Below are positions 1 through 64,000 of a DNA stretch of 64,000 bases, one piece after another. A program made the position numbers and the translations under genes. Positions within the stretch are counted from its first letter, which is position 1; the number at the start of each line of letters is the position of its first letter. The stretch is taken from assembly GCA_028281285.1 (NCBI GenBank), contig JANQKF010000015.1, forward strand, positions 248,001-312,000. The letters run 5' to 3'. The stretch comes from Cyclobacteriaceae bacterium. Its GTDB lineage: Bacteria; Bacteroidota; Bacteroidia; Cytophagales; Cyclobacteriaceae. The notes beneath the pieces were generated by a model. The model ran no database searches, was not told where the DNA came from, and worked only from the letters and a program-made list of their open reading frames with translations.

Positions 1-220
1 CATTGTTAATCATCCCTGACCTGGAGATCATGTCCTCCGATAAACCGGTTTGGACAGCCTCTTTCATCACCTGATAAGCCGCTTCCAAGCCGGTCCAAAT
101 CTCTTCTTCCGTTCGTTGCTTTTGTTCAACTTCGTACTCCAACACCGCCTCAAATAACTCCTGGTTATTTTCTGAACAGTATTCTTTCCAACCCCTGAAA
201 TCCTCAAACAGAAAGCTCAT
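1..220 (-). CDS. L-serine ammonia-lyase, iron-sulfur type, alpha subunit (5' end only)
   Basis: Partial gene; the start codon is at 218-220 and the reading frame runs off the left edge of the window after 73 codons. The visible N-terminus begins MSFLFEDFRGWKEYC and has an acidic helix followed by EEEIWTGLEAAYQVMKEAV and SRSGMINN. This resembles the N-terminal segment of the alpha chain of iron-sulfur L-serine dehydratases, where a Glu-rich helix precedes an SKSGL-like motif. The enzyme would deaminate serine to pyruvate in the cytoplasm. The iron-sulfur cysteines lie outside the window, so the call rests on the N-terminus alone. Confidence 0.65.
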   Translation of the reverse strand, partial: MSFLFEDFRGWKEYCSENNQELFEAVLEYEVEQKQRTEEEIWTGLEAAYQVMKEAVQTGLSEDMISRSGMINN

Positions 221-259
221 AGTACCTTTTTTGTAAAACTACATGAAATTAACCAAAGG

Positions 260-970
260 CTAGTTGATATGGTTTTTTAAAAACTGTTTAAAGGCTTGTT
301 TGTAGGTCTGACTAATAGGAATGAACCGATTCCCGATTTCGACCTTGTCGTTTGCGATTGACCTTATATGTTGGGTACCAATAATATAAGATTGATGTAC
401 TCGCAAAAAGTACTTCGAGGGTAGGTTTTTCTCTAATTCTTTCATTGTCATCAAAGACGTCACTCGCCTATCTTCACAATGAAAGGTGACGTAATCCTTC
501 ATCCCTTTAACAAACTGGATTTCTCTGAGATAAATCTTAAGAAGTGTTCTTCCATCCTTCACAAATAAAAAATCTTGACTTCCATGTTCTTGCTCTCCTT
601 GTTTTAATTGGTCATGACTTGATGGTGACACTTTATTGACGGCCTTCAAAAATCTGTGAAAATCGAATGGCTTTAGCAGATAATCGGTGGCATCTAGTTC
701 AAAGCCTTCCACCGCATATTCCCCAAAAGCGGTGGTAAAAATTACCATTGGCTTGGTTTCAAGAACTTTTATCAACTCTGTTCCTCTGATATCGGGCATT
801 TTAATATCCAGAAAAATTAGGTCCACCTGATTACCTCTCAAAAAGCTAAGTGCATCCATTCCATTAGCAAAATCTCCCTTCAAGTCGATGAATGGAACAC
901 GAGCGCAATAATCAACCAACAGCTTTCTAGCCATCGGTTCATCGTCCACTATTATACATTTTACACTCAT
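260..970 (-). CDS. LytTR-family response regulator
   Basis: A 236-residue two-domain regulator. Residues 1-120 are a receiver domain with the acidic pocket D9/D10, the phospho-acceptor D55 (in LDIKMPD) and a KPF switch lysine near residue 103. Residues about 135-232 are a LytTR DNA-binding domain (FVKDGRTLLKIYLREIQFVKG..., RVHQSYIIG). It is translationally coupled to the upstream histidine kinase: the kinase stop and this start share ATGA at 967-970. LytTR regulators usually bind imperfect direct repeats upstream of target promoters. The divergent secreted protein gene at 2174 is a plausible target, by position only. Confidence 0.93.
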   Translation of the reverse strand: MSVKCIIVDDEPMARKLLVDYCARVPFIDLKGDFANGMDALSFLRGNQVDLIFLDIKMPDIRGTELIKVLETKPMVIFTTAFGEYAVEGFELDATDYLLKPFDFHRFLKAVNKVSPSSHDQLKQGEQEHGSQDFLFVKDGRTLLKIYLREIQFVKGMKDYVTFHCEDRRVTSLMTMKELEKNLPSKYFLRVHQSYIIGTQHIRSIANDKVEIGNRFIPISQTYKQAFKQFLKNHIN

Positions 971-1992
971 TCAATGTCCAATTTAAGACTCACTGAATAG
1001 GTTTCATTGGATTGATTGATTTCGAGTCGGTGTCTTTCAGGATAGCTTAAGGCCAGTCTTTTCTTAAGATTAATGAGCCCAAACCCTGATTTTTCATTGT
1101 TAAGAACTGGTGCAATGATACTATTCTCAACATTGAATTCGAGTCGATCTGATTTCGAACTTAGCTTGATATGTACCCAACTGTCCGGATGTTTATCACT
1201 TACCCCATGCTTGAATGCATTTTCGACAAAAGGAATTAAAATCAACGGAGCAATTTCAATGGCTGTGTCTACTTGGCTGACATCAAATTGAATATCAAAC
1301 TTATGGTTAAGTCGAAGTCCCTCTAAATCTAAATAGTCACGGATATAGGCAATCTCTTTACTCAACACGACATTAGGTTTATTGGACTCATAGATCATGT
1401 AGCGCATGATATTCGACAGCTTAATGATCACCTCTGTCGCGTGATCACTTTTGGATTGAGACAAATAATTCAGGTTATGCAGTGTGTTAAACAAAAAGTG
1501 CGGATTAATCTGTGCCTTGAGGTAATTCAATTCCGCATTGAGTTTCTGATTCTCCAATTCCTTCTTTTTGTTTTGAATCTCGAACCAATCCGCGGCAAAC
1601 TTGATCATTCCGGTGAAGATCATAAAACTCATTTGATCCCATAATGTGCTCACAAATCGCACCCAACCAAAGTGTTCATAGTAGTCAGAAGAAGTAAATT
1701 GACTCAATACAGCATTCTCCGTAATAACCTGAAAAAACATTACTACAGCTATGGTTGGAACTAGCTTGGAGAGATAGGGAAGTATCTTCTTGGTTCGCAG
1801 CAAGTCAGGAAGTATAAAAAAGTAGTGGGCATAACTCAATATGATATGGAAGAACATGGGCAGGCCAATTCTAACGAATGCCACCCATGGCGACATAAAC
1901 ACGGTAAAGTCATAGAACTTATAACTGAAGAAGAGTACCCAGAAGGCCAGGTTTAGCCAAAAAATCCGATTCTTAAGCAGCGAAAATTTCAT
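967..1992 (-). CDS. Sensor histidine kinase, LytS/YehU type (His_kinase family)
   Basis: A 341-residue inner-membrane kinase. Four hydrophobic segments fill roughly the first 150 residues, followed by a short coiled coil (KKKELENQKLNAELNYLK), the family phospho-acceptor motif INPHFLFNTLHNL and a GHKL ATPase domain with N-box FVENAFKHG and G-box GFGLINLKKRL. I place the start at 1992 (MKFSLLKNR): a GAGAGGAAG stretch sits just upstream, and the longer reading frame back to 2133 has no membrane character and runs into the divergent promoter region. It forms a pair with the LytTR regulator. The signal sensed cannot be read from the sequence. Confidence 0.9.
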   Translation of the reverse strand: MKFSLLKNRIFWLNLAFWVLFFSYKFYDFTVFMSPWVAFVRIGLPMFFHIILSYAHYFFILPDLLRTKKILPYLSKLVPTIAVVMFFQVITENAVLSQFTSSDYYEHFGWVRFVSTLWDQMSFMIFTGMIKFAADWFEIQNKKKELENQKLNAELNYLKAQINPHFLFNTLHNLNYLSQSKSDHATEVIIKLSNIMRYMIYESNKPNVVLSKEIAYIRDYLDLEGLRLNHKFDIQFDVSQVDTAIEIAPLILIPFVENAFKHGVSDKHPDSWVHIKLSSKSDRLEFNVENSIIAPVLNNEKSGFGLINLKKRLALSYPERHRLEINQSNETYSVSLKLDIE

Positions 1993-2044
1993 ACTTCCTC
2001 TCAATGTTAGACGATTCTTATGTGATTCCAGCTGGTTGGGGATT

Positions 2045-2067
2045 AAAATCGATAATCTGCCGATTTT
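2045..2067. promoter_or_regulatory. Inverted repeat in divergent intergenic region
   Basis: AAAATCG (2045-2051) and CGATTTT (2061-2067) are perfect inverted arms around a 9-base loop. They lie between the divergent histidine kinase (start 1992) and secreted protein (start 2174). There is no T-run, so it reads better as an operator than a terminator. Binding factor unknown. Confidence 0.35.
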
Positions 2068-2173
2068 GATCGACAATTCAGCTTTATCCACCATCTGTGC
2101 CGCTTTGTCGAATGACCCTGAGCAACGCTCCAATTTCTTGAAGGATTTCTACCTAATTGATTTCATTGTAATC

Positions 2174-3667
2174 ATGAAATACAAAAAGGTCTTACTAATA
2201 GCAACTCTATTATTGTTTTCATTCTACGCTCAAGCTCAAACCGCAAATGATCTGTTGAAAAAAACGATTGAGGTTATGGGTGGATGGGAGAAATGGCAGG
2301 GCATCAACTTCATTCACTCTAAATATGCCGGCCACAAATATTGGCTTGAACAATCTGAAAATCCAGACGGTCCGTTCATCACTTCCTACGAAGCAGGGGA
2401 AGAAATTCGAGGAGTGCATACACCCAAGCTTCATAAGAAGGAAACATCTCATCACTTTCAGGCCAAAAACGGTTCCACTATGGATATTACATTGGCTGAT
2501 TCCGTGGGTGCCATGAAATTCAGAGATCGTACTTTCCCGATGCCCAATCAATTGAAAGTGGGCCATCTAGAATACTTAAGGTACGCTCCTGAATATGTTA
2601 TTTTCAATGCTCTGGAAGCTAATCCGGAAGTCAAAGGACAAACCGAGTTGGAAGGTACACCTCATCATCATGTCATTTACGAGATGAATGGTTTAGAACA
2701 TCATCTTTACATCAATGTATACACGCAGGTTCTCACACAAGCTCAGATTGAAACTTACCAACCCTATGATATCTTTAACTATCCATGGGGAAAATTCCTA
2801 ACCACCATCAAGTATTCGTTACAATGGCTCTACCCCAATGGAGTTCGTTATCCTGCACAATGGGACGTTTTTAAGCTTGGAAAGCACTTTCGCTCAGTAA
2901 CGATGCTCGACCTGAAATTCTTAAACGAAGTGGATTCTTCCGTCTTTATTCTACCTCCGGATCTGCCGAAACCGCCCACACCCTCATTTGTCGACAATAC
3001 TTTGCTTAATCCAGAAGGTCTGATAGAGGTAGGGCCGGGTATTTTCACTGTTCCTGGTAGCTGGTATGTGGGGCATATTCTTCAAGAGGATGGGATAGTT
3101 GTGATCGAAGCACCGATTTCATCAGGTTACAATCGACAACATATTGAATTTCTTAAAAAGACTTATCCCAACAAACCGATAAAAGCAGTAATCTCCACGT
3201 CTGATGCCTGGCCACATATCGGAGGCATCAGGGAATATGTAGCAAGAGAAGTCCCTGTTTATTCACACTTCCTAAATGAACCCATTATCCGCAAGGTTCT
3301 TCAATCAGACCATTCTCCTTTACCGGATTCATTCCAAAGAAATCCAAAAAAACTGAACTTTAATCAGGTGAGAGAGATAATGGAGTTTCGAGATGACAAA
3401 GTGCCATTTAGACTCATTCCTGTAAATGGTGAAGGTGGAGAGAGAATGATTGCAATATATTTTCCAAAGCAGAAAGTCCTTTATGCTAGTGATTTGATTC
3501 AGTTTTCTGACAGGGCCAAAACGCGATTTTTTGCTCCTCAGTACCTTACAGAAGTAAATAATATTGTTCAAAAATTCAATCTGAAGGTAGAAACTGTCTT
3601 TGCAATGCACACTTCTCCTATACCCTGGCAACGTGTGGAAGAGGCCCTCTCAGAATTTGATAAATAG
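2174..3667 (+). CDS. Secreted metallo-beta-lactamase-fold protein with degenerate metal site
   Basis: A 497-residue exported protein. The signal peptide is MKYKKVLLIATLLLFSFYAQAQ, which fixes the start at 2174; the open frame back to 2036 would add a non-signal leader lying in the divergent promoter region. Residues about 25-250 are a beta-rich N-terminal part. Residues about 270-497 resemble the metallo-beta-lactamase fold (GPGIFTVPGSWYVGHILQEDGIVVIEAP, VISTSDAWPHIGG, LYASDLIQF, AMHTSPIPW). At the HxHxDH position the sequence reads SDAWPH, keeping only the last His, so classical zinc chemistry is doubtful. It is divergent from the LytS/LytTR pair. Substrate unknown. Confidence 0.75.
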   Translation: MKYKKVLLIATLLLFSFYAQAQTANDLLKKTIEVMGGWEKWQGINFIHSKYAGHKYWLEQSENPDGPFITSYEAGEEIRGVHTPKLHKKETSHHFQAKNGSTMDITLADSVGAMKFRDRTFPMPNQLKVGHLEYLRYAPEYVIFNALEANPEVKGQTELEGTPHHHVIYEMNGLEHHLYINVYTQVLTQAQIETYQPYDIFNYPWGKFLTTIKYSLQWLYPNGVRYPAQWDVFKLGKHFRSVTMLDLKFLNEVDSSVFILPPDLPKPPTPSFVDNTLLNPEGLIEVGPGIFTVPGSWYVGHILQEDGIVVIEAPISSGYNRQHIEFLKKTYPNKPIKAVISTSDAWPHIGGIREYVAREVPVYSHFLNEPIIRKVLQSDHSPLPDSFQRNPKKLNFNQVREIMEFRDDKVPFRLIPVNGEGGERMIAIYFPKQKVLYASDLIQFSDRAKTRFFAPQYLTEVNNIVQKFNLKVETVFAMHTSPIPWQRVEEALSEFDK

Positions 3668-3704
3668 TCGAATGAAATTATCAGGTTGAATTCAGCCAAT
3701 CGGC

Positions 3705-3712
3705 TATCTTTG
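3705..3712 (+). promoter_or_regulatory. Putative Bacteroidota -7 box upstream of hemE
   Basis: TATCTTTG matches the TAnnTTTG consensus used by the Bacteroidota primary sigma factor. A TTG lies 16 bases upstream as a possible -33 element. The box ends only 4 bases before the hemE ATG, implying a very short or absent 5' leader. Confidence 0.45.
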
Positions 3713-3716
3713 CCGC

Positions 3717-4760
3717 ATGGAATTGAAGAATGATCTACTCATCCGTGCAGCAAAGGGAGAAAAGGTAGAAAGAACACCTGTTTGGTTGATGCGTCAGGCT
3801 GGACGTATTCTGCCGGAGTATCGGGCGGTAAGAAATAGCCTGAGTGGGTTTATCGAATTGGTCAAGAACCCTGAATTAGCGGCAGAGGTCACCATTCAGC
3901 CCGTTGATATTCTTGGTGTAGATGCTGCGATCATCTTCTCCGACATATTAGTGATCCCTGAAGCTATGGGGCTTCCTTATGAAATGGTTGAAAAAAAGGG
4001 GCCCTGGTTTCCAAAAACGATCAATTCACCGGAGGATCTTTCAAATCTTAAGGTTGCTGACGCTGAATCCGATCTGGGTTACGTTTTGGATGCCATTAAA
4101 GTGACCAAAAAAGAATTGGACGGACGTGTGCCATTGATTGGCTTTGCAGGAGCTCCCTGGACCATATTCTGTTATATGATAGAAGGTCAGGGAAGCAAGA
4201 CCTTCTCTAAGGCTCGTAAAATGCTATACAATGAGCCCGTGATGTCTGATCAGCTTCTTCAAATGATCACAGATAGCACTATCGAATACCTGAGAGCGCA
4301 AATTGCCGCGGGTGCAAACATTGTCCAGGTATTTGATTCCTGGGCTGGGATCTTGCCATCTGATCACTATCAGAAATTCTCAATGAAATACATCACTCAA
4401 ATTTGCGATGCGATTGAGGAAGTGCCCGTGACAGTTTTTGCCAAAGGCGCCTATTTTGCCCGTCCCGAAATGAGACACTTGAACTGTGAAACCATTGGCC
4501 TGGATTGGAATATGGGTATTGCCGAATCAAGAAGGTTGATTGGTGAAGGGAAAACACTACAGGGCAATCTCGACCCCTGTGCCCTCTATGGCAGCCCTTC
4601 AGAAATTGAGACTGCGACAAAAAAGATGCTTGATGATTTTGGTACAAGCAGACATATCGCCAATCTTGGCCATGGGGTTTATCCTGACATTGACCCTGAA
4701 AAAGTGAAGGTCTTCATTCAGACCGTTAAGGAATATTCAGCTCAATTGAGAGCACAATAG
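3717..4760 (+). CDS. hemE: Uroporphyrinogen decarboxylase
   Basis: A 347-residue cytoplasmic enzyme of the usual HemE length. It removes four carboxyl groups from uroporphyrinogen III to give coproporphyrinogen III in haem synthesis. Family signatures are present: [18 protein letters not shown] near the N-terminus (substrate-binding arginines), [16 protein letters not shown] around residue 145, QVFDSWAG near 205 and GLDWNM near 260. The catalytic Asp is expected in IIFSDIL (residues about 75-81). Another haem gene, hemC, is about 18 kb away on the other strand, so the pathway is dispersed. Confidence 0.97.
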
Positions 4761-4823
4761 CATAATTCTATTTTTTCTTCTGCCATCTAAGGCCTATTTT
4801 TCTTCATCCTTAAACCCAAACTC

Positions 4824-6137
4824 ATGAAGAAAATTGCTTTTTCAAGTGCGATTGCGGTAATCCTGGTCGCCTCCGCATTTACATTCAACAATGACCCAAA
4901 GCCCTACTTGAAGGAAAAGGTCATTGAATTGTCTAAGGCTGTCGAATCCAAGGTGATTGATTGGAGACATCACATTCATCAAAATGCAGAACTCTCCAAC
5001 CGAGAGTTCAAAACAGCCGCAATGGTGGCCAAACACCTGGAAAGTTTAGGTATTGAAGTGGAAACAGGAATTGCGCACACTGGGGTAGTGGGTACCTTAA
5101 AAGGAGGGAAACCGGGCCCTACCATAGGATTAAGAGCCGATATGGATGGTCTTCCGGTAAAAGAAAGAGTCAACATTCCATGGGCTTCCAAACAAATGGG
5201 GGAATATCAAGGAGAAGCGGTTCCGGTAATGCATGCCTGTGGCCACGACACTCATGTTGCGATTTTGATGGGTGTTGCTGAAGTGCTATCGCAAGTAAAA
5301 GATGATCTAAGAGGAACCGTAAAGTTCGTTTTTCAACCCGCTGAAGAAGGAGTACCTCCGGGTGAAGATGGAGGAGCCAAAATGATGGTAGAAGAAGGTG
5401 TCACAGATGGTATGGATGTTATGTTCGGCTTACATATCAATTCCAAAACAGAAGTTGGACGCGTAAGATACAGGAAGGAGGGAATTATGGCCGCTGTGAA
5501 TTCATTCACCCTAAAAGTCAAAGGAGTACAAAGCCATGGTGCTTATCCATGGGCTAGTGTTGATCCAATTGTTACCGCTTCTCAAATCGTCACGAACTCT
5601 CAAATCATTGTAAGCAGAAACTTAAACCTTACTAAAGCTGCTGCCGTCTTGACCTTTGGAAAAATTGATGGCGGAGTAAGAAGCAATATCATTCCTGAAG
5701 AAGTCAATATGGAAGGAACCATAAGAACCTTAGACCGAGGGATGAGAGAAAGGTTGTTCAAGCGATTCCATTCGGTCGTAAAGAACACTGCAGAAGCGAA
5801 TGGTGCTGAGGCTATTCTGACTATCAATGAAGGTTACCCCATTACGTATAATGACCCTGATTTGGTTGATTTAATGGATGACACTTTTATGGAAGTGGCG
5901 GGAGCCGAAAATGTAGAAAATGATATTGATGCAGTCACCGGAGCTGAAGACTTTTCCTTTTTCCAGGAAAAAGTACCTGGTCTTTATTTCTTTATTGGTG
6001 GCATGCCTAAAGGGATGGATCCAGCAGATGCTGCTCCTCACCACACCCCTGATTTCTTTGTTGCTGATGAAGGAATGCTCAACGGCATCAAATTAATGAG
6101 CCGAATGGTGGTGGATTACGGAGAATTAAAGAAGTAG
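4824..6137 (+). CDS. Secreted M20 family amidohydrolase (HipO-like)
   Basis: A 437-residue M20D-type metallopeptidase or amidohydrolase. MKKIAFSSAIAVILVASAFTF is a signal peptide, so the protein should be periplasmic or secreted. Metal and catalytic motifs are visible: RADMDGLP, MHACGHDTHVAIL, the Glu pair in FQPAEEGVPPGEDGG, and TGAEDFSFF near the C-terminus. A dimerisation insert (VKGVQSHGAYPWASVDPI) interrupts the catalytic domain, as in this family. Typical substrates are N-acyl amino acids such as hippurate, but the substrate here is not known. It converges on the heptose kinase with only 2 bases between stop codons. Confidence 0.9.
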   Translation: MKKIAFSSAIAVILVASAFTFNNDPKPYLKEKVIELSKAVESKVIDWRHHIHQNAELSNREFKTAAMVAKHLESLGIEVETGIAHTGVVGTLKGGKPGPTIGLRADMDGLPVKERVNIPWASKQMGEYQGEAVPVMHACGHDTHVAILMGVAEVLSQVKDDLRGTVKFVFQPAEEGVPPGEDGGAKMMVEEGVTDGMDVMFGLHINSKTEVGRVRYRKEGIMAAVNSFTLKVKGVQSHGAYPWASVDPIVTASQIVTNSQIIVSRNLNLTKAAAVLTFGKIDGGVRSNIIPEEVNMEGTIRTLDRGMRERLFKRFHSVVKNTAEANGAEAILTINEGYPITYNDPDLVDLMDDTFMEVAGAENVENDIDAVTGAEDFSFFQEKVPGLYFFIGGMPKGMDPADAAPHHTPDFFVADEGMLNGIKLMSRMVVDYGELKK

Positions 6138-6139
6138 GA

Positions 6140-7129
6140 TTAAAGAAGGTTATTCTTCTCGGTTTCTTCTTGCAAACTGTATTTGTCAATAGGCACTACG
6201 CCAACATCCTCACAGACTAATCCTCCTCCAAGATTAGAAATGGCAGCGATTTGTTTCGGTGACAGGTTTAAGGCAAGTGTTACGGCTGCAATACTAATTA
6301 CAGTATCACCGGCTCCCGAAACATCAACAATGTCTCGTTCATGGGCAGGAATATGATGCGCTCCATCTTCTGACTCAATAAACACTCCATATTCTGATAG
6401 CGTGGTCATCACTTGCTTTGATGTTCGAAGCAGTTTGGAAACACCATTGCTGAGTGATTCCAGTTTAGTCGGGTCTACATCAATTCCGAGGCCTTCTTTT
6501 AGCTCCTTTAAGTTCGGCTTGAAAAGGGTCACTCCACTATAGCTCAGGAAGTTTCTTTTCTTCGGATCCACAGCGGTAGGGACACCCAATCGGTTAGCCT
6601 CTTCAACCACAACTCTAATTACTTCTTCGTTCAATACACCTTTGTCGTAATCTTGAAAAATAACTACATCACATTCCGGAAGTAGTTTTTTCACCCTTTC
6701 CAGGAGTGCTGCCTGATCTGACTCGTCAAGTGGTCTATCTGTTTCGGTATCAACTCTGAGTACATGCTTGTCATCGGAAAGAACACGCTCCTTGACTGTG
6801 GTCTCTCGAGCAGAACTTACAATGATCCCATCATTGGGTATTTCTTTTTCAGCAAGTCGATTTAGAAAAAACTGACCAGCCAAGTCATCACCTATCACCG
6901 CACAAGGGACAGGAGTAGCACCTAATGCTTGAATATTCAGTGCAACGTTTGCCGCTCCTCCAAGTCTTCGTTCTCTTTTTTCAACGAGTACTACAGGAAC
7001 AGGCGCTTCAGGTGACATTCTTGAAACATTCCCCCAGACATAGGAGTCCACCATCATATCACCAATAATCAAGACTTTCAACTCATTGAATGCCTCGAAC
7101 AACTCTTCTACGGTCTGAAATTTGCTCAA
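6140..7129 (-). CDS. D-glycero-beta-D-manno-heptose-7-phosphate kinase (HldE kinase-domain type, PfkB family)
   Basis: A 329-residue PfkB-fold sugar kinase resembling the N-terminal half of HldE/RfaE (RfaE1). It would phosphorylate heptose-7-phosphate at C1 in ADP-heptose synthesis for LPS. Motifs: VLIIGDMMVDSYVWG at the N-terminus, RLGGAANVALNIQALGA around residue 55, and the anion-hole/catalytic motif DVSGAGDTVIS around residue 268. The nucleotidyltransferase half of HldE is absent, so it is a single-function form. It overlaps the upstream aminotransferase by 4 bases and ends the clpS-recR-aminotransferase operon. gmhA, an earlier step, lies at 30554. Confidence 0.88.
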   Translation of the reverse strand: MSKFQTVEELFEAFNELKVLIIGDMMVDSYVWGNVSRMSPEAPVPVVLVEKRERRLGGAANVALNIQALGATPVPCAVIGDDLAGQFFLNRLAEKEIPNDGIIVSSARETTVKERVLSDDKHVLRVDTETDRPLDESDQAALLERVKKLLPECDVVIFQDYDKGVLNEEVIRVVVEEANRLGVPTAVDPKKRNFLSYSGVTLFKPNLKELKEGLGIDVDPTKLESLSNGVSKLLRTSKQVMTTLSEYGVFIESEDGAHHIPAHERDIVDVSGAGDTVISIAAVTLALNLSPKQIAAISNLGGGLVCEDVGVVPIDKYSLQEETEKNNLL

Positions 7130-8322
7130 GATAGTTTAGCCAGTGCTTCTTTAATTCTTCTTATTGCCTCTCTTAGGTTCTCTTCAGAAGCTGCATAGGA
7201 AAGACGAATGCAATTTGGATCACCAAAAGCTTCTCCTGTAACGAGTGACACTTGGGCATGATCAAGAATATACATGCACAGGTCACTGGCGTTTTTGATT
7301 TGATTTCCTTCGAATGACTTTCCAAAGTAGGCACTAACGTCAGGAAAGAAGTAAAAAGCACCTAAGGGTAAGTTGGTCTTCACTCCAGGAATTTCATCGA
7401 GCAATCCCTTAACCAAATCCCTCCTTCTTAGGTATTCTCTAGCCATTTCCCGACTTGGTTCCAAATCTGAGGTCAGGGCCACGAGTGCCCCTCTTTGTGA
7501 AATCGAACTATTCGCTGAGGTGAATTGCCCTTGAATTTTGTTACAGGCCTTGGCTAACCACAACGGAGCACCAATATAACCTACACGCCATCCGGTCATT
7601 GCAAAACCTTTCGCCATACCGTTGATGGTAACCGTTCGATCTTGCATTCCATTTATCGCTCCCATACTTGCATGAGCACCGGTATAATTGATGTGCTCAT
7701 AGATTTCATCAGCGATAACGATCACATCCGGATGGTCCTTCAACACCGAGGCCAAACCTTCCAATTCTTCTTTTGTGAAGACTGATCCGGTTGGATTACA
7801 TGGGCTGGAATAGATGATCCCTTTGGTTCGATCAGAAATAGCGCTGGCCAATTGCTCCGGAGTGACTTTAAAATCACTTTCAATTCCTCCCTGAACAAAA
7901 ACAGGCTTACCTCCTGCCAATTTGATCAAAGCCGTATAACTCACCCAAAAAGGAGAAAATACGATGACTTCATCCCCGTCATTAAGTAGAGACATCATCA
8001 CATTCGCAATGGATTGCTTCGCTCCATTCGAGACCACAATTTGATCCGCACTATAGTCGAGATTATTTTCTCTTTTAAACTTGTCGGATATGGCCTGTCT
8101 AAGGTCTAGATAACCGTTTACAGGCGGATAAGCAAAGTACTTGCCTTCATCGATTGCCGCTTTGGTACCCTCTTGAATATGTTTTGGGGTTTTGAAATCG
8201 GGCTCACCCAAGCTCAGGCTAATTACTTCAATGCCTCGAGCCTTGTACTCTCTTGCCTTGGCCGCCATGGCTAATGTAGCTGACTCGGCCATGCCGGTTA
8301 CTCTGTCCGAAAGAAGATTCAT
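7126..8322 (-). CDS. Pyridoxal phosphate aminotransferase, class I (aspartate aminotransferase type)
   Basis: A 398-residue fold-type I aminotransferase. Visible motifs: SLGEPDFKTP at the N-terminus, the substrate/PLP Asn in SPCNPTGSVFTKEEL, DEIYEHINY, the Schiff-base lysine in NGMAKGFAMTGWRVGYIG, and the carboxylate-binding Arg in CIRLSYAASEENL. It probably transfers amino groups between aspartate and 2-oxoglutarate; related enzymes also take aromatic or prephenate substrates. It begins one base after the recR stop and overlaps the kinase start, so it sits mid-operon. Confidence 0.93.
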   Translation of the reverse strand: MNLLSDRVTGMAESATLAMAAKAREYKARGIEVISLSLGEPDFKTPKHIQEGTKAAIDEGKYFAYPPVNGYLDLRQAISDKFKRENNLDYSADQIVVSNGAKQSIANVMMSLLNDGDEVIVFSPFWVSYTALIKLAGGKPVFVQGGIESDFKVTPEQLASAISDRTKGIIYSSPCNPTGSVFTKEELEGLASVLKDHPDVIVIADEIYEHINYTGAHASMGAINGMQDRTVTINGMAKGFAMTGWRVGYIGAPLWLAKACNKIQGQFTSANSSISQRGALVALTSDLEPSREMAREYLRRRDLVKGLLDEIPGVKTNLPLGAFYFFPDVSAYFGKSFEGNQIKNASDLCMYILDHAQVSLVTGEAFGDPNCIRLSYAASEENLREAIRRIKEALAKLS

Positions 8323-8323
8323 T

Positions 8324-8932
8324 CTATTGATCGTAATTCGTTCTTGTCATTATACTCCTACCCAGGGTGACTTCATCGGCATATTCCAACTCTCCCCCAA
8401 TAGGAATTCCTCGTGCAATAGTAGTGATTTTCACGTCAAATTCTTTCAGCTTTTTAGTGATATAGAATGCTGTGGTATCACCTTCCATTGTAGGATTGAG
8501 TGCCAAAATTACTTCTTCTATTTTAGGATCACTCGTCTTTACACGATTAATCAATGACTCAATCTTAATATCGGATGGACCAATGCCCTCAATTGGCGAA
8601 ATTATGCCTCCCAATACATGATACAGGCCACGGTACTGGGCGGTATTTTCAATGGCCAATACATCTGGCGTATCTTCCACTACACATATGGTAGTCAAGT
8701 CTCTGGTGATGGTTTTGCATGTGCAATCGGTGGTGTCAGAAATAATATGACAGGTACTACAATATTTTACATCTTCCCTAAGGTGATTGAGGGCATTTGT
8801 AAGTTGAGATGTAGTCGAATTTTCTTGTTTTAGGAGGTGCAGGACCAATCGCAGAGCAGTCTTTTTACCAATGCCCGGAAGCTTGGAAATCTCTTCTATT
8901 GCCGTCTCAACAATCTTTGGGGGGAAGTTCAA
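8324..8932 (-). CDS. recR: Recombination mediator protein RecR
   Basis: A 202-residue RecR of normal length. It has an N-terminal helix-hairpin-helix (ISKLPGIGKKTALRLVLHLL), a four-cysteine zinc finger (CSTCHIISDTTDCTC, residues about 58-72) and a Toprim domain (TICVVEDTPDVLAIENT; LNPTMEGDTTAFYI). With RecO and RecF it loads RecA on SSB-coated single-stranded DNA during gap repair. It lies between clpS and the aminotransferase in a minus-strand operon. Confidence 0.97.
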   Translation of the reverse strand: MNFPPKIVETAIEEISKLPGIGKKTALRLVLHLLKQENSTTSQLTNALNHLREDVKYCSTCHIISDTTDCTCKTITRDLTTICVVEDTPDVLAIENTAQYRGLYHVLGGIISPIEGIGPSDIKIESLINRVKTSDPKIEEVILALNPTMEGDTTAFYITKKLKEFDVKITTIARGIPIGGELEYADEVTLGRSIMTRTNYDQ

Positions 8933-8960
8933 TTTTTAGCCGTTGTGTTCGGGCCGAAAG

Positions 8961-9242
8961 TTAGAGAATTGACGCGTTAATACCAGCATCCAGTATGTTC
9001 TGGCACAAGGGTTTTAATTCATTAAAAGTACCTTGTTTAACCTTACATTTACCCTTATAGTGAATAATATAAGTGCATTGTTCGGCTTGTTCTGTACTGT
9101 GCTTGCAAACTTTGATTAGGGTGTTGATGACATGTTCGAAGGTGTTAACATCATCATTGAAGACAATCAGATCGTATAAGTCTTCTTCTACTGCTTCTTC
9201 CAACAACTCTACTAATTCCTCTTCCTGGTAGTTAGTTTCCAT
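8961..9242 (-). CDS. clpS: ATP-dependent Clp protease adaptor ClpS
   Basis: A 93-residue N-recognin adaptor of typical size. ClpS delivers N-degron substrates to ClpAP. The core shows LIVFNDDVNTFEHVINTLIKVCKHSTEQAEQCTYI; NDDVNT forms the N-degron pocket region, and HYKGKC is the following conserved strand. It is the first gene of the clpS-recR-aminotransferase-heptose kinase operon, 28 bases before recR. The presence of clpS implies a ClpA/ClpC partner elsewhere. clpB at the end of the window is not that partner. Confidence 0.95.
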   Translation of the reverse strand: METNYQEEELVELLEEAVEEDLYDLIVFNDDVNTFEHVINTLIKVCKHSTEQAEQCTYIIHYKGKCKVKQGTFNELKPLCQNILDAGINASIL

Positions 9243-9258
9243 GGTGACTGTGTTTGAT

Positions 9259-9266
9259 CAAATTTA
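9259..9266 (-). promoter_or_regulatory. Putative -7 box for the clpS operon
   Basis: Read on the minus strand this is TAAATTTG, matching TAnnTTTG, and it ends 16 bases before the clpS ATG. I do not see a clear TTTG -33 element at the expected spacing, so support is partial. Confidence 0.35.
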
Positions 9267-9384
9267 CAAAAAGTTTTGGTGGCATGCTATTGAGTTGAAA
9301 GAGAGGCATTTTTTAAAAAAAATTGCAGCCAGTTGCAGACTACGACATTATCTCACATATTCAACCCTTATTTGACCCAGAAAA

Positions 9385-10875
9385 ATGAGTGTTACCTTAG
9401 TTATTAGTGTCATTGCCGGCTACTTCTTACTATTGATTCTAATTGCCAGATTAACATCAAAAGGTGCGGACAGCACTACTTTTTTTACGGCAAACAGGCA
9501 GTCTCCATGGTATTTGGTTGCATTTGGTATGATTGGGGCCTCTTTATCAGGGGTGACGTTCATCTCTGTTCCCGGTGAAGTAGGTAATAGCTTCTTTGGC
9601 TATTTTCAAGTAGTCCTCGGTTATCTCCTTGGCTACTTAGTCATCGCTACAGTCTTATTACCTCTCTACTACAAGCTACAGTTGGTTTCAATCTACGGCT
9701 ATCTTGAAAAACGATTCGGTTTTGTTTCTTATAAAACAGGGGCATTCTATTTTCTTCTGAGTAGGACTGTGCAAGCCTCTTTCAGGCTATTCCTCGTTGC
9801 GGGGGTACTTCAAATCTTCTTATTCGATAGACTTGGTATTCCATTTTGGGTTTCTGTGCTAGTCACCATAACACTAATCTGGGTCTATACTTTCAAAGGA
9901 GGAATAAAGACGATTGTATGGACTGACACCTTGCAAACCTTCTTTATGCTAACGGCCGCGATTGTGACATTAATCATGATCATGCAGGCTTTTGACATTG
10001 GCATAAAAGAAACCTATGATAGCATCAGATTAAATCGTGTCTCTCAAATTTTCTTCTGGGAATGGGATAGTCCAAATAACTTCTTCAAGCAGTTTTTTTC
10101 AGGGGCATTTATTGCAATCGTAATGACCGGACTTGATCAGGACATGATGCAAAAGAACCTAACCTGCAGAAGCCTCAAAGATTCTCAGAAGAACGTTTTC
10201 TGGTTCAGTATCTCCTTGATCTTCGCCAATATATTGTTCCTTGTTCTCGGAATAATGCTTTATTTCTACGCAGGTAGAATTGGACTTACTATTCCTGAAA
10301 AGACGGATATGCTGTACCCGATAATTGCCAGAGATAATCTGGGGGTAATGGGTGGAGTAGTTTTCTTATTGGGAATTATAGCTGCTGCCTATTCCAGTGC
10401 GGACTCGGCATTGACAGCATTGACTACCTCATTTTGTGTTGACTTTCTTGGCTTTGAAAAGAGAAAAGAATCGGAAAAGAAACCACTAAGAATCAGGGTT
10501 CATATTGCATTCTCTCTTCTTCTCTTTTTGATAATATTGATTTTCAATGTCATCAATGATGATAGTGTAATCAATTCGATATTCAGGGCAGCGGGGTATA
10601 CCTATGGCCCTTTACTCGGCCTATTTGCCTTTGGTATGTTGACTAAACTTAAAGTGAAGGATAAGTATGTCCTTTGGGTCTGTCTTGCAGCACCTATAGT
10701 GGCGTTTATCATAGATAGTAATTCCGCTCAATGGTTCAATGGATTTAAATTTGGTTTTTCGATTCTGATCTTTAACGGCCTATTAACCTTTCTGGGGTTA
10801 TTGCTGATTTCATCAAGATCTCTTGGACTCTTTGATCAAAAGACCCTTGAGCCAACGATCGATTCCGAGGAATAG
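9385..10875 (+). CDS. Sodium:solute symporter (SSS family)
   Basis: A 496-residue inner-membrane transporter with about 13 hydrophobic segments. Family features include ADSTTFFTANRQSPWYLVAFGMIGASLSG near the N-terminus, the FKGGIKTIVWTD stretch around residue 170, and AAAYSSADSALTALTTSFCVDF near residue 335, where Na+-site serines are expected. It should couple Na+ entry to uptake of a small solute such as a sugar, amino acid or organic acid; the substrate cannot be assigned. Its last 63 bases overlap the 3' end of the opposing presumed anti-sigma gene. Confidence 0.9.
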   Translation: MSVTLVISVIAGYFLLLILIARLTSKGADSTTFFTANRQSPWYLVAFGMIGASLSGVTFISVPGEVGNSFFGYFQVVLGYLLGYLVIATVLLPLYYKLQLVSIYGYLEKRFGFVSYKTGAFYFLLSRTVQASFRLFLVAGVLQIFLFDRLGIPFWVSVLVTITLIWVYTFKGGIKTIVWTDTLQTFFMLTAAIVTLIMIMQAFDIGIKETYDSIRLNRVSQIFFWEWDSPNNFFKQFFSGAFIAIVMTGLDQDMMQKNLTCRSLKDSQKNVFWFSISLIFANILFLVLGIMLYFYAGRIGLTIPEKTDMLYPIIARDNLGVMGGVVFLLGIIAAAYSSADSALTALTTSFCVDFLGFEKRKESEKKPLRIRVHIAFSLLLFLIILIFNVINDDSVINSIFRAAGYTYGPLLGLFAFGMLTKLKVKDKYVLWVCLAAPIVAFIIDSNSAQWFNGFKFGFSILIFNGLLTFLGLLLISSRSLGLFDQKTLEPTIDSEE

Positions 10876-11157
10876 AATCAGCCCACCACAAGAAACCAGT
10901 CCGATGGTAAGAATATTTGTTAACCCTTGAAAAGGGGCAAAGTCAACGGAGATTTCCTGTCCTGATAGTAAGAACATAATAAGTCCGGTCACAAACACAG
11001 ATGCAAAAATCAATGTCTTAGGCACCCAAGCTATTGGATTGCGCTCTTCCTTGATTATATCCGTTTCAAGTTTGACTCGTTCGACAACACCTTTCGAAAA
11101 ACGCATTGAGGGAGAATGTCTCTCTAAATTTTTCAACTCATCGTCTATTTCATTCAT
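10813..11157 (-). CDS. Presumed anti-sigma membrane protein of ECF module A
   Basis: About 114 residues from the ATG at 11157; an alternative start at 11181, inside the sigma gene, gives 122. A charged N-terminal cytoplasmic part (ELKNLERHSPSMRFSKGVVERVKLE) is followed by two hydrophobic segments. No HxxxCxxC zinc anti-sigma motif is present. It aligns by eye with the protein at 34797 (shared EPSM/SPSM..F...V, then a P-x-W/K-LIF entry to TM1). By position directly after the ECF sigma gene I infer anti-sigma function; this is not proven. Its 3' end overlaps the symporter gene by 63 bases on the opposite strand. Confidence 0.6.
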   Translation of the reverse strand: MNEIDDELKNLERHSPSMRFSKGVVERVKLETDIIKEERNPIAWVPKTLIFASVFVTGLIMFLLSGQEISVDFAPFQGLTNILTIGLVSCGGLILFLGIDRWLKGLLIKESKRS

Positions 11158-11158
11158 G

Positions 11159-11725
11159 TCAGTATAAGTTTTTCGTTTCATTTCCGAACCTTTTGATAAG
11201 TCGACTCTTCAACAATTCCCTGGTTCGCATTAATTTTATTTTGACATTGCTTTTGGACAACCCGGTGATTTCTGCCACTTCCCTCACTGAGTACCCTTCA
11301 ATGTAAAAAAGAGAAATTATTGCATTCTCAATTTTTGGTAGCTCACTCAACAGACGTTCAATGGCCTCATCGCGATTCAACCCTTCGAGGGTTTCGGCTG
11401 GAGTCTGAAAAAATTCATCCTCTATATGTTCCGCCAGCTCAAGCGAAGAAGTCTCAATGCTATTCTTTCTGACCTCATCAATGGCGCTCCTATAGGCAAT
11501 CCTCATTAGCCAACCCCCAAATTTGTCAGTGTCCTCAAGTTTTGGAAGCTTCTTTAAGGCTTTTAAAAATACATCCTGCGCCACCTCCTCCGTTAATTCA
11601 CGCTTTCTCAAAATTCGAAAACATAAGTTAAATACCTGGTTTTCGTATTTCTGAACCAAACCGAATACTGCAGCCTCTGATCCGGAATTTAAAATTCTCT
11701 CGATATATTGTCGATCAGTCTGCAT
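11159..11725 (-). CDS. ECF RNA polymerase sigma factor (module A)
   Basis: A 188-residue sigma-70 family ECF factor. Region 2 lies at about 20-90 (YENQVFNLCFRILRKRELTEEVAQDVFLKALKK, then FGGWLMRIAYRSAIDEVRK). Region 4 lies at about 125-180 (IISLFYIEGYSVREVAEITGLSKSNVKIKLMRTRELLK, the -35 recognition helix). It resembles the sigma factor at 34210, especially in region 4 (LFY, EITG, SNVK). A TGTAACC-N17-GTC element lies just upstream, suggesting autoregulation. The stop codon abuts the start of the presumed anti-sigma gene. Confidence 0.92.
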   Translation of the reverse strand: MQTDRQYIERILNSGSEAAVFGLVQKYENQVFNLCFRILRKRELTEEVAQDVFLKALKKLPKLEDTDKFGGWLMRIAYRSAIDEVRKNSIETSSLELAEHIEDEFFQTPAETLEGLNRDEAIERLLSELPKIENAIISLFYIEGYSVREVAEITGLSKSNVKIKLMRTRELLKSRLIKRFGNETKNLY

Positions 11726-11739
11726 CTGTTAATTGAACT

Positions 11740-11766
11740 GACGGGTTCAAAAATTTTCCGGTTACA
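11740..11766 (-). promoter_or_regulatory. Putative ECF promoter for sigma gene, module A
   Basis: On the minus strand: TGTAACC (11766-11760), 17 bases, then GTC (11742-11740, in the context CCCGTCA). CGTC is a common ECF -10 core. The sigma ATG follows about 15 bases later, giving a short leader. The same arrangement occurs at three other sites in the window. Confidence 0.6.
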
Positions 11767-11796
11767 ATAGCAAGTTGAAAATTTTTGTAACCGGAA
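11756..11796. repeat. 12-bp inverted repeat containing both ECF -35 elements
   Basis: TTCCGGTTACAA (11756-11767) and TTGTAACCGGAA (11785-11796) are perfect inverted copies separated by 17 bases. Each arm contains the TGTAACC element, one pointing toward each divergent gene. Confidence 0.85.
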
Positions 11797-11813
11797 TCGC
11801 GAGCCCTCCCGTC
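11786..11813 (+). promoter_or_regulatory. Putative ECF promoter for DUF6249-like gene, module A
   Basis: TGTAACC (11786-11792), 18 bases, then GTC (11811-11813, again in CCCGTCA), 30 bases ahead of the ATG at 11844. It is the mirror of the sigma-gene promoter. Its position shows that an upstream in-frame ATG at 11775 cannot be the start. Confidence 0.55.
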
Positions 11814-11843
11814 ATTAGAAATGTAGCACAAAAAAACGCGAAT

Positions 11844-12188
11844 ATGGATTTGATAGGAATTGCTCTAATGGTTTTCTCGATGGTGTTGCTCGTGGTTTCC
11901 ATCTATTACATTATGACTACCACGCGCCACAAAGAGAAAATGGCGATGATTGAAAAGGGGCTGGAACCTTCCCTGATCAAAGACGAGCGGTTCTTTCTGG
12001 ATGCCATGAAATTCGGACTAGCGGCTATTGGAGCAGGGCTTGGTTTCTTTGCCGGAATGATATTGGAAACGTCCAAAATCTTCCATTCAGATATTGAACT
12101 TCCCTTGTACTATGCGCCCATATTTATTTTCATCGGCATCGGTCTGATCATCTTTTATAAAGTGTTTGGAAAGCGTTACAGGAGCTAA
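11844..12188 (+). CDS. DUF6249-like two-TM membrane protein (module A)
   Basis: 114 residues from 11844 (MDLIGIALMVFSMVLL). The N-terminal TM is followed by a conserved juxtamembrane stretch TTTRHKEKMAMIEKGLEPSLI, then further hydrophobic segments (FGLAAIGAGLGFFAGMI and APIFIFIGIGLIIFYKVF). The RHKE-M-IE-G motif and the terminal IGIG helix recur in the protein at 33737, so the two are paralogs. The upstream start at 11775 is rejected because it precedes the ECF-type promoter. Function unknown; it probably belongs to the ECF regulon of the divergent sigma factor. Confidence 0.75.
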   Translation: MDLIGIALMVFSMVLLVVSIYYIMTTTRHKEKMAMIEKGLEPSLIKDERFFLDAMKFGLAAIGAGLGFFAGMILETSKIFHSDIELPLYYAPIFIFIGIGLIIFYKVFGKRYRS

Positions 12189-12236
12189 AATGTAAGCTCA
12201 GTATCCAAATTTTAGTTTTCACAAAACTCAAAAATC

Positions 12237-13607
12237 ATGAAACGATTTTCAATGATTCAGATTTTTTATGTCCTTGTCTTAGTAAGCTTGGGTATGGCCA
12301 ATGCACAAAACCCGAGTGGACAGTGGATGAAATATGCTAATCCTGAACAAGGTGGTTTTGATACTGGCCTGCTTCAAAAAGCAAAAGATCACTTAAATAC
12401 GATGAGAAGCGCCAGTGTTATGGTCATTCATAAAGGCAAAGTACTCTTGACTCATGGTGATGTTACCAGGCGCTATATGACCCATTCCATTCGTAAGAGC
12501 TTTATGAGCGCCATGTACGGCATCTATGAAAAAAAGGGAGTCATTAATCTCTACAAGACTCTAGGAGAGCTTAATATCGATGATAAGGAGGGGCTATCAG
12601 ATTTAGAAAAAACAGCAAGAATTCATGATCTCATCACAGCACGGTCTGGCATTTATCACCCTGCCTCATATGAACCAAGAGGTATGAAAAAGAATCGGCC
12701 AGAAAGGGGTAAAGTGAGGCCAGGAGAACAATACTTTTATAATAACTGGGATTTCAACACCCTCTTACCAATTATAGAACAAGAAGCGAAAATCAAGTTC
12801 TTTGATGAGTTCTACAACCAGATTGCCAACCCCCTGGGAATGGAAGACCTCCGAATGCGAGATATGCGTTATCGCTACGAGCCGGACCTCTCTAATCATG
12901 CTGCCTATTTATTCAAAATGTCGGCCAGAGATATGGCCCGATTTGGCCAGCTTTACTTGAACAAAGGAAAGTGGAATGATGTACAAATTATTCCTAAAGC
13001 ATGGGTGAACAGAAGTACAGCCGCATATACTTTGAATCCAAGAGGTTTTGAAGGAAGAGGTGGTTATGGCTATCTATGGTGGGTCAACGACAACACCTTC
13101 AATCAGCCAATGTATTATGCCAGTGGTTTAAATGGGCATCGCATCTTTGTTTTCCCCGAATCAGAAATGGTTATTGTACACCAGGTCAATACTTACCTTA
13201 TGATGGGGGTTCGTGACGGTGAAATCAATGAATTCATCGATCTTGTCTTAAGGGCTAAAACTGGTAACGAAATGGGACAACCAGAACTCGTAGAACTAGA
13301 AACCAAAGGCCAAAAAACGTCAACTTATAAATGGAGTAAAAAAGAGGTTCAAAATTACGTGGGTGATTATTCCCATCCATTCTTCAAAAAAATTAACGTC
13401 TACGAGCTGAATGGTGAATATTTCGTGAAAGGTGAGATTCTTGGCATATTTCAGATTTTTCCGACAAGTGCGAACGAATATATAGTCGAGGATCTTCCTG
13501 AACTTCCTGGCGTTTTTGAAAAAGCAACCAGGGAAAACCCAAAAGGCACATCAATAACGTGGTCTGACGAACGAGGAATCCCTCGCAAGATTATCATGTA
13601 CTATTAA
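12237..13607 (+). CDS. Secreted serine hydrolase, beta-lactamase (class C)/DD-peptidase fold
   Basis: A 456-residue exported protein with the N-terminal signal MKRFSMIQIFYVLVLVSLGMANAQ. The beta-lactamase-like domain carries the catalytic SxxK as SIRK (in THSIRKSFMSA, residues about 83-86) and a YxN motif in YFYNNWDFN (about 165). GLNGHRIFVFPESEMV takes the place of the KTG box. The last 120 residues are an extra domain (VQNYVGDYSHPFFKKINVYELNGEY...). Such esterase or peptidase proteins are common in Bacteroidota; a beta-lactamase role should not be assumed. The next gene is an S9 peptidase on the same strand. Confidence 0.85.
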   Translation: MKRFSMIQIFYVLVLVSLGMANAQNPSGQWMKYANPEQGGFDTGLLQKAKDHLNTMRSASVMVIHKGKVLLTHGDVTRRYMTHSIRKSFMSAMYGIYEKKGVINLYKTLGELNIDDKEGLSDLEKTARIHDLITARSGIYHPASYEPRGMKKNRPERGKVRPGEQYFYNNWDFNTLLPIIEQEAKIKFFDEFYNQIANPLGMEDLRMRDMRYRYEPDLSNHAAYLFKMSARDMARFGQLYLNKGKWNDVQIIPKAWVNRSTAAYTLNPRGFEGRGGYGYLWWVNDNTFNQPMYYASGLNGHRIFVFPESEMVIVHQVNTYLMMGVRDGEINEFIDLVLRAKTGNEMGQPELVELETKGQKTSTYKWSKKEVQNYVGDYSHPFFKKINVYELNGEYFVKGEILGIFQIFPTSANEYIVEDLPELPGVFEKATRENPKGTSITWSDERGIPRKIIMYY

Positions 13608-13614
13608 GTTTTCT

Positions 13615-13642
13615 AGGGAGGGTTTGACCACATTTCCTCCCT
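13615..13642 (+). terminator. Possible intrinsic terminator after the serine hydrolase
   Basis: AGGGAGG (13615-13621) pairs with CCTCCCT (13636-13642) across a 14-base loop, starting 8 bases after the stop. The following T-run is weak (TTGTACTTT), so it may be inefficient. Confidence 0.4.
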
Positions 13643-13702
13643 TGTACTTTATCTTTCTTTTGGCTCCTGAAATTTCTATTTTGATGAAAAACTACTTCAA
13701 CC

Positions 13703-15811
13703 ATGAGTCTAAGGAAAACCATCTCAATTCTTGGATTGGCCATTTTGTCATCCGGACTGTGCGTTGCACAGAATTTTACGCTTGATCAGGTCAAATCATA
13801 CCCATTCCCGAATGCCAGTGCCGCAGCAAGCACAGGAAACAATATAGTTTGGGCTATCAATGCTGAAGGCAAACGCAATCTCTATGTGGCCAGTGGACCT
13901 GATTTTCAGGCAAGAAAGCTTACCAATCGTGCCCAAGATGATGGTCAGGAATTCAGCAGTGTCAGGATTTCGGCTGATGGAAAATGGGTGGTTTATATCT
14001 TGGGAGGTGACTTTGGTTCCAACTGGAACGATGCCGGAATCGTAAATCCAACCTTCGACCCCAACCCACCCAAAGTGCAATTATGGAGCGTTCCATTTTC
14101 GGGAGGTGAACCTATTCCCCTGGGTTTTGGGGAAAGTCCGGCCATCTCACCTGATAGCAAAACAGTGGCTTTTACACGTGGTGGACAGATTTGGTCCATC
14201 CCAATCGATGGTTCATCCGAGGCAAAAAAACTATTTAATGCAAGGGGAAATAATGCCTCTCCGATATGGTCGTCTAAAGGTCAATTAGCGTTTGTCTCCT
14301 ACCGGGGAGGGCATTCCTTTATCGGAGTATATACTGATGAGAATACTCCGATCAACTGGATATCACCATCATTTAAGCGAGACAACTCACCACGCTGGTC
14401 ACCGGATGGAAAGAGCATTGCTTTTGTGAGAAGGCCGGGAGGCGGTGGGGAACCACAAAATATTCTCGGAGGAAGGCACAACCCCTGGAAGATCATGCGC
14501 TCTGAAGTGGCTTCCGGGGAAGCCAAGGAGCTTTGGAAAGCTCCGGAGACGATCCCAGGATCGTATCCTTCAGCGCAAGGAGGTACTAATCTTCATTGGG
14601 CAAAAGACAGAATTGTGTTCCTCTCCTACGAAGATGGATGGCAACATCTCTATTCAATCCCGGAAGATGGAGGAGCACCTCTGCTGTTGACACCAGGTGA
14701 TTTTATGGCTGAGTATATAAGTTTAAGTCCGGATAAAAAATCATTGGTATTTGCCGGAAATACAGGGCCAGACCCCTTAGATCTGGAACGTAGACATATC
14801 GTCAAGGTATCAGTAGATAAAGCAGATATGGAGGTCTTGACTCCTGGTGAAGGCCTGGAATGGTTTCCATTTATCACAGGTGATAATCGTCATCTGTTTT
14901 ACGTAGGGGCAACTGCAAAACGGCCCCCTCTAGCCGCTGTGATGAATCTCCGAAACAAGAAAATCACTTGGATGGGAGAAGATCTGATTCCGAATGATTT
15001 CCCAGCTGATGATCTTGTGGTACCTACCCAAGTAATTTTCAACTCCATTGATGGCACTCCTGTACATGCCACAATGTTCAACAAAGAGGGAGGTCCGGCC
15101 CAAAAACCAGCAATTATCTATATCCATGGTGGCCCGCCCAGACAAATGCTATTGGGCTGGCATTACAGTTCTTATTACTCCAATGCGTATGCGATGAATC
15201 AATACCTGGCTTCCCTTGGATTTGTGGTTATTTCCGTGAATTATCGATTAGGAATTGGCTATGGCTATGATTTCCATCGCCCGGTAGATGGTGGCACCAG
15301 AGGTGCCTCGGAATACCAGGATATTAAGGCAGCTGGTTTATGGCTTAAAAATCAGTCATTTGTAGACCCAGATAAAATTGGTGTCTATGGGGGCTCTTAT
15401 GGCGGCTATCTCACGGCTATGGCCCTTGGTCGCGATTCTGATCTATTTGCTGCTGGAGTGGACATTCATGGGGTGCACGACCGGACTGTCAACCGGGTGA
15501 ACAATTGGTTGAACCCAAACAATTACGAAATGGCCAAAGATGCTGAATATGCAGCAACTGTGGCGTGGGAATCGTCCCCGGTTGCTGACGTAGATACCTG
15601 GAGATCTCCTGTACTGATCATCCATGCCGATGATGACAGAAATGTCCAGTTTTCTCAAAGCACCGACTTGGTCAGGCGTCTTGAAAAACGCGGTGTCGAT
15701 ATGGAAACGCTCGTGATAGTTGATGACACCCATCATTTTATGATGCACAAAAACCAAATGACCGTCAATAAGGCAATTGCGGAATACTTGAAAAGGAAGT
15801 TGATGAATTAA
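13703..15811 (+). CDS. Secreted S9 family prolyl oligopeptidase/dipeptidyl aminopeptidase
   Basis: A 702-residue protein with signal peptide MSLRKTISILGLAILSSGLCVAQ. Residues about 30-430 are a TolB/WD40-like propeller (repeats such as SPRWSPDGKSIAFVRR and SLSPDKKSLVFAG). Residues about 450-700 are an alpha/beta-hydrolase domain with nucleophile motif GVYGGSYGGYLTAM, Asp in IIHADDDRNVQ and His in DDTHHFMM. It would release dipeptides or cleave short peptides in the periplasm or outside. It converges with terC; the stop codons overlap by 4 bases. Confidence 0.94.
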   Translation: MSLRKTISILGLAILSSGLCVAQNFTLDQVKSYPFPNASAAASTGNNIVWAINAEGKRNLYVASGPDFQARKLTNRAQDDGQEFSSVRISADGKWVVYILGGDFGSNWNDAGIVNPTFDPNPPKVQLWSVPFSGGEPIPLGFGESPAISPDSKTVAFTRGGQIWSIPIDGSSEAKKLFNARGNNASPIWSSKGQLAFVSYRGGHSFIGVYTDENTPINWISPSFKRDNSPRWSPDGKSIAFVRRPGGGGEPQNILGGRHNPWKIMRSEVASGEAKELWKAPETIPGSYPSAQGGTNLHWAKDRIVFLSYEDGWQHLYSIPEDGGAPLLLTPGDFMAEYISLSPDKKSLVFAGNTGPDPLDLERRHIVKVSVDKADMEVLTPGEGLEWFPFITGDNRHLFYVGATAKRPPLAAVMNLRNKKITWMGEDLIPNDFPADDLVVPTQVIFNSIDGTPVHATMFNKEGGPAQKPAIIYIHGGPPRQMLLGWHYSSYYSNAYAMNQYLASLGFVVISVNYRLGIGYGYDFHRPVDGGTRGASEYQDIKAAGLWLKNQSFVDPDKIGVYGGSYGGYLTAMALGRDSDLFAAGVDIHGVHDRTVNRVNNWLNPNNYEMAKDAEYAATVAWESSPVADVDTWRSPVLIIHADDDRNVQFSQSTDLVRRLEKRGVDMETLVIVDDTHHFMMHKNQMTVNKAIAEYLKRKLMN

Positions 15812-16572
15812 CCTTCGCTAGTCGTTCCCGGTAGCTTGCCGACAATCCGCTTCCGCAGTTTTACGGCACGCTGATTCTTCCTTCTTCGCATGTTCAGAAG
15901 CTCAACCATAAGTGAGAAGAACACCGCGAAATAGATATACCCCTTTGGAATATCGAAGTGGAAAGCTTCCAATGCCAGCATAAAACCAATAAGGATAAGA
16001 AAAGACATTGCCAACATTTGAAGCGAAGGATGCTTGTTGATAAATTCACTGATCCTTCCGGCAAACGCCATCATGGTAAACATTGCAATCACCACCGCGA
16101 TGATCATGATGATCACCTCACTGGTCAAACCAACGGCCGTAAGTATTGAATCAAAAGAGAATACAGCATCGAGCGCAACAATTTGAAATATTACCGAAGT
16201 AAAGCTGACTTCTTTCTTCACTTCCTCACCATGTTCATCCCCTTCGAGCTTATCATGGATTTCGTTGGTACTCTTGCCAATCAGGAACAAGCCTCCAATA
16301 AGTAGAATTAGGTCTCTCCCACTGAATTCATGCTCAAACAGCGTTAATACAGGCTCAGTAAAACCAATGATCCAGGTAATACCAAGCAAGAGACCTATGC
16401 GCATTAGAAGAGCGAGCATCAAACCAATATTTCGAGCTCTTTTTTCCTGCCCTTCAGGTAAGCGCCCTGAGATTATAGATATGAAAATGATATTATCTAC
16501 CCCAAGTACAATCTCTAAAAAAGTAAGGGTGAGCAAGGCAATCCATGCCTCCGAGGTTAAGAAAATTTCCAT
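15808..16572 (-). CDS. TerC family integral membrane protein
   Basis: 254 residues with about seven TM helices. Family motifs: LEIVLGVDNIIFISIISGRLP in TM1 and ALDAVFSFDSILTAVGLT near the middle, with intramembrane Asp residues characteristic of TerC/Alx-type proteins. Members export or tolerate metals such as Mn2+ and are named after tellurite resistance. The C-terminus is basic (RRRKNQRAVKLRKR). The gene lies 42 bases after the alkyltransferase-like gene on the same strand but has its own promoter-like box. Confidence 0.92.
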   Translation of the reverse strand: MEIFLTSEAWIALLTLTFLEIVLGVDNIIFISIISGRLPEGQEKRARNIGLMLALLMRIGLLLGITWIIGFTEPVLTLFEHEFSGRDLILLIGGLFLIGKSTNEIHDKLEGDEHGEEVKKEVSFTSVIFQIVALDAVFSFDSILTAVGLTSEVIIMIIAVVIAMFTMMAFAGRISEFINKHPSLQMLAMSFLILIGFMLALEAFHFDIPKGYIYFAVFFSLMVELLNMRRRKNQRAVKLRKRIVGKLPGTTSEG

Positions 16573-16598
16573 TGAGAAGTGATCGAATTAATTGTTGA

Positions 16599-16625
16599 CA
16601 AAGTTAGGGAATAATCAGAGTTCAA
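16599..16625 (-). promoter_or_regulatory. Putative promoter for terC
   Basis: On the minus strand: TTG at 16625-16623, 16 bases, then TAACTTTG (16606-16599), a TAnnTTTG match 26 bases before the terC ATG. It overlaps the 3' end of the upstream gene. Confidence 0.45.
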
Positions 16626-16953
16626 GCTCCTTCATTGGGTCCCAATACACTTGTTCAAAATCCTGAATTTTGTCTTTGATCACTTTAACGCCTTCCGCTT
16701 CCAAGCGTTCCTGCATGGCGGAGGGCGGGTTAAAATGTGCTTTACCGGTCAATAGGCCCTGTCGATTTACGACCCGATGTGCCGGAACGTCCGGATAGGC
16801 ACCAGCACCATTCATAGCCCAACCTACCATTCTTGCGCTTCCCTTAGTACCTAAATAAGCAGCGATTGCCCCATATGAGGTTACCCTGCCCTCTGGGATG
16901 AGCCTTGCTACATCATATACATCATTGAAAAAATTGCTGTGATCCTTAGCCAT
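16615..16953 (-). CDS. Alkyltransferase-like protein (MGMT DNA-binding domain, no catalytic Cys)
   Basis: A 112-residue protein with the DNA-binding domain of O6-alkylguanine-DNA alkyltransferase: IPEGRVTSYGAIAAYLGTKGSARMVGWAMN includes the recognition helix and arginine finger. The active-site motif PCHRV of true transferases is PAHRV here, so the methyl-acceptor Cys is replaced by Ala. It therefore belongs to the ATL group, which binds O6-alkylguanine and flags it for nucleotide excision repair. The domain is otherwise complete (VNRQGLLTGKAHF), so this looks like a functional ATL rather than a broken gene. Confidence 0.9.
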   Translation of the reverse strand: MAKDHSNFFNDVYDVARLIPEGRVTSYGAIAAYLGTKGSARMVGWAMNGAGAYPDVPAHRVVNRQGLLTGKAHFNPPSAMQERLEAEGVKVIKDKIQDFEQVYWDPMKELEL

Positions 16954-17118
16954 TGTTGAATACTATATCAGTGAAGAGATTACTCATTACCAGGTACTCG
17001 TCTAATATACTGAGTCTTATTCAAGTATTCGCTTAGACCACGGAAGTCTCTTTTTAAAAAAAGAAATAATTCACCATTAAAAACGCTCCCAATCAATGAT
17101 GTCGCTAGGGTCACAATT

Positions 17119-17652
17119 TCAGCGTCTAGTATATTCACCATAGGCTACTGTCTTCCAAGTTTCGCCAAAATCTTGTGAAACCTCTATCAAACTTAGGAAT
17201 GAGTTCTTGTTCGGTTTTTTCCAGGTCACTCTTACCAGTCTGACTTGACCTCTAGATGCTCTTTCAAAAACAAAGCGCCAGTCCATATCAACTCTCTGTC
17301 CTTTCCATTCTTCTATTCGGACATTCCCCTCCGTGAATCTACGCACTGTATTAAGCATCCATACTTTCGACTCTGCATTAAAGGTTATTGTACTTACGGC
17401 TTTGAAATTTGGAATTCCATTTTCATCGGTCCCATCCCATTTTTGAAGAATACCACAGCCATAAAAGTCTTCCATCCTGAATTGGGATTTGCCATGTAAT
17501 GTGGTGTCCATCTCACTGACAAAATATTCCTCATAGTTCCAGTCCCCAACTAAAAATCCCAATGGATTATTTCCTTTGCAGGGCTCATTACTTTGTGAAT
17601 TAGAGTTAAACCCAAAACTGAGTAAACACAGAAGAACTAGAGCAATTTTCAT
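17119..17652 (-). CDS. Secreted lipocalin-like protein of unknown function (DUF1579-like)
   Basis: 177 residues with signal peptide MKIALVLLCLLSFGFNSNSQ. The mature part begins with a FLVGDWNYEEYF motif (a G-x-W entry) and continues in short beta strands (FKAVSTITFNAESKVWMLNTVRR, MDWRFVFERAS, RLVRVTWKKP). This resembles small lipocalin-like DUF1579-type proteins, which are often tied to copying a sample or lipid-load assay domain. There are two Cys residues in the mature part. I do not recognise a specific function. Confidence 0.6.
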   Translation of the reverse strand: MKIALVLLCLLSFGFNSNSQSNEPCKGNNPLGFLVGDWNYEEYFVSEMDTTLHGKSQFRMEDFYGCGILQKWDGTDENGIPNFKAVSTITFNAESKVWMLNTVRRFTEGNVRIEEWKGQRVDMDWRFVFERASRGQVRLVRVTWKKPNKNSFLSLIEVSQDFGETWKTVAYGEYTRR

Positions 17653-17684
17653 CTTTTACTTATCCTGTTTGTAGTGAAAATTTA

Positions 17685-17713
17685 ATAAAAAAGTCCCGAC
17701 CAAGGCCGGGACT
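17685..17713 (-). terminator. Intrinsic terminator after the SNF transporter
   Basis: AGTCCCG (17692-17698) and CGGGACT (17707-17713) form a 7-bp GC-rich stem with an 8-base loop. On the minus strand it is followed by six T residues. It lies 30 bases beyond the transporter stop at 17743. Confidence 0.85.
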
Positions 17714-17742
17714 CAAGTTATAATTAATATCTCTAACCAATT

Positions 17743-19140
17743 TTAGCCTCCGCCAGCAAAGGTTCCGAATACTCCGACCATGTTCAAGAGAACAAGAAGG
17801 ATCACTAATGGACAAACGAATCGGATAAAGAATACAAAGGCATTTGAAGCGAATGTACCCGCTTTCCATCGTGGAGATCCGTTGTCAAGTTCGGAAACGA
17901 TATTATTGATTGGCATTTTCCATGCTACATAAATACAAGTAACAAGGGCCACAACCACAATAAAGAATTCACCAAACAGATAATCTACAATATTCTGGAA
18001 ACCGACTTTGGGTTCATCCAACCACGGCAATGGCAATGCCATATCCGTAAATATGTCACTTGCACCCCATGACAAGGCAGAAGGAATACCAAATACAAAA
18101 AGTGCAATTCCCACCACAATGGCAGATTTGGTTCTTGTCCACTTCTTTTCGTCCATAAAATAGGAGGCAGGAACTTCAAGCATTGAAATGGAAGAGGTTA
18201 AGGCCGCAACCATCAATAATAAGAAGAAGATAGCCCCGATAATTGCACCTCCCGGCATACCGGCAAATACATCAGGTAATACTTCGAACACCAAAGCTGG
18301 TCCTGAAGCAGGATCCTTCCCTAAGGCAAATACTGCAGGGAAAATCATAAAACCGGCCATGAGAGCCACACCGGCATCCATGAAACCTACCCAAACTCCA
18401 CTACTTACAATATTTGCGGATTTAGGCAGGTAAGAACCGTAGGTAATCATGATACCCCATCCAATACTCATCGAAAAGAATGCCTGCCCTAAGGCCGCTA
18501 GAATGGAATTTCCGTTAATCTTGCTGAAGTCCGGCTTCATGTAGAACTCCACACCAGCCATGGCTCCTTCAAGTGTCAAACTGCGAATCGCAACAACGGC
18601 AATCAGCACAAATAATATTGGCATTAAAATTTTTGCAGCTTTTTCAATACCCCCTGAAACACCTAATCTTACAATCAAAATCGTTGCAACAATAAATGCG
18701 CCCATTAGAGCAATTGTCAAACCTCCATTGGCTGCAAATTCTCCAAAAGGTTGTGTAGAACCTGAGATAGTCTTGCCAATATAGCCTATGGTCCAACCGG
18801 CAATATTGCCGTAAAAAGAAAGGACGAAGAAACTCACCAAAACAGCGAGAATCGCCCCTAGTCCCATAAAAAATGAATTGGCGCCTGTGTCTTTGAATGC
18901 TCCGATAGTTCCCTTTTGGGTGAACCTACCAAAGCCCATTTCAGTGAAGAGAAGTGGTATACCGATTAAGACCACACAGGCCAGGTATACAAGCACAAAG
19001 GCTCCTCCTCCATACTCACCTGTTATATAAGGGAAGCGCCAAATGTTCCCTAGTCCGACCGCAGAACCAGCGGCAGCCATGATGAATCCAAATTTCGATC
19101 CCCATTGCCCCCTGTTCTCGTCATTTACGCTAACAGCCAT
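17743..19140 (-). CDS. Sodium-dependent transporter, SNF/NSS family
   Basis: A 465-residue inner-membrane protein with about 12 TM helices of the LeuT fold. The N-terminus has the family signature GFIMAAAGSAVGLGNIWRFPYITGEYGGGAFVLVY (unwound TM1 with Na+ and substrate sites), followed by GIPLLFTEMGFGRFTQKGTIGAF. Bacterial members import amino acids or related amines with Na+. The substrate is not predictable here. It ends at a clear intrinsic terminator and appears monocistronic. Confidence 0.95.
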   Translation of the reverse strand: MAVSVNDENRGQWGSKFGFIMAAAGSAVGLGNIWRFPYITGEYGGGAFVLVYLACVVLIGIPLLFTEMGFGRFTQKGTIGAFKDTGANSFFMGLGAILAVLVSFFVLSFYGNIAGWTIGYIGKTISGSTQPFGEFAANGGLTIALMGAFIVATILIVRLGVSGGIEKAAKILMPILFVLIAVVAIRSLTLEGAMAGVEFYMKPDFSKINGNSILAALGQAFFSMSIGWGIMITYGSYLPKSANIVSSGVWVGFMDAGVALMAGFMIFPAVFALGKDPASGPALVFEVLPDVFAGMPGGAIIGAIFFLLLMVAALTSSISMLEVPASYFMDEKKWTRTKSAIVVGIALFVFGIPSALSWGASDIFTDMALPLPWLDEPKVGFQNIVDYLFGEFFIVVVALVTCIYVAWKMPINNIVSELDNGSPRWKAGTFASNAFVFFIRFVCPLVILLVLLNMVGVFGTFAGGG

Positions 19141-19231
19141 ATAGTTAATATTTAAAGGTTAAGTTGATAGTCTTGAAAAAATTCAAGCACTAAATATTCC
19201 AAAATATACTCGGATTACAAAGAAAAAGGCT

Positions 19232-20140
19232 CTATTTGACCGTATGGCCCATTTGATCGGCAAGTATGGCAATACCTTCATCAAAGGACCTCGGGGAATA
19301 TCCTAATTCCTTTGTGGCTTTGGCAATAAGCAGTCCTGTCTTAGGAGGTCTTTTTGCTGTCTGGGAAAAATTCGAAGCGTTTGCTCTTTGCATTGAGGAA
19401 ATGTCAAGCTTAAAAAAATCAGCCGTCTTAATCGCCATGTCATACGGAGTTAAAAGATCTTTTCCGCAAATATTAAAGATACCAGATGCCCTCTTCTTGG
19501 CAATCAAGTAACAACCTATGGCAAGATCCTCGGCAAGAGTAGGACTCCGGAGTTGATCGTCCACCACTTTAATCTTCTTTCTTTCTTCTAGGGACTTTTT
19601 AACCCATAGTATGATGTTTGACCTACTCATATCATGTGCAATGCCATAAACAAGCACAGTACGTACAATGGCCCAATTCAAGCCTGATAACTGAATCAAT
19701 TGTTCAGCGGCCAGTTTGCTTTCTCCGTAATAACTGATAGGGTTTGGCCTGGCATCCTCGCTATAAGGTCCATCAGCACCATCAAAAACAAAATCGGTGG
19801 AAAGGTGGACAAGAAAGGCTCCAATAGATTCACAAGCCTGAGTAATATAACCCGTAGACAATACATTTAGGGCCCAGCATGCTTCTTTCTCCACCTCGCA
19901 TTGATCAACATTGGTCATGGCCGCAGTATGGATTACTACATCTGGTTGTTGTTTGCCAATTACTTCGAAGACCTGATCTTCATTGGTTGTATCTAACGAT
20001 TCATACTGATAACCGCCATCAGCCGGCAAGCGATTACGGCCTCTAGAGGTGGCAATTAAGTCGATATCTTGTTTCCCTGATAGTAACCCTACTAATTTCT
20101 GCCCCAATAGGCCATTTGATCCGGTGATTAAGACTTTCAT
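19232..20140 (-). CDS. dTDP-4-dehydrorhamnose reductase-like SDR (RmlD family)
   Basis: A 302-residue extended SDR. The NAD(P)-binding GSNGLLGQKLVGLL is at the N-terminus; HTAAMTNVDQCEVEKEACWALNV and the catalytic YYGESKLAAEQ (YxxxK near residue 133) follow RmlD. RmlD reduces dTDP-4-keto-rhamnose to dTDP-rhamnose for surface polysaccharide. No rmlA/B/C is nearby and the gene ends a housekeeping operon, so a different sugar-nucleotide substrate is possible. It overlaps the upstream cyclophilin gene by 4 bases. Confidence 0.8.
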   Translation of the reverse strand: MKVLITGSNGLLGQKLVGLLSGKQDIDLIATSRGRNRLPADGGYQYESLDTTNEDQVFEVIGKQQPDVVIHTAAMTNVDQCEVEKEACWALNVLSTGYITQACESIGAFLVHLSTDFVFDGADGPYSEDARPNPISYYGESKLAAEQLIQLSGLNWAIVRTVLVYGIAHDMSRSNIILWVKKSLEERKKIKVVDDQLRSPTLAEDLAIGCYLIAKKRASGIFNICGKDLLTPYDMAIKTADFFKLDISSMQRANASNFSQTAKRPPKTGLLIAKATKELGYSPRSFDEGIAILADQMGHTVK

Positions 20141-21012
20141 TTTTCTGAAAGATCAATTCCGTATTTTTCGGACAACTCAGCTTTGGTGATTTCTTCTAAA
20201 CGAACAAATATTCTGATATCGTCAACCGGTTTGTCCATATAATTAGTTTCAACGGCAGCCACTTTATCTATGATATCCAAGCCTTCCACTACCATTCCAA
20301 AAACGGTGTATTCTCCATCTAAATGCGGAATCCCGCCCACTTCGGCATATCGCTTTTTCTGGTATTCAGAATACCCAGGATCAATTTGTGGGCCAAATTC
20401 CTTTTCAATTAATGGTTTGGAATTAAAGACCAAGGTACGTAGTGCCTCAGCAAAGTCATAAGTGGAATCTTCTAATGATTTTTCGGCATGATAGTTATAT
20501 TTCTCATTCAGTTCATTATACCTGTCCACCTTTTTTAGACGCTCGAAATAACCATAGAGTCTCAGGTATTCTCTGTGAGCACCTCTTTCTTTCAAACCTT
20601 CCTCATCATAGGTGGTTCCTTGCACAATATAGAATTGCGAACCACTGGATTTTTTGAGAGGATTTTGAGCATCACCATACCTAGCCGCAGCCAATGCTCC
20701 TTTTTCGTGAATGTATTTTTCGGGTAGGAATTCTGCATCGATTCGATAATCTGTGTCTTTATCCAACTTCCCCGTTGATAAATCACCTGTTTGAATCATG
20801 AAGTCCTCAATGACTCTGTGAAAGGTCACACTGTCATATCTCCCAGCTTTAACAAGTTTAATGAAGTTCTCCTTGTGTAGCGGAGTCTCATCATAAAGAA
20901 TGGCCTTCATTTCCCCAAAGGGGGTCGCAATCACTACTAAACTGTCCTTCTTTTGAGAACAATTTACTAAACACGCCAGAAGTAAGAATATGAAGACCGG
21001 CTTGAGTTTCAT
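20137..21012 (-). CDS. Lipoprotein cyclophilin-type peptidyl-prolyl isomerase (copy 2)
   Basis: 291 residues with a lipoprotein signal ending LLACLVNC (Cys18). The cyclophilin core is split: an N-terminal half (MKAILYDETPLHKENFIKLVKAGRYDSVTFHRVIEDFMIQTGD; then SGSQFYIVQG) and a C-terminal half (VGGIPHLDGEYTVFGMVVEGLDIIDKVAAVE) flank an insert of roughly 100 residues that is mostly helical and charged. It is a paralog of the upstream gene at 21019. It presumably acts as a periplasmic, membrane-anchored folding helper. It lies 6 bases after its paralog. Confidence 0.88.
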   Translation of the reverse strand: MKLKPVFIFLLLACLVNCSQKKDSLVVIATPFGEMKAILYDETPLHKENFIKLVKAGRYDSVTFHRVIEDFMIQTGDLSTGKLDKDTDYRIDAEFLPEKYIHEKGALAAARYGDAQNPLKKSSGSQFYIVQGTTYDEEGLKERGAHREYLRLYGYFERLKKVDRYNELNEKYNYHAEKSLEDSTYDFAEALRTLVFNSKPLIEKEFGPQIDPGYSEYQKKRYAEVGGIPHLDGEYTVFGMVVEGLDIIDKVAAVETNYMDKPVDDIRIFVRLEEITKAELSEKYGIDLSEK

Positions 21013-21018
21013 TCGGTT

Positions 21019-21912
21019 TTACATATAAGGATTGCCGTATTTTTCAGCAATTTCCTTTCTGCTCATTTCTTCTATCGTAACATACATACGTATGTCTTCA
21101 AGAGGACGGTTAGCAGGATCAACCTCTCTCTCGGTTATCATGTCCATAACTTCCAGACCGGCAATTACTCTACCGTAGACCGTATATTGATTATCCAGTG
21201 GAGGATAACCTCCTACGGTAGTATATTTTTCAATCTGCTCATCAGACAGTTTAACTGGCATTCCTGTTGCTTCAGCCAACCTATCCAATGTGCTCTCTAC
21301 CTTTGACTGTATCGCTGCATTGTCTTGAGGATTGTTCGCTAAAGTCTCCTGGTATTCTTTGCACAACTCGTGTTCAGGCATGTTTTGCATGAGGTGTCGA
21401 TAGGCATTAAATATATACTCTTGGTTGAACTGTTCTAATTGTTCAACTGTGAATACTTGACCCTGAACGATAAAGAACTGACTTCCACTGGAAGCCTTAA
21501 GCGGGTTTGCCTGATCGGGTAGTCTTGCTGAGGCAATTTCTCCCTTCGCATGGAAGTACTTAGGCACAAATTCAGCCTCCACGGTGTACCCCGGGCTTCC
21601 GCTACCCAATCTCTGTCCCGGTTCAGCATTTTTGGAATCAGGATCTCCTCCCTGAATCATAAACCCTTTCATCACTCTATGAAAAAGAAGGCTATCATAA
21701 AAACCCTCCCTTGCGAGCTTGAGAAAGTTCTCTTTATGCTTTGGCGTTTCATCATAGAGAATTGCCTTCATTTCACCCAAATCTGTCTTGATAGTGACTA
21801 AAAAATCATTCCCCTCAAGCACATCTTCTTTACTTTCCGAACCGGATGAACATGACCAGATCGCGCAAATGACAAGTGCAAATACTGTTGTTTGAACAAA
21901 TCGTTTATTCAT
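21019..21912 (-). CDS. Lipoprotein cyclophilin-type peptidyl-prolyl isomerase (copy 1)
   Basis: 297 residues with a lipobox IWSC (Cys21). Core motifs: FLVTIKTDLGEMKAILYDETP, LLFHRVMKGFMIQGGDP, SGSQFFIVQGQ and VGGYPPLDNQYTVYGRVIAGLEVMD. As in the next gene, a helical insert separates FIVQG from VGGYPPLD. The HR..GFMIQGGD catalytic segment is intact, so isomerase activity is likely. It overlaps the hemC stop by 8 bases and lies in the long minus-strand operon. Confidence 0.9.
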   Translation of the reverse strand: MNKRFVQTTVFALVICAIWSCSSGSESKEDVLEGNDFLVTIKTDLGEMKAILYDETPKHKENFLKLAREGFYDSLLFHRVMKGFMIQGGDPDSKNAEPGQRLGSGSPGYTVEAEFVPKYFHAKGEIASARLPDQANPLKASSGSQFFIVQGQVFTVEQLEQFNQEYIFNAYRHLMQNMPEHELCKEYQETLANNPQDNAAIQSKVESTLDRLAEATGMPVKLSDEQIEKYTTVGGYPPLDNQYTVYGRVIAGLEVMDMITEREVDPANRPLEDIRMYVTIEEMSRKEIAEKYGNPYM

Positions 21913-22831
21913 TGTTTTTTCGTTTTATCTCTTCAAGAATCTCCTTGCCTCCGAGGCCCAAAATCGCCTTACCAAGTTCTATTCCAAGCCGGGTGGCTTC
22001 CGTTTGGTTGCCCGATACACTTCTTGAAATCCTGTTTTGACCATCCAAGCTAATAATACCCCCTGTAATTTCCAGTCGATCAGCCGTCAATTTTGCATGA
22101 CCAAAGACAGGAATACTACATCCTCCATCCATTTCTTTCAGAAAAGCCCTTTCTGCCTTAATACAAATCTCAGTTTCCGGATGATTTATAGCAGACCTGA
22201 TAACCTCAATCTTACTCTTTTCCAGAGATTCATGAACCTCTATCGCCACACTACCCTGACCAACTGCAGGTGTAAACTCGGTTATGGAAGTCTGTTGCAC
22301 AATCAAATCATCATACCCCATTCGATGTACACCTGCATAAGCCAGTAATAACGCATCACATTGCCCCTCGTCCATTTTGCGAATTCGGGTCTGAAGGTTA
22401 CCCCTGATCGGTATGGTTTCAATGGAGGGATAGTAGTGTTTCAGGGTAGCCACTCTTCTGGTTGAAGCCGTGCCCAACAAGAAGCTTCCACTATTTAGAT
22501 TGATGGAATTATCTCTACTTAATACTATATCATTTGGTTTTTCCCGCTCCGCAAAGGCAACCAACTCAAATCCTTCAGGTAGCGTAGATTGCATATCTTT
22601 TGCACTGTGTACCGCAATGTCAATTCTCCCATCAGCAAGTTGTTCCTCAATCTCTTCAGTAAAAACTCCTTTGCTTCCAATTTTGGCAATCGTAACATCA
22701 AGAATCTTATCTCCTTTAGTCTCAATGGTTACAATTTCAGTGTCTACACCCGATCTTCTTAGCCTTTCTTCAACATAATAGGCTTGCCAAAGCGCCAACT
22801 TACTCCCCCTCGTTCCAATTTTTATTTTCAT
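21905..22831 (-). CDS. hemC: Hydroxymethylbilane synthase (porphobilinogen deaminase)
   Basis: A 308-residue enzyme of normal length that assembles four porphobilinogens into the linear tetrapyrrole. It opens [21 protein letters not shown] and contains [14 protein letters not shown] (catalytic Asp), [38 protein letters not shown] and the dipyrromethane-cofactor cysteine in [12 protein letters not shown]. It overlaps the RimK-like gene start by 4 bases, an unusual partner for a haem gene. hemE is at 3717. Confidence 0.97.
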
Positions 22832-23739
22832 GAAGCCTTTAGCTTAGATTTGACCCCCCTTCGTTTCGGTTGATTTCGCTCAATATAATCGACAATGCTG
22901 TCAGCGATATCAATACCGGTTGCTGTTTCTATTCCTTCCAGCCCAGGTGATGAGTTAACCTCAAGAACAAGAGGCCCTCTGGCTGAAGGTAACATATCAA
23001 CTCCAGCAACTGAAAGTCCCATGGCCGCTGCAGCTTTTAGTGCGACCGACTTTTCTCTTCTATTCAACTTCACCAACTCTGCCTTTCCTCCTCTATGGAG
23101 ATTGGATCTGAATTCTCCGGCCTGTCCGGTTCTTCTTATTGCTCCCACAATTTTCCCGTCAACCACAAAAGCCCTGAGATCCGTAGCTTTGGCTTCTTTT
23201 ATGAATTCTTGAACAATGATTCGAGCCTTCAATCCATGAAATGCCTCGATTACCGATTGTGCCGCTTTTCTTGTCTCAGCCAATACAACTCCAAGCCCTT
23301 GAGTCCCTTCCAGCAGTTTGATAATTACTGGAGCCCCACCAACTTGATCAATCAGGTTTTTTTCTTCTTTTGAAAAATTGGTAAAGGCTGTTTTGGGCAT
23401 TGGTAATCCAGCCCCAGAAAGCAATTGCATACTCCTTAATTTGTCTCTTGATCTTACGATTGCCTGAGACTCTGTGGTACTGAACACACCCATCATTTCA
23501 AATTGCCTTACCACGGCAGTTCCATAAAACGTCACCGAAGCTCCGATCCTGGGAATGACCGCATTAACATCATTGACCTTCTCTCCTTTGAAATATACTG
23601 CAGGTCCCTCTTTTTCAATCACCAAATCACACTTCAGATGATCAATAATTACCGGCTCATGACCACGATTGCCAATGGCCTCCACCAATCTTCTGGTAGA
23701 GTACAAGGATGGGTTTCTTGAAAGTACAGCAATTTTCAT
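22828..23739 (-). CDS. RimK-type ATP-grasp alpha-L-glutamate ligase
   Basis: 303 residues. The N-terminal domain ([32 protein letters not shown]) precedes an ATP-grasp domain with [33 protein letters not shown] and [28 protein letters not shown] (metal-binding Glu/Asn). RimK adds glutamates to the C-terminus of ribosomal protein S6, and homologs add amino acids to other substrates. It is encoded directly after a RimB-like protease gene (4-base overlap), as in known rim clusters, which supports the ribosome-modification role. Confidence 0.9.
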
Positions 23740-24188
23740 GATTGAGACTTTTTCTTATTGTAAGATAGGTTCTTCTTAGTCACATCAACAATAAATCGTT
23801 TGGATAATAACTGTCTACCCAAGAGGATTGGAAATTTCATTTTACTTCTATCCGACAGTGAGAATTCCGCCTTATATTTTCGTCCATAAATTTCGATTCT
23901 CGATTTAATAACAAATCGTTCTTCGGTTATGCCATTCGAACTTCTTATTCTCTTTTTTTTGAATGAAGTGGTAGAGAATTTTCTTGCCCTTCTTTCATGA
24001 ATTCTGGTTCCGGATAAGTAAAACGTTAATGTAGGAATACCACCCCTTGGCCTAATCACTTTTACCCTGGAGCAATTAATGGCCGATGTATAAGCTCCGG
24101 TGTCCACTTTTGCTCTTAAGTCAAATAATCCGAAATCCGGAAGATCGATGATGTCTTGTCTGCCTAAAAGCTTCGGGTTCTTAGCCAT
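23736..24188 (-). CDS. RimB-like retropepsin-fold protease (ATP-dependent zinc protease family)
   Basis: 150 residues with the retropepsin-like active-site motif [14 protein letters not shown] (catalytic Asp near residue 31) and a second conserved block [20 protein letters not shown]. The family is often annotated as ATP-dependent zinc protease, but the fold is aspartic-protease-like. RimB-type proteins trim glutamate tails made by RimK. The adjacent RimK-like gene, overlapping by 4 bases, supports this reading. The C-terminus is strongly basic ([13 protein letters not shown]). Confidence 0.85.
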
Positions 24189-24191
24189 AGA

Positions 24192-25319
24192 CTATTGCTT
24201 TGATCGAGCAATTTTAGCAATAGCTAATGACAAATCAAGAAAAAGTATTTTTGGATTTCCGTTCCGTTCAATGTGATAATGTGTTTCTTCCAGTTTTGGA
24301 ATAAGTGCGTCTACTTTGGCTGGTGAGAATACGCTCCCAAATTTTTGGATAAATTCCATTTCATCTTCTGCCACTCTTACCATCTCAGGCTCAAACTGAT
24401 TCACAAGGGTATCACGCATTACCTTAGTGCCTGCACTCAAAAAATTCTTTTGGTATTCTTTACCTCCCTTCTGAAATCCCTCGGCCAACTTGGTCATTGA
24501 TTGAAAATCCCAATTGTAGCACACTCGCATCCAATCCTTAAAGATGGATTGCACTTCATCCGTATTTCCCTCAACCAGCTTGAGCGCCAATCTCAAATTC
24601 CCCTCTGCTAAATAAGCCGATTGCTGAATACTAGTCTCTTGTGCATCCGAATTTACGGCCAGGTAGCCTTGGATATCCTGATCCTCGAATGTCGGAATTT
24701 TGACCATCTGTGTTCTGGACAAAATCGTTGTCAACAACTTGTTCGGGTCTGAAGAGACCATCAAAAAAACCGTATTCTCTGGTGGCTCTTCCAGAATTTT
24801 AAGGATTCCGTTTGCAGCACTTGAATTCATAAGTTCGGGTTGCCAGATCAACATTATCTTATAAGTCGATTCGAATGCCTTCAAGGACAATTTTTGAATA
24901 ATTGATCGGCTTTCCGTTCGAGGTATGATCACCTGCTTGTTTTCCCAGCCAAAATGAAAACTCCAGTCAGTGACATTTCCATAAGGTGATTTAGAGAGAA
25001 AGTCCCTCCATTCAACCAAAAACTTATCACTTGTAGCATCTTCACGTTTTATCTTCTGTGTCGCAGCAGTTGGAAACACAAAATGTAGATCCGGATGAAC
25101 GAATTTTGCGTTTTTTGTACATGACGGACATTCCCCACAGGCGTCAAACTCTTGCCTGTCCTCACAATTCAAAAAAGTAGCATATGCCAAGGCCAGGGAT
25201 AAATTACCACTTCCCTCGGGGCCTACCAATAATTGAGCGTGAGCAATATGATCGTTGTTGACTGCATTGATCAGTCTGTTCTTAGTATCTTCGAGTCCTG
25301 GAATATCTTTGAAAAGCAT
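24192..25319 (-). CDS. holB: DNA polymerase III delta' subunit (clamp-loader ATPase-like)
   Basis: About 375 residues from the ATG at 25319 (MLFKDIPGLEDTKNRLINAV); the ATG at 25337 lies inside the upstream gene. AAA+ features: AHAQLLVGPEGSGNLSLALAYATFL in the Walker A position, where the canonical GK(S/T) is GNLS, as expected for a non-ATPase delta' subunit. A zinc module is seen in CGECPSCTKNAKFVHPD, and NGILKILEEPPENTVFLMVSSDP, SRTQMVKI are typical of delta'. It is part of the clamp loader. It starts 2 bases after the GlmU-like gene. Confidence 0.88.
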   Translation of the reverse strand: MLFKDIPGLEDTKNRLINAVNNDHIAHAQLLVGPEGSGNLSLALAYATFLNCEDRQEFDACGECPSCTKNAKFVHPDLHFVFPTAATQKIKREDATSDKFLVEWRDFLSKSPYGNVTDWSFHFGWENKQVIIPRTESRSIIQKLSLKAFESTYKIMLIWQPELMNSSAANGILKILEEPPENTVFLMVSSDPNKLLTTILSRTQMVKIPTFEDQDIQGYLAVNSDAQETSIQQSAYLAEGNLRLALKLVEGNTDEVQSIFKDWMRVCYNWDFQSMTKLAEGFQKGGKEYQKNFLSAGTKVMRDTLVNQFEPEMVRVAEDEMEFIQKFGSVFSPAKVDALIPKLEETHYHIERNGNPKILFLDLSLAIAKIARSKQ

Positions 25320-25321
25320 AT

Positions 25322-26476
25322 TTATTTCTTCTCCCAAATGCGGTATTGGGCCGTTTCATGAAATATGTGATGAATAATTTCTTCTTCCGCCTGGTTGTAG
25401 TCCTTCTGCCGCCTTTTCATGACTGCCTCAGCTACCTCCTTGAATTTTCTAAGTTGAAAGGTAGTGAAACCCGCAGCACCACCCCAAGAAAACGATGGCA
25501 CAAAGTTTCTTGGAAAACCGGAACCAAAGATGTTGGCACCCACACCAACCACGGTACCAGTATTGAACATAGTATTAATACCACACTTGGAATGATCTCC
25601 CATCATTAATCCACAAAACTGTTCTCCAGTATTGCTGAAGCCATTTTTTGAATAATCCCATAGTTTTACCATGGCATAGTTATTCTTCAAATTGGACGTG
25701 TTGGTATCAGCTCCCAAGTTACACCATTCACCAACTACCGAATTCCCCAGAAAACCATCATGCCCTTTGTTACTATATCCAAAAATTACCGAATTGCTAA
25801 TCTCTCCTCCTACTTTAGAGAAGGGTCCTATTGTGGTATCACCTTTGATTTTTGCACCCATATTCACATGGGCTGATTCACCAAGAGCGAATGATCCTTT
25901 TATTATCGCACCTTCATGAACGAGCGCATTTTTACCAATATAAACAGGCCCATCTTCCGCATTGATAATGGCTGCCTTGATTGAAGCTCCCACTTCAACA
26001 AACAGATTCTCTTCTCCATAAACCACCGTATTTGGGTCTGTAATTTTTTGAGAGGCTCTCGCTTCAGTTACCAACCGAAAGTCTTTTTTAATTTGGTCGG
26101 CATTGTGGATGTAGATATCCCAAGGGGTATTGATATAAAATAATTCTCCTGTGTAAGTGACTTCTTGATTTGCATCACCTTTAAGAGCAATCATTACTCC
26201 ATCAGAAACCAATATTTGTCCTGATTCAAGTGATTTGATTGCTTCGACCAACGCTTCATTAGGACAAACCGCTCCATTCACTTTCAGTTGAGAATCAGAG
26301 GCGTAGAATTTATTGCTTAAGTAAGCTTCAACTTCAAAACCTACTTCAAAACCATATTTCTCCCATTTCTCCGAAATTTTAAGAATACCAATTCTAATTT
26401 CAGCAACTGGTCTGGTGTAAGTGAATGGTAAAAGCCTCTGTCGAATTTCTGGTAGGTCAAAGAAATTGATGCGCAT
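25322..26476 (-). CDS. GlmU-like putative sugar nucleotidyltransferase with left-handed beta-helix
   Basis: 384 residues from 26476 (MRINFFDLPEIRQRLLPFTYTRP). The longer start at 26512 lies inside the rpmE2 terminator and is rejected. The N-terminal half resembles a truncated nucleotidyltransferase (LLPFTYTRPVAEIRIGILKISEKW). The C-terminal half is a hexapeptide-repeat helix (IINAEDGPVYIGKNALVHEGAIIKGS...) typical of acyl- or nucleotidyltransferases. The classical GlmU pyrophosphorylase loop is not evident. It is a conserved Bacteroidota family of uncertain substrate, upstream of holB in the same operon. Confidence 0.8.
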   Translation of the reverse strand: MRINFFDLPEIRQRLLPFTYTRPVAEIRIGILKISEKWEKYGFEVGFEVEAYLSNKFYASDSQLKVNGAVCPNEALVEAIKSLESGQILVSDGVMIALKGDANQEVTYTGELFYINTPWDIYIHNADQIKKDFRLVTEARASQKITDPNTVVYGEENLFVEVGASIKAAIINAEDGPVYIGKNALVHEGAIIKGSFALGESAHVNMGAKIKGDTTIGPFSKVGGEISNSVIFGYSNKGHDGFLGNSVVGEWCNLGADTNTSNLKNNYAMVKLWDYSKNGFSNTGEQFCGLMMGDHSKCGINTMFNTGTVVGVGANIFGSGFPRNFVPSFSWGGAAGFTTFQLRKFKEVAEAVMKRRQKDYNQAEEEIIHHIFHETAQYRIWEKK

Positions 26477-26490
26477 GCACAAAAATAAAA

Positions 26491-26520
26491 AAGTCCCTAT
26501 GATTCTCATCATAGGGACTT
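26491..26520 (-). terminator. Strong intrinsic terminator after rpmE2
   Basis: AAGTCCCTATGAT (26491-26503) and ATCATAGGGACTT (26508-26520) form a perfect 13-bp stem with a TCTC loop, followed on the minus strand by TTTTTATTTTTG. It lies between rpmE2 and the GlmU-like gene, so the downstream operon may depend on readthrough or an internal promoter. Confidence 0.9.
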
Positions 26521-26544
26521 CTATCGATTCTCTTTAAAGAGAAT

Positions 26545-26790
26545 TTATTTCTTCTTATATCTTCTGTTGAATTTCTCTACTCTACCAGCAGTATCAACAA
26601 ACAATTTCTTACCAGTATAGAAAGGGTGAGAAGCCGATGAAACTTCCACCTTGATCAATGGATAGGTATTTCCATCTTCCCACTCAATTGTCTCGCTGGA
26701 ACCCATTGTAGACTTAGTCAAAAACTTGAATTCGCTTGACGTATCGTAAAATACAACTGGCTTATAATCAGGATGAATATCGTTTTTCAT
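26545..26790 (-). CDS. rpmE2: 50S ribosomal protein L31 type B
   Basis: 81 residues from the ATG at 26790 ([29 protein letters not shown]). The open frame back to 26829 is rejected because it runs into the promoter. Motifs of type B L31: [33 protein letters not shown]. The zinc-binding CxxC of type A is absent, as expected. It binds the 50S subunit and bridges to the 30S. It has its own promoter and a strong terminator. Confidence 0.97.
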
Positions 26791-26826
26791 TTCTCTCTTA
26801 TTTATTGCTTCCTCTGAAAAGGACTG

Positions 26827-26858
26827 CAAATGTAGTTACTTGTAGAATATTACACAAA
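26827..26858 (-). promoter_or_regulatory. Bacteroidota housekeeping promoter for rpmE2
   Basis: On the minus strand: TTTG (26858-26855), 20 bases, TACATTTG (26834-26827). This matches the TTTG-N19/21-TAnnTTTG consensus and places the start site about 30 bases before the rpmE2 ATG. Confidence 0.75.
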
Positions 26859-26954
26859 TATACCGGTTTTATTATTTGAATAAATTGCCTTATATGCATT
26901 AATTACGCTGAATTGCCTTTTGGTTTCTTATCTTGCATAGGTCCTCCTTTCTAA

Positions 26955-28607
26955 ATGAAAAAACTACTCATTCTTTTGATATTGACGTTTTGGGCCTCTC
27001 CGTCCTTTAGTCAAAGTACTTTTGCTCCCTACAATCGGGACTATTATCATTTAATTGACAGGCTTTCCATAAAATTCGGGGATCGGGTGGGTCCGTTCCA
27101 AAACACCTATAAACCACTCAAGCGTTCATATATCTCTGAAATGCTACTGAAAATCAAGGACTCAGATGCGCAACTTAAAACAAGGGACAAATTTAACCTG
27201 GAGTATTTATTGAATGATAACTGGATCTGGACGAATTCAACTACCAATGAAAACGACCAACCTTGGCTAGGCCTTTTTTACTATAAGAAATCAGATTTTC
27301 TCTACTATGAATCAGATGGTTTCAACCTTCATATAAATCCTGTTATCGACTTTACGATTGGGAAAAATGAGGATATCAACTTATTCACCAATACCCGGGG
27401 AGCAGAAGCTTACGGTAATATTGACAACAAAATTGGATTCTATACTTTTCTTTCAACCACACAATCAAGGTTTCCCGCGTATGTTTTGAGATACGTAAGG
27501 GATCGACTGGCCTTCCCAAATGAAGGGTTTTGGAAAAATGATGGTGAACAAGATTTTGACTTCTTTCACGCACGGGGTTACATCACCTTTAACATTACAA
27601 AAAGTATCGGTGTCCAAGCGGGTTATGACAAGAACTATATTGGAAATGGTTTTCGTTCGCTGATTTTGTCAGACTTTTCGAGCCCTTATTTGTTTCTAAA
27701 GCTCCAAACTCAGGTGGGTAGGTTTCAATACACCAATTTATTTGCACAGCTCACTGAAGACATCATTTTTGCCAATAACATATCTCCCGGTGACGGAGAC
27801 TATCCAACCAAATTCATGGCAATGCATCATCTTGGGGTGAATATTACCGACAATTTTGAGTTTGGCGTTTTCGAAACAGTAATTTTAACTGATGCGGACA
27901 TCAACTTCTTCAATCCATTAATTTTCTATCGTGCAATTGAACAACAGAGAGGCAGTCCGGGCAATACTCTATTGGGGTTTGACTTCAAATGGAATGTGAA
28001 GAACAAATACTCTTTTTATGGCCAATTCGTACTTGATGAATTCTTAATAGACGCACTTAGGTCTGGAGACGGAGATTGGAGGAACAAGTTCGGCATTCAG
28101 TTTGGAGCTAAATACATTGATGTCTTGGATATTAGCACATTAGATCTCCAAGTCGAGTACAATCTGGCCAGACCCTACTTTTACGCTTCAGATGATCCCC
28201 GCCTGAGTTACACCAACTATCGAAACCCTCTCGCACATCCCCTTGGAGCAAATTTCAAAGAATTGGTCGTTGTTGGCAGATATCAACCAGTCAATAAGCT
28301 TACACTGACCGGAAAACTAATCAGGAGCCAATACGGCCAGGACCAAAATGGAATGAACTATGGTGGGAATCTACTGCTTAGTACCGATGACAGAATAGGC
28401 AACACAGGTAATAGTATCGGACAAGGATTACGGACAACCAACACCTATGTTGAATTGACTGGGTCCTATATGCTAAAACATAATCTCTTTATCGACTTTA
28501 GAAACGTTGTAAGAAGTATTAGAAGTGACATCAATTCCGGAAATGGTAATCTTATCACCTCATTATCCATTCGTTGGAATATGCCAAGAAGAGAACATGA
28601 ATTCTAA
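26955..28607 (+). CDS. Outer-membrane beta-barrel protein, Wzi/RemB-like
   Basis: 550 residues with signal peptide MKKLLILLILTFWASPSFSQ. The mature protein is rich in aromatic-ended beta strands (YTFLSTTQSRFPAYVLRYVRDR, FQYTNLFAQLTED, YSFYGQFVLDEF, HNLFIDFRNVVRSIRS), as in outer-membrane barrels. The early part (YHLIDRLSIKFGD, KPLKRSYISEMLLKI) matches the layout of the Wzi capsule-assembly/RemB gliding-motility family in Bacteroidota. I cannot tell capsule anchoring from motility. The MsbA-like exporter follows 49 bases downstream. Confidence 0.7.
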   Translation: MKKLLILLILTFWASPSFSQSTFAPYNRDYYHLIDRLSIKFGDRVGPFQNTYKPLKRSYISEMLLKIKDSDAQLKTRDKFNLEYLLNDNWIWTNSTTNENDQPWLGLFYYKKSDFLYYESDGFNLHINPVIDFTIGKNEDINLFTNTRGAEAYGNIDNKIGFYTFLSTTQSRFPAYVLRYVRDRLAFPNEGFWKNDGEQDFDFFHARGYITFNITKSIGVQAGYDKNYIGNGFRSLILSDFSSPYLFLKLQTQVGRFQYTNLFAQLTEDIIFANNISPGDGDYPTKFMAMHHLGVNITDNFEFGVFETVILTDADINFFNPLIFYRAIEQQRGSPGNTLLGFDFKWNVKNKYSFYGQFVLDEFLIDALRSGDGDWRNKFGIQFGAKYIDVLDISTLDLQVEYNLARPYFYASDDPRLSYTNYRNPLAHPLGANFKELVVVGRYQPVNKLTLTGKLIRSQYGQDQNGMNYGGNLLLSTDDRIGNTGNSIGQGLRTTNTYVELTGSYMLKHNLFIDFRNVVRSIRSDINSGNGNLITSLSIRWNMPRREHEF

Positions 28608-28655
28608 AAGTCCGTTTCTGAATATTATGCCTAACTTGCGGCTGTTATTTAATTT

Positions 28656-30488
28656 ATGAAGACATTCTGGAGAATTCTGGCCTACGCCAAGCCTTACTAC
28701 AGGCACTTTCCATTATATGCGATTCTTGCCCTACTAGCGATCATTTTTTCGGTAGTTAACCTGGTTCTTCTGGGCCCTTTATTTGATGTGATTTTTGAGC
28801 AAATAGACCCTGAAGAACTTGCAAAAAGAGCCGAAGCAATCCCCTTCAGCTTTAATCTTGACTATTTGAATAGCATCTTTTATGGGAAATTACTTGATGT
28901 TCAAACCACTTATGGCAAGGCCAGTACATTGATCTATGTCAGCATTATCATAGGTATTTCAGCACTCCTTTCGAACCTATTCACTTATACCTCCAATATC
29001 ATTATGGGCATAGTAAGGGCGAATGTGATCCAAGGGGTCAGAAATGAGGTCTTTCATAATACGACCGGCCTACATTTAGGCTTCTTTTCTGGTGAAAGAA
29101 AGGGAGATATCATGTCCCGCATGACTAATGATATCCAGGAAATTGAGGTGACTGTGGTGAGCGGCATAAAGGTGCTATTCCGAGAACCTGCCACGGTCAT
29201 TGTTTACCTGGGTATCCTCTTCATACAATCAGTTTCATTGACTCTTTTCACCTTAGTATTCTTCGCGGTGATGGGTTTTATTATTTCTGAAATAGTTAAA
29301 CGTCTAAAGAGAAAAGCCGTTCAAAGTCAAGAATCATTGGGCAGAATTCTGAATACTCTGGATGAAGTCTTTTCCGGAATGCGTATTATCAAAGCTTTTA
29401 ATGCCAAGAAATATGTCAATGATCATTTCAGTAATGAGACTTCTGTTTATCGTAAGGTCAATATTTCGATGGCACGTAAGAATGAGCTAGCCTCTCCGGT
29501 GTCTCAGTTCTTAGGTATTCTGGTAGTCTCTACCCTGCTCGTCTATGGGGGCACACTTGTGCTACAAAATGAATCAGAACTATCAGCGTCTGGTCTGTTC
29601 GTTTATATTGCCGTATTTAGTCAGATCATTAATCCGGTAAAGAGCCTCTCACAATCCGTGAGTAATATTCAACGAGGTATCGTTTCTGCCGACCGGGTGT
29701 TCAGGCTTATTGATGAGCAACCTAAAATCGTCAACGCTTCGAACCCAATAATCAAAGACGATTTCGTAAAATCAATCGAATTTCAAAATGTAGGCTTTTC
29801 CTACGAGAAAGAACCAGTACTTACAGATATCAATGTTAACATCGAAAAGGGTAAGACATTAGCCCTGGTCGGGCCCTCAGGAGGAGGAAAGTCTACCTTG
29901 GTCGATCTAATTCCAAGATTCTATGACCCTTCAGAAGGTCAAATAACCTTGGATGGAGTACCAATCAAAGAAATTGAACTGGATTCTCTCCGCGCCCTAC
30001 TTGGTATCGTAACTCAAGAGTCTATCCTCTTTAATGATACTGTATTCAAGAATATCGCCTTTGCCATGCCCAATGCCAAAGAGGAAGATGTGATTCAAGC
30101 GGCTAAAATTGCCAATGCTCATGACTTCATCATGGAACTGGAAAATGGTTATGAAACCAATATAGGAGAAAGAGGCTCCAAACTTTCAGGTGGTCAAAGG
30201 CAGCGGCTAAGTATTGCCAGGGCGGTGATGAAAAACCCTCCCATTCTGATTCTTGATGAAGCAACATCAGCCCTGGATTCAGAATCAGAAAAGCTGGTGC
30301 AAGAAGCCATCACTAACCTGATGAAGAATAGAACATCCATTGTAATTGCGCACAGGTTGAGTACAATACAGCATGCAGATGAGATTTTAGTAATTCAAAA
30401 GGGTAAAATAGTAGAGAGGGGTACACATGCGGATTTATTGGCCACAGAGGGTGTTTACACGAAATTAATCGCAATGCAAACAGTGTAG
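28656..30488 (+). CDS. ABC exporter, MsbA-like (fused TMD-NBD)
   Basis: 610 residues: six TM helices in about 1-330 (WRILAYAKPYYRHFPLYAILALLAIIFSVVNL...) followed by an ATPase with Walker A GPSGGGKSTLVDLIPR, Q-loop VTQESILFND, signature LSGGQRQRLSIARAV, Walker B ILILDEATSALD and H-loop IVIAHRLST. It works as a homodimer exporting lipid or lipid-linked substrates; MsbA moves lipid A-core across the inner membrane. A long periplasmic loop occurs between TM1 and TM2. gmhA follows. Confidence 0.93.
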   Translation: MKTFWRILAYAKPYYRHFPLYAILALLAIIFSVVNLVLLGPLFDVIFEQIDPEELAKRAEAIPFSFNLDYLNSIFYGKLLDVQTTYGKASTLIYVSIIIGISALLSNLFTYTSNIIMGIVRANVIQGVRNEVFHNTTGLHLGFFSGERKGDIMSRMTNDIQEIEVTVVSGIKVLFREPATVIVYLGILFIQSVSLTLFTLVFFAVMGFIISEIVKRLKRKAVQSQESLGRILNTLDEVFSGMRIIKAFNAKKYVNDHFSNETSVYRKVNISMARKNELASPVSQFLGILVVSTLLVYGGTLVLQNESELSASGLFVYIAVFSQIINPVKSLSQSVSNIQRGIVSADRVFRLIDEQPKIVNASNPIIKDDFVKSIEFQNVGFSYEKEPVLTDINVNIEKGKTLALVGPSGGGKSTLVDLIPRFYDPSEGQITLDGVPIKEIELDSLRALLGIVTQESILFNDTVFKNIAFAMPNAKEEDVIQAAKIANAHDFIMELENGYETNIGERGSKLSGGQRQRLSIARAVMKNPPILILDEATSALDSESEKLVQEAITNLMKNRTSIVIAHRLSTIQHADEILVIQKGKIVERGTHADLLATEGVYTKLIAMQTV

Positions 30489-30553
30489 ATTTATTAAATT
30501 CAATATTGATATATTTATAATTTTTTTATTTCTTGACAACTAATCCGCAGCAA

Positions 30554-31141
30554 ATGGACAACCAGCAACTGATCATAGAAGAACTGAAAGAATCTGCCAA
30601 AGTGCTGGAGAATTTTTTGACCAATGAAAACAATCTTAAAGCAATTGATACTGCGGGAGCATTAATGGCAAAAACAATCAATGAAGGGTCTAAGATATTC
30701 TCATGTGGTAACGGGGGCTCTCATTGTGATGCAATGCACTTTGCCGAAGAGTTGACGGGTCGTTACCGGGAAAATCGCAAAGCGCTTCCAGCAATTGCAA
30801 TTTCAGATCCGAGCCATATTTCATGTACTGCTAATGACTTTGGTTATGACTTCATTTTTTCCCGATTCATTGAAGGGTTGGGAAAAAAGGGAGATTGTCT
30901 TCTCGCAATAAGCACCAGTGGTAACTCAAAGAACGTTCTACGTGCAGCTGAAATGGCCAAGCAAAAGAATATGTCAGTTGTAGCCTTAACCGGACAGAAT
31001 GGAGGTGAACTTGCGGATATGGCTGATGTTGAAATTCGAGTCCCGCATATTGGCTATGCTGATAGAATTCAGGAAATTCATATCAAAGTCATTCACATCC
31101 TGATCAATCTTATCGAAAAACAAAGCATTAATGCTGGCTAA
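30554..31141 (+). CDS. gmhA: Sedoheptulose-7-phosphate isomerase (phosphoheptose isomerase)
   Basis: 195 residues from the ATG at 30554 ([21 protein letters not shown]); an upstream in-frame TTG at 30533 is less likely because the E. coli enzyme (192 residues) aligns from here. The SIS domain carries [14 protein letters not shown] and [21 protein letters not shown] and [19 protein letters not shown] (catalytic Glu/His). It converts sedoheptulose-7-phosphate to D-glycero-manno-heptose-7-phosphate for ADP-heptose. The similarity to the gammaproteobacterial protein is striking. The stop overlaps the comM-like start. Confidence 0.96.
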
Positions 31142-32666
31142 GGGCTTCGGAAGTGCAGTTTACGGGGTTGAAGCCCAGATCATCACTATAGAAGTCAATG
31201 TAGGTCAAGGTACTAAGTTCTTTATGAGTGGACTACCCGATAGTGCTGTTAAGGAAAGTGAACATCGCGTGGAATCCGCCATCAAACAGTTTCAATACCG
31301 AATGCCTAGACAGAAAGTGGTTGTAAACCTGGCACCCGCGGATATTCGAAAAGAAGGATCGGCCTATGACCTGCCCATAGGGCTCTGTATTCTTAAAGCT
31401 TCCGGACAAATCGATACGGACCTGCTGGAAAAGTATGTGATTATGGGAGAGCTTGCACTTGATGGTAACCTAAGACCTATTAAGGGTGTACTTCCTATCG
31501 CTATTGAAGCCAGAAACAGGGGCTATAAAGGGTTTATTCTACCTCAGGAGAATGCCAGTGAAGCTGCGATTGTCAATGACTTAGAGGTAATAGGAGTGGG
31601 CAACTTGATCGAAGCCATTGAGTTCCTTGAGGGTAAAAAAGAAATCGCCCCAATGGAGTACGATACACGAGATCGTTTCTATCATGATCTCAATAATTAT
31701 GAAGCTGACTTTGCGAATGTCCAGGGCCAGGAAAATATTAAACGAGCCTTAGAGATCGCTGCGGCAGGTGGTCATAATGTAATTATGATTGGCCCTCCAG
31801 GGGCGGGTAAGACGATGCTTGCCAAAAGACTGCCGTCTATTCTACCCCCGTTAAACCTGCATGAAGCTCTTGAAACTACAAAAATTCACTCGGTCGCGGG
31901 AAAGATGGGCGCCAATGCTGAGCTTATTACAAAGCGGCCGTTCAGATCACCTCACCATACCATTAGTGATGTTGCATTGGTAGGTGGCGGTGGAGTGCCT
32001 CAACCAGGAGAGATCTCGCTTGCTCATAATGGAGTGTTATTCCTTGACGAACTACCCGAGTTTAAACGCACGGTACTTGAGGTTATGCGTCAACCATTAG
32101 AAGAGAGAAGAGTAACAATTTCAAGAGCCAGGGTATCTGTCGACTTTCCTACCAACTTTATGTTAATCGCCAGTATGAACCCGTGCCCTTGTGGATACTA
32201 CAATCACCCCGAAAAAGAGTGTGTATGCGGCTCTGGTCAGGTACAGCGTTATTTAAATAAGATCTCCGGACCATTACTTGATCGAATTGACCTTCATGTA
32301 GAAGTAACCCCAGTTTCATTTGACGAAATGACACAAGATCGCAAGGCGGAGAGCAGTGATGAAATTAGAGAAAGGGTGATCCAGGCACGTACAATCCAGA
32401 GCAACAGACTTAAGTCCCACGGGTTACATTCGAATGCCATGATGCCATCCCAAATGGTAAAGGAAATCTGTCAGATAAATGAAGCGGGCAAAACATTGCT
32501 CAAAACCGCAATGGAACGGTTGGGCCTTTCCGCTCGAGCCTATGATAGAATTCTCAAGGTGAGTCGAACCATTGCTGATCTAGCCTCGAGTGAAGAAATC
32601 AAGATTGAGCATTTGGCCGAAGCCATTCAATATAGGAGTCTCGATAGAGAAGGCTGGGCTGGCTGA
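31131..32666 (+). CDS. YifB/ComM-like AAA+ ATPase (Mg-chelatase fold)
   Basis: 511 residues. The N-terminal Lon-like/ComM domain ([40 protein letters not shown]) is followed by an AAA+ module with Walker [22 protein letters not shown], Walker [28 protein letters not shown], and a cysteine-rich insert [18 protein letters not shown]. The ComM family is a branch-migration helicase in natural transformation, found widely even in non-competent bacteria. The start overlaps the gmhA stop by 11 bases, so they are probably cotranscribed. Confidence 0.92.
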
Positions 32667-32706
32667 TATTTGTATCTATTCATTACCTTTTTCGTTAATT
32701 TTATCC

Positions 32707-33684
32707 ATGCTAAAGCACCTAAACTTTTTCTTCTTTATTTCACTCATTGCTACTTCTTCGTTAACTGCTCAGGTAGATCGCGTGCAAATCAGCACATTCA
32801 TTCAGAACTTTTCAAAAAAGCACGATATCCCTACAGAAGAGGTCAAGGCCATTCTAGACCAAGCCGTTTTCCAAGATGAGATTATAGAAAAGATCAGCAG
32901 ACCTGCCGAAGGCACTATGACTTGGGGACGATATCGCAAAATCTTTATAACTGATGAAAGGGCAGAAGCCGGAGTCAATTTCTGGAATGAGAACAGAGAA
33001 ACTCTGGAGAAGGTGAGTACCGATACAGGTGTCCCAGTGGAGGTGATTCTTGGGATAATTGGTGTTGAGACATACTTTGGGAAAATCAAAGGAAGCTATA
33101 ATGTGCTGGACGCGCTTTACACCTTAGGTTTTGGTTATCCGAAAAGAGGGAAGTTCTTTCGTTCTGAATTGGATCACTTTTTGGTCATGGCCAGGGAAGA
33201 AAAATTGGATCCTACCAAAGTAAAAGGATCTTATGCGGGTGCAATGGGATACACCCAATTTATGCCAAGCAGCTATAGAGCCTATGCTAAAAGTTTCGAG
33301 GAAGGAGGAACTCGGGATTTGATGAATTCTCCGGAAGATGCAATTGCGAGTGTGGCTAACTACATCAAAGTTCATCGATGGAAAAAGGGGCAGCCAATCA
33401 CATCTAAGGCTACCTTAACTCGTGAAATAACCGGCCTCAGAAAACAGGCATTGCGCCCTAAGAATAAAGTGGTTGACTATACCAAAATCGGGTTCCGACC
33501 GGAAGAATCATTGAATTCAGATCTGCCTGCAACTATGATCATATTGGATGGCGAGGATGGCAAAGAGCATTGGTTTGGCATGTACAACTTCTACGTTATT
33601 ACACGCTATAACCATAGCAAGCTTTATGCTATGGCAGTTTATCAGCTGGGTGAGTTAATTAAGGAGAAAAAAGAAGGGCAATAG
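32707..33684 (+). CDS. Lytic murein transglycosylase B-like (MltB)
   Basis: About 325 residues from the ATG at 32707 (MLKHLNFFFFISLIATSSLTAQ, a signal peptide). The frame back to 32590 overlaps the comM-like gene and is rejected. SLT-type motifs: GIIGVETYFGKIKGSYNVLDALYTLGF with the catalytic Glu in GVETYFG, GSYAGAMGYTQFMPSSYRAYA and a C-terminal YNFYVITRYNHSKLYAMAVYQL. It cleaves peptidoglycan glycan strands to 1,6-anhydro ends, in the periplasm. Confidence 0.92.
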   Translation: MLKHLNFFFFISLIATSSLTAQVDRVQISTFIQNFSKKHDIPTEEVKAILDQAVFQDEIIEKISRPAEGTMTWGRYRKIFITDERAEAGVNFWNENRETLEKVSTDTGVPVEVILGIIGVETYFGKIKGSYNVLDALYTLGFGYPKRGKFFRSELDHFLVMAREEKLDPTKVKGSYAGAMGYTQFMPSSYRAYAKSFEEGGTRDLMNSPEDAIASVANYIKVHRWKKGQPITSKATLTREITGLRKQALRPKNKVVDYTKIGFRPEESLNSDLPATMIILDGEDGKEHWFGMYNFYVITRYNHSKLYAMAVYQLGELIKEKKEGQ

Positions 33685-33686
33685 AA

Positions 33687-33708
33687 ACCCCTCACCGAAG
33701 CAAGGGGT
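33687..33708. terminator. Weak hairpin between mltB-like gene and module B
   Basis: ACCCCT (33687-33692) and AGGGGT (33703-33708) form a 6-bp stem between convergent stop codons at 33684 and 33737. The T-run is poor on both strands (TTTCTATT on minus), so efficiency is uncertain. Confidence 0.4.
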
Positions 33709-33736
33709 CTACACTCATCCAAATCTCAGTCAAAAA

Positions 33737-34090
33737 CTAATCTTGTTTTTCCAATTCCTTCTTGTGGAGTATATAGGCTCCGATAAAACCAATACCCACG
33801 AAGAAGAAAATACTAATGAAATAAGGGGCCTCATCGTGCCGTCTAAAAGAATCCATCGATTCGTTTATCCAATATCCCACTCCTATTCCAAGAGCAATAC
33901 TGATGAAGAGTATCCCCAATAGCATTGCAAAGAAATAAGGCTTTTTACGTGTCCCCGTCTGAAATAGCTTGGCATCCGCCCCATTTTCGATCAAAGACAT
34001 TCTTTCTTTATGTCTTGATTGAAGATAATAGTAGATTATTCCGAATACACTGGCAAATAGTGCTATAAATACAAAAACCGCTTCGTCCAT
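33737..34090 (-). CDS. DUF6249-like two-TM membrane protein (module B)
   Basis: 117 residues, paralogous to the protein at 11844. The order is TM1 (VFVFIALFASVFGIIYYYL), juxtamembrane SRHKERMSLIENGADAKLF, then hydrophobic segments (FFAMLLGILFISIALGIGVGYW and FISIFFFVGIGFIGAYIL). The RHKE/R-M-IE-G motif and the final IGIG helix match the module A protein. It is divergent from the module B sigma factor, as in module A. A TGTAACC-type element lies 35-60 bases upstream on the minus strand. Function unknown. Confidence 0.75.
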   Translation of the reverse strand: MDEAVFVFIALFASVFGIIYYYLQSRHKERMSLIENGADAKLFQTGTRKKPYFFAMLLGILFISIALGIGVGYWINESMDSFRRHDEAPYFISIFFFVGIGFIGAYILHKKELEKQD

Positions 34091-34122
34091 TTTAATTCAA
34101 TTGTTTGTGTTGTACCCGTTTT

Positions 34123-34149
34123 GACCTCCTGATGAGAAAATAGGTTACA
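34123..34149 (-). promoter_or_regulatory. Putative ECF promoter for DUF6249-like gene, module B
   Basis: On the minus strand: TGTAACC (34149-34143), 17 bases, GTC (34125-34123). The ATG is 33 bases downstream at 34090, comparable to the 30-base spacing in module A. Confidence 0.5.
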
Positions 34150-34178
34150 CATGAAATTCCTAAATTTAATCTGTAACC
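34143..34178. repeat. Inverted pair of TGTAACC elements, module B
   Basis: GGTTACA (34143-34149) and TGTAACC (34172-34178) are inverted copies; the match extends one base further outward to A..T. They are 22 bases apart. This is the counterpart of the 12-bp inverted repeat at 11756-11796, but with shorter arms. Confidence 0.75.
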
Positions 34179-34198
34179 TGAAATCATACTATATAGTC
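34172..34198 (+). promoter_or_regulatory. Putative ECF promoter for sigma gene, module B
   Basis: TGTAACC (34172-34178), 17 bases, GTC (34196-34198), then the sigma ATG at 34210. The short leader matches the module A sigma promoter. Confidence 0.55.
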
Positions 34199-34209
34199 CA
34201 AGAGAGAAA

Positions 34210-34800
34210 ATGAAGGCTCAGAATGAGGATTATGCCATGGATTTGATTATCGCCAAAGTAAAAGAGGGCGATCTATCCGCATTTAATGTTCTCATTGAAG
34301 AATACAAATCAATGGCCTTCACACTTGCATTCAAATTGATGAAATCGAGGGAGGACGCTGAGGAGGTTGCTCAAGATGCATTTTTAAAAGCTTATAAGAA
34401 CATCAAAAAGTTCGAAGGTAAGTCAAAGTTCTCCACTTGGCTTTATACCATCGTTTATAATACTGCCCTCACTCGGCTTAGAAAAAAACAGCTCCCTATT
34501 GACAACACCGATTTTGGCATCCAGGAAAACCTGATGCATTATAGTGAATCTGGCAATGAGTGGAGAAAACTTCAGCGTGATGAAAGGAGTTCATACATAC
34601 AAAGTGCTCTAGGCCAATTGAGAGATGAGGACAACATCGTAATCACATTGTTTTATCTCAATGAGAACAGTCTACAGGAAATCTGTGAAATCACAGGTTG
34701 GGAATTATCTAACGTAAAAGTTAGATTGCATAGAGCTCGAAAAAGGCTTTTGAAAGAATTGGAACATTTGTTAGATCATGAGGTAAGGTCGTTGCTATGA
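34210..34800 (+). CDS. ECF RNA polymerase sigma factor (module B)
   Basis: A 196-residue ECF sigma factor. Region 2: YKSMAFTLAFKLMKSREDAEEVAQDAFLKAYKNIKKFEG and FSTWLYTIVYNTALTRLRKK. Region 4: VITLFYLNENSLQEICEITGWELSNVKVRLHRARKRLLKEL. Region 4 resembles that of the factor at 11159, in line with the shared TGTAACC promoter element. The 3' end overlaps the presumed anti-sigma start by 4 bases, so translation is likely coupled. Confidence 0.93.
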   Translation: MKAQNEDYAMDLIIAKVKEGDLSAFNVLIEEYKSMAFTLAFKLMKSREDAEEVAQDAFLKAYKNIKKFEGKSKFSTWLYTIVYNTALTRLRKKQLPIDNTDFGIQENLMHYSESGNEWRKLQRDERSSYIQSALGQLRDEDNIVITLFYLNENSLQEICEITGWELSNVKVRLHRARKRLLKELEHLLDHEVRSLL

Positions 34801-35177
34801 AAGGATTTGATTTATCAGACAAAGAATTAAAGTCGCTTCTCCAAAATGATGGAATGGAAGAGCCTTCTATGGGCTTTAATCAAAACGTTTTAAGTAAAAT
34901 TGAGGCTTATGAGAAAAAGAAGGCTCAGCCTATACGCGCTCCAAAATGGTTAATATTCTCATTGCTCTTACTTTTCATTACACCAGCAATTTACATTTTG
35001 GCGAAAAACGGCTTTTCCCTTCTAAACGGGTTGGAGACTACTCAATTTCTATCTTTTGACTTCAATTTGGGGATTAGTTCCACTTTTGTCTGGATCTCGG
35101 TTCTTGCGGTAGGAATGATCTGGACTGCCGTTTTTTTCGATCGTTTTTTACTCAAAAGGTCGGTTAACCATCGTTAA
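34797..35177 (+). CDS. Presumed anti-sigma membrane protein of ECF module B
   Basis: 126 residues. A charged N-terminus (DKELKSLLQNDGMEEPSMGFNQNVLSKIEAYEKKK) precedes two TM helices (WLIFSLLLLFITPAIYIL and FVWISVLAVGMIWTAVFF). There is no zinc-binding HxxxCxxC. The layout and the EPSM-x-F...V motif match the protein at 10813, so I treat them as paralogs. It overlaps the sigma gene by ATGA. The anti-sigma role is inferred from position and the soluble-then-membrane layout. Confidence 0.6.
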   Translation: MKGFDLSDKELKSLLQNDGMEEPSMGFNQNVLSKIEAYEKKKAQPIRAPKWLIFSLLLLFITPAIYILAKNGFSLLNGLETTQFLSFDFNLGISSTFVWISVLAVGMIWTAVFFDRFLLKRSVNHR

Positions 35178-35239
35178 AAAAAGTTAATTCAGTCTTCTTA
35201 AGCAGGGGGCTTCGTTATCTTCGCGTATTATAAGGTAAA

Positions 35240-36001
35240 ATGCGCATTGTTGTATTCTCTTTGTTTCTATTAGCATTTGGGCACGCTGCAAGTGCTCAAA
35301 ATGAACCTGCCTATCAACTTAGGGGCCGGCTGATGGATGCTGAATACAAGGATCCAGTCAGGTATGCTACTATTCTAGTGGTTAATAAGAACAAGGGAAC
35401 AAATTCTACATCTAAAGGTACTTTCAATATTCCGGTTCAAATAGGAGATACGATTCGTTTCACGTCAATCGGCTATGAGCCTCTGGAGATTTTCATTGAC
35501 GACAATGTTGTCGAATCGCTAGACGAAGAATTGATGCTATTCATGATTCCAAAAATTTATGAGTTGGATTCAGTGGTAGTATTTGAATTGGGTGATGACT
35601 TTTATCTAAGAAGAAAAAAAGGGCAGCCGATTGACATAGTGGGGTTACCAAAACCTCCCGAAAATCCCAAGGACTGGAGCAAACCACAGGTGACCTGGGG
35701 AACAGAATACGGTGGTGGTGTCACTATTTCAGGGCTTCTTAATGTGTTTGATAGAAAGCTTCAAGAGCAAAAGAGGGTAGAAAGGCTCCAAGAAGCAAAA
35801 CAATACCAGGAGACCAGAAGGCAAAAAATTGACTCAAAATTCAATAAAAAGTTCGTCAAAATGATCACCGGAATTGACGACCGGGTAATTGATGAATTCA
35901 TGGAGTTCTGTTCCTTCACAGATAACTTCATCCTGGATTCAACAGAGTATCAATTGACACTTGGTTTATTGGATCGTTATCAAGCCTTTTTAAGGCGATG
36001 A
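35240..36001 (+). CDS. Secreted protein with carboxypeptidase-regulatory-like domain
   Basis: 253 residues with signal peptide MRIVVFSLFLLAFGHAASAQ. Residues about 25-105 are a carboxypeptidase D regulatory-like beta-sandwich (YQLRGRLMDAEYKDPVRYATILVVNKNKGTNSTSKGTFNIPVQIGDTIRFTSIGYEPLEIFI), as in the N-termini of SusC proteins but here without a barrel. The rest is charged and helical (KLQEQKRVERLQEAKQYQETRRQKID). Function unknown. Its 3' end overlaps the convergent tesA-like gene by 12 bases. Confidence 0.7.
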   Translation: MRIVVFSLFLLAFGHAASAQNEPAYQLRGRLMDAEYKDPVRYATILVVNKNKGTNSTSKGTFNIPVQIGDTIRFTSIGYEPLEIFIDDNVVESLDEELMLFMIPKIYELDSVVVFELGDDFYLRRKKGQPIDIVGLPKPPENPKDWSKPQVTWGTEYGGGVTISGLLNVFDRKLQEQKRVERLQEAKQYQETRRQKIDSKFNKKFVKMITGIDDRVIDEFMEFCSFTDNFILDSTEYQLTLGLLDRYQAFLRR

Positions 36002-36637
36002 TTTGAGGTGTTTCTTCAGATACTTCCAAACAGTCTCGGCAACAATCGCATGCCCGGCTTCATTCGGGTGAATTCCGTCAGGAAGGTTCAACTCCTTATC
36101 ACCCCCTACTCCTTCCAGAAGGAATGGAATTAGTTCAACCGATTTTTCACGCGCTATTCTTGGAAACATATCTTTAAATTCCTCTCGATAGTCCGTTCCA
36201 ATATTCGGAGGTATCTGCATTCCAGCCAGGATTATAGTAGCATTCTCATATTTTGATCGAACTCCATCGATTATCGCTTTGAGGTTGTTTTCCGTTTGAT
36301 CGAGACTCAAGCCCCGCAAACCGTCATTCCCACCAAGTTCAAGAACAAAAATGTCCAGCGGTTGGCTAATCACCCAATTTAACCTATCCAATCCGCCAGT
36401 ACTGGCATCACCACTCAATCCAGCATTCACTACCTCATATTTATATCCCAGCGAATCCAATCGCTCTTGAATTAGGTGAGGAAACGCATCTTGTAACGTC
36501 AATTGATAACCTGCGGTGATGCTATCACCAAAGAAAACTATCCTCTTCCTCTTTTCCTGGCCAAATTCCTCGTGAGGAGATATCACCAACATGGCAGCAA
36601 GACCGAAAGTCAATAAGATCTTTGAAAACAAATGCAT
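35990..36637 (-). CDS. Exported SGNH/GDSL esterase, TesA-like
   Basis: 215 residues with an N-terminal signal (MHLFSKILLTFGLAAMLVIS). SGNH blocks are complete: FFGDSITAGYQLT (Ser nucleophile), AGLSGDASTGGL (Gly), LELGGNDGLRG (Asn) and DGIHPNEAGH (Asp/His). This is the TesA/arylesterase-thioesterase I type: periplasmic lysophospholipase or thioesterase. It is divergent from an ABC ATPase and permease, the same arrangement as tesA and ybbA-ybbP in E. coli. Confidence 0.92.
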   Translation of the reverse strand: MHLFSKILLTFGLAAMLVISPHEEFGQEKRKRIVFFGDSITAGYQLTLQDAFPHLIQERLDSLGYKYEVVNAGLSGDASTGGLDRLNWVISQPLDIFVLELGGNDGLRGLSLDQTENNLKAIIDGVRSKYENATIILAGMQIPPNIGTDYREEFKDMFPRIAREKSVELIPFLLEGVGGDKELNLPDGIHPNEAGHAIVAETVWKYLKKHLKSSP

Positions 36638-36717
36638 ATGTTTATAATGTTAGGTTTTGGACAGCAAACATTCTCATTCCGAATCCGTCTTGAATATACC
36701 ATACTATCACTAATTCT

Positions 36718-37419
36718 ATGCCATCAATGCTGGAGGTGAACAACCTCACAAAAATCTACCAAAGCGGAACTAAGAATCTTACGGTACTTTCTGACATTAG
36801 TTTTTCTCTCCATGCAGGGGACTCCTTTTCTATTGTCGGGCCTTCAGGAAGTGGTAAAACCACTTTACTGGGACTTTGCGCTGGTTTGGACAGAGCAACA
36901 TCCGGTTCAGTTTCACTAAACGATAATGTCCTGGATAACATGAATGAGGACCAACGCGCCCAGATAAGAAACCTTTATGTAGGCTTTGTATTCCAGAATT
37001 TTCAGCTGTTACCTACACTGACCGCTCTTGAAAATGTGATGGTGCCTATGGAGTTGAGAAGAGAAAAAAATACTAAGAAACGATCTCTCGACTTATTAGG
37101 AAGAGTCGGACTTGCAGAACGTCATGATCACTATCCTTCACAGCTATCTGGCGGTGAACAACAACGTATCTCCATCGCTAGAGCTTTTTCAAACGATCCG
37201 AAGATTTTGTTTGCCGATGAACCGACAGGAAACCTGGATGAAGAGACTTCCGATTCTATTGAAAATCTCCTGTTTGAATTGAATAGAGAATCAGGAACGA
37301 CATTGGTATTGGTTACCCATGATCTTGAACTTGCAGGAAAAACTGAGCGTGTGATAAAATTGAAGGGAGGAAAACTCATCTCAGATATTACCAACAATGA
37401 AACTGAATTGGTTCAATGA
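36718..37419 (+). CDS. ABC transporter ATP-binding protein, YbbA/LolD type
   Basis: 233 residues. The ATPase has Walker A GPSGSGKTTLLGLCAG, Q-loop VFQNFQLLPTLTALENV, signature LSGGEQQRISIARAF, Walker B ILFADEPTGNLD and H-loop LVLVTHD. These features mark the MacB/LolD/YbbA family, which pairs with FtsX-type permeases. The 3' ATGA overlaps the permease start. Together with the divergent TesA-like esterase it mirrors the E. coli ybbA neighbourhood. Confidence 0.93.
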   Translation: MPSMLEVNNLTKIYQSGTKNLTVLSDISFSLHAGDSFSIVGPSGSGKTTLLGLCAGLDRATSGSVSLNDNVLDNMNEDQRAQIRNLYVGFVFQNFQLLPTLTALENVMVPMELRREKNTKKRSLDLLGRVGLAERHDHYPSQLSGGEQQRISIARAFSNDPKILFADEPTGNLDEETSDSIENLLFELNRESGTTLVLVTHDLELAGKTERVIKLKGGKLISDITNNETELVQ

Positions 37420-39953
37420 GTAAGCTAAAATGGCTCATTCTAATGGCTATTAGAGATAGTCGAAGAAGTAAATCCAGATTACTTCTATTCATTTCTTCTA
37501 TTGTACTAGGAATAGCAGCTCTCGTAGCGATCAACTCGTTTGGTGAAAACCTGAAAGATGATATAAATGATCAATCCAAAGAGCTCCTTGGAGCAGATTT
37601 GGAGTTAGGGAGCAACTTAAAGGATTTCCATTACTCATGGCTCGATTCCGTAGAACATGACGTTTCCCACGAGTATAGTTTTGCTTCTATGATCCGGTTT
37701 GTGAAGAACGATGAAAGTCGGTTGGTGGATGTTCGTGCCTTGGAAGGGCAATTCCCCTATTATGGAGTCATCGAAACGATTCCTCCTTCCGCTGCTACAA
37801 GCTTCAAGGATGGGGCTGCAAAAGTCTTAGTCGATCAATCGACAATGATTCAGTACGATGTTGAAGTTGGCGATTCGGTACAAATTGGTAATGTCACCTT
37901 TGTGATCGAAGGACAGCTTCTGGGTTCTCCCTCCCAGTCAGTAGCAGCAACTTTAGTGGCTCCGGCTGTATATATGCCCATGAAGTTTTTAGAACAGACT
38001 GATCTCATAAAAAATGGAAGCCGTGTGTTTTATCGAAACTTCTACAAGTTTTATGATCTCGAAGAGGGATTTGATTTGGATGAAAAGCTCAGGCAAGATC
38101 GGGAGGAGTTGAGACTGGCCGGAATACGTGCCGACACCGTGGAAGAAAGAAGAGAAGAGACTGGTGAAACATTCAGCAATCTGACCAATTTTTTGAATTT
38201 GGTGGCCTTCGTAGCACTCTTACTGGGGTGTGTAGGCGTGGCAAGCGCTGTCCATATCTATATAAAAGGAAAGATCAAGAGTGTAGCCATTTTGCGATGC
38301 CTGGGAGCAAAAGGTGGAGATACTTTCCTCATATTCTTAGTCCAAATTGCGATGATTGGTCTGATTGGGTCAATTGTTGGGGCCATGTTGGGTACATTTA
38401 TTCAAAGAATACTTCCCGAGGTATTTTCGGCCTTTCTCCCGGTTGAGGTAACATTATCGCTTTCCTGGAAGTCAATAATAGGCGGGGTTGTGATAGGAGT
38501 CTGCGTTTCCATTCTATTCGCTCTGGTTCCGCTACTTTCGATTCGTAAAGCCTCCCCCTTACTTACCCTTAGAAATCTACCTGAATCTACCGACAGAAAA
38601 TTCGATCCGTGGATATGGCTCGTATACATTGGAATCACACTGTTCATTGTTTCATTCGCCTATCTTCAAATACAAGATTTGGTAGATAGTATTGGCTTCA
38701 CAGTCTTCATTCTACTGGCCTTTGGCTTCCTTGCCTTAATTGCCCGATTGGCCATGTGGTTGGTAAAGAAGTTCTTCCCATCTAATTGGAGTTATACGTG
38801 GAGACAAAGTTTAGCCAATCTTTACCGACCCAACAATCAGACTCAAATATTGATAGCTAGTATTGGTTTGGGTACGGCTTTAATCACAACACTCTATTTT
38901 ATTCAAGCCTTGCTGATAAGTCAGGTGGAGATTACCACTGACAATGATCGTCCAAATATGTTGCTCTTTGATATTCAATCTTACCAAAAGAATGAGGTCG
39001 CTGAATTCACTGCAGATTCAGGTCTGCCCATTCTGCAGCAAGTACCAATTGTGGCTATGCGAATTCAGACGATCAATCAGATTAACCAAAGGCAAGCCAT
39101 GCAGGATTCCACCATAGAATACCGAAATTTCTTATTCAATCGTGAATTTCGAATAACCTATAGAGATTCACTGATAGAATCAGAACAAATCTCTGAGGGC
39201 CGGTTACATACCTATAAGTCGTCAGAAGATTCCATTTTTATCTCTATGGACGAGGGTTTTGCAAAATCCCAACATTTTGAAATTGGTGATGAAATTGTAT
39301 GGAATGTACAGGGTGTTCCCGTGAAAACATATTTAGGCAGCTATCGTGTGATTGACTGGAACCGAGTTCAGACCAATTTTCTTGTTCTTTTCCCTGAAGG
39401 CGTACTTGAATATGCCCCGCAATTTCACGTGCTAATCACGAGAGTTACTTCGACTGAGGAGGCAGCAACTTTTCAACGAGGTGTTGTCAAACGTTATCCA
39501 AACATCTCGGTGATCGACATTGGCCTTATACTCAACACCATAGACGATCTACTGGATAAAGTTGCTTTTGTTATTCGATTTATGGCTTTATTCAGCATTG
39601 TGACAGGCCTGCTAGTTTTAATCGGTTCAGTCATTCTCAGCAAGTTTCAACGCATCCGGGAGAGCGTTTTATTACGAACTATGGGAGGAAATAGGAATTT
39701 GATACTCTCCATCAATGTTTTGGAATACTTCTTCCTGGGAAGCCTGGCCTCACTATCGGGAATTTTGTTGGCACTTATTGGAAGTTGGGCATTGGCCATA
39801 TTCACTTTTGAGACAGAATTTATTCCAAATCCACTGCCGATGCTAGCAGTCTATATCATCATTACCGGTCTGACAATAATAATTGGACTCTCTAACAGCA
39901 GGGGTATTATTAGCCGTCCTCCTTTAGAAATTCTAAGAAGGGAGCTCGGTTAA
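37416..39953 (+). CDS. FtsX-type ABC permease, YbbP-like
   Basis: 845 residues, with two FtsX-domain blocks. TM1 (LLLFISSIVLGIAALVAINSFG) is followed by a periplasmic region, then a three-helix block near residues 265-390 (LNLVAFVALLLGCVGVASAVHIYIKGKIKSVAILRCLGAKG). A second set of helices and periplasmic region lead to a last block near 725-840 (FVIRFMALFSIVTGLLVLIGSVIL). Length and layout match YbbP. With the upstream ATPase it should extract or move lipophilic compounds at the inner membrane. Confidence 0.9.
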   Translation: MSKLKWLILMAIRDSRRSKSRLLLFISSIVLGIAALVAINSFGENLKDDINDQSKELLGADLELGSNLKDFHYSWLDSVEHDVSHEYSFASMIRFVKNDESRLVDVRALEGQFPYYGVIETIPPSAATSFKDGAAKVLVDQSTMIQYDVEVGDSVQIGNVTFVIEGQLLGSPSQSVAATLVAPAVYMPMKFLEQTDLIKNGSRVFYRNFYKFYDLEEGFDLDEKLRQDREELRLAGIRADTVEERREETGETFSNLTNFLNLVAFVALLLGCVGVASAVHIYIKGKIKSVAILRCLGAKGGDTFLIFLVQIAMIGLIGSIVGAMLGTFIQRILPEVFSAFLPVEVTLSLSWKSIIGGVVIGVCVSILFALVPLLSIRKASPLLTLRNLPESTDRKFDPWIWLVYIGITLFIVSFAYLQIQDLVDSIGFTVFILLAFGFLALIARLAMWLVKKFFPSNWSYTWRQSLANLYRPNNQTQILIASIGLGTALITTLYFIQALLISQVEITTDNDRPNMLLFDIQSYQKNEVAEFTADSGLPILQQVPIVAMRIQTINQINQRQAMQDSTIEYRNFLFNREFRITYRDSLIESEQISEGRLHTYKSSEDSIFISMDEGFAKSQHFEIGDEIVWNVQGVPVKTYLGSYRVIDWNRVQTNFLVLFPEGVLEYAPQFHVLITRVTSTEEAATFQRGVVKRYPNISVIDIGLILNTIDDLLDKVAFVIRFMALFSIVTGLLVLIGSVILSKFQRIRESVLLRTMGGNRNLILSINVLEYFFLGSLASLSGILLALIGSWALAIFTFETEFIPNPLPMLAVYIIITGLTIIIGLSNSRGIISRPPLEILRRELG

Positions 39954-40060
39954 TCCTTCCAATTATTCGATTACTTAACTCAATCACCGCTTATTCAGAA
40001 TAGAAATTTTATCGGCATATGTTTTGTATGTTTATTCAATAGAAAGCAAAAATTCAAATC

Positions 40061-40429
40061 ATGAAAAGACTAATCGGGATATTGATGGTTTTTACATTGG
40101 CAATAGGAACCATCCACGCACAAGATGAACACAAAAAAGTCGTTGCCGACTGGGAAGGAACGCTTGATGTTCAAGGAACAAAACTTAGAGTCCGGTTCCA
40201 TGTTCGATACAACGAGGGAAAACTTTCGGCCACCATGGACAGCGTAGATCAGGGAGCTATGGGCCTCAAAATGGACGAAGCTACATTCAAGGATGGTATA
40301 CTCACACTAAAAATCAACCAACTACAAGGCACTTATACTGGGAAGCTGGAAAATGATGAACTAAAAGGTACATGGAAACAAGGCCCCGGAGAATTGCCTC
40401 TGAATATGAAAAAGATAAAAGGGAGTTAA
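40061..40429 (+). CDS. Small secreted protein; stand-alone form of an N-terminal domain of alpha/beta hydrolases
   Basis: 122 residues with signal peptide MKRLIGILMVFTLAIGTIHAQ. The mature part (DWEGTLDVQGTKLRVRFHV, SATMDSVDQGAMGLKMDEATF, TLKINQLQGTYTGKLENDELKGTWKQG.LPL) has the alternating strands seen in the beta-sandwich that precedes alpha/beta hydrolases in many Bacteroidota proteins, but here without a hydrolase. No pseudogene scar follows; a strong terminator sits 19 bases downstream, so it appears to be a complete small gene. Function unknown. Confidence 0.6.
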   Translation: MKRLIGILMVFTLAIGTIHAQDEHKKVVADWEGTLDVQGTKLRVRFHVRYNEGKLSATMDSVDQGAMGLKMDEATFKDGILTLKINQLQGTYTGKLENDELKGTWKQGPGELPLNMKKIKGS

Positions 40430-40447
40430 TGTTCAATGATCTCTCAA

Positions 40448-40478
40448 CAAAAGCCACCGAAATTCAGTGGCTTTTTTT
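40448..40478 (+). terminator. Intrinsic terminator after the 122-residue secreted protein
   Basis: AGCCAC pairs with GTGGCT around a CGAAATTCA loop, flanked by A's and followed by seven T residues. It may also terminate the opposing lipoprotein gene that ends at 40489, since the A-run precedes the stem. Confidence 0.85.
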
Positions 40479-40488
40479 ATTCAACGAT

Positions 40489-41433
40489 CTAGAGTTTTGT
40501 AAAAATATAAGAGATGTTATGAATTGGTTCTCCACACGAGCCCAGTAAATCATCCGACATGTATAATGTAAACAAGCTATCGTCTGTAGGGTCATACGAG
40601 CCGAGCTCAGATTCACCTTGTCCTTTCACAATAGTCGAAATGCCATCACAAGAAGCTTGAGTATCAATATCCTTGAGGATAAGACTGTGACATTGAAATT
40701 GAATGGTGTATTCAAAATACTCGGGGTTCCAGATTCGTTCATTAGAAGCAATAAACGTTCTCTCGTTCTTACCGGCTTTTATCAGTGTAATTACGCTCCC
40801 TGTTTCTCCAAAAGGACCTCCCCAAAGCCCGTCCACGGGCCCCAGGATAAGTTCATAGTCACCTATAAAGTAATCATCACGAATTCCACACCCCACGGGA
40901 ACATCAACAGTAAAGAGGGATTCGAAAGCGTCTCCTTCCAATACAGGCTCTCGTTGATCACCTTCGGTAAAAGAATTGCCATCTTTCATCTTCAAAACAG
41001 CTTTGAAACGAAAGAGGTCATTCTGTTTTATTTGATCCACCTTAAGATTCAATACCTCAATTGCCCTGACCATCTCTAATGAAAATGAAGCCCGTTTTTT
41101 CAAGTCAACGCTCCAATAAAATTCAGAAGCTTCGATAGATGAATGAACAACAGGGTCAATATTGTTGCCGTTGTTCCCTCCACTTGAAATAAACTCTACT
41201 GACCAATCATAGCTTGCTACATCCAAGCCTTGATTACCGTCATAAAACTCTACAATTAGCTCAATCTTTGAATTCTGGACATCACCAAGTTCAAAACTTC
41301 CATTTCTCTCAAGTTCAAGAATCAAAGGAGTAGGGTAGTCCAATTCAAAAGTTGAGTCATCCTTTCGACAAGCACCAAGGACCAAAAGGCCCAAAACTAG
41401 AATCAAAACACTATGACCTGGATTTCTCGACAT
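40489..41433 (-). CDS. Lipoprotein, paralog of the SusCD-linked lipoprotein
   Basis: 314 residues with a lipobox VLGAC (Cys22 after MSRNPGHSVLILVLGLLVLGA). The protein shares with the gene at 41540 a VEFYDGNQGLDVASYDWSVEF segment and the motif GPVDGLWGGPFGETGSVITLIKAG. It is separated from that gene by a strong terminator, so it may be transcribed weakly or from its own promoter. It is probably a surface-exposed glycan- or peptide-binding protein paired with the SusC/D system, by analogy only. Four cysteines occur in the C-terminal half. Confidence 0.65.
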   Translation of the reverse strand: MSRNPGHSVLILVLGLLVLGACRKDDSTFELDYPTPLILELERNGSFELGDVQNSKIELIVEFYDGNQGLDVASYDWSVEFISSGGNNGNNIDPVVHSSIEASEFYWSVDLKKRASFSLEMVRAIEVLNLKVDQIKQNDLFRFKAVLKMKDGNSFTEGDQREPVLEGDAFESLFTVDVPVGCGIRDDYFIGDYELILGPVDGLWGGPFGETGSVITLIKAGKNERTFIASNERIWNPEYFEYTIQFQCHSLILKDIDTQASCDGISTIVKGQGESELGSYDPTDDSLFTLYMSDDLLGSCGEPIHNISYIFTKL

Positions 41434-41488
41434 AGACTGGCTGTTATGTAAAACAACTTGAATATAGATTTACCCTCGCCATACAAAC

Positions 41489-41520
41489 AAAAAGGCCATC
41501 GGGAATCCCGATGGCCTTTT
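41489..41520 (-). terminator. Perfect 14-bp intrinsic terminator ending the SusCD operon
   Basis: AAAAGGCCATCGGG and CCCGATGGCCTTTT pair fully around a 3-base loop; on the minus strand it is followed by TTTTTG. It sits between the two lipoprotein paralogs and is effectively bidirectional. Confidence 0.9.
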
Positions 41521-41539
41521 CAATTTATTAGTTAGCTAA

Positions 41540-42496
41540 TTATTGCTTAACAAAAGTATAGGTAATGTCCGGAATCTCTCCCGCACAGTCTCCAAGAACC
41601 TCATCTGAGAAGTTGATAGTAAAAGTAGTATCATCAAATAGATCGAAGTTTCCAGGACCTGCAGAAGCACCCTGTCCTACTCTAATACCCGCACCACCGC
41701 ATGATGCGCCAAGGTCAGTGTCAAGCACAAATACCTCGTCACAAACGAAGCTCAAGGTAGGAGTAATAGGGAATCCACCGCCAAGGTCTCTCTCTCCATA
41801 AGGAGTAGTGAACTGACGCTCAGTCGCACCAGAATTCACAAGAGTCACAATGTTGCCAGATTCTCCGAAAGGTCCACCCCAAACACCATCAGTAGGTCCT
41901 AAGGTCAACTCGTAAGCTCCGGTGAACATTGCATCGTTAGCAAATAGACATACCACATTCGCATCGATTCTAGCCAAAGCTGAGAAAGGAGGCTGCGAAA
42001 TCAAGTTCGGGCCATGCTGAAGGAATCCATAAGTACTTCCATCAGTTTTTGTAATAGTCGCGTCAAATCTGAAACGGTCACCTGCAGCCAACGTCAATCC
42101 GTCAATTCCTAGTGCATCAAGAGCATCCTGGAATCCTAACGTAAACGTTAATTCAGGAAGTCCATCTGCATTAGTTGTGAATTGAGATGAATTAAACGTT
42201 ACAAATGATACAGCAGCAACGTCATTTCCGTTGTTACCACCATTAGATCTGTACTCAACTGTCCAGCTGTAAGAAGCTACATTTTGTCCCTGATTCTCAT
42301 CATAGAACTCAACAGTCGCTCCAACAGTAGAACCCGCAATATTACCTGCATCGAACGCACCTGTAACTCCACTAAGGTTACGTGCAAAAGCACCTTTCTT
42401 AGCTTCTTCAAATTGTTCGAATCTTAAATCAGGATCACCACACGCAGTCACAATAATGGCTGCAAAAAGTAATGTTATGTATTTTATATTCTTCAT
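41540..42496 (-). CDS. SusCD-associated surface lipoprotein
   Basis: 318 residues from 42496 (MKNIKYITLLFAAIIVTAC, lipobox Cys19). An upstream in-frame ATG at 42505 is possible. Repeated themes: VEFYDENQGQNVASYSWTVEYRSNGGNNGND, then GPTDGVWGGPFGESGNIVTLVNSG. It follows SusD by 12 bases and precedes a terminator, so it is the third gene of the SusC-SusD operon, in the position of a SusE/F-like surface glycan-binding protein. No known family recognised. Confidence 0.7.
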   Translation of the reverse strand: MKNIKYITLLFAAIIVTACGDPDLRFEQFEEAKKGAFARNLSGVTGAFDAGNIAGSTVGATVEFYDENQGQNVASYSWTVEYRSNGGNNGNDVAAVSFVTFNSSQFTTNADGLPELTFTLGFQDALDALGIDGLTLAAGDRFRFDATITKTDGSTYGFLQHGPNLISQPPFSALARIDANVVCLFANDAMFTGAYELTLGPTDGVWGGPFGESGNIVTLVNSGATERQFTTPYGERDLGGGFPITPTLSFVCDEVFVLDTDLGASCGGAGIRVGQGASAGPGNFDLFDDTTFTINFSDEVLGDCAGEIPDITYTFVKQ

Positions 42497-42508
42497 GTAT
42501 TCCAAAAT

Positions 42509-44197
42509 TTAGTTGATGAAACCTGGAGGGTTAGTATCCCAGAACACTTGCTCAGTTGGGTTTCTTTGAACTGCATTCTCATTCAAATCCACGTAGTTAC
42601 CTGGATAGAACATAGTTCTTGGGAAATCACCACCATCTAAGTTCTCAGTAAATTGAAGTCCTGAAGGATATCCGGTTCTTCTATAAGCGTTGTAAATATC
42701 AATTCCAACACCCCAAGAAGCTCTCTGGAACTCAGATATAATCAAGTCTAGTTTACCACCTGCATCCGCAGCATCATATTCTGCCAATCTACCATTAACG
42801 TAAACGTCAATAGTAGCAGCGTTAGGCTGTAAAGCACCTCCACCTTGACCAAGATCATCAGACCAGTCAATTACATAATTGATAGAGTTTCTCATTCCAG
42901 CTTCAAACATTGCTCTGGCATCATCAGTAGTTCCCATTGTCAAGGCAGCTTCTGCTCTCATGAAGTCAACATGGAAGTGCATCATGTAAGGCATAATTCC
43001 TCCACCTCTTGCACAAAGAGTACCATCGGTTCTCTTCTGCGGAACACCTTGATCAGAGTCGAAGCAACCACCTGCAGGGTAGATACCCCAGTTAGTACGC
43101 TTATCTCCATCTGGCGGAATACCGTCACCATTACCATGCTCACGTCCCCAATATCCTTCTGAATCAGCCATGTCATTAGTAACAGTAGCAGTACAGAAAG
43201 GCATATCAGCAGTATAGTGATCTGGTCTAGGCTCATCTCTACAACCGATTGTAAACGCATCGTTTACAGTTCTGTCACCAGGAACAAGGTTCTGACGATA
43301 GAAGTAGTATCTGATTCTAGGATCATCATCTCTCAAGAACTTGTACATGAAGTCGTTAGACAAGTAACGTCCAGCACCTACAGGGTTCAAGTAGTGCTCA
43401 TTGTAGTAGGGGCTCTTAGAGTTAGGGTTTTGAAGGTTTGTTCCATATTGGAAAGCAAAGTCTTCACCCGAAGCACTAATAAAATCGCCACTAGCAACAA
43501 TTGTATTGATTGCACCAGCTTGACCACCCACTAGTCTGGTCATCAAGTGATAACGAAGTTTCAACGTATTAGCCAATTTGATCCAGTTTTCTCTGGCATC
43601 ATCTGCTCCAGTCTCACCTCCGAAGAACAAGTCAGAAGAAGGAGCACCAATACCATCAGGATTATTCAAATCAGTAATCGCTTCATCAAGCATAGCCAAT
43701 GCTGCTGTATACACCGCTTGATCATCATCAGCATTTGGAGATGGTACGGCCACACCCTGTCCAGCTTCGCTGAAAGGAATATTACCAAACATGTCTACAA
43801 GAGACATCCATACCCAAGCTTTCAGAATCTTAGCAGCACCCACATGGATGAACTGATTGCCTTCCGCTGCGAGAGTAGACATGGCATCAATATCCGGGAA
43901 CAATGCTGAATAAGCCTCACTCCACATGAAGTTACCCCCATTCGGAGTGTATGCAGTTTGATACTGAATAGATGTCATTGCTGTAATCCTGGTAGAAGTC
44001 ATACCTCTACCGTTCATCGCATTCATGAAATCTCTAAAATCCAGTTGGATCGCATTCCAGAATAGTTCGATATCAGCATTCTCTTGAGTAACCGCATTTG
44101 GGTTAACCAACAAATCTAGCTCAAACTGGTCCTTACATGACGTGACTGAAATCATCGCCACTGCCATAAGGCCATATATATAGTTTCTAATTTTCAT
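42509..44197 (-). CDS. SusD/RagB-family outer-membrane lipoprotein
   Basis: 562 residues with lipobox SVTSC (Cys21). The N-terminus (LDLLVNPNAVTQENAD) and the helical TPR-rich core (LFPDIDAMSTLAAEGNQFIHVGAAKILKAWVWMSLVDMFGNIPFSEA) are typical of SusD/RagB. The C-terminus QRNPTEQVFWDTNPPGFIN resembles the conserved end of SusD-like proteins. It is the lid of the SusC channel, binding an oligosaccharide or peptide. The gene follows SusC by 18 bases. The nutrient is unknown; no glycoside hydrolase is adjacent. Confidence 0.93.
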   Translation of the reverse strand: MKIRNYIYGLMAVAMISVTSCKDQFELDLLVNPNAVTQENADIELFWNAIQLDFRDFMNAMNGRGMTSTRITAMTSIQYQTAYTPNGGNFMWSEAYSALFPDIDAMSTLAAEGNQFIHVGAAKILKAWVWMSLVDMFGNIPFSEAGQGVAVPSPNADDDQAVYTAALAMLDEAITDLNNPDGIGAPSSDLFFGGETGADDARENWIKLANTLKLRYHLMTRLVGGQAGAINTIVASGDFISASGEDFAFQYGTNLQNPNSKSPYYNEHYLNPVGAGRYLSNDFMYKFLRDDDPRIRYYFYRQNLVPGDRTVNDAFTIGCRDEPRPDHYTADMPFCTATVTNDMADSEGYWGREHGNGDGIPPDGDKRTNWGIYPAGGCFDSDQGVPQKRTDGTLCARGGGIMPYMMHFHVDFMRAEAALTMGTTDDARAMFEAGMRNSINYVIDWSDDLGQGGGALQPNAATIDVYVNGRLAEYDAADAGGKLDLIISEFQRASWGVGIDIYNAYRRTGYPSGLQFTENLDGGDFPRTMFYPGNYVDLNENAVQRNPTEQVFWDTNPPGFIN

Positions 44198-44215
44198 ACT
44201 ATCAAAAAATTTAGA

Positions 44216-47200
44216 TTAGAACGTTACGTTTAACGTAGCACCGTACTTTCTAGCAGTAGGTCCTGACATCAATTCGAATCCTCTACCATTACCAACACCT
44301 AAACTCAACACCTCAGGATCGAAGTTTGAACCATCAGGGAAGTTAAACGCCTTGTACCACAAGTTCTGACCTGATAAAGTAAGACTAGCAGAACCGAAAG
44401 GAGTCTTAGCCAACCAGTTTGACGGGAACACAGCAGTAAGAGAGATCTCTCTCAATCTGATGTGAGTAGCATCAAATACAGCCAACTCATTGTTGAATAC
44501 TCCACCATTTCTCCAGTAGTGGTTAGTTGAAGTAATCTGGATATCGTTCGGGTTACCATCAGATTTTACACCTTTAGCAATGATCGGAACGAATCTATCA
44601 AATCCAGTTTCTTCCAAAATACCTCTACCCAATAGAGTATAAGTGGTAGCAGAAACAATATCTCCACCTTTCTGATAATCTAGCTGAACTCTAAGTGACA
44701 ACCACTTGTAAGACAACTCAGAAATGAAAGTTGTATTGAAATCAGGCTGTGGATCACCAATGATACCTAGGTTAGGATCATTCTGGTAAAGACCTTGTCC
44801 TGTTACAATTGGGTTACCATTAGCATCTTTCAATCTCGGGTTACCCTGGATGATACCATAAGTCTCACCTGGGATAGCGTAGTTACCGAATCCAACGAAT
44901 CCAGCGAATACGATCTGATCGATACCGTCAGCGATTGTATTTACCGTACTTATGTTCTTAGTGAAGTTACCAGTCAATGTCAAGTTCCAGTCGTTGTTCT
45001 GGATAATGTTACCAGTCAAACGAGCCTCAATACCCTTGTTCTCAAGCTCTGCAGCATTCAACGAAGTGTTGTTAAATCCAGTAGATGGATCAAGTTGCAA
45101 AGAAATGATCAAGTCGCTTGAAGTCTTCTGATACAATGAAAGGTCAAGAGTCACTTTGTTTTTCAAGAATCTACCTTCAATACCAACTTCGATCTCTTCG
45201 TGAAGCTCACGAGTCAAATCAGGGTTACCAAAGAATGTAGAAATTGAGTTTCTATTCAAAGTAGTTCCACCATTATCAATAAATGCATTAACATTTGTTG
45301 CTAGTACATTTCTAGTACTGTATGGGTTAGGATATCCTGCAGAGGTTCCGTATCCAACTCTAACTTTCAAGTAGTTGAAGTTTGAGCTGCTCACACCAAA
45401 TGCATCAAACGGAAGGAAAGAAGCACTTACAGAAGGATAGAAAACTGAGTTGTTGGCGTCCTCCAAAGTAGAAGTCCAGTCATTTCTAGCCTGGATGTTC
45501 AAGTAAGCGAAATCCTTGTAACCCAAAGAAGCCGTTCCATAAACACCAATATTGTTCTCCTCACTTACAAAAGTAGATGCAGTCTGCACCAAGAAATTCT
45601 GGTGAGTGAAAAGATCAAAAATAAATTGGTTAGTAGAGAAAGTACTTGATCTCTGGAATGTTTCTCTTCTCAAGTTAATACCAAGAAGAACGTCCAAGTT
45701 CAAGTCACTGTTAATATCTCTGTTTGCAGAAAGTGTAAGTACTTGGTCAGTAATAGTGTTCAAACGGTTAGAAGTAGTGTACTGTCCCAAAGGAATGTTA
45801 ACACCACGACTGTTTACTTGAAAATCCTGAATCTGGTTGTAAGTATCCACACCAATTCTATAGTTGGCGGTCAACCAGTCAGTGATATTATAAGTCATTG
45901 TAATATTACCGAAGAACCTTCTGATTTTCTCGTTGTCAGTAGAGTTATTCAACGTCCAAAGTGGGTGCTGAATACCATTGTTACCTCTATAGTAAATACT
46001 CTCTCCAGTAGTTGGAAGGGCATAAGGCCATCCTATAAGGTCATTACTTCTTGGAGTATAAAGTACGTTAGAGAACAACGAAGTACCACCATTCGGGTTA
46101 GAACTTGTTGAAGTACCTGCTGGCGGCTTGTTAGCTTCAGAAGTAATAAAGTTCATTGAAGCATTAATTCTCAAACCATTGCTCAGCTGAGTTCTTGCAC
46201 CAACAGAAGCATTGTGCTTCTCGTAGTTGTTGAACGCAACGTAACCTTCATCCTTAATATAACCATAAGAAGCACTGATTGAAGAAACATCATTCAATCG
46301 GCTGCTAATGTTCAAAGAAGTATTAACCTGAGATCCTTTTTCGAAGAAGTTCTCAAGGTTGTCATAAGCTCTGTATTCGTGAATAGCACCGATAAACTCA
46401 GGCAATGCATCATTCCATGCAGCTCTGTCATATGGGTGAGGAATACCAGCTATGTTAGGATTGTCAGGGTGAACAGATGTTCCATACTTACCTGGCTGAT
46501 CGAAAGGAGCACCCCAGTTTGAGAATGCTGCAGAAGCCAAGTTGTGGAAACCGTTACCATATAAATCCTGATCATCTGGAATACTAGCCGCTTCGTTCAC
46601 GAAGTAAGACTGAGTAAAGGAGATGTCCATTGATTTGTTCGCAGAACCTCCAGCTCCAGTTTTGGTGGTTACAAGAACCACACCATTACGACCAGCTTCA
46701 CCGTAAAGTACAGTTGCAGAAAGACCTTTCAATACAGAAACGTCAGCAACGTTGTTTGGATCAAGATCCAAGAAACGAGAAGAAGCAGTCGCACCACCAG
46801 ATGTAAATCCTCTATCGTTGTTTGTGTCAGTGTTGAACGGAACACCGTCAATTACGAATAGAGGCTGGTTAGTTCCAGTAATGGAGCTATACCCCCTGAT
46901 GATTACGTTAGTACCAGAACCTGCAATACCACTGGTTTGTGTGATATCAACACCTGGCACTTTACCTCTCAAAATTCTGGCTACATCAGATTCTGGTCTA
47001 GACTGGATGTCCTGAGATCCAATCGAAGTAACTGCGTAACCCAAAGAGGCCTTGTCTCTAGTAATACCAAGTGCAGTAACCACCACTTCATCAAGCTCAG
47101 ATACTTCTGGTTGCATCTGAATATTGATTACGCTTCGATTACCCACCAACTCTTCTTGAGTGGTATACCCTAGAAACCTGAAGATCAAAGTCGCATTGTC

Positions 47201-47392
47201 TGGCACGACTATGCGATAGTTACCATCAGCATCAGTTGCCTGACCCTGAGTAGTACCCTTGATGAGCACCGTCACTTGCGGAAGTCCCTGACCCGTTTCG
47301 TCAGTTACCTTACCAGTGACAGTACGATCTTGCGCTTGTACAACAACGCATACAAGCACTGACATAATAATAGTCAGTAATACTCTCTTCAT
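44216..47392 (-). CDS. SusC/RagA-family TonB-dependent outer-membrane transporter
   Basis: 1058 residues. The signal peptide (MKRVLLTIIMSVLVCVVVQA) is followed by a carboxypeptidase-regulatory-like domain (VTGKVTDETGQGLPQVTVLIKGTTQGQATDADGNYRIVV), a TonB box (ELDEVVVTALGI), a plug with LFVIDGVPFN and GRNGVVLVTTK, and a 22-strand barrel. The C-terminal motif GATLNVTF is a typical barrel-insertion end. It pairs with SusD for TonB-driven import. Flanking lipoproteins complete the locus. Confidence 0.96.
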   Translation of the reverse strand: MKRVLLTIIMSVLVCVVVQAQDRTVTGKVTDETGQGLPQVTVLIKGTTQGQATDADGNYRIVVPDNATLIFRFLGYTTQEELVGNRSVINIQMQPEVSELDEVVVTALGITRDKASLGYAVTSIGSQDIQSRPESDVARILRGKVPGVDITQTSGIAGSGTNVIIRGYSSITGTNQPLFVIDGVPFNTDTNNDRGFTSGGATASSRFLDLDPNNVADVSVLKGLSATVLYGEAGRNGVVLVTTKTGAGGSANKSMDISFTQSYFVNEAASIPDDQDLYGNGFHNLASAAFSNWGAPFDQPGKYGTSVHPDNPNIAGIPHPYDRAAWNDALPEFIGAIHEYRAYDNLENFFEKGSQVNTSLNISSRLNDVSSISASYGYIKDEGYVAFNNYEKHNASVGARTQLSNGLRINASMNFITSEANKPPAGTSTSSNPNGGTSLFSNVLYTPRSNDLIGWPYALPTTGESIYYRGNNGIQHPLWTLNNSTDNEKIRRFFGNITMTYNITDWLTANYRIGVDTYNQIQDFQVNSRGVNIPLGQYTTSNRLNTITDQVLTLSANRDINSDLNLDVLLGINLRRETFQRSSTFSTNQFIFDLFTHQNFLVQTASTFVSEENNIGVYGTASLGYKDFAYLNIQARNDWTSTLEDANNSVFYPSVSASFLPFDAFGVSSSNFNYLKVRVGYGTSAGYPNPYSTRNVLATNVNAFIDNGGTTLNRNSISTFFGNPDLTRELHEEIEVGIEGRFLKNKVTLDLSLYQKTSSDLIISLQLDPSTGFNNTSLNAAELENKGIEARLTGNIIQNNDWNLTLTGNFTKNISTVNTIADGIDQIVFAGFVGFGNYAIPGETYGIIQGNPRLKDANGNPIVTGQGLYQNDPNLGIIGDPQPDFNTTFISELSYKWLSLRVQLDYQKGGDIVSATTYTLLGRGILEETGFDRFVPIIAKGVKSDGNPNDIQITSTNHYWRNGGVFNNELAVFDATHIRLREISLTAVFPSNWLAKTPFGSASLTLSGQNLWYKAFNFPDGSNFDPEVLSLGVGNGRGFELMSGPTARKYGATLNVTF

Positions 47393-47450
47393 AGTAAGTA
47401 GTTTTAGTAAACAATTAATTATTTAGAATAAAATAATTCGGTTGAACCAT

Positions 47451-47458
47451 CAAATCTA
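47451..47458 (-). promoter_or_regulatory. Putative -7 box for susC
   Basis: On the minus strand TAGATTTG matches TAnnTTTG, 58 bases before the susC ATG. No good TTTG -33 element is present; the region upstream is a T-run. Confidence 0.4.
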
Positions 47459-47711
47459 AAAGAAAATACTGTTAAAGAAAAAAAACACCGACTTTTTTAG
47501 GGCTTCTGGGGCGGTTTTTGAACGATCCTATTTTACCCAAAAAACACAGCTTATGTCGTAAATCGTCTGATATAGAGGTGTTTACCACTTAAATGGGGCT
47601 CATAACATTGAGTTAACATGTTATCAATAGAGTCGAAAATTTGTTCGATTTTTTTCTAAAAAACGCTCTTCTGGTCACCAAAAAAGCCATTTTCAGCGAA
47701 TCTTGAAGCAT
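47459..47711. other. Long non-coding interval upstream of susC with an operator-like inverted repeat
   Basis: No gene is visible in the 367 bases between the susC start (47392) and the ctpA stop (47760). The susC-proximal part holds a T-rich stretch. ATAACAT (47602-47608) and ATGTTAT (47618-47624) form an inverted repeat with a 9-base spacer. TAACAT also occurs as a direct repeat 11 bases apart (47603, 47614). The end near 47713-47739 is the ctpA terminator. Confidence 0.4.
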
Positions 47712-47712
47712 A

Positions 47713-47739
47713 AAAAAAGCCGCATAAATGCGACTTTTT
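47713..47739 (-). terminator. Intrinsic terminator after the C-terminal processing protease
   Basis: AAAAAGCCGCAT and ATGCGACTTTTT form a near-perfect stem (one mismatch) with a short AA loop; on the minus strand a run of seven T's follows. It is 20 bases after the protease stop at 47760. Confidence 0.85.
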
Positions 47740-47759
47740 GCTGTTCATTTTCGAACAAT

Positions 47760-49835
47760 TTATCCTTTCTTTTTGCCCACCGCAATTTGCTCTGCCAAGA
47801 GAATGATACTCTCCTTCAAGTAGGCGTCTTTGAGATCATCCAGCGACCGATCAACAACTTTGTTGGCTTCCAACTCTCCAAGTGAATCTCCAACCTTAAC
47901 CCTGGCGGCCTTTCTTCTCTCTCGCTCGTCATTTGTTCTTTTCCTTTCTTCATAATTCAAGGAAACGACATCCTGACTTCTTACTTTCTTTAATTCTTCG
48001 ATATCAAATTGATAATCCAGGAGGCTCTGATCAGTTTTGCGCCTCTGCATATGGCTTTGATTCAGGAAATCAATCATTTGCTTATCCACATAATTGAGTG
48101 GGGTAAATTGAGCTGAATTAATCTGATCCCATTTTAATGCACTTGGTCTGGAGCTCTCTCCGAATTCTTCAGCATTAAATGCAGAAGGGAAAGAAACATC
48201 AGGTGTTACTCCCAAATGCTGAGTACTGCTTCCATTGACACGATAAAACTTGGCAATAGTGTACTTAATAAGTCCTAGTTTGTCATCTGTTTTTTCTCGA
48301 AGGAAATCGCCCAGGCCTCGAACATTCTGAACAGTCCCTTTACCGTAGGTCTGTTCTCCCACAATCACACCTCGCTTGTAATCTTGCATTGCTCCTGCAA
48401 ATATTTCAGATGCAGATGCAGAGAAACGATTGATCATCACATTCATCGGACCGTCATAGTAGAATGTCTTATCATCGTCATTACCTCGTTCTACTCGTCC
48501 ATTGGCATATTTCACCTGAACAACAGGTCCTCCTTTCAGGAAAAGTCCGGAGAGATTGATCGCTTCGAACAAGGCTCCACCTCCATTGTTTCTCAAGTCA
48601 ATCATAATACCATCAATACCCTCTTCTTCCATTTCGGCAATGAGCCTTTTTACATCATTAGTCGAGCTTATATAATCCTTCTTGCCCTCCTCTAATTCAT
48701 CGGCATTGAGATAAAAATCAGGTACCGTTATTACTCCTAAGTTGTATTCCTGACCATTCTGGGTGTATTTGATCACTTGCTTCTTCGCCCTGGCGTCATC
48801 CAGTTTAATCTTATCTCTAACCAACGCCACTTCTCTGGTAGGCGAACCTGCACCTGACCCTGCAGGCAATATTTTAAGTCTGACCAAAGTACCCTTTGGC
48901 CCTCGAATTTTTCCGGCTACTTCATCAGATCGCCAACCAACAACATCAATCATATCCCCCTCTGCCCCCTGGGCAACTCCCACTACACGGTCATCTTTAT
49001 TGATCTCACCACTCAGAAAAGCCGGTCCACCTGGTCTTAAGTCAACAATCTTGGTAAAGTCATTTTCCTGTTGGAGCGTGGCACCAATCCCCTCAAGCGA
49101 CTTTCGACTGTTCATTTGAAAGTCTTCGGCATTCAAAGGGGTAAAGTAGTTTGTATGCGGATCAAATGCCTCGGTAACCGAGTTCATAAATATTTCAAAT
49201 ACATCATTGCTATTGTATTTCGAAACGTTGTTTGAAAAGCGCTCGTAGCGATCCGTCAATGTCTTTGCAATTTTCTCGTCATCAGAGCCGCTCAACTTCA
49301 AACTTAATGCTTGATTCTTCAAGACCTTTCTCCAAAGTTCATCCAGTTCTTCACTGGTTTTTGAATATGGAACCTTGTCCCTGTTATACTTATAGGTTTC
49401 GTCTTTAGTGAAATCAAATTGATCGGAGCTGTGGGCCAATGCATATTCGAGTCTGGCTTCTACTCTTTGCTTATAAATATTAAAGATATAGAAAGCCGGT
49501 ACCAGATTTCCTGTTTTCAAGTCGTCATCCATTTGAAACCGATACTTCTGGAATGACTGGATGTCTGAGGCTAGGAAATAGTTTTTGTTGCCGTCCAGAG
49601 ATTTGATATAATTATCAAAAATTACAGACGACAAGGAATCGTTCAGGTTGGTATCCCTGTAATGGTAGTAGTCAAGAATGCTAACTACTAATCTCGCCTC
49701 CTTAAGGTGCTCTGATTTGGGTTGTAGGTATGCAGGACTTTGTTTGGATGGTGATTCAACCTCCTGAGCACGAAGTCCAATTACTCCGAGCAGCGCCAAC
49801 ACGCTAAACACAAATGCACTCTTCAAATATCTCAT
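47760..49835 (-). CDS. C-terminal processing (tail-specific) protease, S41 family with PDZ domain
   Basis: 691 residues with signal peptide MRYLKSAFVFSVLALLGVIGLRAQ. After a long N-terminal domain, a PDZ (about residues 245-330; GPAFLSGEINKDDRVVGVAQG) precedes the S41 catalytic core: NNGGGALFEAINLSG, Ser in NRFSASASEIFAGAMQDY and Lys in VGEQTYGKGTVQ. The Ser-Lys pair is intact. A C-terminal basic domain follows, as in Prc/Tsp. It should degrade or process periplasmic proteins. It has its own terminator and sits upstream of the SusC locus. Confidence 0.95.
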   Translation of the reverse strand: MRYLKSAFVFSVLALLGVIGLRAQEVESPSKQSPAYLQPKSEHLKEARLVVSILDYYHYRDTNLNDSLSSVIFDNYIKSLDGNKNYFLASDIQSFQKYRFQMDDDLKTGNLVPAFYIFNIYKQRVEARLEYALAHSSDQFDFTKDETYKYNRDKVPYSKTSEELDELWRKVLKNQALSLKLSGSDDEKIAKTLTDRYERFSNNVSKYNSNDVFEIFMNSVTEAFDPHTNYFTPLNAEDFQMNSRKSLEGIGATLQQENDFTKIVDLRPGGPAFLSGEINKDDRVVGVAQGAEGDMIDVVGWRSDEVAGKIRGPKGTLVRLKILPAGSGAGSPTREVALVRDKIKLDDARAKKQVIKYTQNGQEYNLGVITVPDFYLNADELEEGKKDYISSTNDVKRLIAEMEEEGIDGIMIDLRNNGGGALFEAINLSGLFLKGGPVVQVKYANGRVERGNDDDKTFYYDGPMNVMINRFSASASEIFAGAMQDYKRGVIVGEQTYGKGTVQNVRGLGDFLREKTDDKLGLIKYTIAKFYRVNGSSTQHLGVTPDVSFPSAFNAEEFGESSRPSALKWDQINSAQFTPLNYVDKQMIDFLNQSHMQRRKTDQSLLDYQFDIEELKKVRSQDVVSLNYEERKRTNDERERRKAARVKVGDSLGELEANKVVDRSLDDLKDAYLKESIILLAEQIAVGKKKG

Positions 49836-50142
49836 ATCAACACGTAAGTTTCTGACTCAAATATTCAATTAAGAATCAGGGAGTTTTAAAAGTAACGAAT
49901 TCAACCAAAAATCGATACGCCCCAATCCAAATTAAACATCACAACTATTATACCTAAAATTCAGATTTAGGTTCATGATTTTTCCTTAATCTGTGTTAAA
50001 TCTTGACTATTACTCAATTTATTACCGCTTACAGCATCAAAAACAACCGAATTCGCCTGGCAATAACAGCTAAAAAAGCAAGATGAAACATCTCATCCGC
50101 TTTTCTAAAAATTCAGGTCATTGACGTTCACAAATCTATCTA
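49836..50142. other. Gap of 307 bases between the protease and the glycosyltransferase-like gene
   Basis: No gene seen. It contains an inverted repeat ACCTAAA (49952-49958) / TTTAGGT (49966-49972) about 120 bases upstream of the protease start, and a terminator at 50072-50104 for the minus-strand glycosyltransferase-like gene. Confidence 0.5.
50072..50104 (-). terminator. Intrinsic terminator after the glycosyltransferase-like gene
   Basis: AAAAGC (50074-50079) pairs with GCTTTT (50099-50104) and GATGA with TCATC inside, around a short loop. On the minus strand it ends in a T-run (CTTTTTT). It is about 40 bases after the stop at 50143. Confidence 0.7.
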
Positions 50143-51090
50143 TCATCGACTACGTGGAATGAAGCTATAGTTTTGCTCCTGAGTAATGGTCATAGGTCTT
50201 CCGTAAAATTCCGAACAATTAATCTGATACCCTTCGTTCCATTTCTGCAAAAGTTGCTCGATGGTGAATTCTCCAAGAAATGGATTGTCGGCTTCGTCTT
50301 GAACCAAGTTGGCGTGAACACAAACGGATACTGCATTCTCTGTACAAATACCTTTTCTGTTCTTAAAGATCGGCATGAATGGCTGTAGTGCTCCTTCTAA
50401 TGAATTCGGGGCTTTAAACGTAACATTCTTTGTCATAGCTAAGAACTCTCGAGTAGAAAACATGTACCCCGACACGCCAAGAGGGTACGACCAATCGCTT
50501 TTTCCACGAATTTCATTCCAACTAAATTCTAAAAGTTGATTTTCCAGCTCGGTTAGCTCAGGAAGTTCCAGGTCCTTTGACAAAACATAACTATAAGTCA
50601 TATCTCGACCCCTGGATAAGGCAACACAAGTTTCATAAGGATTTATCTGCTTCAACAATTCATAGTTGAACTTATGAGTGAAAATCATATCATCCACATA
50701 AAGAATTAGTTTCTTGGCATCGCAGTCAGAAACCTCACTGATTAGTTGATCACGAAAATTGAACTCCTGCACAAATTTCACCGGATGTTCTTTGAATAGA
50801 TTCTCTACATCTTGATATGATTTAAGGTGTTCATCAGTACTAGCCCTGTACAAAACAATCATTTTGGAATGGTTTTCCACGTTTTCAAAATAACTACTAA
50901 GAAAGGCATGCAGTTGCATTGCTCTGTCCTTGGAAAAAACCAGGGACGCTATTTCATGACCTGCTTCATCAGAAATCCTTCTGAAGGATTCGTAGAACCT
51001 ATTCATCAGCTCAACGGCTGGAATTTCCTTGATTATGTATCCCCTTTTCTTGAAGAACCCATTTAATCTCTTAAAGATTTTGGCCTTCAT
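50143..51090 (-). CDS. Glycosyltransferase-like protein (GT-A type, DxD motif)
   Basis: 315 residues from the ATG at 51090, which has AGGTGG four bases upstream; an ATG at 51108 gives 321. The order is a short basic N-terminus, then a Rossmann-like start ASLVFSKDRAMQLHAFLSSYFENVENHSKMIVLYRAS, then YVDDMIFTHKFNYELL, where VDD resembles the DxD metal-binding motif of GT-A transferases. Acidic and aromatic residues continue to the C-terminus. It looks like a cytoplasmic sugar-transferase; donor and acceptor are unknown. It is flanked by an ABC permease and a structured intergenic region. Confidence 0.55.
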   Translation of the reverse strand: MKAKIFKRLNGFFKKRGYIIKEIPAVELMNRFYESFRRISDEAGHEIASLVFSKDRAMQLHAFLSSYFENVENHSKMIVLYRASTDEHLKSYQDVENLFKEHPVKFVQEFNFRDQLISEVSDCDAKKLILYVDDMIFTHKFNYELLKQINPYETCVALSRGRDMTYSYVLSKDLELPELTELENQLLEFSWNEIRGKSDWSYPLGVSGYMFSTREFLAMTKNVTFKAPNSLEGALQPFMPIFKNRKGICTENAVSVCVHANLVQDEADNPFLGEFTIEQLLQKWNEGYQINCSEFYGRPMTITQEQNYSFIPRSR

Positions 51091-51123
51091 TGAGCCACCT
51101 ACACTCATCTCGATTTACTTATA

Positions 51124-51191
51124 GCATTGAAATAAACCCTTGCAGCTAAGCTGCCGGATCAGAAATAATATAAATCAAAATATTTCAATGC
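51124..51191. repeat. Nested inverted repeat (68 bases) between the permease and glycosyltransferase-like gene
   Basis: The outer arms GCATTGAAATA (51124-51134) and TATTTCAATGC (51181-51191) are perfect 11-bp inverted copies. Inside lies a separate 6-bp hairpin, GCAGCT-A-AGCTGC (51142-51154). No T-run follows. It may be a structured RNA or leader of the glycosyltransferase-like gene. Confidence 0.6.
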
Positions 51192-51238
51192 CGGGCAAAA
51201 ATGGTGAAAAATAACCTTCCGAGCAGCCAATTTAATCA

Positions 51239-53620
51239 TCACTCATACCTCAAGGAATTGACAGGATTCGCCATGGCCGCTTTAACGGATTGAAAGCTGA
51301 CGGTCATCAAGGCAATCATCAATGCCATAACCGCGGATACAACAAACCAGAACCAACCGATGTTCACGCGATAGGCGAAATCTCCAAGCCAGATTTTCAT
51401 CATATAGTAGGCCAGCGGTGAAGCTATTACCACGGCAACTATGATTAGTTTGGTGAATTCCCTGGACAATAACATCACAATCCCTGACACTGACGCTCCA
51501 AGAACTTTTCTTACACCAATTTCCTTGGTCTTCTGTTCGGCTGTAAAAGCAGATAAGCCGAATAGTCCCAGACAGGCTATAAAAATGGCAAGCCAGGTGA
51601 AACTAAATACCAACCTACCAAACTTCTCGTCCGACTCATATTGCTGTCCGAACTCTTCATCAAAAAACCTGTATTCAATAGGGCTATTTGGGAATACCTC
51701 GTTCCAACTCGTCTGAACAAACTCCATTGCCTCTGAGGCGTTTTCCGCAGAAAATTTGATCGCCAGGTTACCTCCTCCGTTTGGGTTGAAGAACATGGCT
51801 AAAGGCTCAATTTTATGCCTCATCGAAGCAAAATGGAAATTCTTGACTACACCAATGATGGTTCTTTCATTTTGCCCAAATGTAATTTTTCTCCCGACCG
51901 GATCGTCCCAAGCCAATTCTGTAGCCATGGCTTCATTGATTAGAATTGACTGCTGAGGATCGGTTTGAATATCCCGATCAAATGCTCTGCCATCGGCAAT
52001 TTCCATTCCCATGAGATCCAGAAATTCCTCATCAAACGTCAAGACACTAACAATCCAGGTATCATCAGGGCCTGCTCCTTCCGGAGTAACACCTCTTCGC
52101 CCAAAAGTCCTGCCTGGCATTCCTTGTGTTCTGGCCGTACTAAGAATAGATGGCTCTTGTTCGAGTTTATTCTTTAAGACAGGAATAGATTGCTGAAGAC
52201 TCGGGTGACCGATATTCAAAGTCACAATCTGTTCTGTATCAAAACCTTTGTCAGCGTTTCTCATTAACTGTAATTGCTCATAGACTATGGTTGTTCCAAT
52301 GATCATTACAATCGAAATGGTGAATTGAAATATCACTAATCCTTTTCTAAGAATTACTCCTTGTGAGCTCGTCTTGAAGGTTCCTCTTAATATCGAAGTA
52401 GGGCTATATTTGGACAGAAGAAGTGCCGGATAGCTGCCAGAGAATAATCCGAGCAATACGGTGAAAAGAATTGCCCCAGTCAGCCATATAGGATTCGATA
52501 TGAAAAAGGTGGCAAGATTTTTTTCGAAAGGCAGATTCACAAACGAGCCCAGTGAGGCTACAAACACCAGTGCAATTATCAATGAGACCAAAGCAATCAG
52601 CACTGCTTCAATCATAAACTGATTGATCAGTTGACTCCTGATCGCTCCAAATACCTTTCTTATTCCCACTTCCTGTGCACGATTGGCCGATCTTGCCGTG
52701 GATAAATTCATGAAATTGAATGAAGCAATGAGAATTACAAAAACGCCAACAGCCGCCAAAGTGAAAACATAGCCGATATCAGTCTTATTTAGATTATAAT
52801 TCTCGAATAAAACATCCTTTGATTTCAGATGTATATCACCCAGAGGTTGTAGTGTCACCTTAAAGTTTTCACCCACATTGTTCTCACGAATAAGAGGCTC
52901 CATCTTGGCCTCAACACTCTCCTCACTGGAAGGGTCGTTGAGTTGCACATAGGTAACCATGCTTATGCTCTGCCATGACCTGAGAAACTGAGCAAATCCT
53001 GAAGCCGTATCCGCCTGGACCATCGACACAATCACATCAAAATTGAGGTGACTGTTTTCATTGATATCCTTCATCAATGCCGTCACTTCCAGACCCGTTT
53101 GATTTCCTATATCAACTCGCTTTCCAATTGGATCTTCATCTCCAAAAGTGCGTTTTGCCATGCTTTCAGAGAAAATGACTGTATTAGGTTGTTCCAGGGC
53201 TTTCTCCGTGTTTCCATTTATCAACTCAAAATCAAAAATTTTGAAAAGCGAAGGCTCCGCATAGGCAAAGTGCTCGGTGTAATATCCTTGCTGCCCATGG
53301 GTGATAAGCTGCCTCCCCTGAGGAATCATTCTGACTTTATCTACTACTTCGGGAAAGTTATCTTCCATGGCTGGTCCTAATGCAGGTAGAGTGATACCGA
53401 CCAAACTGCTACTCACTCCTAATGCCTCATCAATGGTAAGGACCCTGAATATATCATCCGACTTTGAGTGAAATTTGTCATATGACATCTCGTCCTGAAC
53501 AAAAAGAAAAATGATAATACAACAGGCCATTCCTATGGAAAGACCGAGGATGTTAATGAACGAAGTCGCTTTGCTTTTCAGTAGACTTCTAAATGCTATT
53601 TTGAAATAATTTTTGATCAT
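51239..53620 (-). CDS. ABC transporter permease, MacB/FtsX type (two FtsX domains)
   Basis: 793 residues. N-terminal TM (FINILGLSIGMACCIIIFLFV) and a periplasmic MacB-like core precede the first FtsX block (about 280-400; FTLAAVGVFVILIASFNFMNLSTARSANRAQEVGIRKVFGA). A second half repeats this, with a central TM near 430 and the final block near 675-785 (FSFTWLAIFIACLGLFGLSAFTAEQKTKEIGVRKVLGAS). No ATPase partner is adjacent, common for these Bacteroidota permeases. The substrate may be a lipophilic compound or peptide. Confidence 0.9.
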   Translation of the reverse strand: MIKNYFKIAFRSLLKSKATSFINILGLSIGMACCIIIFLFVQDEMSYDKFHSKSDDIFRVLTIDEALGVSSSLVGITLPALGPAMEDNFPEVVDKVRMIPQGRQLITHGQQGYYTEHFAYAEPSLFKIFDFELINGNTEKALEQPNTVIFSESMAKRTFGDEDPIGKRVDIGNQTGLEVTALMKDINENSHLNFDVIVSMVQADTASGFAQFLRSWQSISMVTYVQLNDPSSEESVEAKMEPLIRENNVGENFKVTLQPLGDIHLKSKDVLFENYNLNKTDIGYVFTLAAVGVFVILIASFNFMNLSTARSANRAQEVGIRKVFGAIRSQLINQFMIEAVLIALVSLIIALVFVASLGSFVNLPFEKNLATFFISNPIWLTGAILFTVLLGLFSGSYPALLLSKYSPTSILRGTFKTSSQGVILRKGLVIFQFTISIVMIIGTTIVYEQLQLMRNADKGFDTEQIVTLNIGHPSLQQSIPVLKNKLEQEPSILSTARTQGMPGRTFGRRGVTPEGAGPDDTWIVSVLTFDEEFLDLMGMEIADGRAFDRDIQTDPQQSILINEAMATELAWDDPVGRKITFGQNERTIIGVVKNFHFASMRHKIEPLAMFFNPNGGGNLAIKFSAENASEAMEFVQTSWNEVFPNSPIEYRFFDEEFGQQYESDEKFGRLVFSFTWLAIFIACLGLFGLSAFTAEQKTKEIGVRKVLGASVSGIVMLLSREFTKLIIVAVVIASPLAYYMMKIWLGDFAYRVNIGWFWFVVSAVMALMIALMTVSFQSVKAAMANPVNSLRYE

Positions 53621-53680
53621 GACCTTAAGTTAATTGAGGTTATTACGCTCAATATGAGCATTGCATACTATTGAAATTTG

Positions 53681-54631
53681 CTAATTCTTTGAAAGGGAGT
53701 TTTTCCTAATCAGGTCCAATGCTTTTGCCAGTGCCTGATCAGCAGGCAATTTGATATCCGGTTCCACGCCTACGCCTTCCCAATTAGTTTGGGTAATGGG
53801 ATTGATCGCCCTGCCTTGGGGAATGTTTACCAAAAACCCATCCTTTATGATTCTAGGGCCTCCTGGGTGAGCACCTCCTCCTGTTGTTTCACCGATGACA
53901 ATGGCACGGTTAAGATTCTTTAAATCATAGGTGAATTCTTCGGCTGCAGAAAAAGTATAATTGCTTGTAAGGATATACACCGGAATATCTTCATTCCTGG
54001 TGCCGGCCCATTGTGGGTTAGTCCATGATTCAGAGTATCGATCTGAAGGCCTCCAGTAAAATGAATTGAGATGAGTTCTCTCTTGAAACAGATAGCTACA
54101 TATGAAACGAATCATAGATGGAGAGCCTCCACCATTCTGTCTCAAATCAAAGATGATGGCGTCAGATTTTATGAGTTTTTCCATGGCGGGTTTTGCTATG
54201 TCTTCGGCAAATCGAATTTCATGAAAGCCTCTCAAATCGAGGTACCCAATACCATCGTTGATTTCGACTTTTTCAAAGCCATAATTCTCCGGTACGTCCC
54301 TCCCACCAGTTCTTGATCCACTCCTGATTTTTTCCACTCTTTCCGGGTCGAATTGTACACGAATATGCTTGTCTTTGACCACCGATTTTAGATCGTCATC
54401 AAGTTGGTTAGCGAAAGTTTCTGCATCCTTAATTTCATCATACTTTCCGGCTTCCAAATTTTGCTTGATTAGATCATGCATAGCCTTTCCTTTTTCAGGA
54501 AAAACATAGTTACGATTCATCAGGTCAGCGAGCCGGTTTACAACCTCCTTCTTATCAAAAGATTGAGCCTTGATTTGTAAAGAAAAACCAATCAGGGTCA
54601 GAACAGTGATGTACTTATAAACAATACGCAT
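53681..54631 (-). CDS. Secreted S41 family peptidase (small)
   Basis: 316 residues with signal peptide MRIVYKYITVLTLIGFSLQIKAQ. An N-terminal helical domain (KKEVVNRLADLMNRNYVFPEKGKAM) precedes the S41 core: GYLDLRGFHEIRFAEDIAKPAMEKL, DLRQNGGGSPSMIRF, Ser in SNYTFSAAEEFTYDLKNL and GETTGGGAHPGG. The Lys of CtpA-type enzymes is not at the usual place after GETTGG, as in other S41B-like members. It lies after the MarR gene, in the same direction, 131 bases downstream. Confidence 0.88.
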   Translation of the reverse strand: MRIVYKYITVLTLIGFSLQIKAQSFDKKEVVNRLADLMNRNYVFPEKGKAMHDLIKQNLEAGKYDEIKDAETFANQLDDDLKSVVKDKHIRVQFDPERVEKIRSGSRTGGRDVPENYGFEKVEINDGIGYLDLRGFHEIRFAEDIAKPAMEKLIKSDAIIFDLRQNGGGSPSMIRFICSYLFQERTHLNSFYWRPSDRYSESWTNPQWAGTRNEDIPVYILTSNYTFSAAEEFTYDLKNLNRAIVIGETTGGGAHPGGPRIIKDGFLVNIPQGRAINPITQTNWEGVGVEPDIKLPADQALAKALDLIRKNSLSKN

Positions 54632-54641
54632 TAAAACAATT

Positions 54642-54656
54642 TAAGTAAGCACTTAC
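54642..54656. promoter_or_regulatory. Short palindrome upstream of the S41 gene
   Basis: GTAAG (54645-54649) and CTTAC (54652-54656) are inverted around CA, 13 bases ahead of the S41 start codon. A MarR gene lies immediately upstream, so an operator is conceivable, but the repeat is short. Confidence 0.25.
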
Positions 54657-54762
54657 CAAAAATAAATCCAATAATCACATAGTGCTGATTTACAGTGATT
54701 TGCATGGATTGTCTTTAAACCGCTCGTCCGTATTCGAACGCTAAATCTGTACAGAAGCGAAA

Positions 54763-55245
54763 CTACTCCAATCGATCTTTGACCCTTTCGTACATGCTTT
54801 TAGAATCAAGAGCATTTTCTAATGATTGAATGGAGGTTAAGAAGTCTCGATTTTCACCTTTGAGCAGTTCGTCATTGGCCTCTTTGATCCGGTCCCAAAG
54901 CTCTTCCATTTTTGTCACGAGATTCCTTCCTTTTTTGCTCAATTGGAGTAACCTTTTGCGTTGATCTAATTCATCTTTGAACTCGTTCACGAGGCCCTTT
55001 TCCACCAAAACGTTTGCCACCTGATTTACAGCTGGATGAGTCTGTCGCAGCATGGCCGCCATTTCCGTTACTCCAAGCTGTTCGTTGTCCTTCAGAGCGT
55101 AGATCACTGCGAACCATCTGGGTTCAAAATCGAAGGCCTGTTCCTTGTATATTTTACCAACATCCTTAGCCAGCCTTTCGCTCAAGTTTTTCAATCGCGT
55201 GGCTAAAGCGAGGCTGCCCAGTTCCTCAATCAAATTCCTTTCCAA
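54763..55245 (-). CDS. MarR family transcriptional regulator
   Basis: 160 residues. A winged helix is visible: LGVTEMAAMLRQTHPAVNQVANVLVEKGLVNEFKDELDQRKRLLQLSKKGRNLV, with helical dimerisation parts on either side. The only plausible start is a TTG at 55245, which follows directly on the TAG stop of the upstream gene and is in the same frame; no ATG is available upstream of the domain. Ligand and targets unknown. It appears cotranscribed with the VPS10-like gene. Confidence 0.85.
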   Translation of the reverse strand: MERNLIEELGSLALATRLKNLSERLAKDVGKIYKEQAFDFEPRWFAVIYALKDNEQLGVTEMAAMLRQTHPAVNQVANVLVEKGLVNEFKDELDQRKRLLQLSKKGRNLVTKMEELWDRIKEANDELLKGENRDFLTSIQSLENALDSKSMYERVKDRLE

Positions 55246-58200
55246 CTATTTCTTCTTTTTAGGTGCAATCACCGGAACATTCTGAGTTCGAATCATCTCA
55301 TTCAATGCCTCGACTTTAGACATCATTTTTCCAATGTCGAGCATGAGTGTGGCAAACTCACCCTGCAGGTCCTTCACCCTGTTTTTCTGACCATCGGTTA
55401 CCGGAGGTTCCTCCCCATTTATGGTGCCATATATGTGCATCAGATTTACCTCCAATTTGTTGGGGAAATTGATCACATCCTGGAAGGTTTTCTGCTTAGG
55501 TTGTACCATACGATCCTCCAGAGAATTGATCTCCTCAATTAGCGTATCAAGCTGCTGGTGTATTTCTTCAAAATCGTCCTCAGAAATTCGCGATTTCAAG
55601 TCTTTCAATTGAGCACGTATTGACCTTATGTTGTTGGCGTTTTCCTGGAGTTCAATGATCAGAGTTCTTACTGTATTTAGTAGTCCCTGCTGCTCTTGAT
55701 AATGAGTCGAATTTGCATTCCATCGCGGATCCGGCTGAACCGTGAAGTCTTTTGCAACCTCACTATCCCCATAAGTGAATTTCACTGAATAATCACCGGG
55801 ACCAACCCGATGTCCACCGGCTCCTAATCCTACGAATACACCATCTACTCCTTCGAAATTTGTCTGGTTCAAATTCCAATTCAGGCGGTTCATCCCCGAT
55901 TTCTTCGAAATCTTCATTTGACGATCCTTGGACTTGGTCGAAAACTCTCTCACCACCTCTCCGGAGGCATCTGAAATCTCAACTTTCAATTCAATTGAAT
56001 CTGCATCCTCCTTGATGTAGTAGAACATGCTCAAACCAGGATACGGGTTTTTCCCAAGGGTTGGAGCATTTGTTCTAAAGGCATTATCGCGAATGGCATT
56101 TCTGGGCTCGTACACATAGAAATCGGCTTGTGATGCCTCTGCCAAATGATGCAAGGGAGTAATGTCATCAAGAATCCAAAATGCCCGGCCTTGTGTAGCT
56201 ACGATTAAATCGTTGTGGTGTACCATCAAATCAGTAATTGGCACAATCGGCAAATTCTGTTGAAACTTGCTCCATTTCACTCCTCCATCAAATGAGACAT
56301 AAACGCCCAATTCAGTACCCGCATATAGCAAGTCCTTGACCGTTGGGTCTTCCCGAACCACTCTCACATGAGCCTCTTCTCCAATTCCATTTGCTATGCG
56401 GTTCCAGGTCTGACCATAGTCTGTCGATTTGAAAATATGTGGTGTGAAGTCATTGAATTTGTAACGGTTATAAGCAATGTATACTGTGCCAGGATCATGA
56501 GGTGAAACTTCAATTTGATTGACCATTCCCTCCTCCAAATTTGGGGGTGTGATATTGCTCCAATTCGCACCTCCATCTTGTGTGATATGTACTAATCCGT
56601 CATCGGCACCGGTGTAAATTACGTTCGGAGTATGTGGAGATTCTGCCACATAATAGATCGCGTGATAAATTTCTCCGCCTGCTCCTTCATTTGTGATTGG
56701 GCCTCCACCCCAGTTGATGTTGGTAGTGTCATTTTTGGTCAAATCAGGACTGATTTCCTCCCATGTGATTCCCCTGTTCTTAGTTCGCAGCAACTTATTG
56801 CCAGCGTGATAGATCACCGAAGGATCATGCTTTGAAGCAATGATTGGAGCATTCCAGTTAAAACGATATTTAACATCCCTCGGGTTGGTGCCTAACCCTT
56901 GAAACGGATAGGCCATTACATCTTTAGTCTGCCTCGTTTTAGCATTCCACTCATTGATAATTCCTTGATAGCATCCCGAGTAAATATACTGCGGGTCGTC
57001 AGGGTCGAAGGCAGAGTAGGCACTTTCGCATCCTCCTACTGGATAAAAATCGCCCCAGGCAATTCCAGGTCCATCCTTCCTTGAAGCAATCGACACTGAG
57101 CTATTGTCCTGTTGGCCACCATATACCCTATATGGGAATTGGTTATCCGCATTAACCCTGTAGAATTGAGCGGTGGGTTGATTGTTCTGCAAGCTCCAGT
57201 CCTTGCCCCCGTTTATCGAAACGTTAGCTCCCCCATCGTTCGCATTGATCATGTATTGTGGGTGTTTTGGATTGATCCAAATGCGGTGGTTATCACCATG
57301 GGGTGTTTGTAGATTTTTGAATGTTCTGCCACCATCTGTAGACTCTAATGCCGGGGCATTCATCACATAAACCCCATCGACATCGGTTGGGTGTGCCTGA
57401 ATGTGCATATAATACCAGGAGCGAGCTCTGAGCAATCGATCTGGGTTGATCAATCGCCATGACTTTCCACCATTTTCAGACCTATAGAGACCACCATTAT
57501 CCGCTTCAATTATAGCATAGACGCGATCAGAATTTGCTCCCGAGACTGAAACACCAATCTTGCCCATTACGCCTTTTGGCAGTCCTCCTTTCAACTCTTC
57601 CCAGGTATCTCCGCCATCTGTCGTTTTCCATATTCCTGATCCCGGCCCCCCACTCTGAACATACCATGGATATCTTCTGTGATCCCACATGGCAGCATAA
57701 ATAATTCTTGGGTTGTTCATATCCATACTGAGATCACTAACCCCGGTATTTTTATCAATGTAATGCACCTTGGTCCAGGTTTCTCCCCCATCGGTGGACC
57801 GATAGATTCCACGATCTTCAGTGGCTCCATAAGGACTTCCCTGTGCTCCCACGAAAACGATATCGGAATTATTTGGGTCGATCACGACTTTCGAAATCTG
57901 ACGTGTTTTTTCAAGTCCCATATGTTTCCAGGTTTTTCCTGCATCTGTCGACTTGTAAACACCATCACCATGAGAGGTCATCACGCCTCTAACTGCGGCC
58001 TCTCCCATGCCGACATAAACGACATTCGGATCTGATTCGGAAACGGCAATGGCTCCAACAGAACCTGTATTGAAAAATCCGTCAGAAATATTCCTCCAGC
58101 TCTCACCGGCATCATCGGTTTTCCATACTCCTCCTCCAGTAGCCCCCATATAATAAGTCATCGGGTCAGATGTAACCCCTGCGGCCGCGGTGGCCCGACC

Positions 58201-58371
58201 ACCACGAAATGGCCCTATATTTCTCCACTCTAAAGCACTATACAGTTTTTCATCGTAGGTGGTCCCTTGCGGTTCCTGAGCTTTCCTGCGATTTCTTCGT
58301 TGAGCATCAACATCAATAGAGGCGATCAAGAGAAGGGTTATTATTAGTGATGGAATCCCAATACGTTTCAT
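55246..58371 (-). CDS. Secreted VPS10/BNR-repeat protein (glycosyl hydrolase-like, sortilin fold)
   Basis: About 1041 residues from 58371 ([24 protein letters not shown] signal peptide). Asp-box/BNR-type repeats S-x-D-x-G-x-T/S-W recur ([56 protein letters not shown]), giving a large propeller in the first 730 residues. The remainder is a beta-sandwich and a C-terminal helical region ([29 protein letters not shown]). Exact chemistry is uncertain; the annotation as glycosyl hydrolase is by fold only. It ends in a basic tail APKKKK followed by the in-frame MarR gene. Confidence 0.85.
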
Positions 58372-58423
58372 TATCATTCATTAAGGTTGATTTGAAAGAT
58401 AGTGATTGCCCCTTGTAAAAACC

Positions 58424-58448
58424 AGTCGATTGTGACCATCGACTTTTT
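58424..58448 (+). promoter_or_regulatory. Hairpin with T-run in the VPS10/RidA divergent region
   Basis: AGTCGAT (58424-58430) and ATCGACT (58438-58444) form a 7-bp stem around TGTGACC, followed by TTTT on the plus strand. It lies 26 bases ahead of the RidA ATG and resembles a terminator/attenuator or an operator. Confidence 0.4.
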
Positions 58449-58473
58449 GTATATTCAAGCAAAGATTTTGAGT

Positions 58474-59013
58474 ATGAATAATCGATCCTTTCTTCCAGTC
58501 TTAATTGGAGCAATTATGTTGGTTTCAATAGTCGTGATCTACTTTGTATTTAGCGACCAAACACCGGATTCCTCGATAAGAGTTGAACCAGTAGAACGTT
58601 TTGACCGACCGGAATCTTCCATTCTCAAGGGAGTAAAAGTACCAGCCGGAAACGATATGTACTTTGCCAGTGGCATTGTGGCCTATCCGAAAGATGATAC
58701 CAAGCCTGCAGGCGATAGAGGTCGATTTGGAGATACCTATGAGCAAAGTGTCAGTGCGCTTAAGAGAATCGAAGACTACCTCGGAGAAGAGGGCCTTAGC
58801 CTGAAAGATGTAGTAGCCATGAAAGTTTATGTGGCTCCTGATCCCATGAACGACAACCGGCCTGATTTCGCTGGTTGGTTTAAAGCCTACGGTGAATTCT
58901 TTAATAACGATGATAATCCAAATAAGGTGGCCCGTTCAACCATCGGTGTATACACCTTGGTGAATCCGGATATGCTAATTGAAATCGAAGTCAGGGCGGT
59001 TTATCCTAAATGA
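58474..59013 (+). CDS. Membrane-anchored RidA/YjgF-family protein
   Basis: 179 residues from 58474 (MNNRSFLPVLIGAIMLVSIVVIYFVFS). An N-terminal TM helix precedes a RidA domain (NDMYFASGIVAYPKDD; TYEQSVSALKRIEDYLGEEGLSLKDVVAMKVYVAP; VARSTIGVYTLVNPDMLIEIEVRAVYPK). The conserved Arg of the enamine/imine deaminase pocket is present in VARST. Most RidA proteins are about 130 residues, cytosolic and unanchored, so this would place the domain in the periplasm. The next gene starts close by. Confidence 0.85.
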   Translation: MNNRSFLPVLIGAIMLVSIVVIYFVFSDQTPDSSIRVEPVERFDRPESSILKGVKVPAGNDMYFASGIVAYPKDDTKPAGDRGRFGDTYEQSVSALKRIEDYLGEEGLSLKDVVAMKVYVAPDPMNDNRPDFAGWFKAYGEFFNNDDNPNKVARSTIGVYTLVNPDMLIEIEVRAVYPK

Positions 59014-59066
59014 ACCTTTGTTATCTCTACTTTATAGAGAGCTATTTAATTGTTAATTTTTTAACC

Positions 59067-60866
59067 ATGAAAAAACTCAAAACAACACTTCTGATATACC
59101 TGATGACTTTCGGGTTATCAGTACAGGCTCAGACCTATAACGAATACGAAGTCTCATTTGATAATCGAATTCATCATGAAATGGACATCAAGATCAAGTT
59201 CTCCAACCTGGAGAACAAAGTGTTGGAAGTTCGCATGAGCCGAACTTCACCTGGTCGTTATGCTTTGCACGAATTTGCCAAAAACGTCTATGCGGTCGAA
59301 GCCACGGACAGTAAGGGAAATATTCTGGACATCACCAGACCCAACCCTCACCAATGGAACGTAAGTGGTCATGATGGTACGGTCAATTTCAAATATACTC
59401 TTTATGCAAATCGTGCAGGAGGAACCTATTCTGGTGTTGATGAAACCCATGCCCACCTGAATATACCGGCAACTTTTGCCTTTGCAAGAAACCTTGGACA
59501 TCGACCCGTCAAAGTAAAATATAATATCCCGGATGGGTCAAACTGGAAGGTGGCTACTCAAATGAAAACTATGGACGATGGCACTTTCTACGCCCCTGAC
59601 ACTTATTATTTCATGGATAGCCCCACAGAAATTGCAGACTTCCACTTGAGAGAACGAATGTTGGATGGTCAAAACATTCGATTGGCCCTACATACTCCAG
59701 CCACTGATGCCGAAGTGGATGCATACTTTGAAGAGGTAATGGGCATTGTTGAACAACAGATGAAAGTATTTGGCGAACTACCAGACTTTGATTTTGGAGA
59801 ATACACCTTCCTCTCTTGCTATGTTCCAAATGCAAGCGGAGACGGAATGGAACACCGAAATTCTACCTATGTGGTAAGCAGCAAACCACTCAACCGGCCG
59901 TTAGGCAAAACGTCCATGGGCACAATGTCCCATGAGTTTTTCCATTGCTGGAATGTTGAGCGTATACGTCCAAAATCTCTAGAACCTTTCGACTTCGAAG
60001 AGGCTAATATGTCCGGAGAACTGTGGTTCGCAGAAGGTTTTACAAGCTATTACACTAACTTGATCAGAGCGCGATCTGGCAGCATTTCCAAAGAACAATA
60101 TGTCAACTCTGTCGGTGGGGCTGTAAGCTACGTAATGAATGCACCAGGACGGACATTCCACACTCCTATTGAAATGAGCTATCAGGCACCATTTGTAGAC
60201 GCAGCCCGCTCTGTCGATCCGGTGAACCGAAACAATACCTTCATTTCCTACTATACTTATGGCTCAGTACTGGGACTTGCTCTCGATATGACTTTGCGCA
60301 CGATGGATCGCGGTCTTAATCTTGACGACTATATGAAAATGGTATGGCAGACACTTGGTAAGCAGGAAATCCCATATACTGTACGCGATTTGGAAGCAGT
60401 GCTTAACGAATATGCCGGCAACAATTTTGGTTCAGAGTTTTTTGGAAAGTACATTTTCAAAAGCGAAATGCCCGATTATACCTCTCTTTTCAAGAAAATG
60501 GGAGTCAATTTTGATTTGGCCGACCCAACAGCTCCAAGCCTGGGCAATGGGGTAAGAATCAACAATGGAATCGGTAGTATGACTCAGAACGCTACCATTG
60601 GCGGGCCACTTTATAAGGCGGGTATCGAACGGGAAGATAAAATCATTGCTATGGCTGGAACGAAGCTCACTGAAGTCAAAAGGGTAGACGAAATATTGAA
60701 AAGTTTCAAGCCTGGTGATCAAATTGAGGTAGAAATTGAACGTTGGGGAAACAAGATGACGAAGACTGTGACACTCGGAGCTTCAAAAGCCCGAAGAAGC
60801 TCCTGGGACGTGAATGCTGATAATAAGGCGGCACAGAGAAGAGAAGCGTGGTTAGCTAAAAAATAG
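59067..60866 (+). CDS. M61 family glycyl aminopeptidase-like peptidase with PDZ domain
   Basis: 599 residues from 59067 (signal MKKLKTTLLIYLMTFGLSVQAQ); the frame back to 59010 is non-signal and rejected. An N-terminal beta domain (YNEYEVSFDNRIHHEMDIKIKFSN) leads to the gluzincin core HEFFHCWNVERIRPKSLEPFDFEEAN with HExxH and the downstream Glu in LWFAEGFTSYYTNL. A C-terminal PDZ (about 495-580; GGPLYKAGIEREDKIIAMAG) completes M61. It is a secreted or periplasmic metallopeptidase. Confidence 0.93.
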   Translation: MKKLKTTLLIYLMTFGLSVQAQTYNEYEVSFDNRIHHEMDIKIKFSNLENKVLEVRMSRTSPGRYALHEFAKNVYAVEATDSKGNILDITRPNPHQWNVSGHDGTVNFKYTLYANRAGGTYSGVDETHAHLNIPATFAFARNLGHRPVKVKYNIPDGSNWKVATQMKTMDDGTFYAPDTYYFMDSPTEIADFHLRERMLDGQNIRLALHTPATDAEVDAYFEEVMGIVEQQMKVFGELPDFDFGEYTFLSCYVPNASGDGMEHRNSTYVVSSKPLNRPLGKTSMGTMSHEFFHCWNVERIRPKSLEPFDFEEANMSGELWFAEGFTSYYTNLIRARSGSISKEQYVNSVGGAVSYVMNAPGRTFHTPIEMSYQAPFVDAARSVDPVNRNNTFISYYTYGSVLGLALDMTLRTMDRGLNLDDYMKMVWQTLGKQEIPYTVRDLEAVLNEYAGNNFGSEFFGKYIFKSEMPDYTSLFKKMGVNFDLADPTAPSLGNGVRINNGIGSMTQNATIGGPLYKAGIEREDKIIAMAGTKLTEVKRVDEILKSFKPGDQIEVEIERWGNKMTKTVTLGASKARRSSWDVNADNKAAQRREAWLAKK

Positions 60867-60872
60867 TGGACT

Positions 60873-61442
60873 ATGACAATGGATAATTATAACCAGCGGT
60901 TTGAAGGCCATAACTTCACAGAGGTAGACCTGCGAAATCACTCGTTTGAGCAATGTGCATTTATTAGCTGCAACTTTACCAAGACCTTGCTATCAAATGC
61001 CTCATTCGATAACTGTTCCTTTGAGGATTGTAACCTCAATAGCATGGGCCTTGTAAACTGTAAGTGGCAAGAGGTGAGTTTCAAGCATTGCAAAATCTCA
61101 GGGTTAGATTTCGAGCATATCAGTAAAATGCTCCTGGCCTTTTCCATCGAAAATTGTTCCGTGGGCTATTGCCACTTTAAGGACCTAAAACTTCCGGGCT
61201 TTCATTTCAGACATTCGGAAATCAAGGAATGTGACTTCGTGACGAGTGACTTCTCAAACGCAGATTTTAGTGGGAGTAACCTTGATCGGTCTACGTTTAC
61301 CGAGTGTGACCTCAGTAGTGCCAATTTCACAACTTGTGCCAACTATCGAATTGACCCGATGAAGAATAAGATTTCAAAAGCTCGATTTTCTTTGCCGGGT
61401 GTATTGACGTTTCTTGAGCCTTACGACATTATCATAGAATAG
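60873..61442 (+). CDS. Pentapeptide-repeat protein
   Basis: 189 residues. Many A(D/N)LXX-type repeats in register (SNASFDNCSFEDCNLNSMGLVNC, FVTSDFSNADFSGSNLDRSTFTECDLSSANF) form a right-handed quadrilateral beta-helix. The C-terminal tail (NYRIDPMKNKISKARFSLPGVL) is shared by many single-domain members. Some such proteins mimic DNA and protect gyrase, but nothing here establishes that. No signal peptide; start at 60873, alternative at 60879. It lies 6 bases after the M61 gene. Confidence 0.9.
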   Translation: MTMDNYNQRFEGHNFTEVDLRNHSFEQCAFISCNFTKTLLSNASFDNCSFEDCNLNSMGLVNCKWQEVSFKHCKISGLDFEHISKMLLAFSIENCSVGYCHFKDLKLPGFHFRHSEIKECDFVTSDFSNADFSGSNLDRSTFTECDLSSANFTTCANYRIDPMKNKISKARFSLPGVLTFLEPYDIIIE

Positions 61443-61469
61443 TTAGAACAATTTGCGTAACTTTTCCCT

Positions 61470-61700
61470 ATGAAAACATTCACTAAGGAGAAGAAGATTG
61501 GGTTGATGATATCCTCAATAGTCGCGATGCTGATTTTTGCTGTTTTCTTTCAAACCAACCTCAATGCCTGGTCTAGTGCTGAGTATATGAGTACAAAATG
61601 GATAGCAGCAGGAATTGGTGGCATCCTCACCGGTTTCATGTTAGCAGGTAGCGTTATTGGATTGATTCTGATTTCGCGAAAACAGGTACAGCCCAACTAA
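61470..61700 (+). CDS. Small two-TM membrane protein
   Basis: 76 residues with two hydrophobic helices (IGLMISSIVAMLIFAVFFQTN and WIAAGIGGILTGFMLAGSVIGLILIS) joined by a short polar loop. The ends are basic or polar. It follows the pentapeptide gene by 27 bases and precedes a terminator. I do not recognise the family. Its coding nature is supported by a plausible start, coherent TM pattern and position, not by homology. Confidence 0.55.
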   Translation: MKTFTKEKKIGLMISSIVAMLIFAVFFQTNLNAWSSAEYMSTKWIAAGIGGILTGFMLAGSVIGLILISRKQVQPN

Positions 61701-61701
61701 A

Positions 61702-61728
61702 AAAGCCGCAGAATCAATCCGCGGCTTT
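61702..61728. terminator. Bidirectional terminator between the small membrane protein and clpB
   Basis: AAAGCCGC (61702-61709) and GCGGCTTT (61721-61728) form an 8-bp stem around an 11-base loop. On the minus strand it is followed by six T's (TTTTTTAG), so it is better placed for clpB, whose stop is at 61749. Confidence 0.8.
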
Positions 61729-61748
61729 CATGCATATTTCTACCAGTT

Positions 61749-64000
61749 TTACAACTCCTCTACCTTCTCAATATTCACAAATCTGATCTCTCTATCGGGA
61801 CTCAACTCGATACTGACCACTGAATCTTTTTTGATCTGATCTGAAAGAATCTGTTTGGAAAGTTCGTTCAACACTTGTCGCTGAATCACACGCTTAAGTG
61901 GTCTGGCTCCAAATTGTGGGTCGAAACCAACTTCTCCCAGATAATCGAGCACATCGCTGGTAGCTTCAATCTCAATACCATTCTCCTTGAGTTGTTTTTG
62001 AATCAGTCCGAATTGAATTTCCACAATCTGACGGATATTTTCCCTGTTCAATGGCATGAACATAATGGTCTCATCAATTCGGTTGAGGAACTCAGGCCTC
62101 ACCGATTTCTTCAGTAATTCAAAGACTTGACCTTTGGTCTCATCCAGTACTTCGAAGACATTGTCTTCATTGATCTTTTCAAAATTCTCCTGGATCAAGT
62201 GTGAACCAATATTGGTTGTCATGATAATAATTGTGTTCTTGAAATTGGCAACACGTCCTTTATTATCTGTCAACCTACCATCATCCAACACCTGAAGCAA
62301 AATGTTAAATGCATCCGGATGTGCCTTTTCAATCTCGTCCAAAAGAATCACCGAATAGGGTTTTCTTCGAACTGCTTCCGTCAACTGGCCACCTTCATCA
62401 TACCCAACGTATCCCGGAGGTGCTCCAATCAATCTGCTCACCGCATGCCTTTCCTGGTACTCTGACATATCAATGCGAACCATATTGTTCTCGTCATTGA
62501 ACAGATACTCCGCAAGCGCCTTTGCCAATTCTGTCTTACCCACTCCAGTAGTTCCGAGGAAAATAAACGACCCAATTGGACGCTTTGGATCTTGAAGTCC
62601 AGCCCTACTCCTGCGTACTGCATCAGATAGCGCACCAATGGCTTCTTTCTGGCCGGCTACTCTCCTACCCAGTTCTTCCTCAAGATGTAGCAATTTCTCT
62701 CGTTCGCTTTGAAGCATCTTGGACACAGGAATACCAGTCCATTTGGCCACAACCTCTGCGATATCTTCAGAGTCAACCTCCTCTTTGAGCAACGACTTCT
62801 CGCCCTGCATTTCGACCATTTTGGTCTTGAGTTCTTCCAATCGATGCTCGCTCTCTGTGATTTTGCCATAGCGGATTTCGGCAACTTTCCCGAGATCACC
62901 CTCGCGCTCAGCCCGTTCGGCCTCTTGCTTATAGCGATCTATATTCTCCTTCTCCTGTCGAATTCCGGTGATTACCAATTTCTCATTCTCCCACTTCGCC
63001 TTTAGGCTGTCTCGCTTCTCTGATAGTTCCGCAATTTCCTTCGAGAGCACAGTTTCCTTGTCTTTATTCTTTTCTCTACGAATAGCTTCGCGCTCAATTT
63101 CCAACTGCATGATCCTACGCTGAAGTTCATCCAGTTCTTCCGGTAATGAATCTATTTCCAATCTCAATTTAGCGGCCGCTTCATCCATCAAGTCGATCGC
63201 CTTATCAGGCAAAAATCGATCGGAAATGTACCTCGATGATAGTTCAACTGAGGCAATCACCGCATCGTCTTTGATACGCACTCCGTGATGCACTTCGTAT
63301 TTTTCTTTGATTCCTCGGAGAATCGAAATAGCATCATCCTGGTCGGGCTCATCAACCATTACGGATTGGAATCTTCGTTCAAGGGCCTTGTCCTTTTCGA
63401 TATACTTTTGATACTCCTTAAGGGTGGTCGCACCAATGGCATGCAGTTCTCCCCGCGCCAAAGCAGGTTTCAATAGATTGGCCGCATCCATTGCTCCTTC
63501 TCCACCTCCTCCGGCTCCAATCAAAGTGTGGATCTCATCAATGAATAGAATGATCTCTCCATTGGAATCCTGAACCTCTTTGATTACGGACTTTAGTCGT
63601 TCTTCAAATTCTCCCTTGTATTTTGCCCCTGCCACTAAGAGTCCCATATCGAGGGCAATAATGGTCTTAGTTTTTAGATTCTCAGGCACATCTCCATCCA
63701 CGATCCGCTGTGCCATACCTTCAACAATAGCTGTTTTACCTACACCGGGTTCGCCAAGTAACATCGGGTTATTCTTAGTACGCCTTGAAAGAATCTGAAG
63801 CACCCTCCTGATCTCCTCATCGCGACCAATCACCGGGTCAATCTTTCCATCCCGCGCCATCTCGTTTAGATTCTTCGAATACCTGTTCAACGACTGGTAT
63901 TTAGCCTCGGCATTCTGATCAGTCACGGAATTTCCACCCCTGAGTTCTTTGATCGCAGCGATCAAATCCTTCTTAGCAAAACCTAGCTCTTTCAGCAGGT
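61749..64000 (-). CDS. clpB: ATP-dependent chaperone ClpB (N-terminal part beyond window)
   Basis: 750 codons visible, open at the right edge; the reading frame continues past 63965 ([12 protein letters not shown]), so the TTG there is not the start. NBD1 Walker [14 protein letters not shown], the M-domain coiled coil ([28 protein letters not shown]...) and NBD2 Walker [14 protein letters not shown] are present. The M-domain distinguishes it from ClpA/ClpC. It disaggregates proteins with DnaK. Only part of the N-domain is missing. Confidence 0.97.

Follow-up and report, generated by a model that had tools for sequence, protein, structure and literature searches.

Class I anti-sigma factors are reported to adjoin only 6% of the ECF sigma factors of Bacteroidetes, against 32% over all phyla, in a survey that set aside domains of fewer than 50 residues (PMC7406223). 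In Bacillus subtilis, SigM is accompanied by the membrane anti-sigma factor YhdL and a second membrane protein, YhdK, which is described as necessary for full inhibition; this system is autoregulated, and release of SigM is thought to be allosteric and not proteolytic (PMC11081497, PMC6827917). For RsiW, the anti-sigma factor of SigW, regulated proteolysis is the reported route of removal (PMC5358783). The class II protein CnrY, which binds CnrH in Cupriavidus, has a short two-helix cytoplasmic segment whose last helix is described as binding sigma region 2 in the manner of helix 4 in class I proteins, where helix 1 contacts sigma region 4 (PMC7406223). Within Bacteroidota, an anti-sigma factor of Bacteroides that spans both membranes is reported to be large and to end in a predicted outer-membrane barrel (PMC9308784); it has been named Dma1 (PMC12596196). 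Bacteroides thetaiotaomicron also has the ECF sigma factor SigW-1 (BT1817), which is described with an associated transmembrane protein, BT1816 (PMC12596196).

The window considered here, the whole stretch of 64,000 nucleotides that was analysed, comes from a Cyclobacteriaceae bacterium and contains two copies, modules A and B, of a unit made up of an ECF sigma factor, a putative reduced membrane anti-sigma factor, and a DUF6249 protein (Table 1). Like SigM/YhdL-YhdK, it combines an ECF sigma factor with a membrane anti-sigma factor and a second membrane protein, but those B. subtilis genes form one operon, whereas here the third gene is mostly divergent and has its own mirrored promoter-like site. 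DUF6249 is a candidate counterpart of YhdK, likened by arrangement and not by homology. RsiW is matched at E 2.7e-8 by zinc-type relatives of the proteins in the window. The window copies themselves have neither the zinc motif nor the first half of the domain, and a short loop joins their two membrane helices, whereas RsiW has a single membrane helix. The short cytoplasmic segment appears similar to the two-helix segment of CnrY, although that likeness would be by reduction and not by membership because relatives link the short form to zinc class I. The Bacteroides proteins that span both membranes likewise belong to an ECF/anti-sigma pair of Bacteroidota that answers envelope stress, but they are large and carry a barrel, and the window anti-sigma factors have 122 and 126 residues. 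BT1817/BT1816, likened by description only, may be a member of the present set.

Table 1. Predicted features of modules A and B in window coordinates.
Feature	Position	Strand	Evidence
Module A: putative half-length zinc-less membrane anti-sigma factor, 122 aa	10813..11181	-	ORF; no Pfam family; PSMRF motif
Module A: ECF sigma factor, 188 aa	11159..11725	-	Sigma70_r2 E 2e-15, Sigma70_r4_2 E 9e-14
Module A: ECF-type promoter-like site before sigma/anti-sigma, TGTAACC-N16-CGTC	11740..11766	-	14 nt before sigma ATG; recurrent motif
Module A: mirrored ECF-type promoter-like site before DUF6249, TGTAACC-N17-CGTC	11786..11813	+	Motif recurrent in relatives
Module A: DUF6249 protein, 114 aa, three predicted membrane helices	11844..12188	+	PF19762 E 3.2e-16, 59.6 bits, cut-off 33
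Module B: DUF6249 protein, 117 aa	33737..34090	-	PF19762 E 1.1e-14, 54.7 bits; AlphaFold2 mean pLDDT 87.6
Module B: ECF-type promoter-like site before DUF6249, TGTAACC-N16-GGTC	34123..34149	-	Pattern search
Module B: ECF-type promoter-like site before sigma/anti-sigma, TGTAACC-N16-AGTC	34172..34198	+	11 nt before sigma ATG
Module B: ECF sigma factor, 196 aa	34210..34800	+	Sigma70_r2 E 5e-20, Sigma70_r4_2 E 6e-12
Module B: putative half-length zinc-less membrane anti-sigma factor, 126 aa	34797..35177	+	ORF; start overlaps sigma stop

A three-gene unit in Bacteroidota

The initial annotation held that the same three families recur in the same relative layout at both window loci and that this unit was without a known description. 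Pfam, BLASTP, and the ORF positions agree on the first point, and the counterparts belong to the same families and not to unrelated ones; on the second, the literature searched, which was not exhaustive, contained no earlier account, and the unit seems to be undescribed as such. By BLASTP the two sigma factors share 34% identity (E 5e-32) and the two DUF6249 proteins 33% (E 8e-12). The anti-sigma factors have a common stretch of only 29 columns (E 0.004), a direct match so weak that the link between them needed profiles of the wider family. Among the motifs said to be shared, both modules have EITG/SNVK, PSMxF, LIF, and RHKE..M..IE.G; an exact IGIG is confined to copy A, the DUF6249 protein of copy B having LGIG and VGIG in its place. 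A third module in the same genome (G000:C1 near 397.7 kb, L077) brings its total to three, although the DUF6249 match there is just below the Pfam cut-off at 32.1 bits, and the three strong matches of the anti-sigma profile in this genome are these three DUF6249 modules.

The pairing of DUF6249 with a sigma gene also holds in the wider neighbourhood search. Among the sampled Bacteroidota loci, an ECF sigma gene lies in the fetched stretch for 240 of 254 distinct DUF6249 ORFs, and a small membrane protein gene also adjoins the sigma gene in 228. The arrangement is divergent in 218/254, DUF6249 is upstream on the sigma's strand in 21/254, and the sigma and anti-sigma genes overlap at 174 of the 228 loci. 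These counts follow removal of five duplicate ORFs, and the sample is without the 20 weakest rows of one match list and four of the weakest of another; its named loci are the top 80 among 520 matches. No sigma gene is present in the fetched stretch for 14/254 ORFs, several of them at contig ends, but L183 and L079 are without one despite kilobases of room. In the window's own genome, a weak fourth DUF6249-like match (L078) has neither sigma nor anti-sigma partner, and a weak anti-sigma relative (L342) adjoins a sigma gene with no DUF6249. DUF6249 is not strictly obligatory given these cases, but the three genes almost certainly form a conserved functional unit.

A small membrane protein with zinc-type relatives

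Judged by sequence, the sigma factors are clear members of the ECF type (group IV), since both contain regions 2 and 4 only (Sigma70_r2 and r4). Each is preceded by a putative ECF-type promoter with an AAC-containing -35 and a GTC-type -10 element, and for both SigW is the top NCBIfam model, below its cut-off. The sigma part of a fused AlphaFold2 model is closest to RsiW-bound SigW, in a comparison with no lone-sigma control and with coordinates uninspected, and it reaches a TM-score of 0.81 by target against CnrY-bound CnrH, again with no lone-sigma control. TM-scores by target of the fused model against the RseA, MucA, RskA, and RsbN complexes are 0.47-0.54, no better than those of some holoenzyme forms.

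The small membrane protein had been annotated as a zinc-less presumed anti-sigma factor, and HxxxCxxC is indeed absent in both window copies. Searches of these copies returned no Pfam family better than E 0.07, no NCBIfam family at E up to 1, and no FecR domain at E up to 1 in either collection. In module A, about 50 residues are followed by a two-helix membrane hairpin, and the gene overlaps the sigma gene by 23 nt. The presumed function is backed by relatives in the same gene position, as 21 of the 228 sigma-adjoining partners (20 distinct) carry HxxxCxxC, and five of the ten zinc-type relatives that were scanned score above the zf-HC2 cut-off. A Pfam scan of 79 members at E up to 0.1 returned zf-HC2 most often (8) and RseA_N third (4). 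The zinc-type profile matches RsiW (E 2.7e-8), DdvA (1e-5), RsrA (0.03), and ChrR (0.04), a likeness that makes the family kin to class I, and the half-length profile aligns with it at an hhalign probability of 96.8 (E 2.7e-10, columns 7-72 on 42-106). The half-length alignment has the module B protein as its first row and the module A protein as its second, and the PSMRF motif of the latter is common to the zinc-type relatives L053 and L048. Directly, the half-length profile matches RsiW 43-78 weakly (E 0.17), in register with the zinc-type alignment.

Structurally, the half-length form does not have the four-helix class I domain: the first membrane helix is reached after about 50 residues, only the second half of the domain aligns to RsiW and the zinc group, and both the zinc motif and helix 1 are absent. 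Two helices are predicted in the relative L042. The window protein looks like a shortened zinc anti-sigma factor. Its halved, zinc-less domain and the lack of a family match in the window copies would also suit a sigma activator or scaffold with no inhibitory function; this is highly unlikely in view of the gene position shared with zinc-type relatives, their profile matches to RsiW, DdvA, RsrA, and ChrR, and the zf-HC2 and RseA_N matches among the 79 members. A sigma/anti-sigma pair, in which the small protein would bind and release its neighbour, is very likely.

The change probably ran from the zinc form to the half-length form. In a quick tree of 126 rows drawn from 226 sigma factors, with weak deep forks, the module A sigma falls in a starred clade of six, in which the partners of L048, L053, and L084 are zinc-type and those of A, L052, and L067 half-length. 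The clade has four members in a smaller tree of 120 rows, equally quick and weak in its deep forks, from which L052 and L067 are absent by chance.

DUF6249 and mirrored promoter-like sites

Both divergent window proteins match PF19762 (DUF6249) over its curated cut-off, at 59.6 and 54.7 bits against 33. They had been described as two-TM proteins, a topology ruled out by the hydropathy of 254 members and by the AlphaFold2 model. Three membrane helices are predicted in 235/254 members by simple hydropathy, and the module B model has helices at 3-35, 51-78, and 88-116, with a further short helix at 40-45. Some members (L097, L098, L131, and L164) start with a stretch that by eye resembles a signal peptide and have an additional segment ahead of helix 1, which supports an N-terminus outside. 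The module A protein has the conserved RHKEKMAMIEKG loop after its first membrane helix. Its start had been placed at TTG 11775, which is upstream of the promoter-like site at 11786-11813; ATG 11844, downstream of that site, is the probable start. No fold relatives of the model were found by Foldseek (best E 2.1) and no sequence relatives in the PDB (best E 0.077).

The initial annotation had missed a pair of mirrored ECF-type promoter-like sites, TGTAACC-N16/17-NGTC, in each module. The pattern TGTAACCN{15,17}GTC occurs four times in the window against 0.13 expected, a count reached in 0/100 shuffles; three of these are module promoter-like sites and the fourth (27558) is not. The remaining module site has a spacer one base longer and was found with TGTAACN{16,18}CGTC, which has two matches in the window, both in module A (3/100 shuffles reached two). 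Over three groups totalling 201 divergent loci, TG[TC]AAC-N16-18-GTC precedes the sigma gene in 138, DUF6249 in 139, both in 120, and at least one in 157, and it is absent from both sides in 44. Shuffle means were at most 0.3 per group of 65-70, and wrong spacings gave 0-3 per group. Among hexamers, TGTAAC ranks first on the sigma side (140/201 against 13 expected) and second on the DUF6249 side, behind GTAACC (154/201, 10.4 expected). It is likely that the sigma factor drives both arms.

Where the genes share a strand, the motif is at the front, before DUF6249 in 5/19 loci and before the sigma gene in 0/19; it is absent before DUF6249 in 14/19. Some neighbours are kept by vertical inheritance alone, and the three genes might stay together through common descent with no common function. 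That the front gene carries the motif in same-strand loci, that contact is kept while orientation and order change, and that the set is kept in paralogous modules of one genome make this extremely improbable.

Permease operons and a proposed envelope-stress switch

MacB/FtsX permease operons in module-bearing genomes are also preceded by the motif. A search for TGTAACCN{16,17}GTC covered 12 such genomes, with 44/46 sites examined in four of them and 50/70 in eight, the latter including 20 extra stretches hand-picked blind to their genes and not at random. A site counted as intergenic only if no stop-to-stop frame longer than 150 codons covered it on either strand, a rule that loses some real promoters (at L281, for instance, that of the module sigma gene). 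The examined sites included 22 distinct intergenic ones outside the modules; 15 of these precede a MacB_PCD permease gene, either immediately or with a PadR or DUF3471 gene in between. In eight genomes without a DUF6249 match, 50/57 sites were examined and nine were intergenic, none of which precedes a permease or PadR gene. Fisher's test gives p 0.0008 when sites are compared and 0.005 when genomes are (8/12 against 0/8). Permease genes are more numerous in module-bearing genomes, with at least 92 in four genomes, and allowing for their number gives p 0.015 to 0.07. The wrong spacing N11-12 gave two intergenic sites and no permeases among 29 examined of 36 listed in four genomes, and in the window's own genome N21-22 gave 6 sites where the right spacing gave 14. 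Raw genome-wide counts show no enrichment of the motif, since a control pattern read backwards outnumbered it in all genomes searched but G018, where the two were equal within one or two; enrichment is confined to the intergenic position of the motif and the genes behind it. The link is suggestive, and a permease regulon is narrowly probable. The module sigma would be the one that reads these promoters, although they could belong to another ECF sigma factor with the same promoter preference.

DUF6249 could itself lie outside the switch as the first target of the sigma factor, an envelope repair or protection protein that stays adjacent because it is the main output of its neighbour. It has its own ECF-type promoter-like site, a divergent target-like PadR-permease operon adjoins another ECF sigma gene in the same genome (L276), and DUF6249 genes are paired at L083 and L184, as for a dose-dependent effector. 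Its position upstream on the sigma's strand in 21/254 counts against this, and so does its strict neighbourhood, which is more usual for regulators than for effectors; the lack of a fold relative in the Foldseek search is neutral here. A target-only role is possible but doubtful. A part as regulatory partner and not mere target is an evenly balanced proposition.

It is moderately probable that each module is an envelope-stress switch that regulates its own expression, with an anti-sigma factor in reduced form and DUF6249 as a partner in the membrane. The anti-sigma factor would be anchored in the inner membrane by its two-helix hairpin, and its short N-terminal segment, a remnant of zinc-domain helices 3 and 4, would keep the cytoplasmic ECF sigma factor from acting. 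With three membrane helices, an outward-facing N-terminus and, immediately on the inner side of the membrane, the conserved charged loop RxKERxAMIEKG, DUF6249 would tune the anti-sigma factor or signal to it. Envelope disturbance would free the sigma factor. Through the mirror-image TGTAACC-N16/17-NGTC promoters it would then drive both arms of the locus, renewing the switch along with its partner; with less certainty, it would also drive ABC permease operons of the MacB/FtsX type elsewhere. A more far-reaching and tentative reading is a phylum-wide three-component ECF system in which the zinc class I domain was pruned, stepwise and repeatedly, to a CnrY-like two-helix remnant while DUF6249 took over sensing. 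If true, this would partly explain the 6% of class I neighbours in Bacteroidetes, and the system would control part of a large MacB/FtsX permease repertoire.

The family of half-length and zinc anti-sigma factors fills part of that 6% gap, and one conserved gene position offers a graded series from the full zinc domain to the half domain. The mirrored promoter-like sites are simple to test with reporters, and DUF6249 gains a testable place in envelope stress signalling.

Modules in the window and conservation of the gene set

The genome carries three copies of a gene set made up of an ECF sigma factor, a presumed anti-sigma factor that is a small membrane protein, and a DUF6249 protein. The initial annotation held that the three families of module A recur at 33737-35177, and this is borne out by the open reading frames and Pfam.

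Copies of the gene set in the genome
Feature	Position	Make-up	Basis
Module A	10813-12188	ECF sigma gene, overlapping downstream small-membrane-protein gene, divergent DUF6249 gene	ORFs, Pfam
Module B	33737-35177	Set identical in make-up to module A	ORFs, Pfam
Third module (C)	Other contig, locus L077	DUF6249 at 32.1 bits, just below the Pfam cut-off of 33	

Modules A and B share 34% identity in the sigma and 33% in DUF6249 (BLASTP), the anti-sigmas being barely alignable, and judged by sequence they are distant paralogues. An anti-sigma profile finds three strong places in this genome, each in a DUF6249 module, and a weak fourth that adjoins a sigma gene without DUF6249 (L342, contig C28 near 42.5 kb). 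On contig C31, also near 42.5 kb, a weakly DUF6249-like ORF (L078) stands without sigma or anti-sigma. Among named genomes, one scan (best 80 of 520, with records very near the window possibly excluded) places Roseivirga MAGs closest.

DUF6249 matches were found in 77 of 118 genomes of the same family and 87 of 296 across the phylum, and were also sampled in the best 80 of 520 named relatives. The surrounding DNA, fetched for all but the 20 weakest rows of the same-family sample and four of the phylum sample, was searched with profiles made from the window genes and widened by iteration. This neighbourhood search across Bacteroidota finds DUF6249 kept with an ECF sigma gene within the fetched stretch for 240 of 254 distinct ORFs, and a small membrane protein gene directly adjoins the sigma at 228; the remaining 14 have no sigma within the stretch, several of them lying at contig ends. 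The arrangement is divergent for 218 of the 254, follows the one-strand order DUF6249-sigma in 21 and sigma-anti-sigma-DUF6249 in one; in 174 of 228 pairs the anti-sigma gene overlaps that of its sigma. Two loci (L083 and L184) have paired adjacent DUF6249 genes close to one sigma/anti-sigma pair. As the initial annotation had supposed, the literature searched on DUF6249, TGTAAC, or ECF and anti-sigma factors of Bacteroidetes, Porphyromonas and Flavobacterium yielded no account of the unit; the 2021 ECF reclassification lay outside this scope, and a group number for this sigma may exist there.

Mirrored promoter-like sites and a possible permease regulon

Between the arms of module A lie CCGGTTACAA and TTGTAACCGG, pointing outward, each the -35 of an ECF-type promoter-like site with CGTC 16-17 nt further on. 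Module B is arranged likewise but with AGTC and GGTC, and in module C inspection by eye shows GCAACC versions. Motif counts cover 201 divergent loci, in three groups, that include an anti-sigma and have no more than 500 nt between the arms. On their sigma side the hexamer with the strongest over-representation is TGTAAC (140 of 201 versus 13 expected); before DUF6249, GTAACC ranks first and TGTAAC second, with 154 of 201 versus 10.4 expected reported for this side. The full motif, TG[TC]AAC-N16-18-GTC, summed over the groups, precedes sigma at 138 of 201 loci and DUF6249 at 139 (both sides 120, either 157, neither 44), and wrong-spacing controls give 0-3 per group. Of 19 same-strand loci, five have it before DUF6249 and none before sigma. 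Given the motif counts on the two sides, the module's own sigma most likely drives both arms.

In the five module cases listed, which include 11725-11740 and 34198-34210, the -10 of the sigma site ends 9-14 nt before the start codon, which could leave sigma mRNAs nearly leaderless; the corresponding DUF6249 distances are longer. On contig C31 near 50.2 kb (L276), a different ECF sigma gene without DUF6249 lies opposite a PadR/MacB-permease operon, and the gap reads GGTTACA...TGTAACC, in inverted order, a mirrored layout with another partner.

Of the intergenic sites with the same promoter pattern that were examined outside the modules, 15 of 22 in 12 module-bearing genomes lie upstream of MacB/FtsX permease operons, with a MacB_PCD match in the permease gene at all 15, versus 0 of 9 intergenic sites examined in eight genomes without a DUF6249 match (sites examined overall, 94 of 116 and 50 of 57, respectively). 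The contrast falls to p 0.015-0.07 once permease number is allowed for, and the raw genome-wide site number in the genomes searched is not above that of a backward-read control pattern. It is possible that these operons form a regulon of the module; alternatively, another ECF sigma may read the permease promoters. The genome of the window has at least 92 MacB_PCD permease places among 295 first-look candidates. In a module-bearing genome, a head-GIN (DUF2807) protein gene follows a TGTAACC-N17-GTC site (L376:1610-2329, + strand).

A graded series of presumed anti-sigma factors

By simple hydropathy, 214 of the 228 presumed anti-sigmas have two membrane helices. Lengths ahead of the first helix form two clusters, of about 45-60 and about 80-92 residues, and a minority of proteins fall in between. 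With set limits, 226 of them divide into 120 half-length, 70 long zinc-less, 21 zinc-type and 15 intermediate forms. The HxxxCxxC motif is carried by 21 of 228 (20 distinct), every one a long form when judged on sequence; the hydropathy prediction puts the first helix of L132 in the wrong place. The zf-HC2 cut-off is passed by five of the ten HxxxCxxC proteins scanned, and against solved structures a profile of 17 zinc-type proteins matches RsiW (E 2.7e-8), DdvA (1e-5), RsrA (0.03) and ChrR (0.04). The half-length group (22 proteins, both window proteins at its head) aligns to the second half of the zinc group (hhalign probability 96.8, E 2.7e-10), and its profile alone matches RsiW 43-78 weakly (E 0.17), in a register that agrees with that alignment.

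The sigma tree puts module A in a starred clade of six whose partners are zinc-type in L048, L053 and L084 and half-length in module A, L052 and L067. At least 11 changes among zinc, long zinc-less and half-length states are needed on a tree of 120 rows and at least 13 on one of 126. The natural reading of the order is from zinc to zinc-less to half-length, on sigma trees that cannot separate gain from loss of these states. Class I anti-sigmas contact sigma region 2 through helix 4 and region 4 through helix 1 (PMC7406223); of these, the half form retains the helix 4 portion (PSxxFxxxVM) and has no helix 1. Since SigW is bound by RsiW with or without zinc (PMC5358783), zinc loss need not abolish inhibition.

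A one-chain fold of sigma and anti-sigma from L042, a relative of module B, has a mean pLDDT of 81.6 and a pTM of 0.69, with residues 241-260, around the PSSQF stretch, averaging 96. Its sigma part most resembles RsiW-bound SigW (TM-score by target 0.85-0.87), followed by CnrY-bound CnrH (0.81) and NepR-bound RpoE (0.76-0.77); sigma chains from RseA, MucA, RskA and RsbN complexes reach only 0.47-0.54, and the holoenzyme-bound ECF sigmas listed 0.33-0.47. The model, a prediction of the joined chain only, is compatible with docking of the anti-sigma on the sigma and does not prove it.

DUF6249 and the proposed mechanism

DUF6249, initially annotated as a two-TM protein, has three main helices in its predicted structure, and a conserved loop near [RN]xxERxAMIEKG follows the first. 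Inspection by eye suggests a signal-peptide-like start in some members (L097, L098, L131 and L164), which also have an additional N-terminal segment. These features would mean that the N-terminus lies outside, with the loop on the inner side. The long proteins of L097 and L098, whose N-terminal segment is longer, stand first in the order DUF6249-sigma-anti-sigma. Neither a search of PDB sequences nor a Foldseek search with the predicted model turned up a structural relative.

In the proposed mechanism, the reduced, membrane-anchored anti-sigma would hold the sigma. DUF6249 could be the first output of the sigma and nothing more, a reading that comes close behind the one we prefer. The preferred reading, in which DUF6249 would be a membrane partner of the anti-sigma, draws on an analogy to YhdK in B. 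subtilis, where full SigM inhibition requires this second membrane protein (PMC6827917, PMC11081497).
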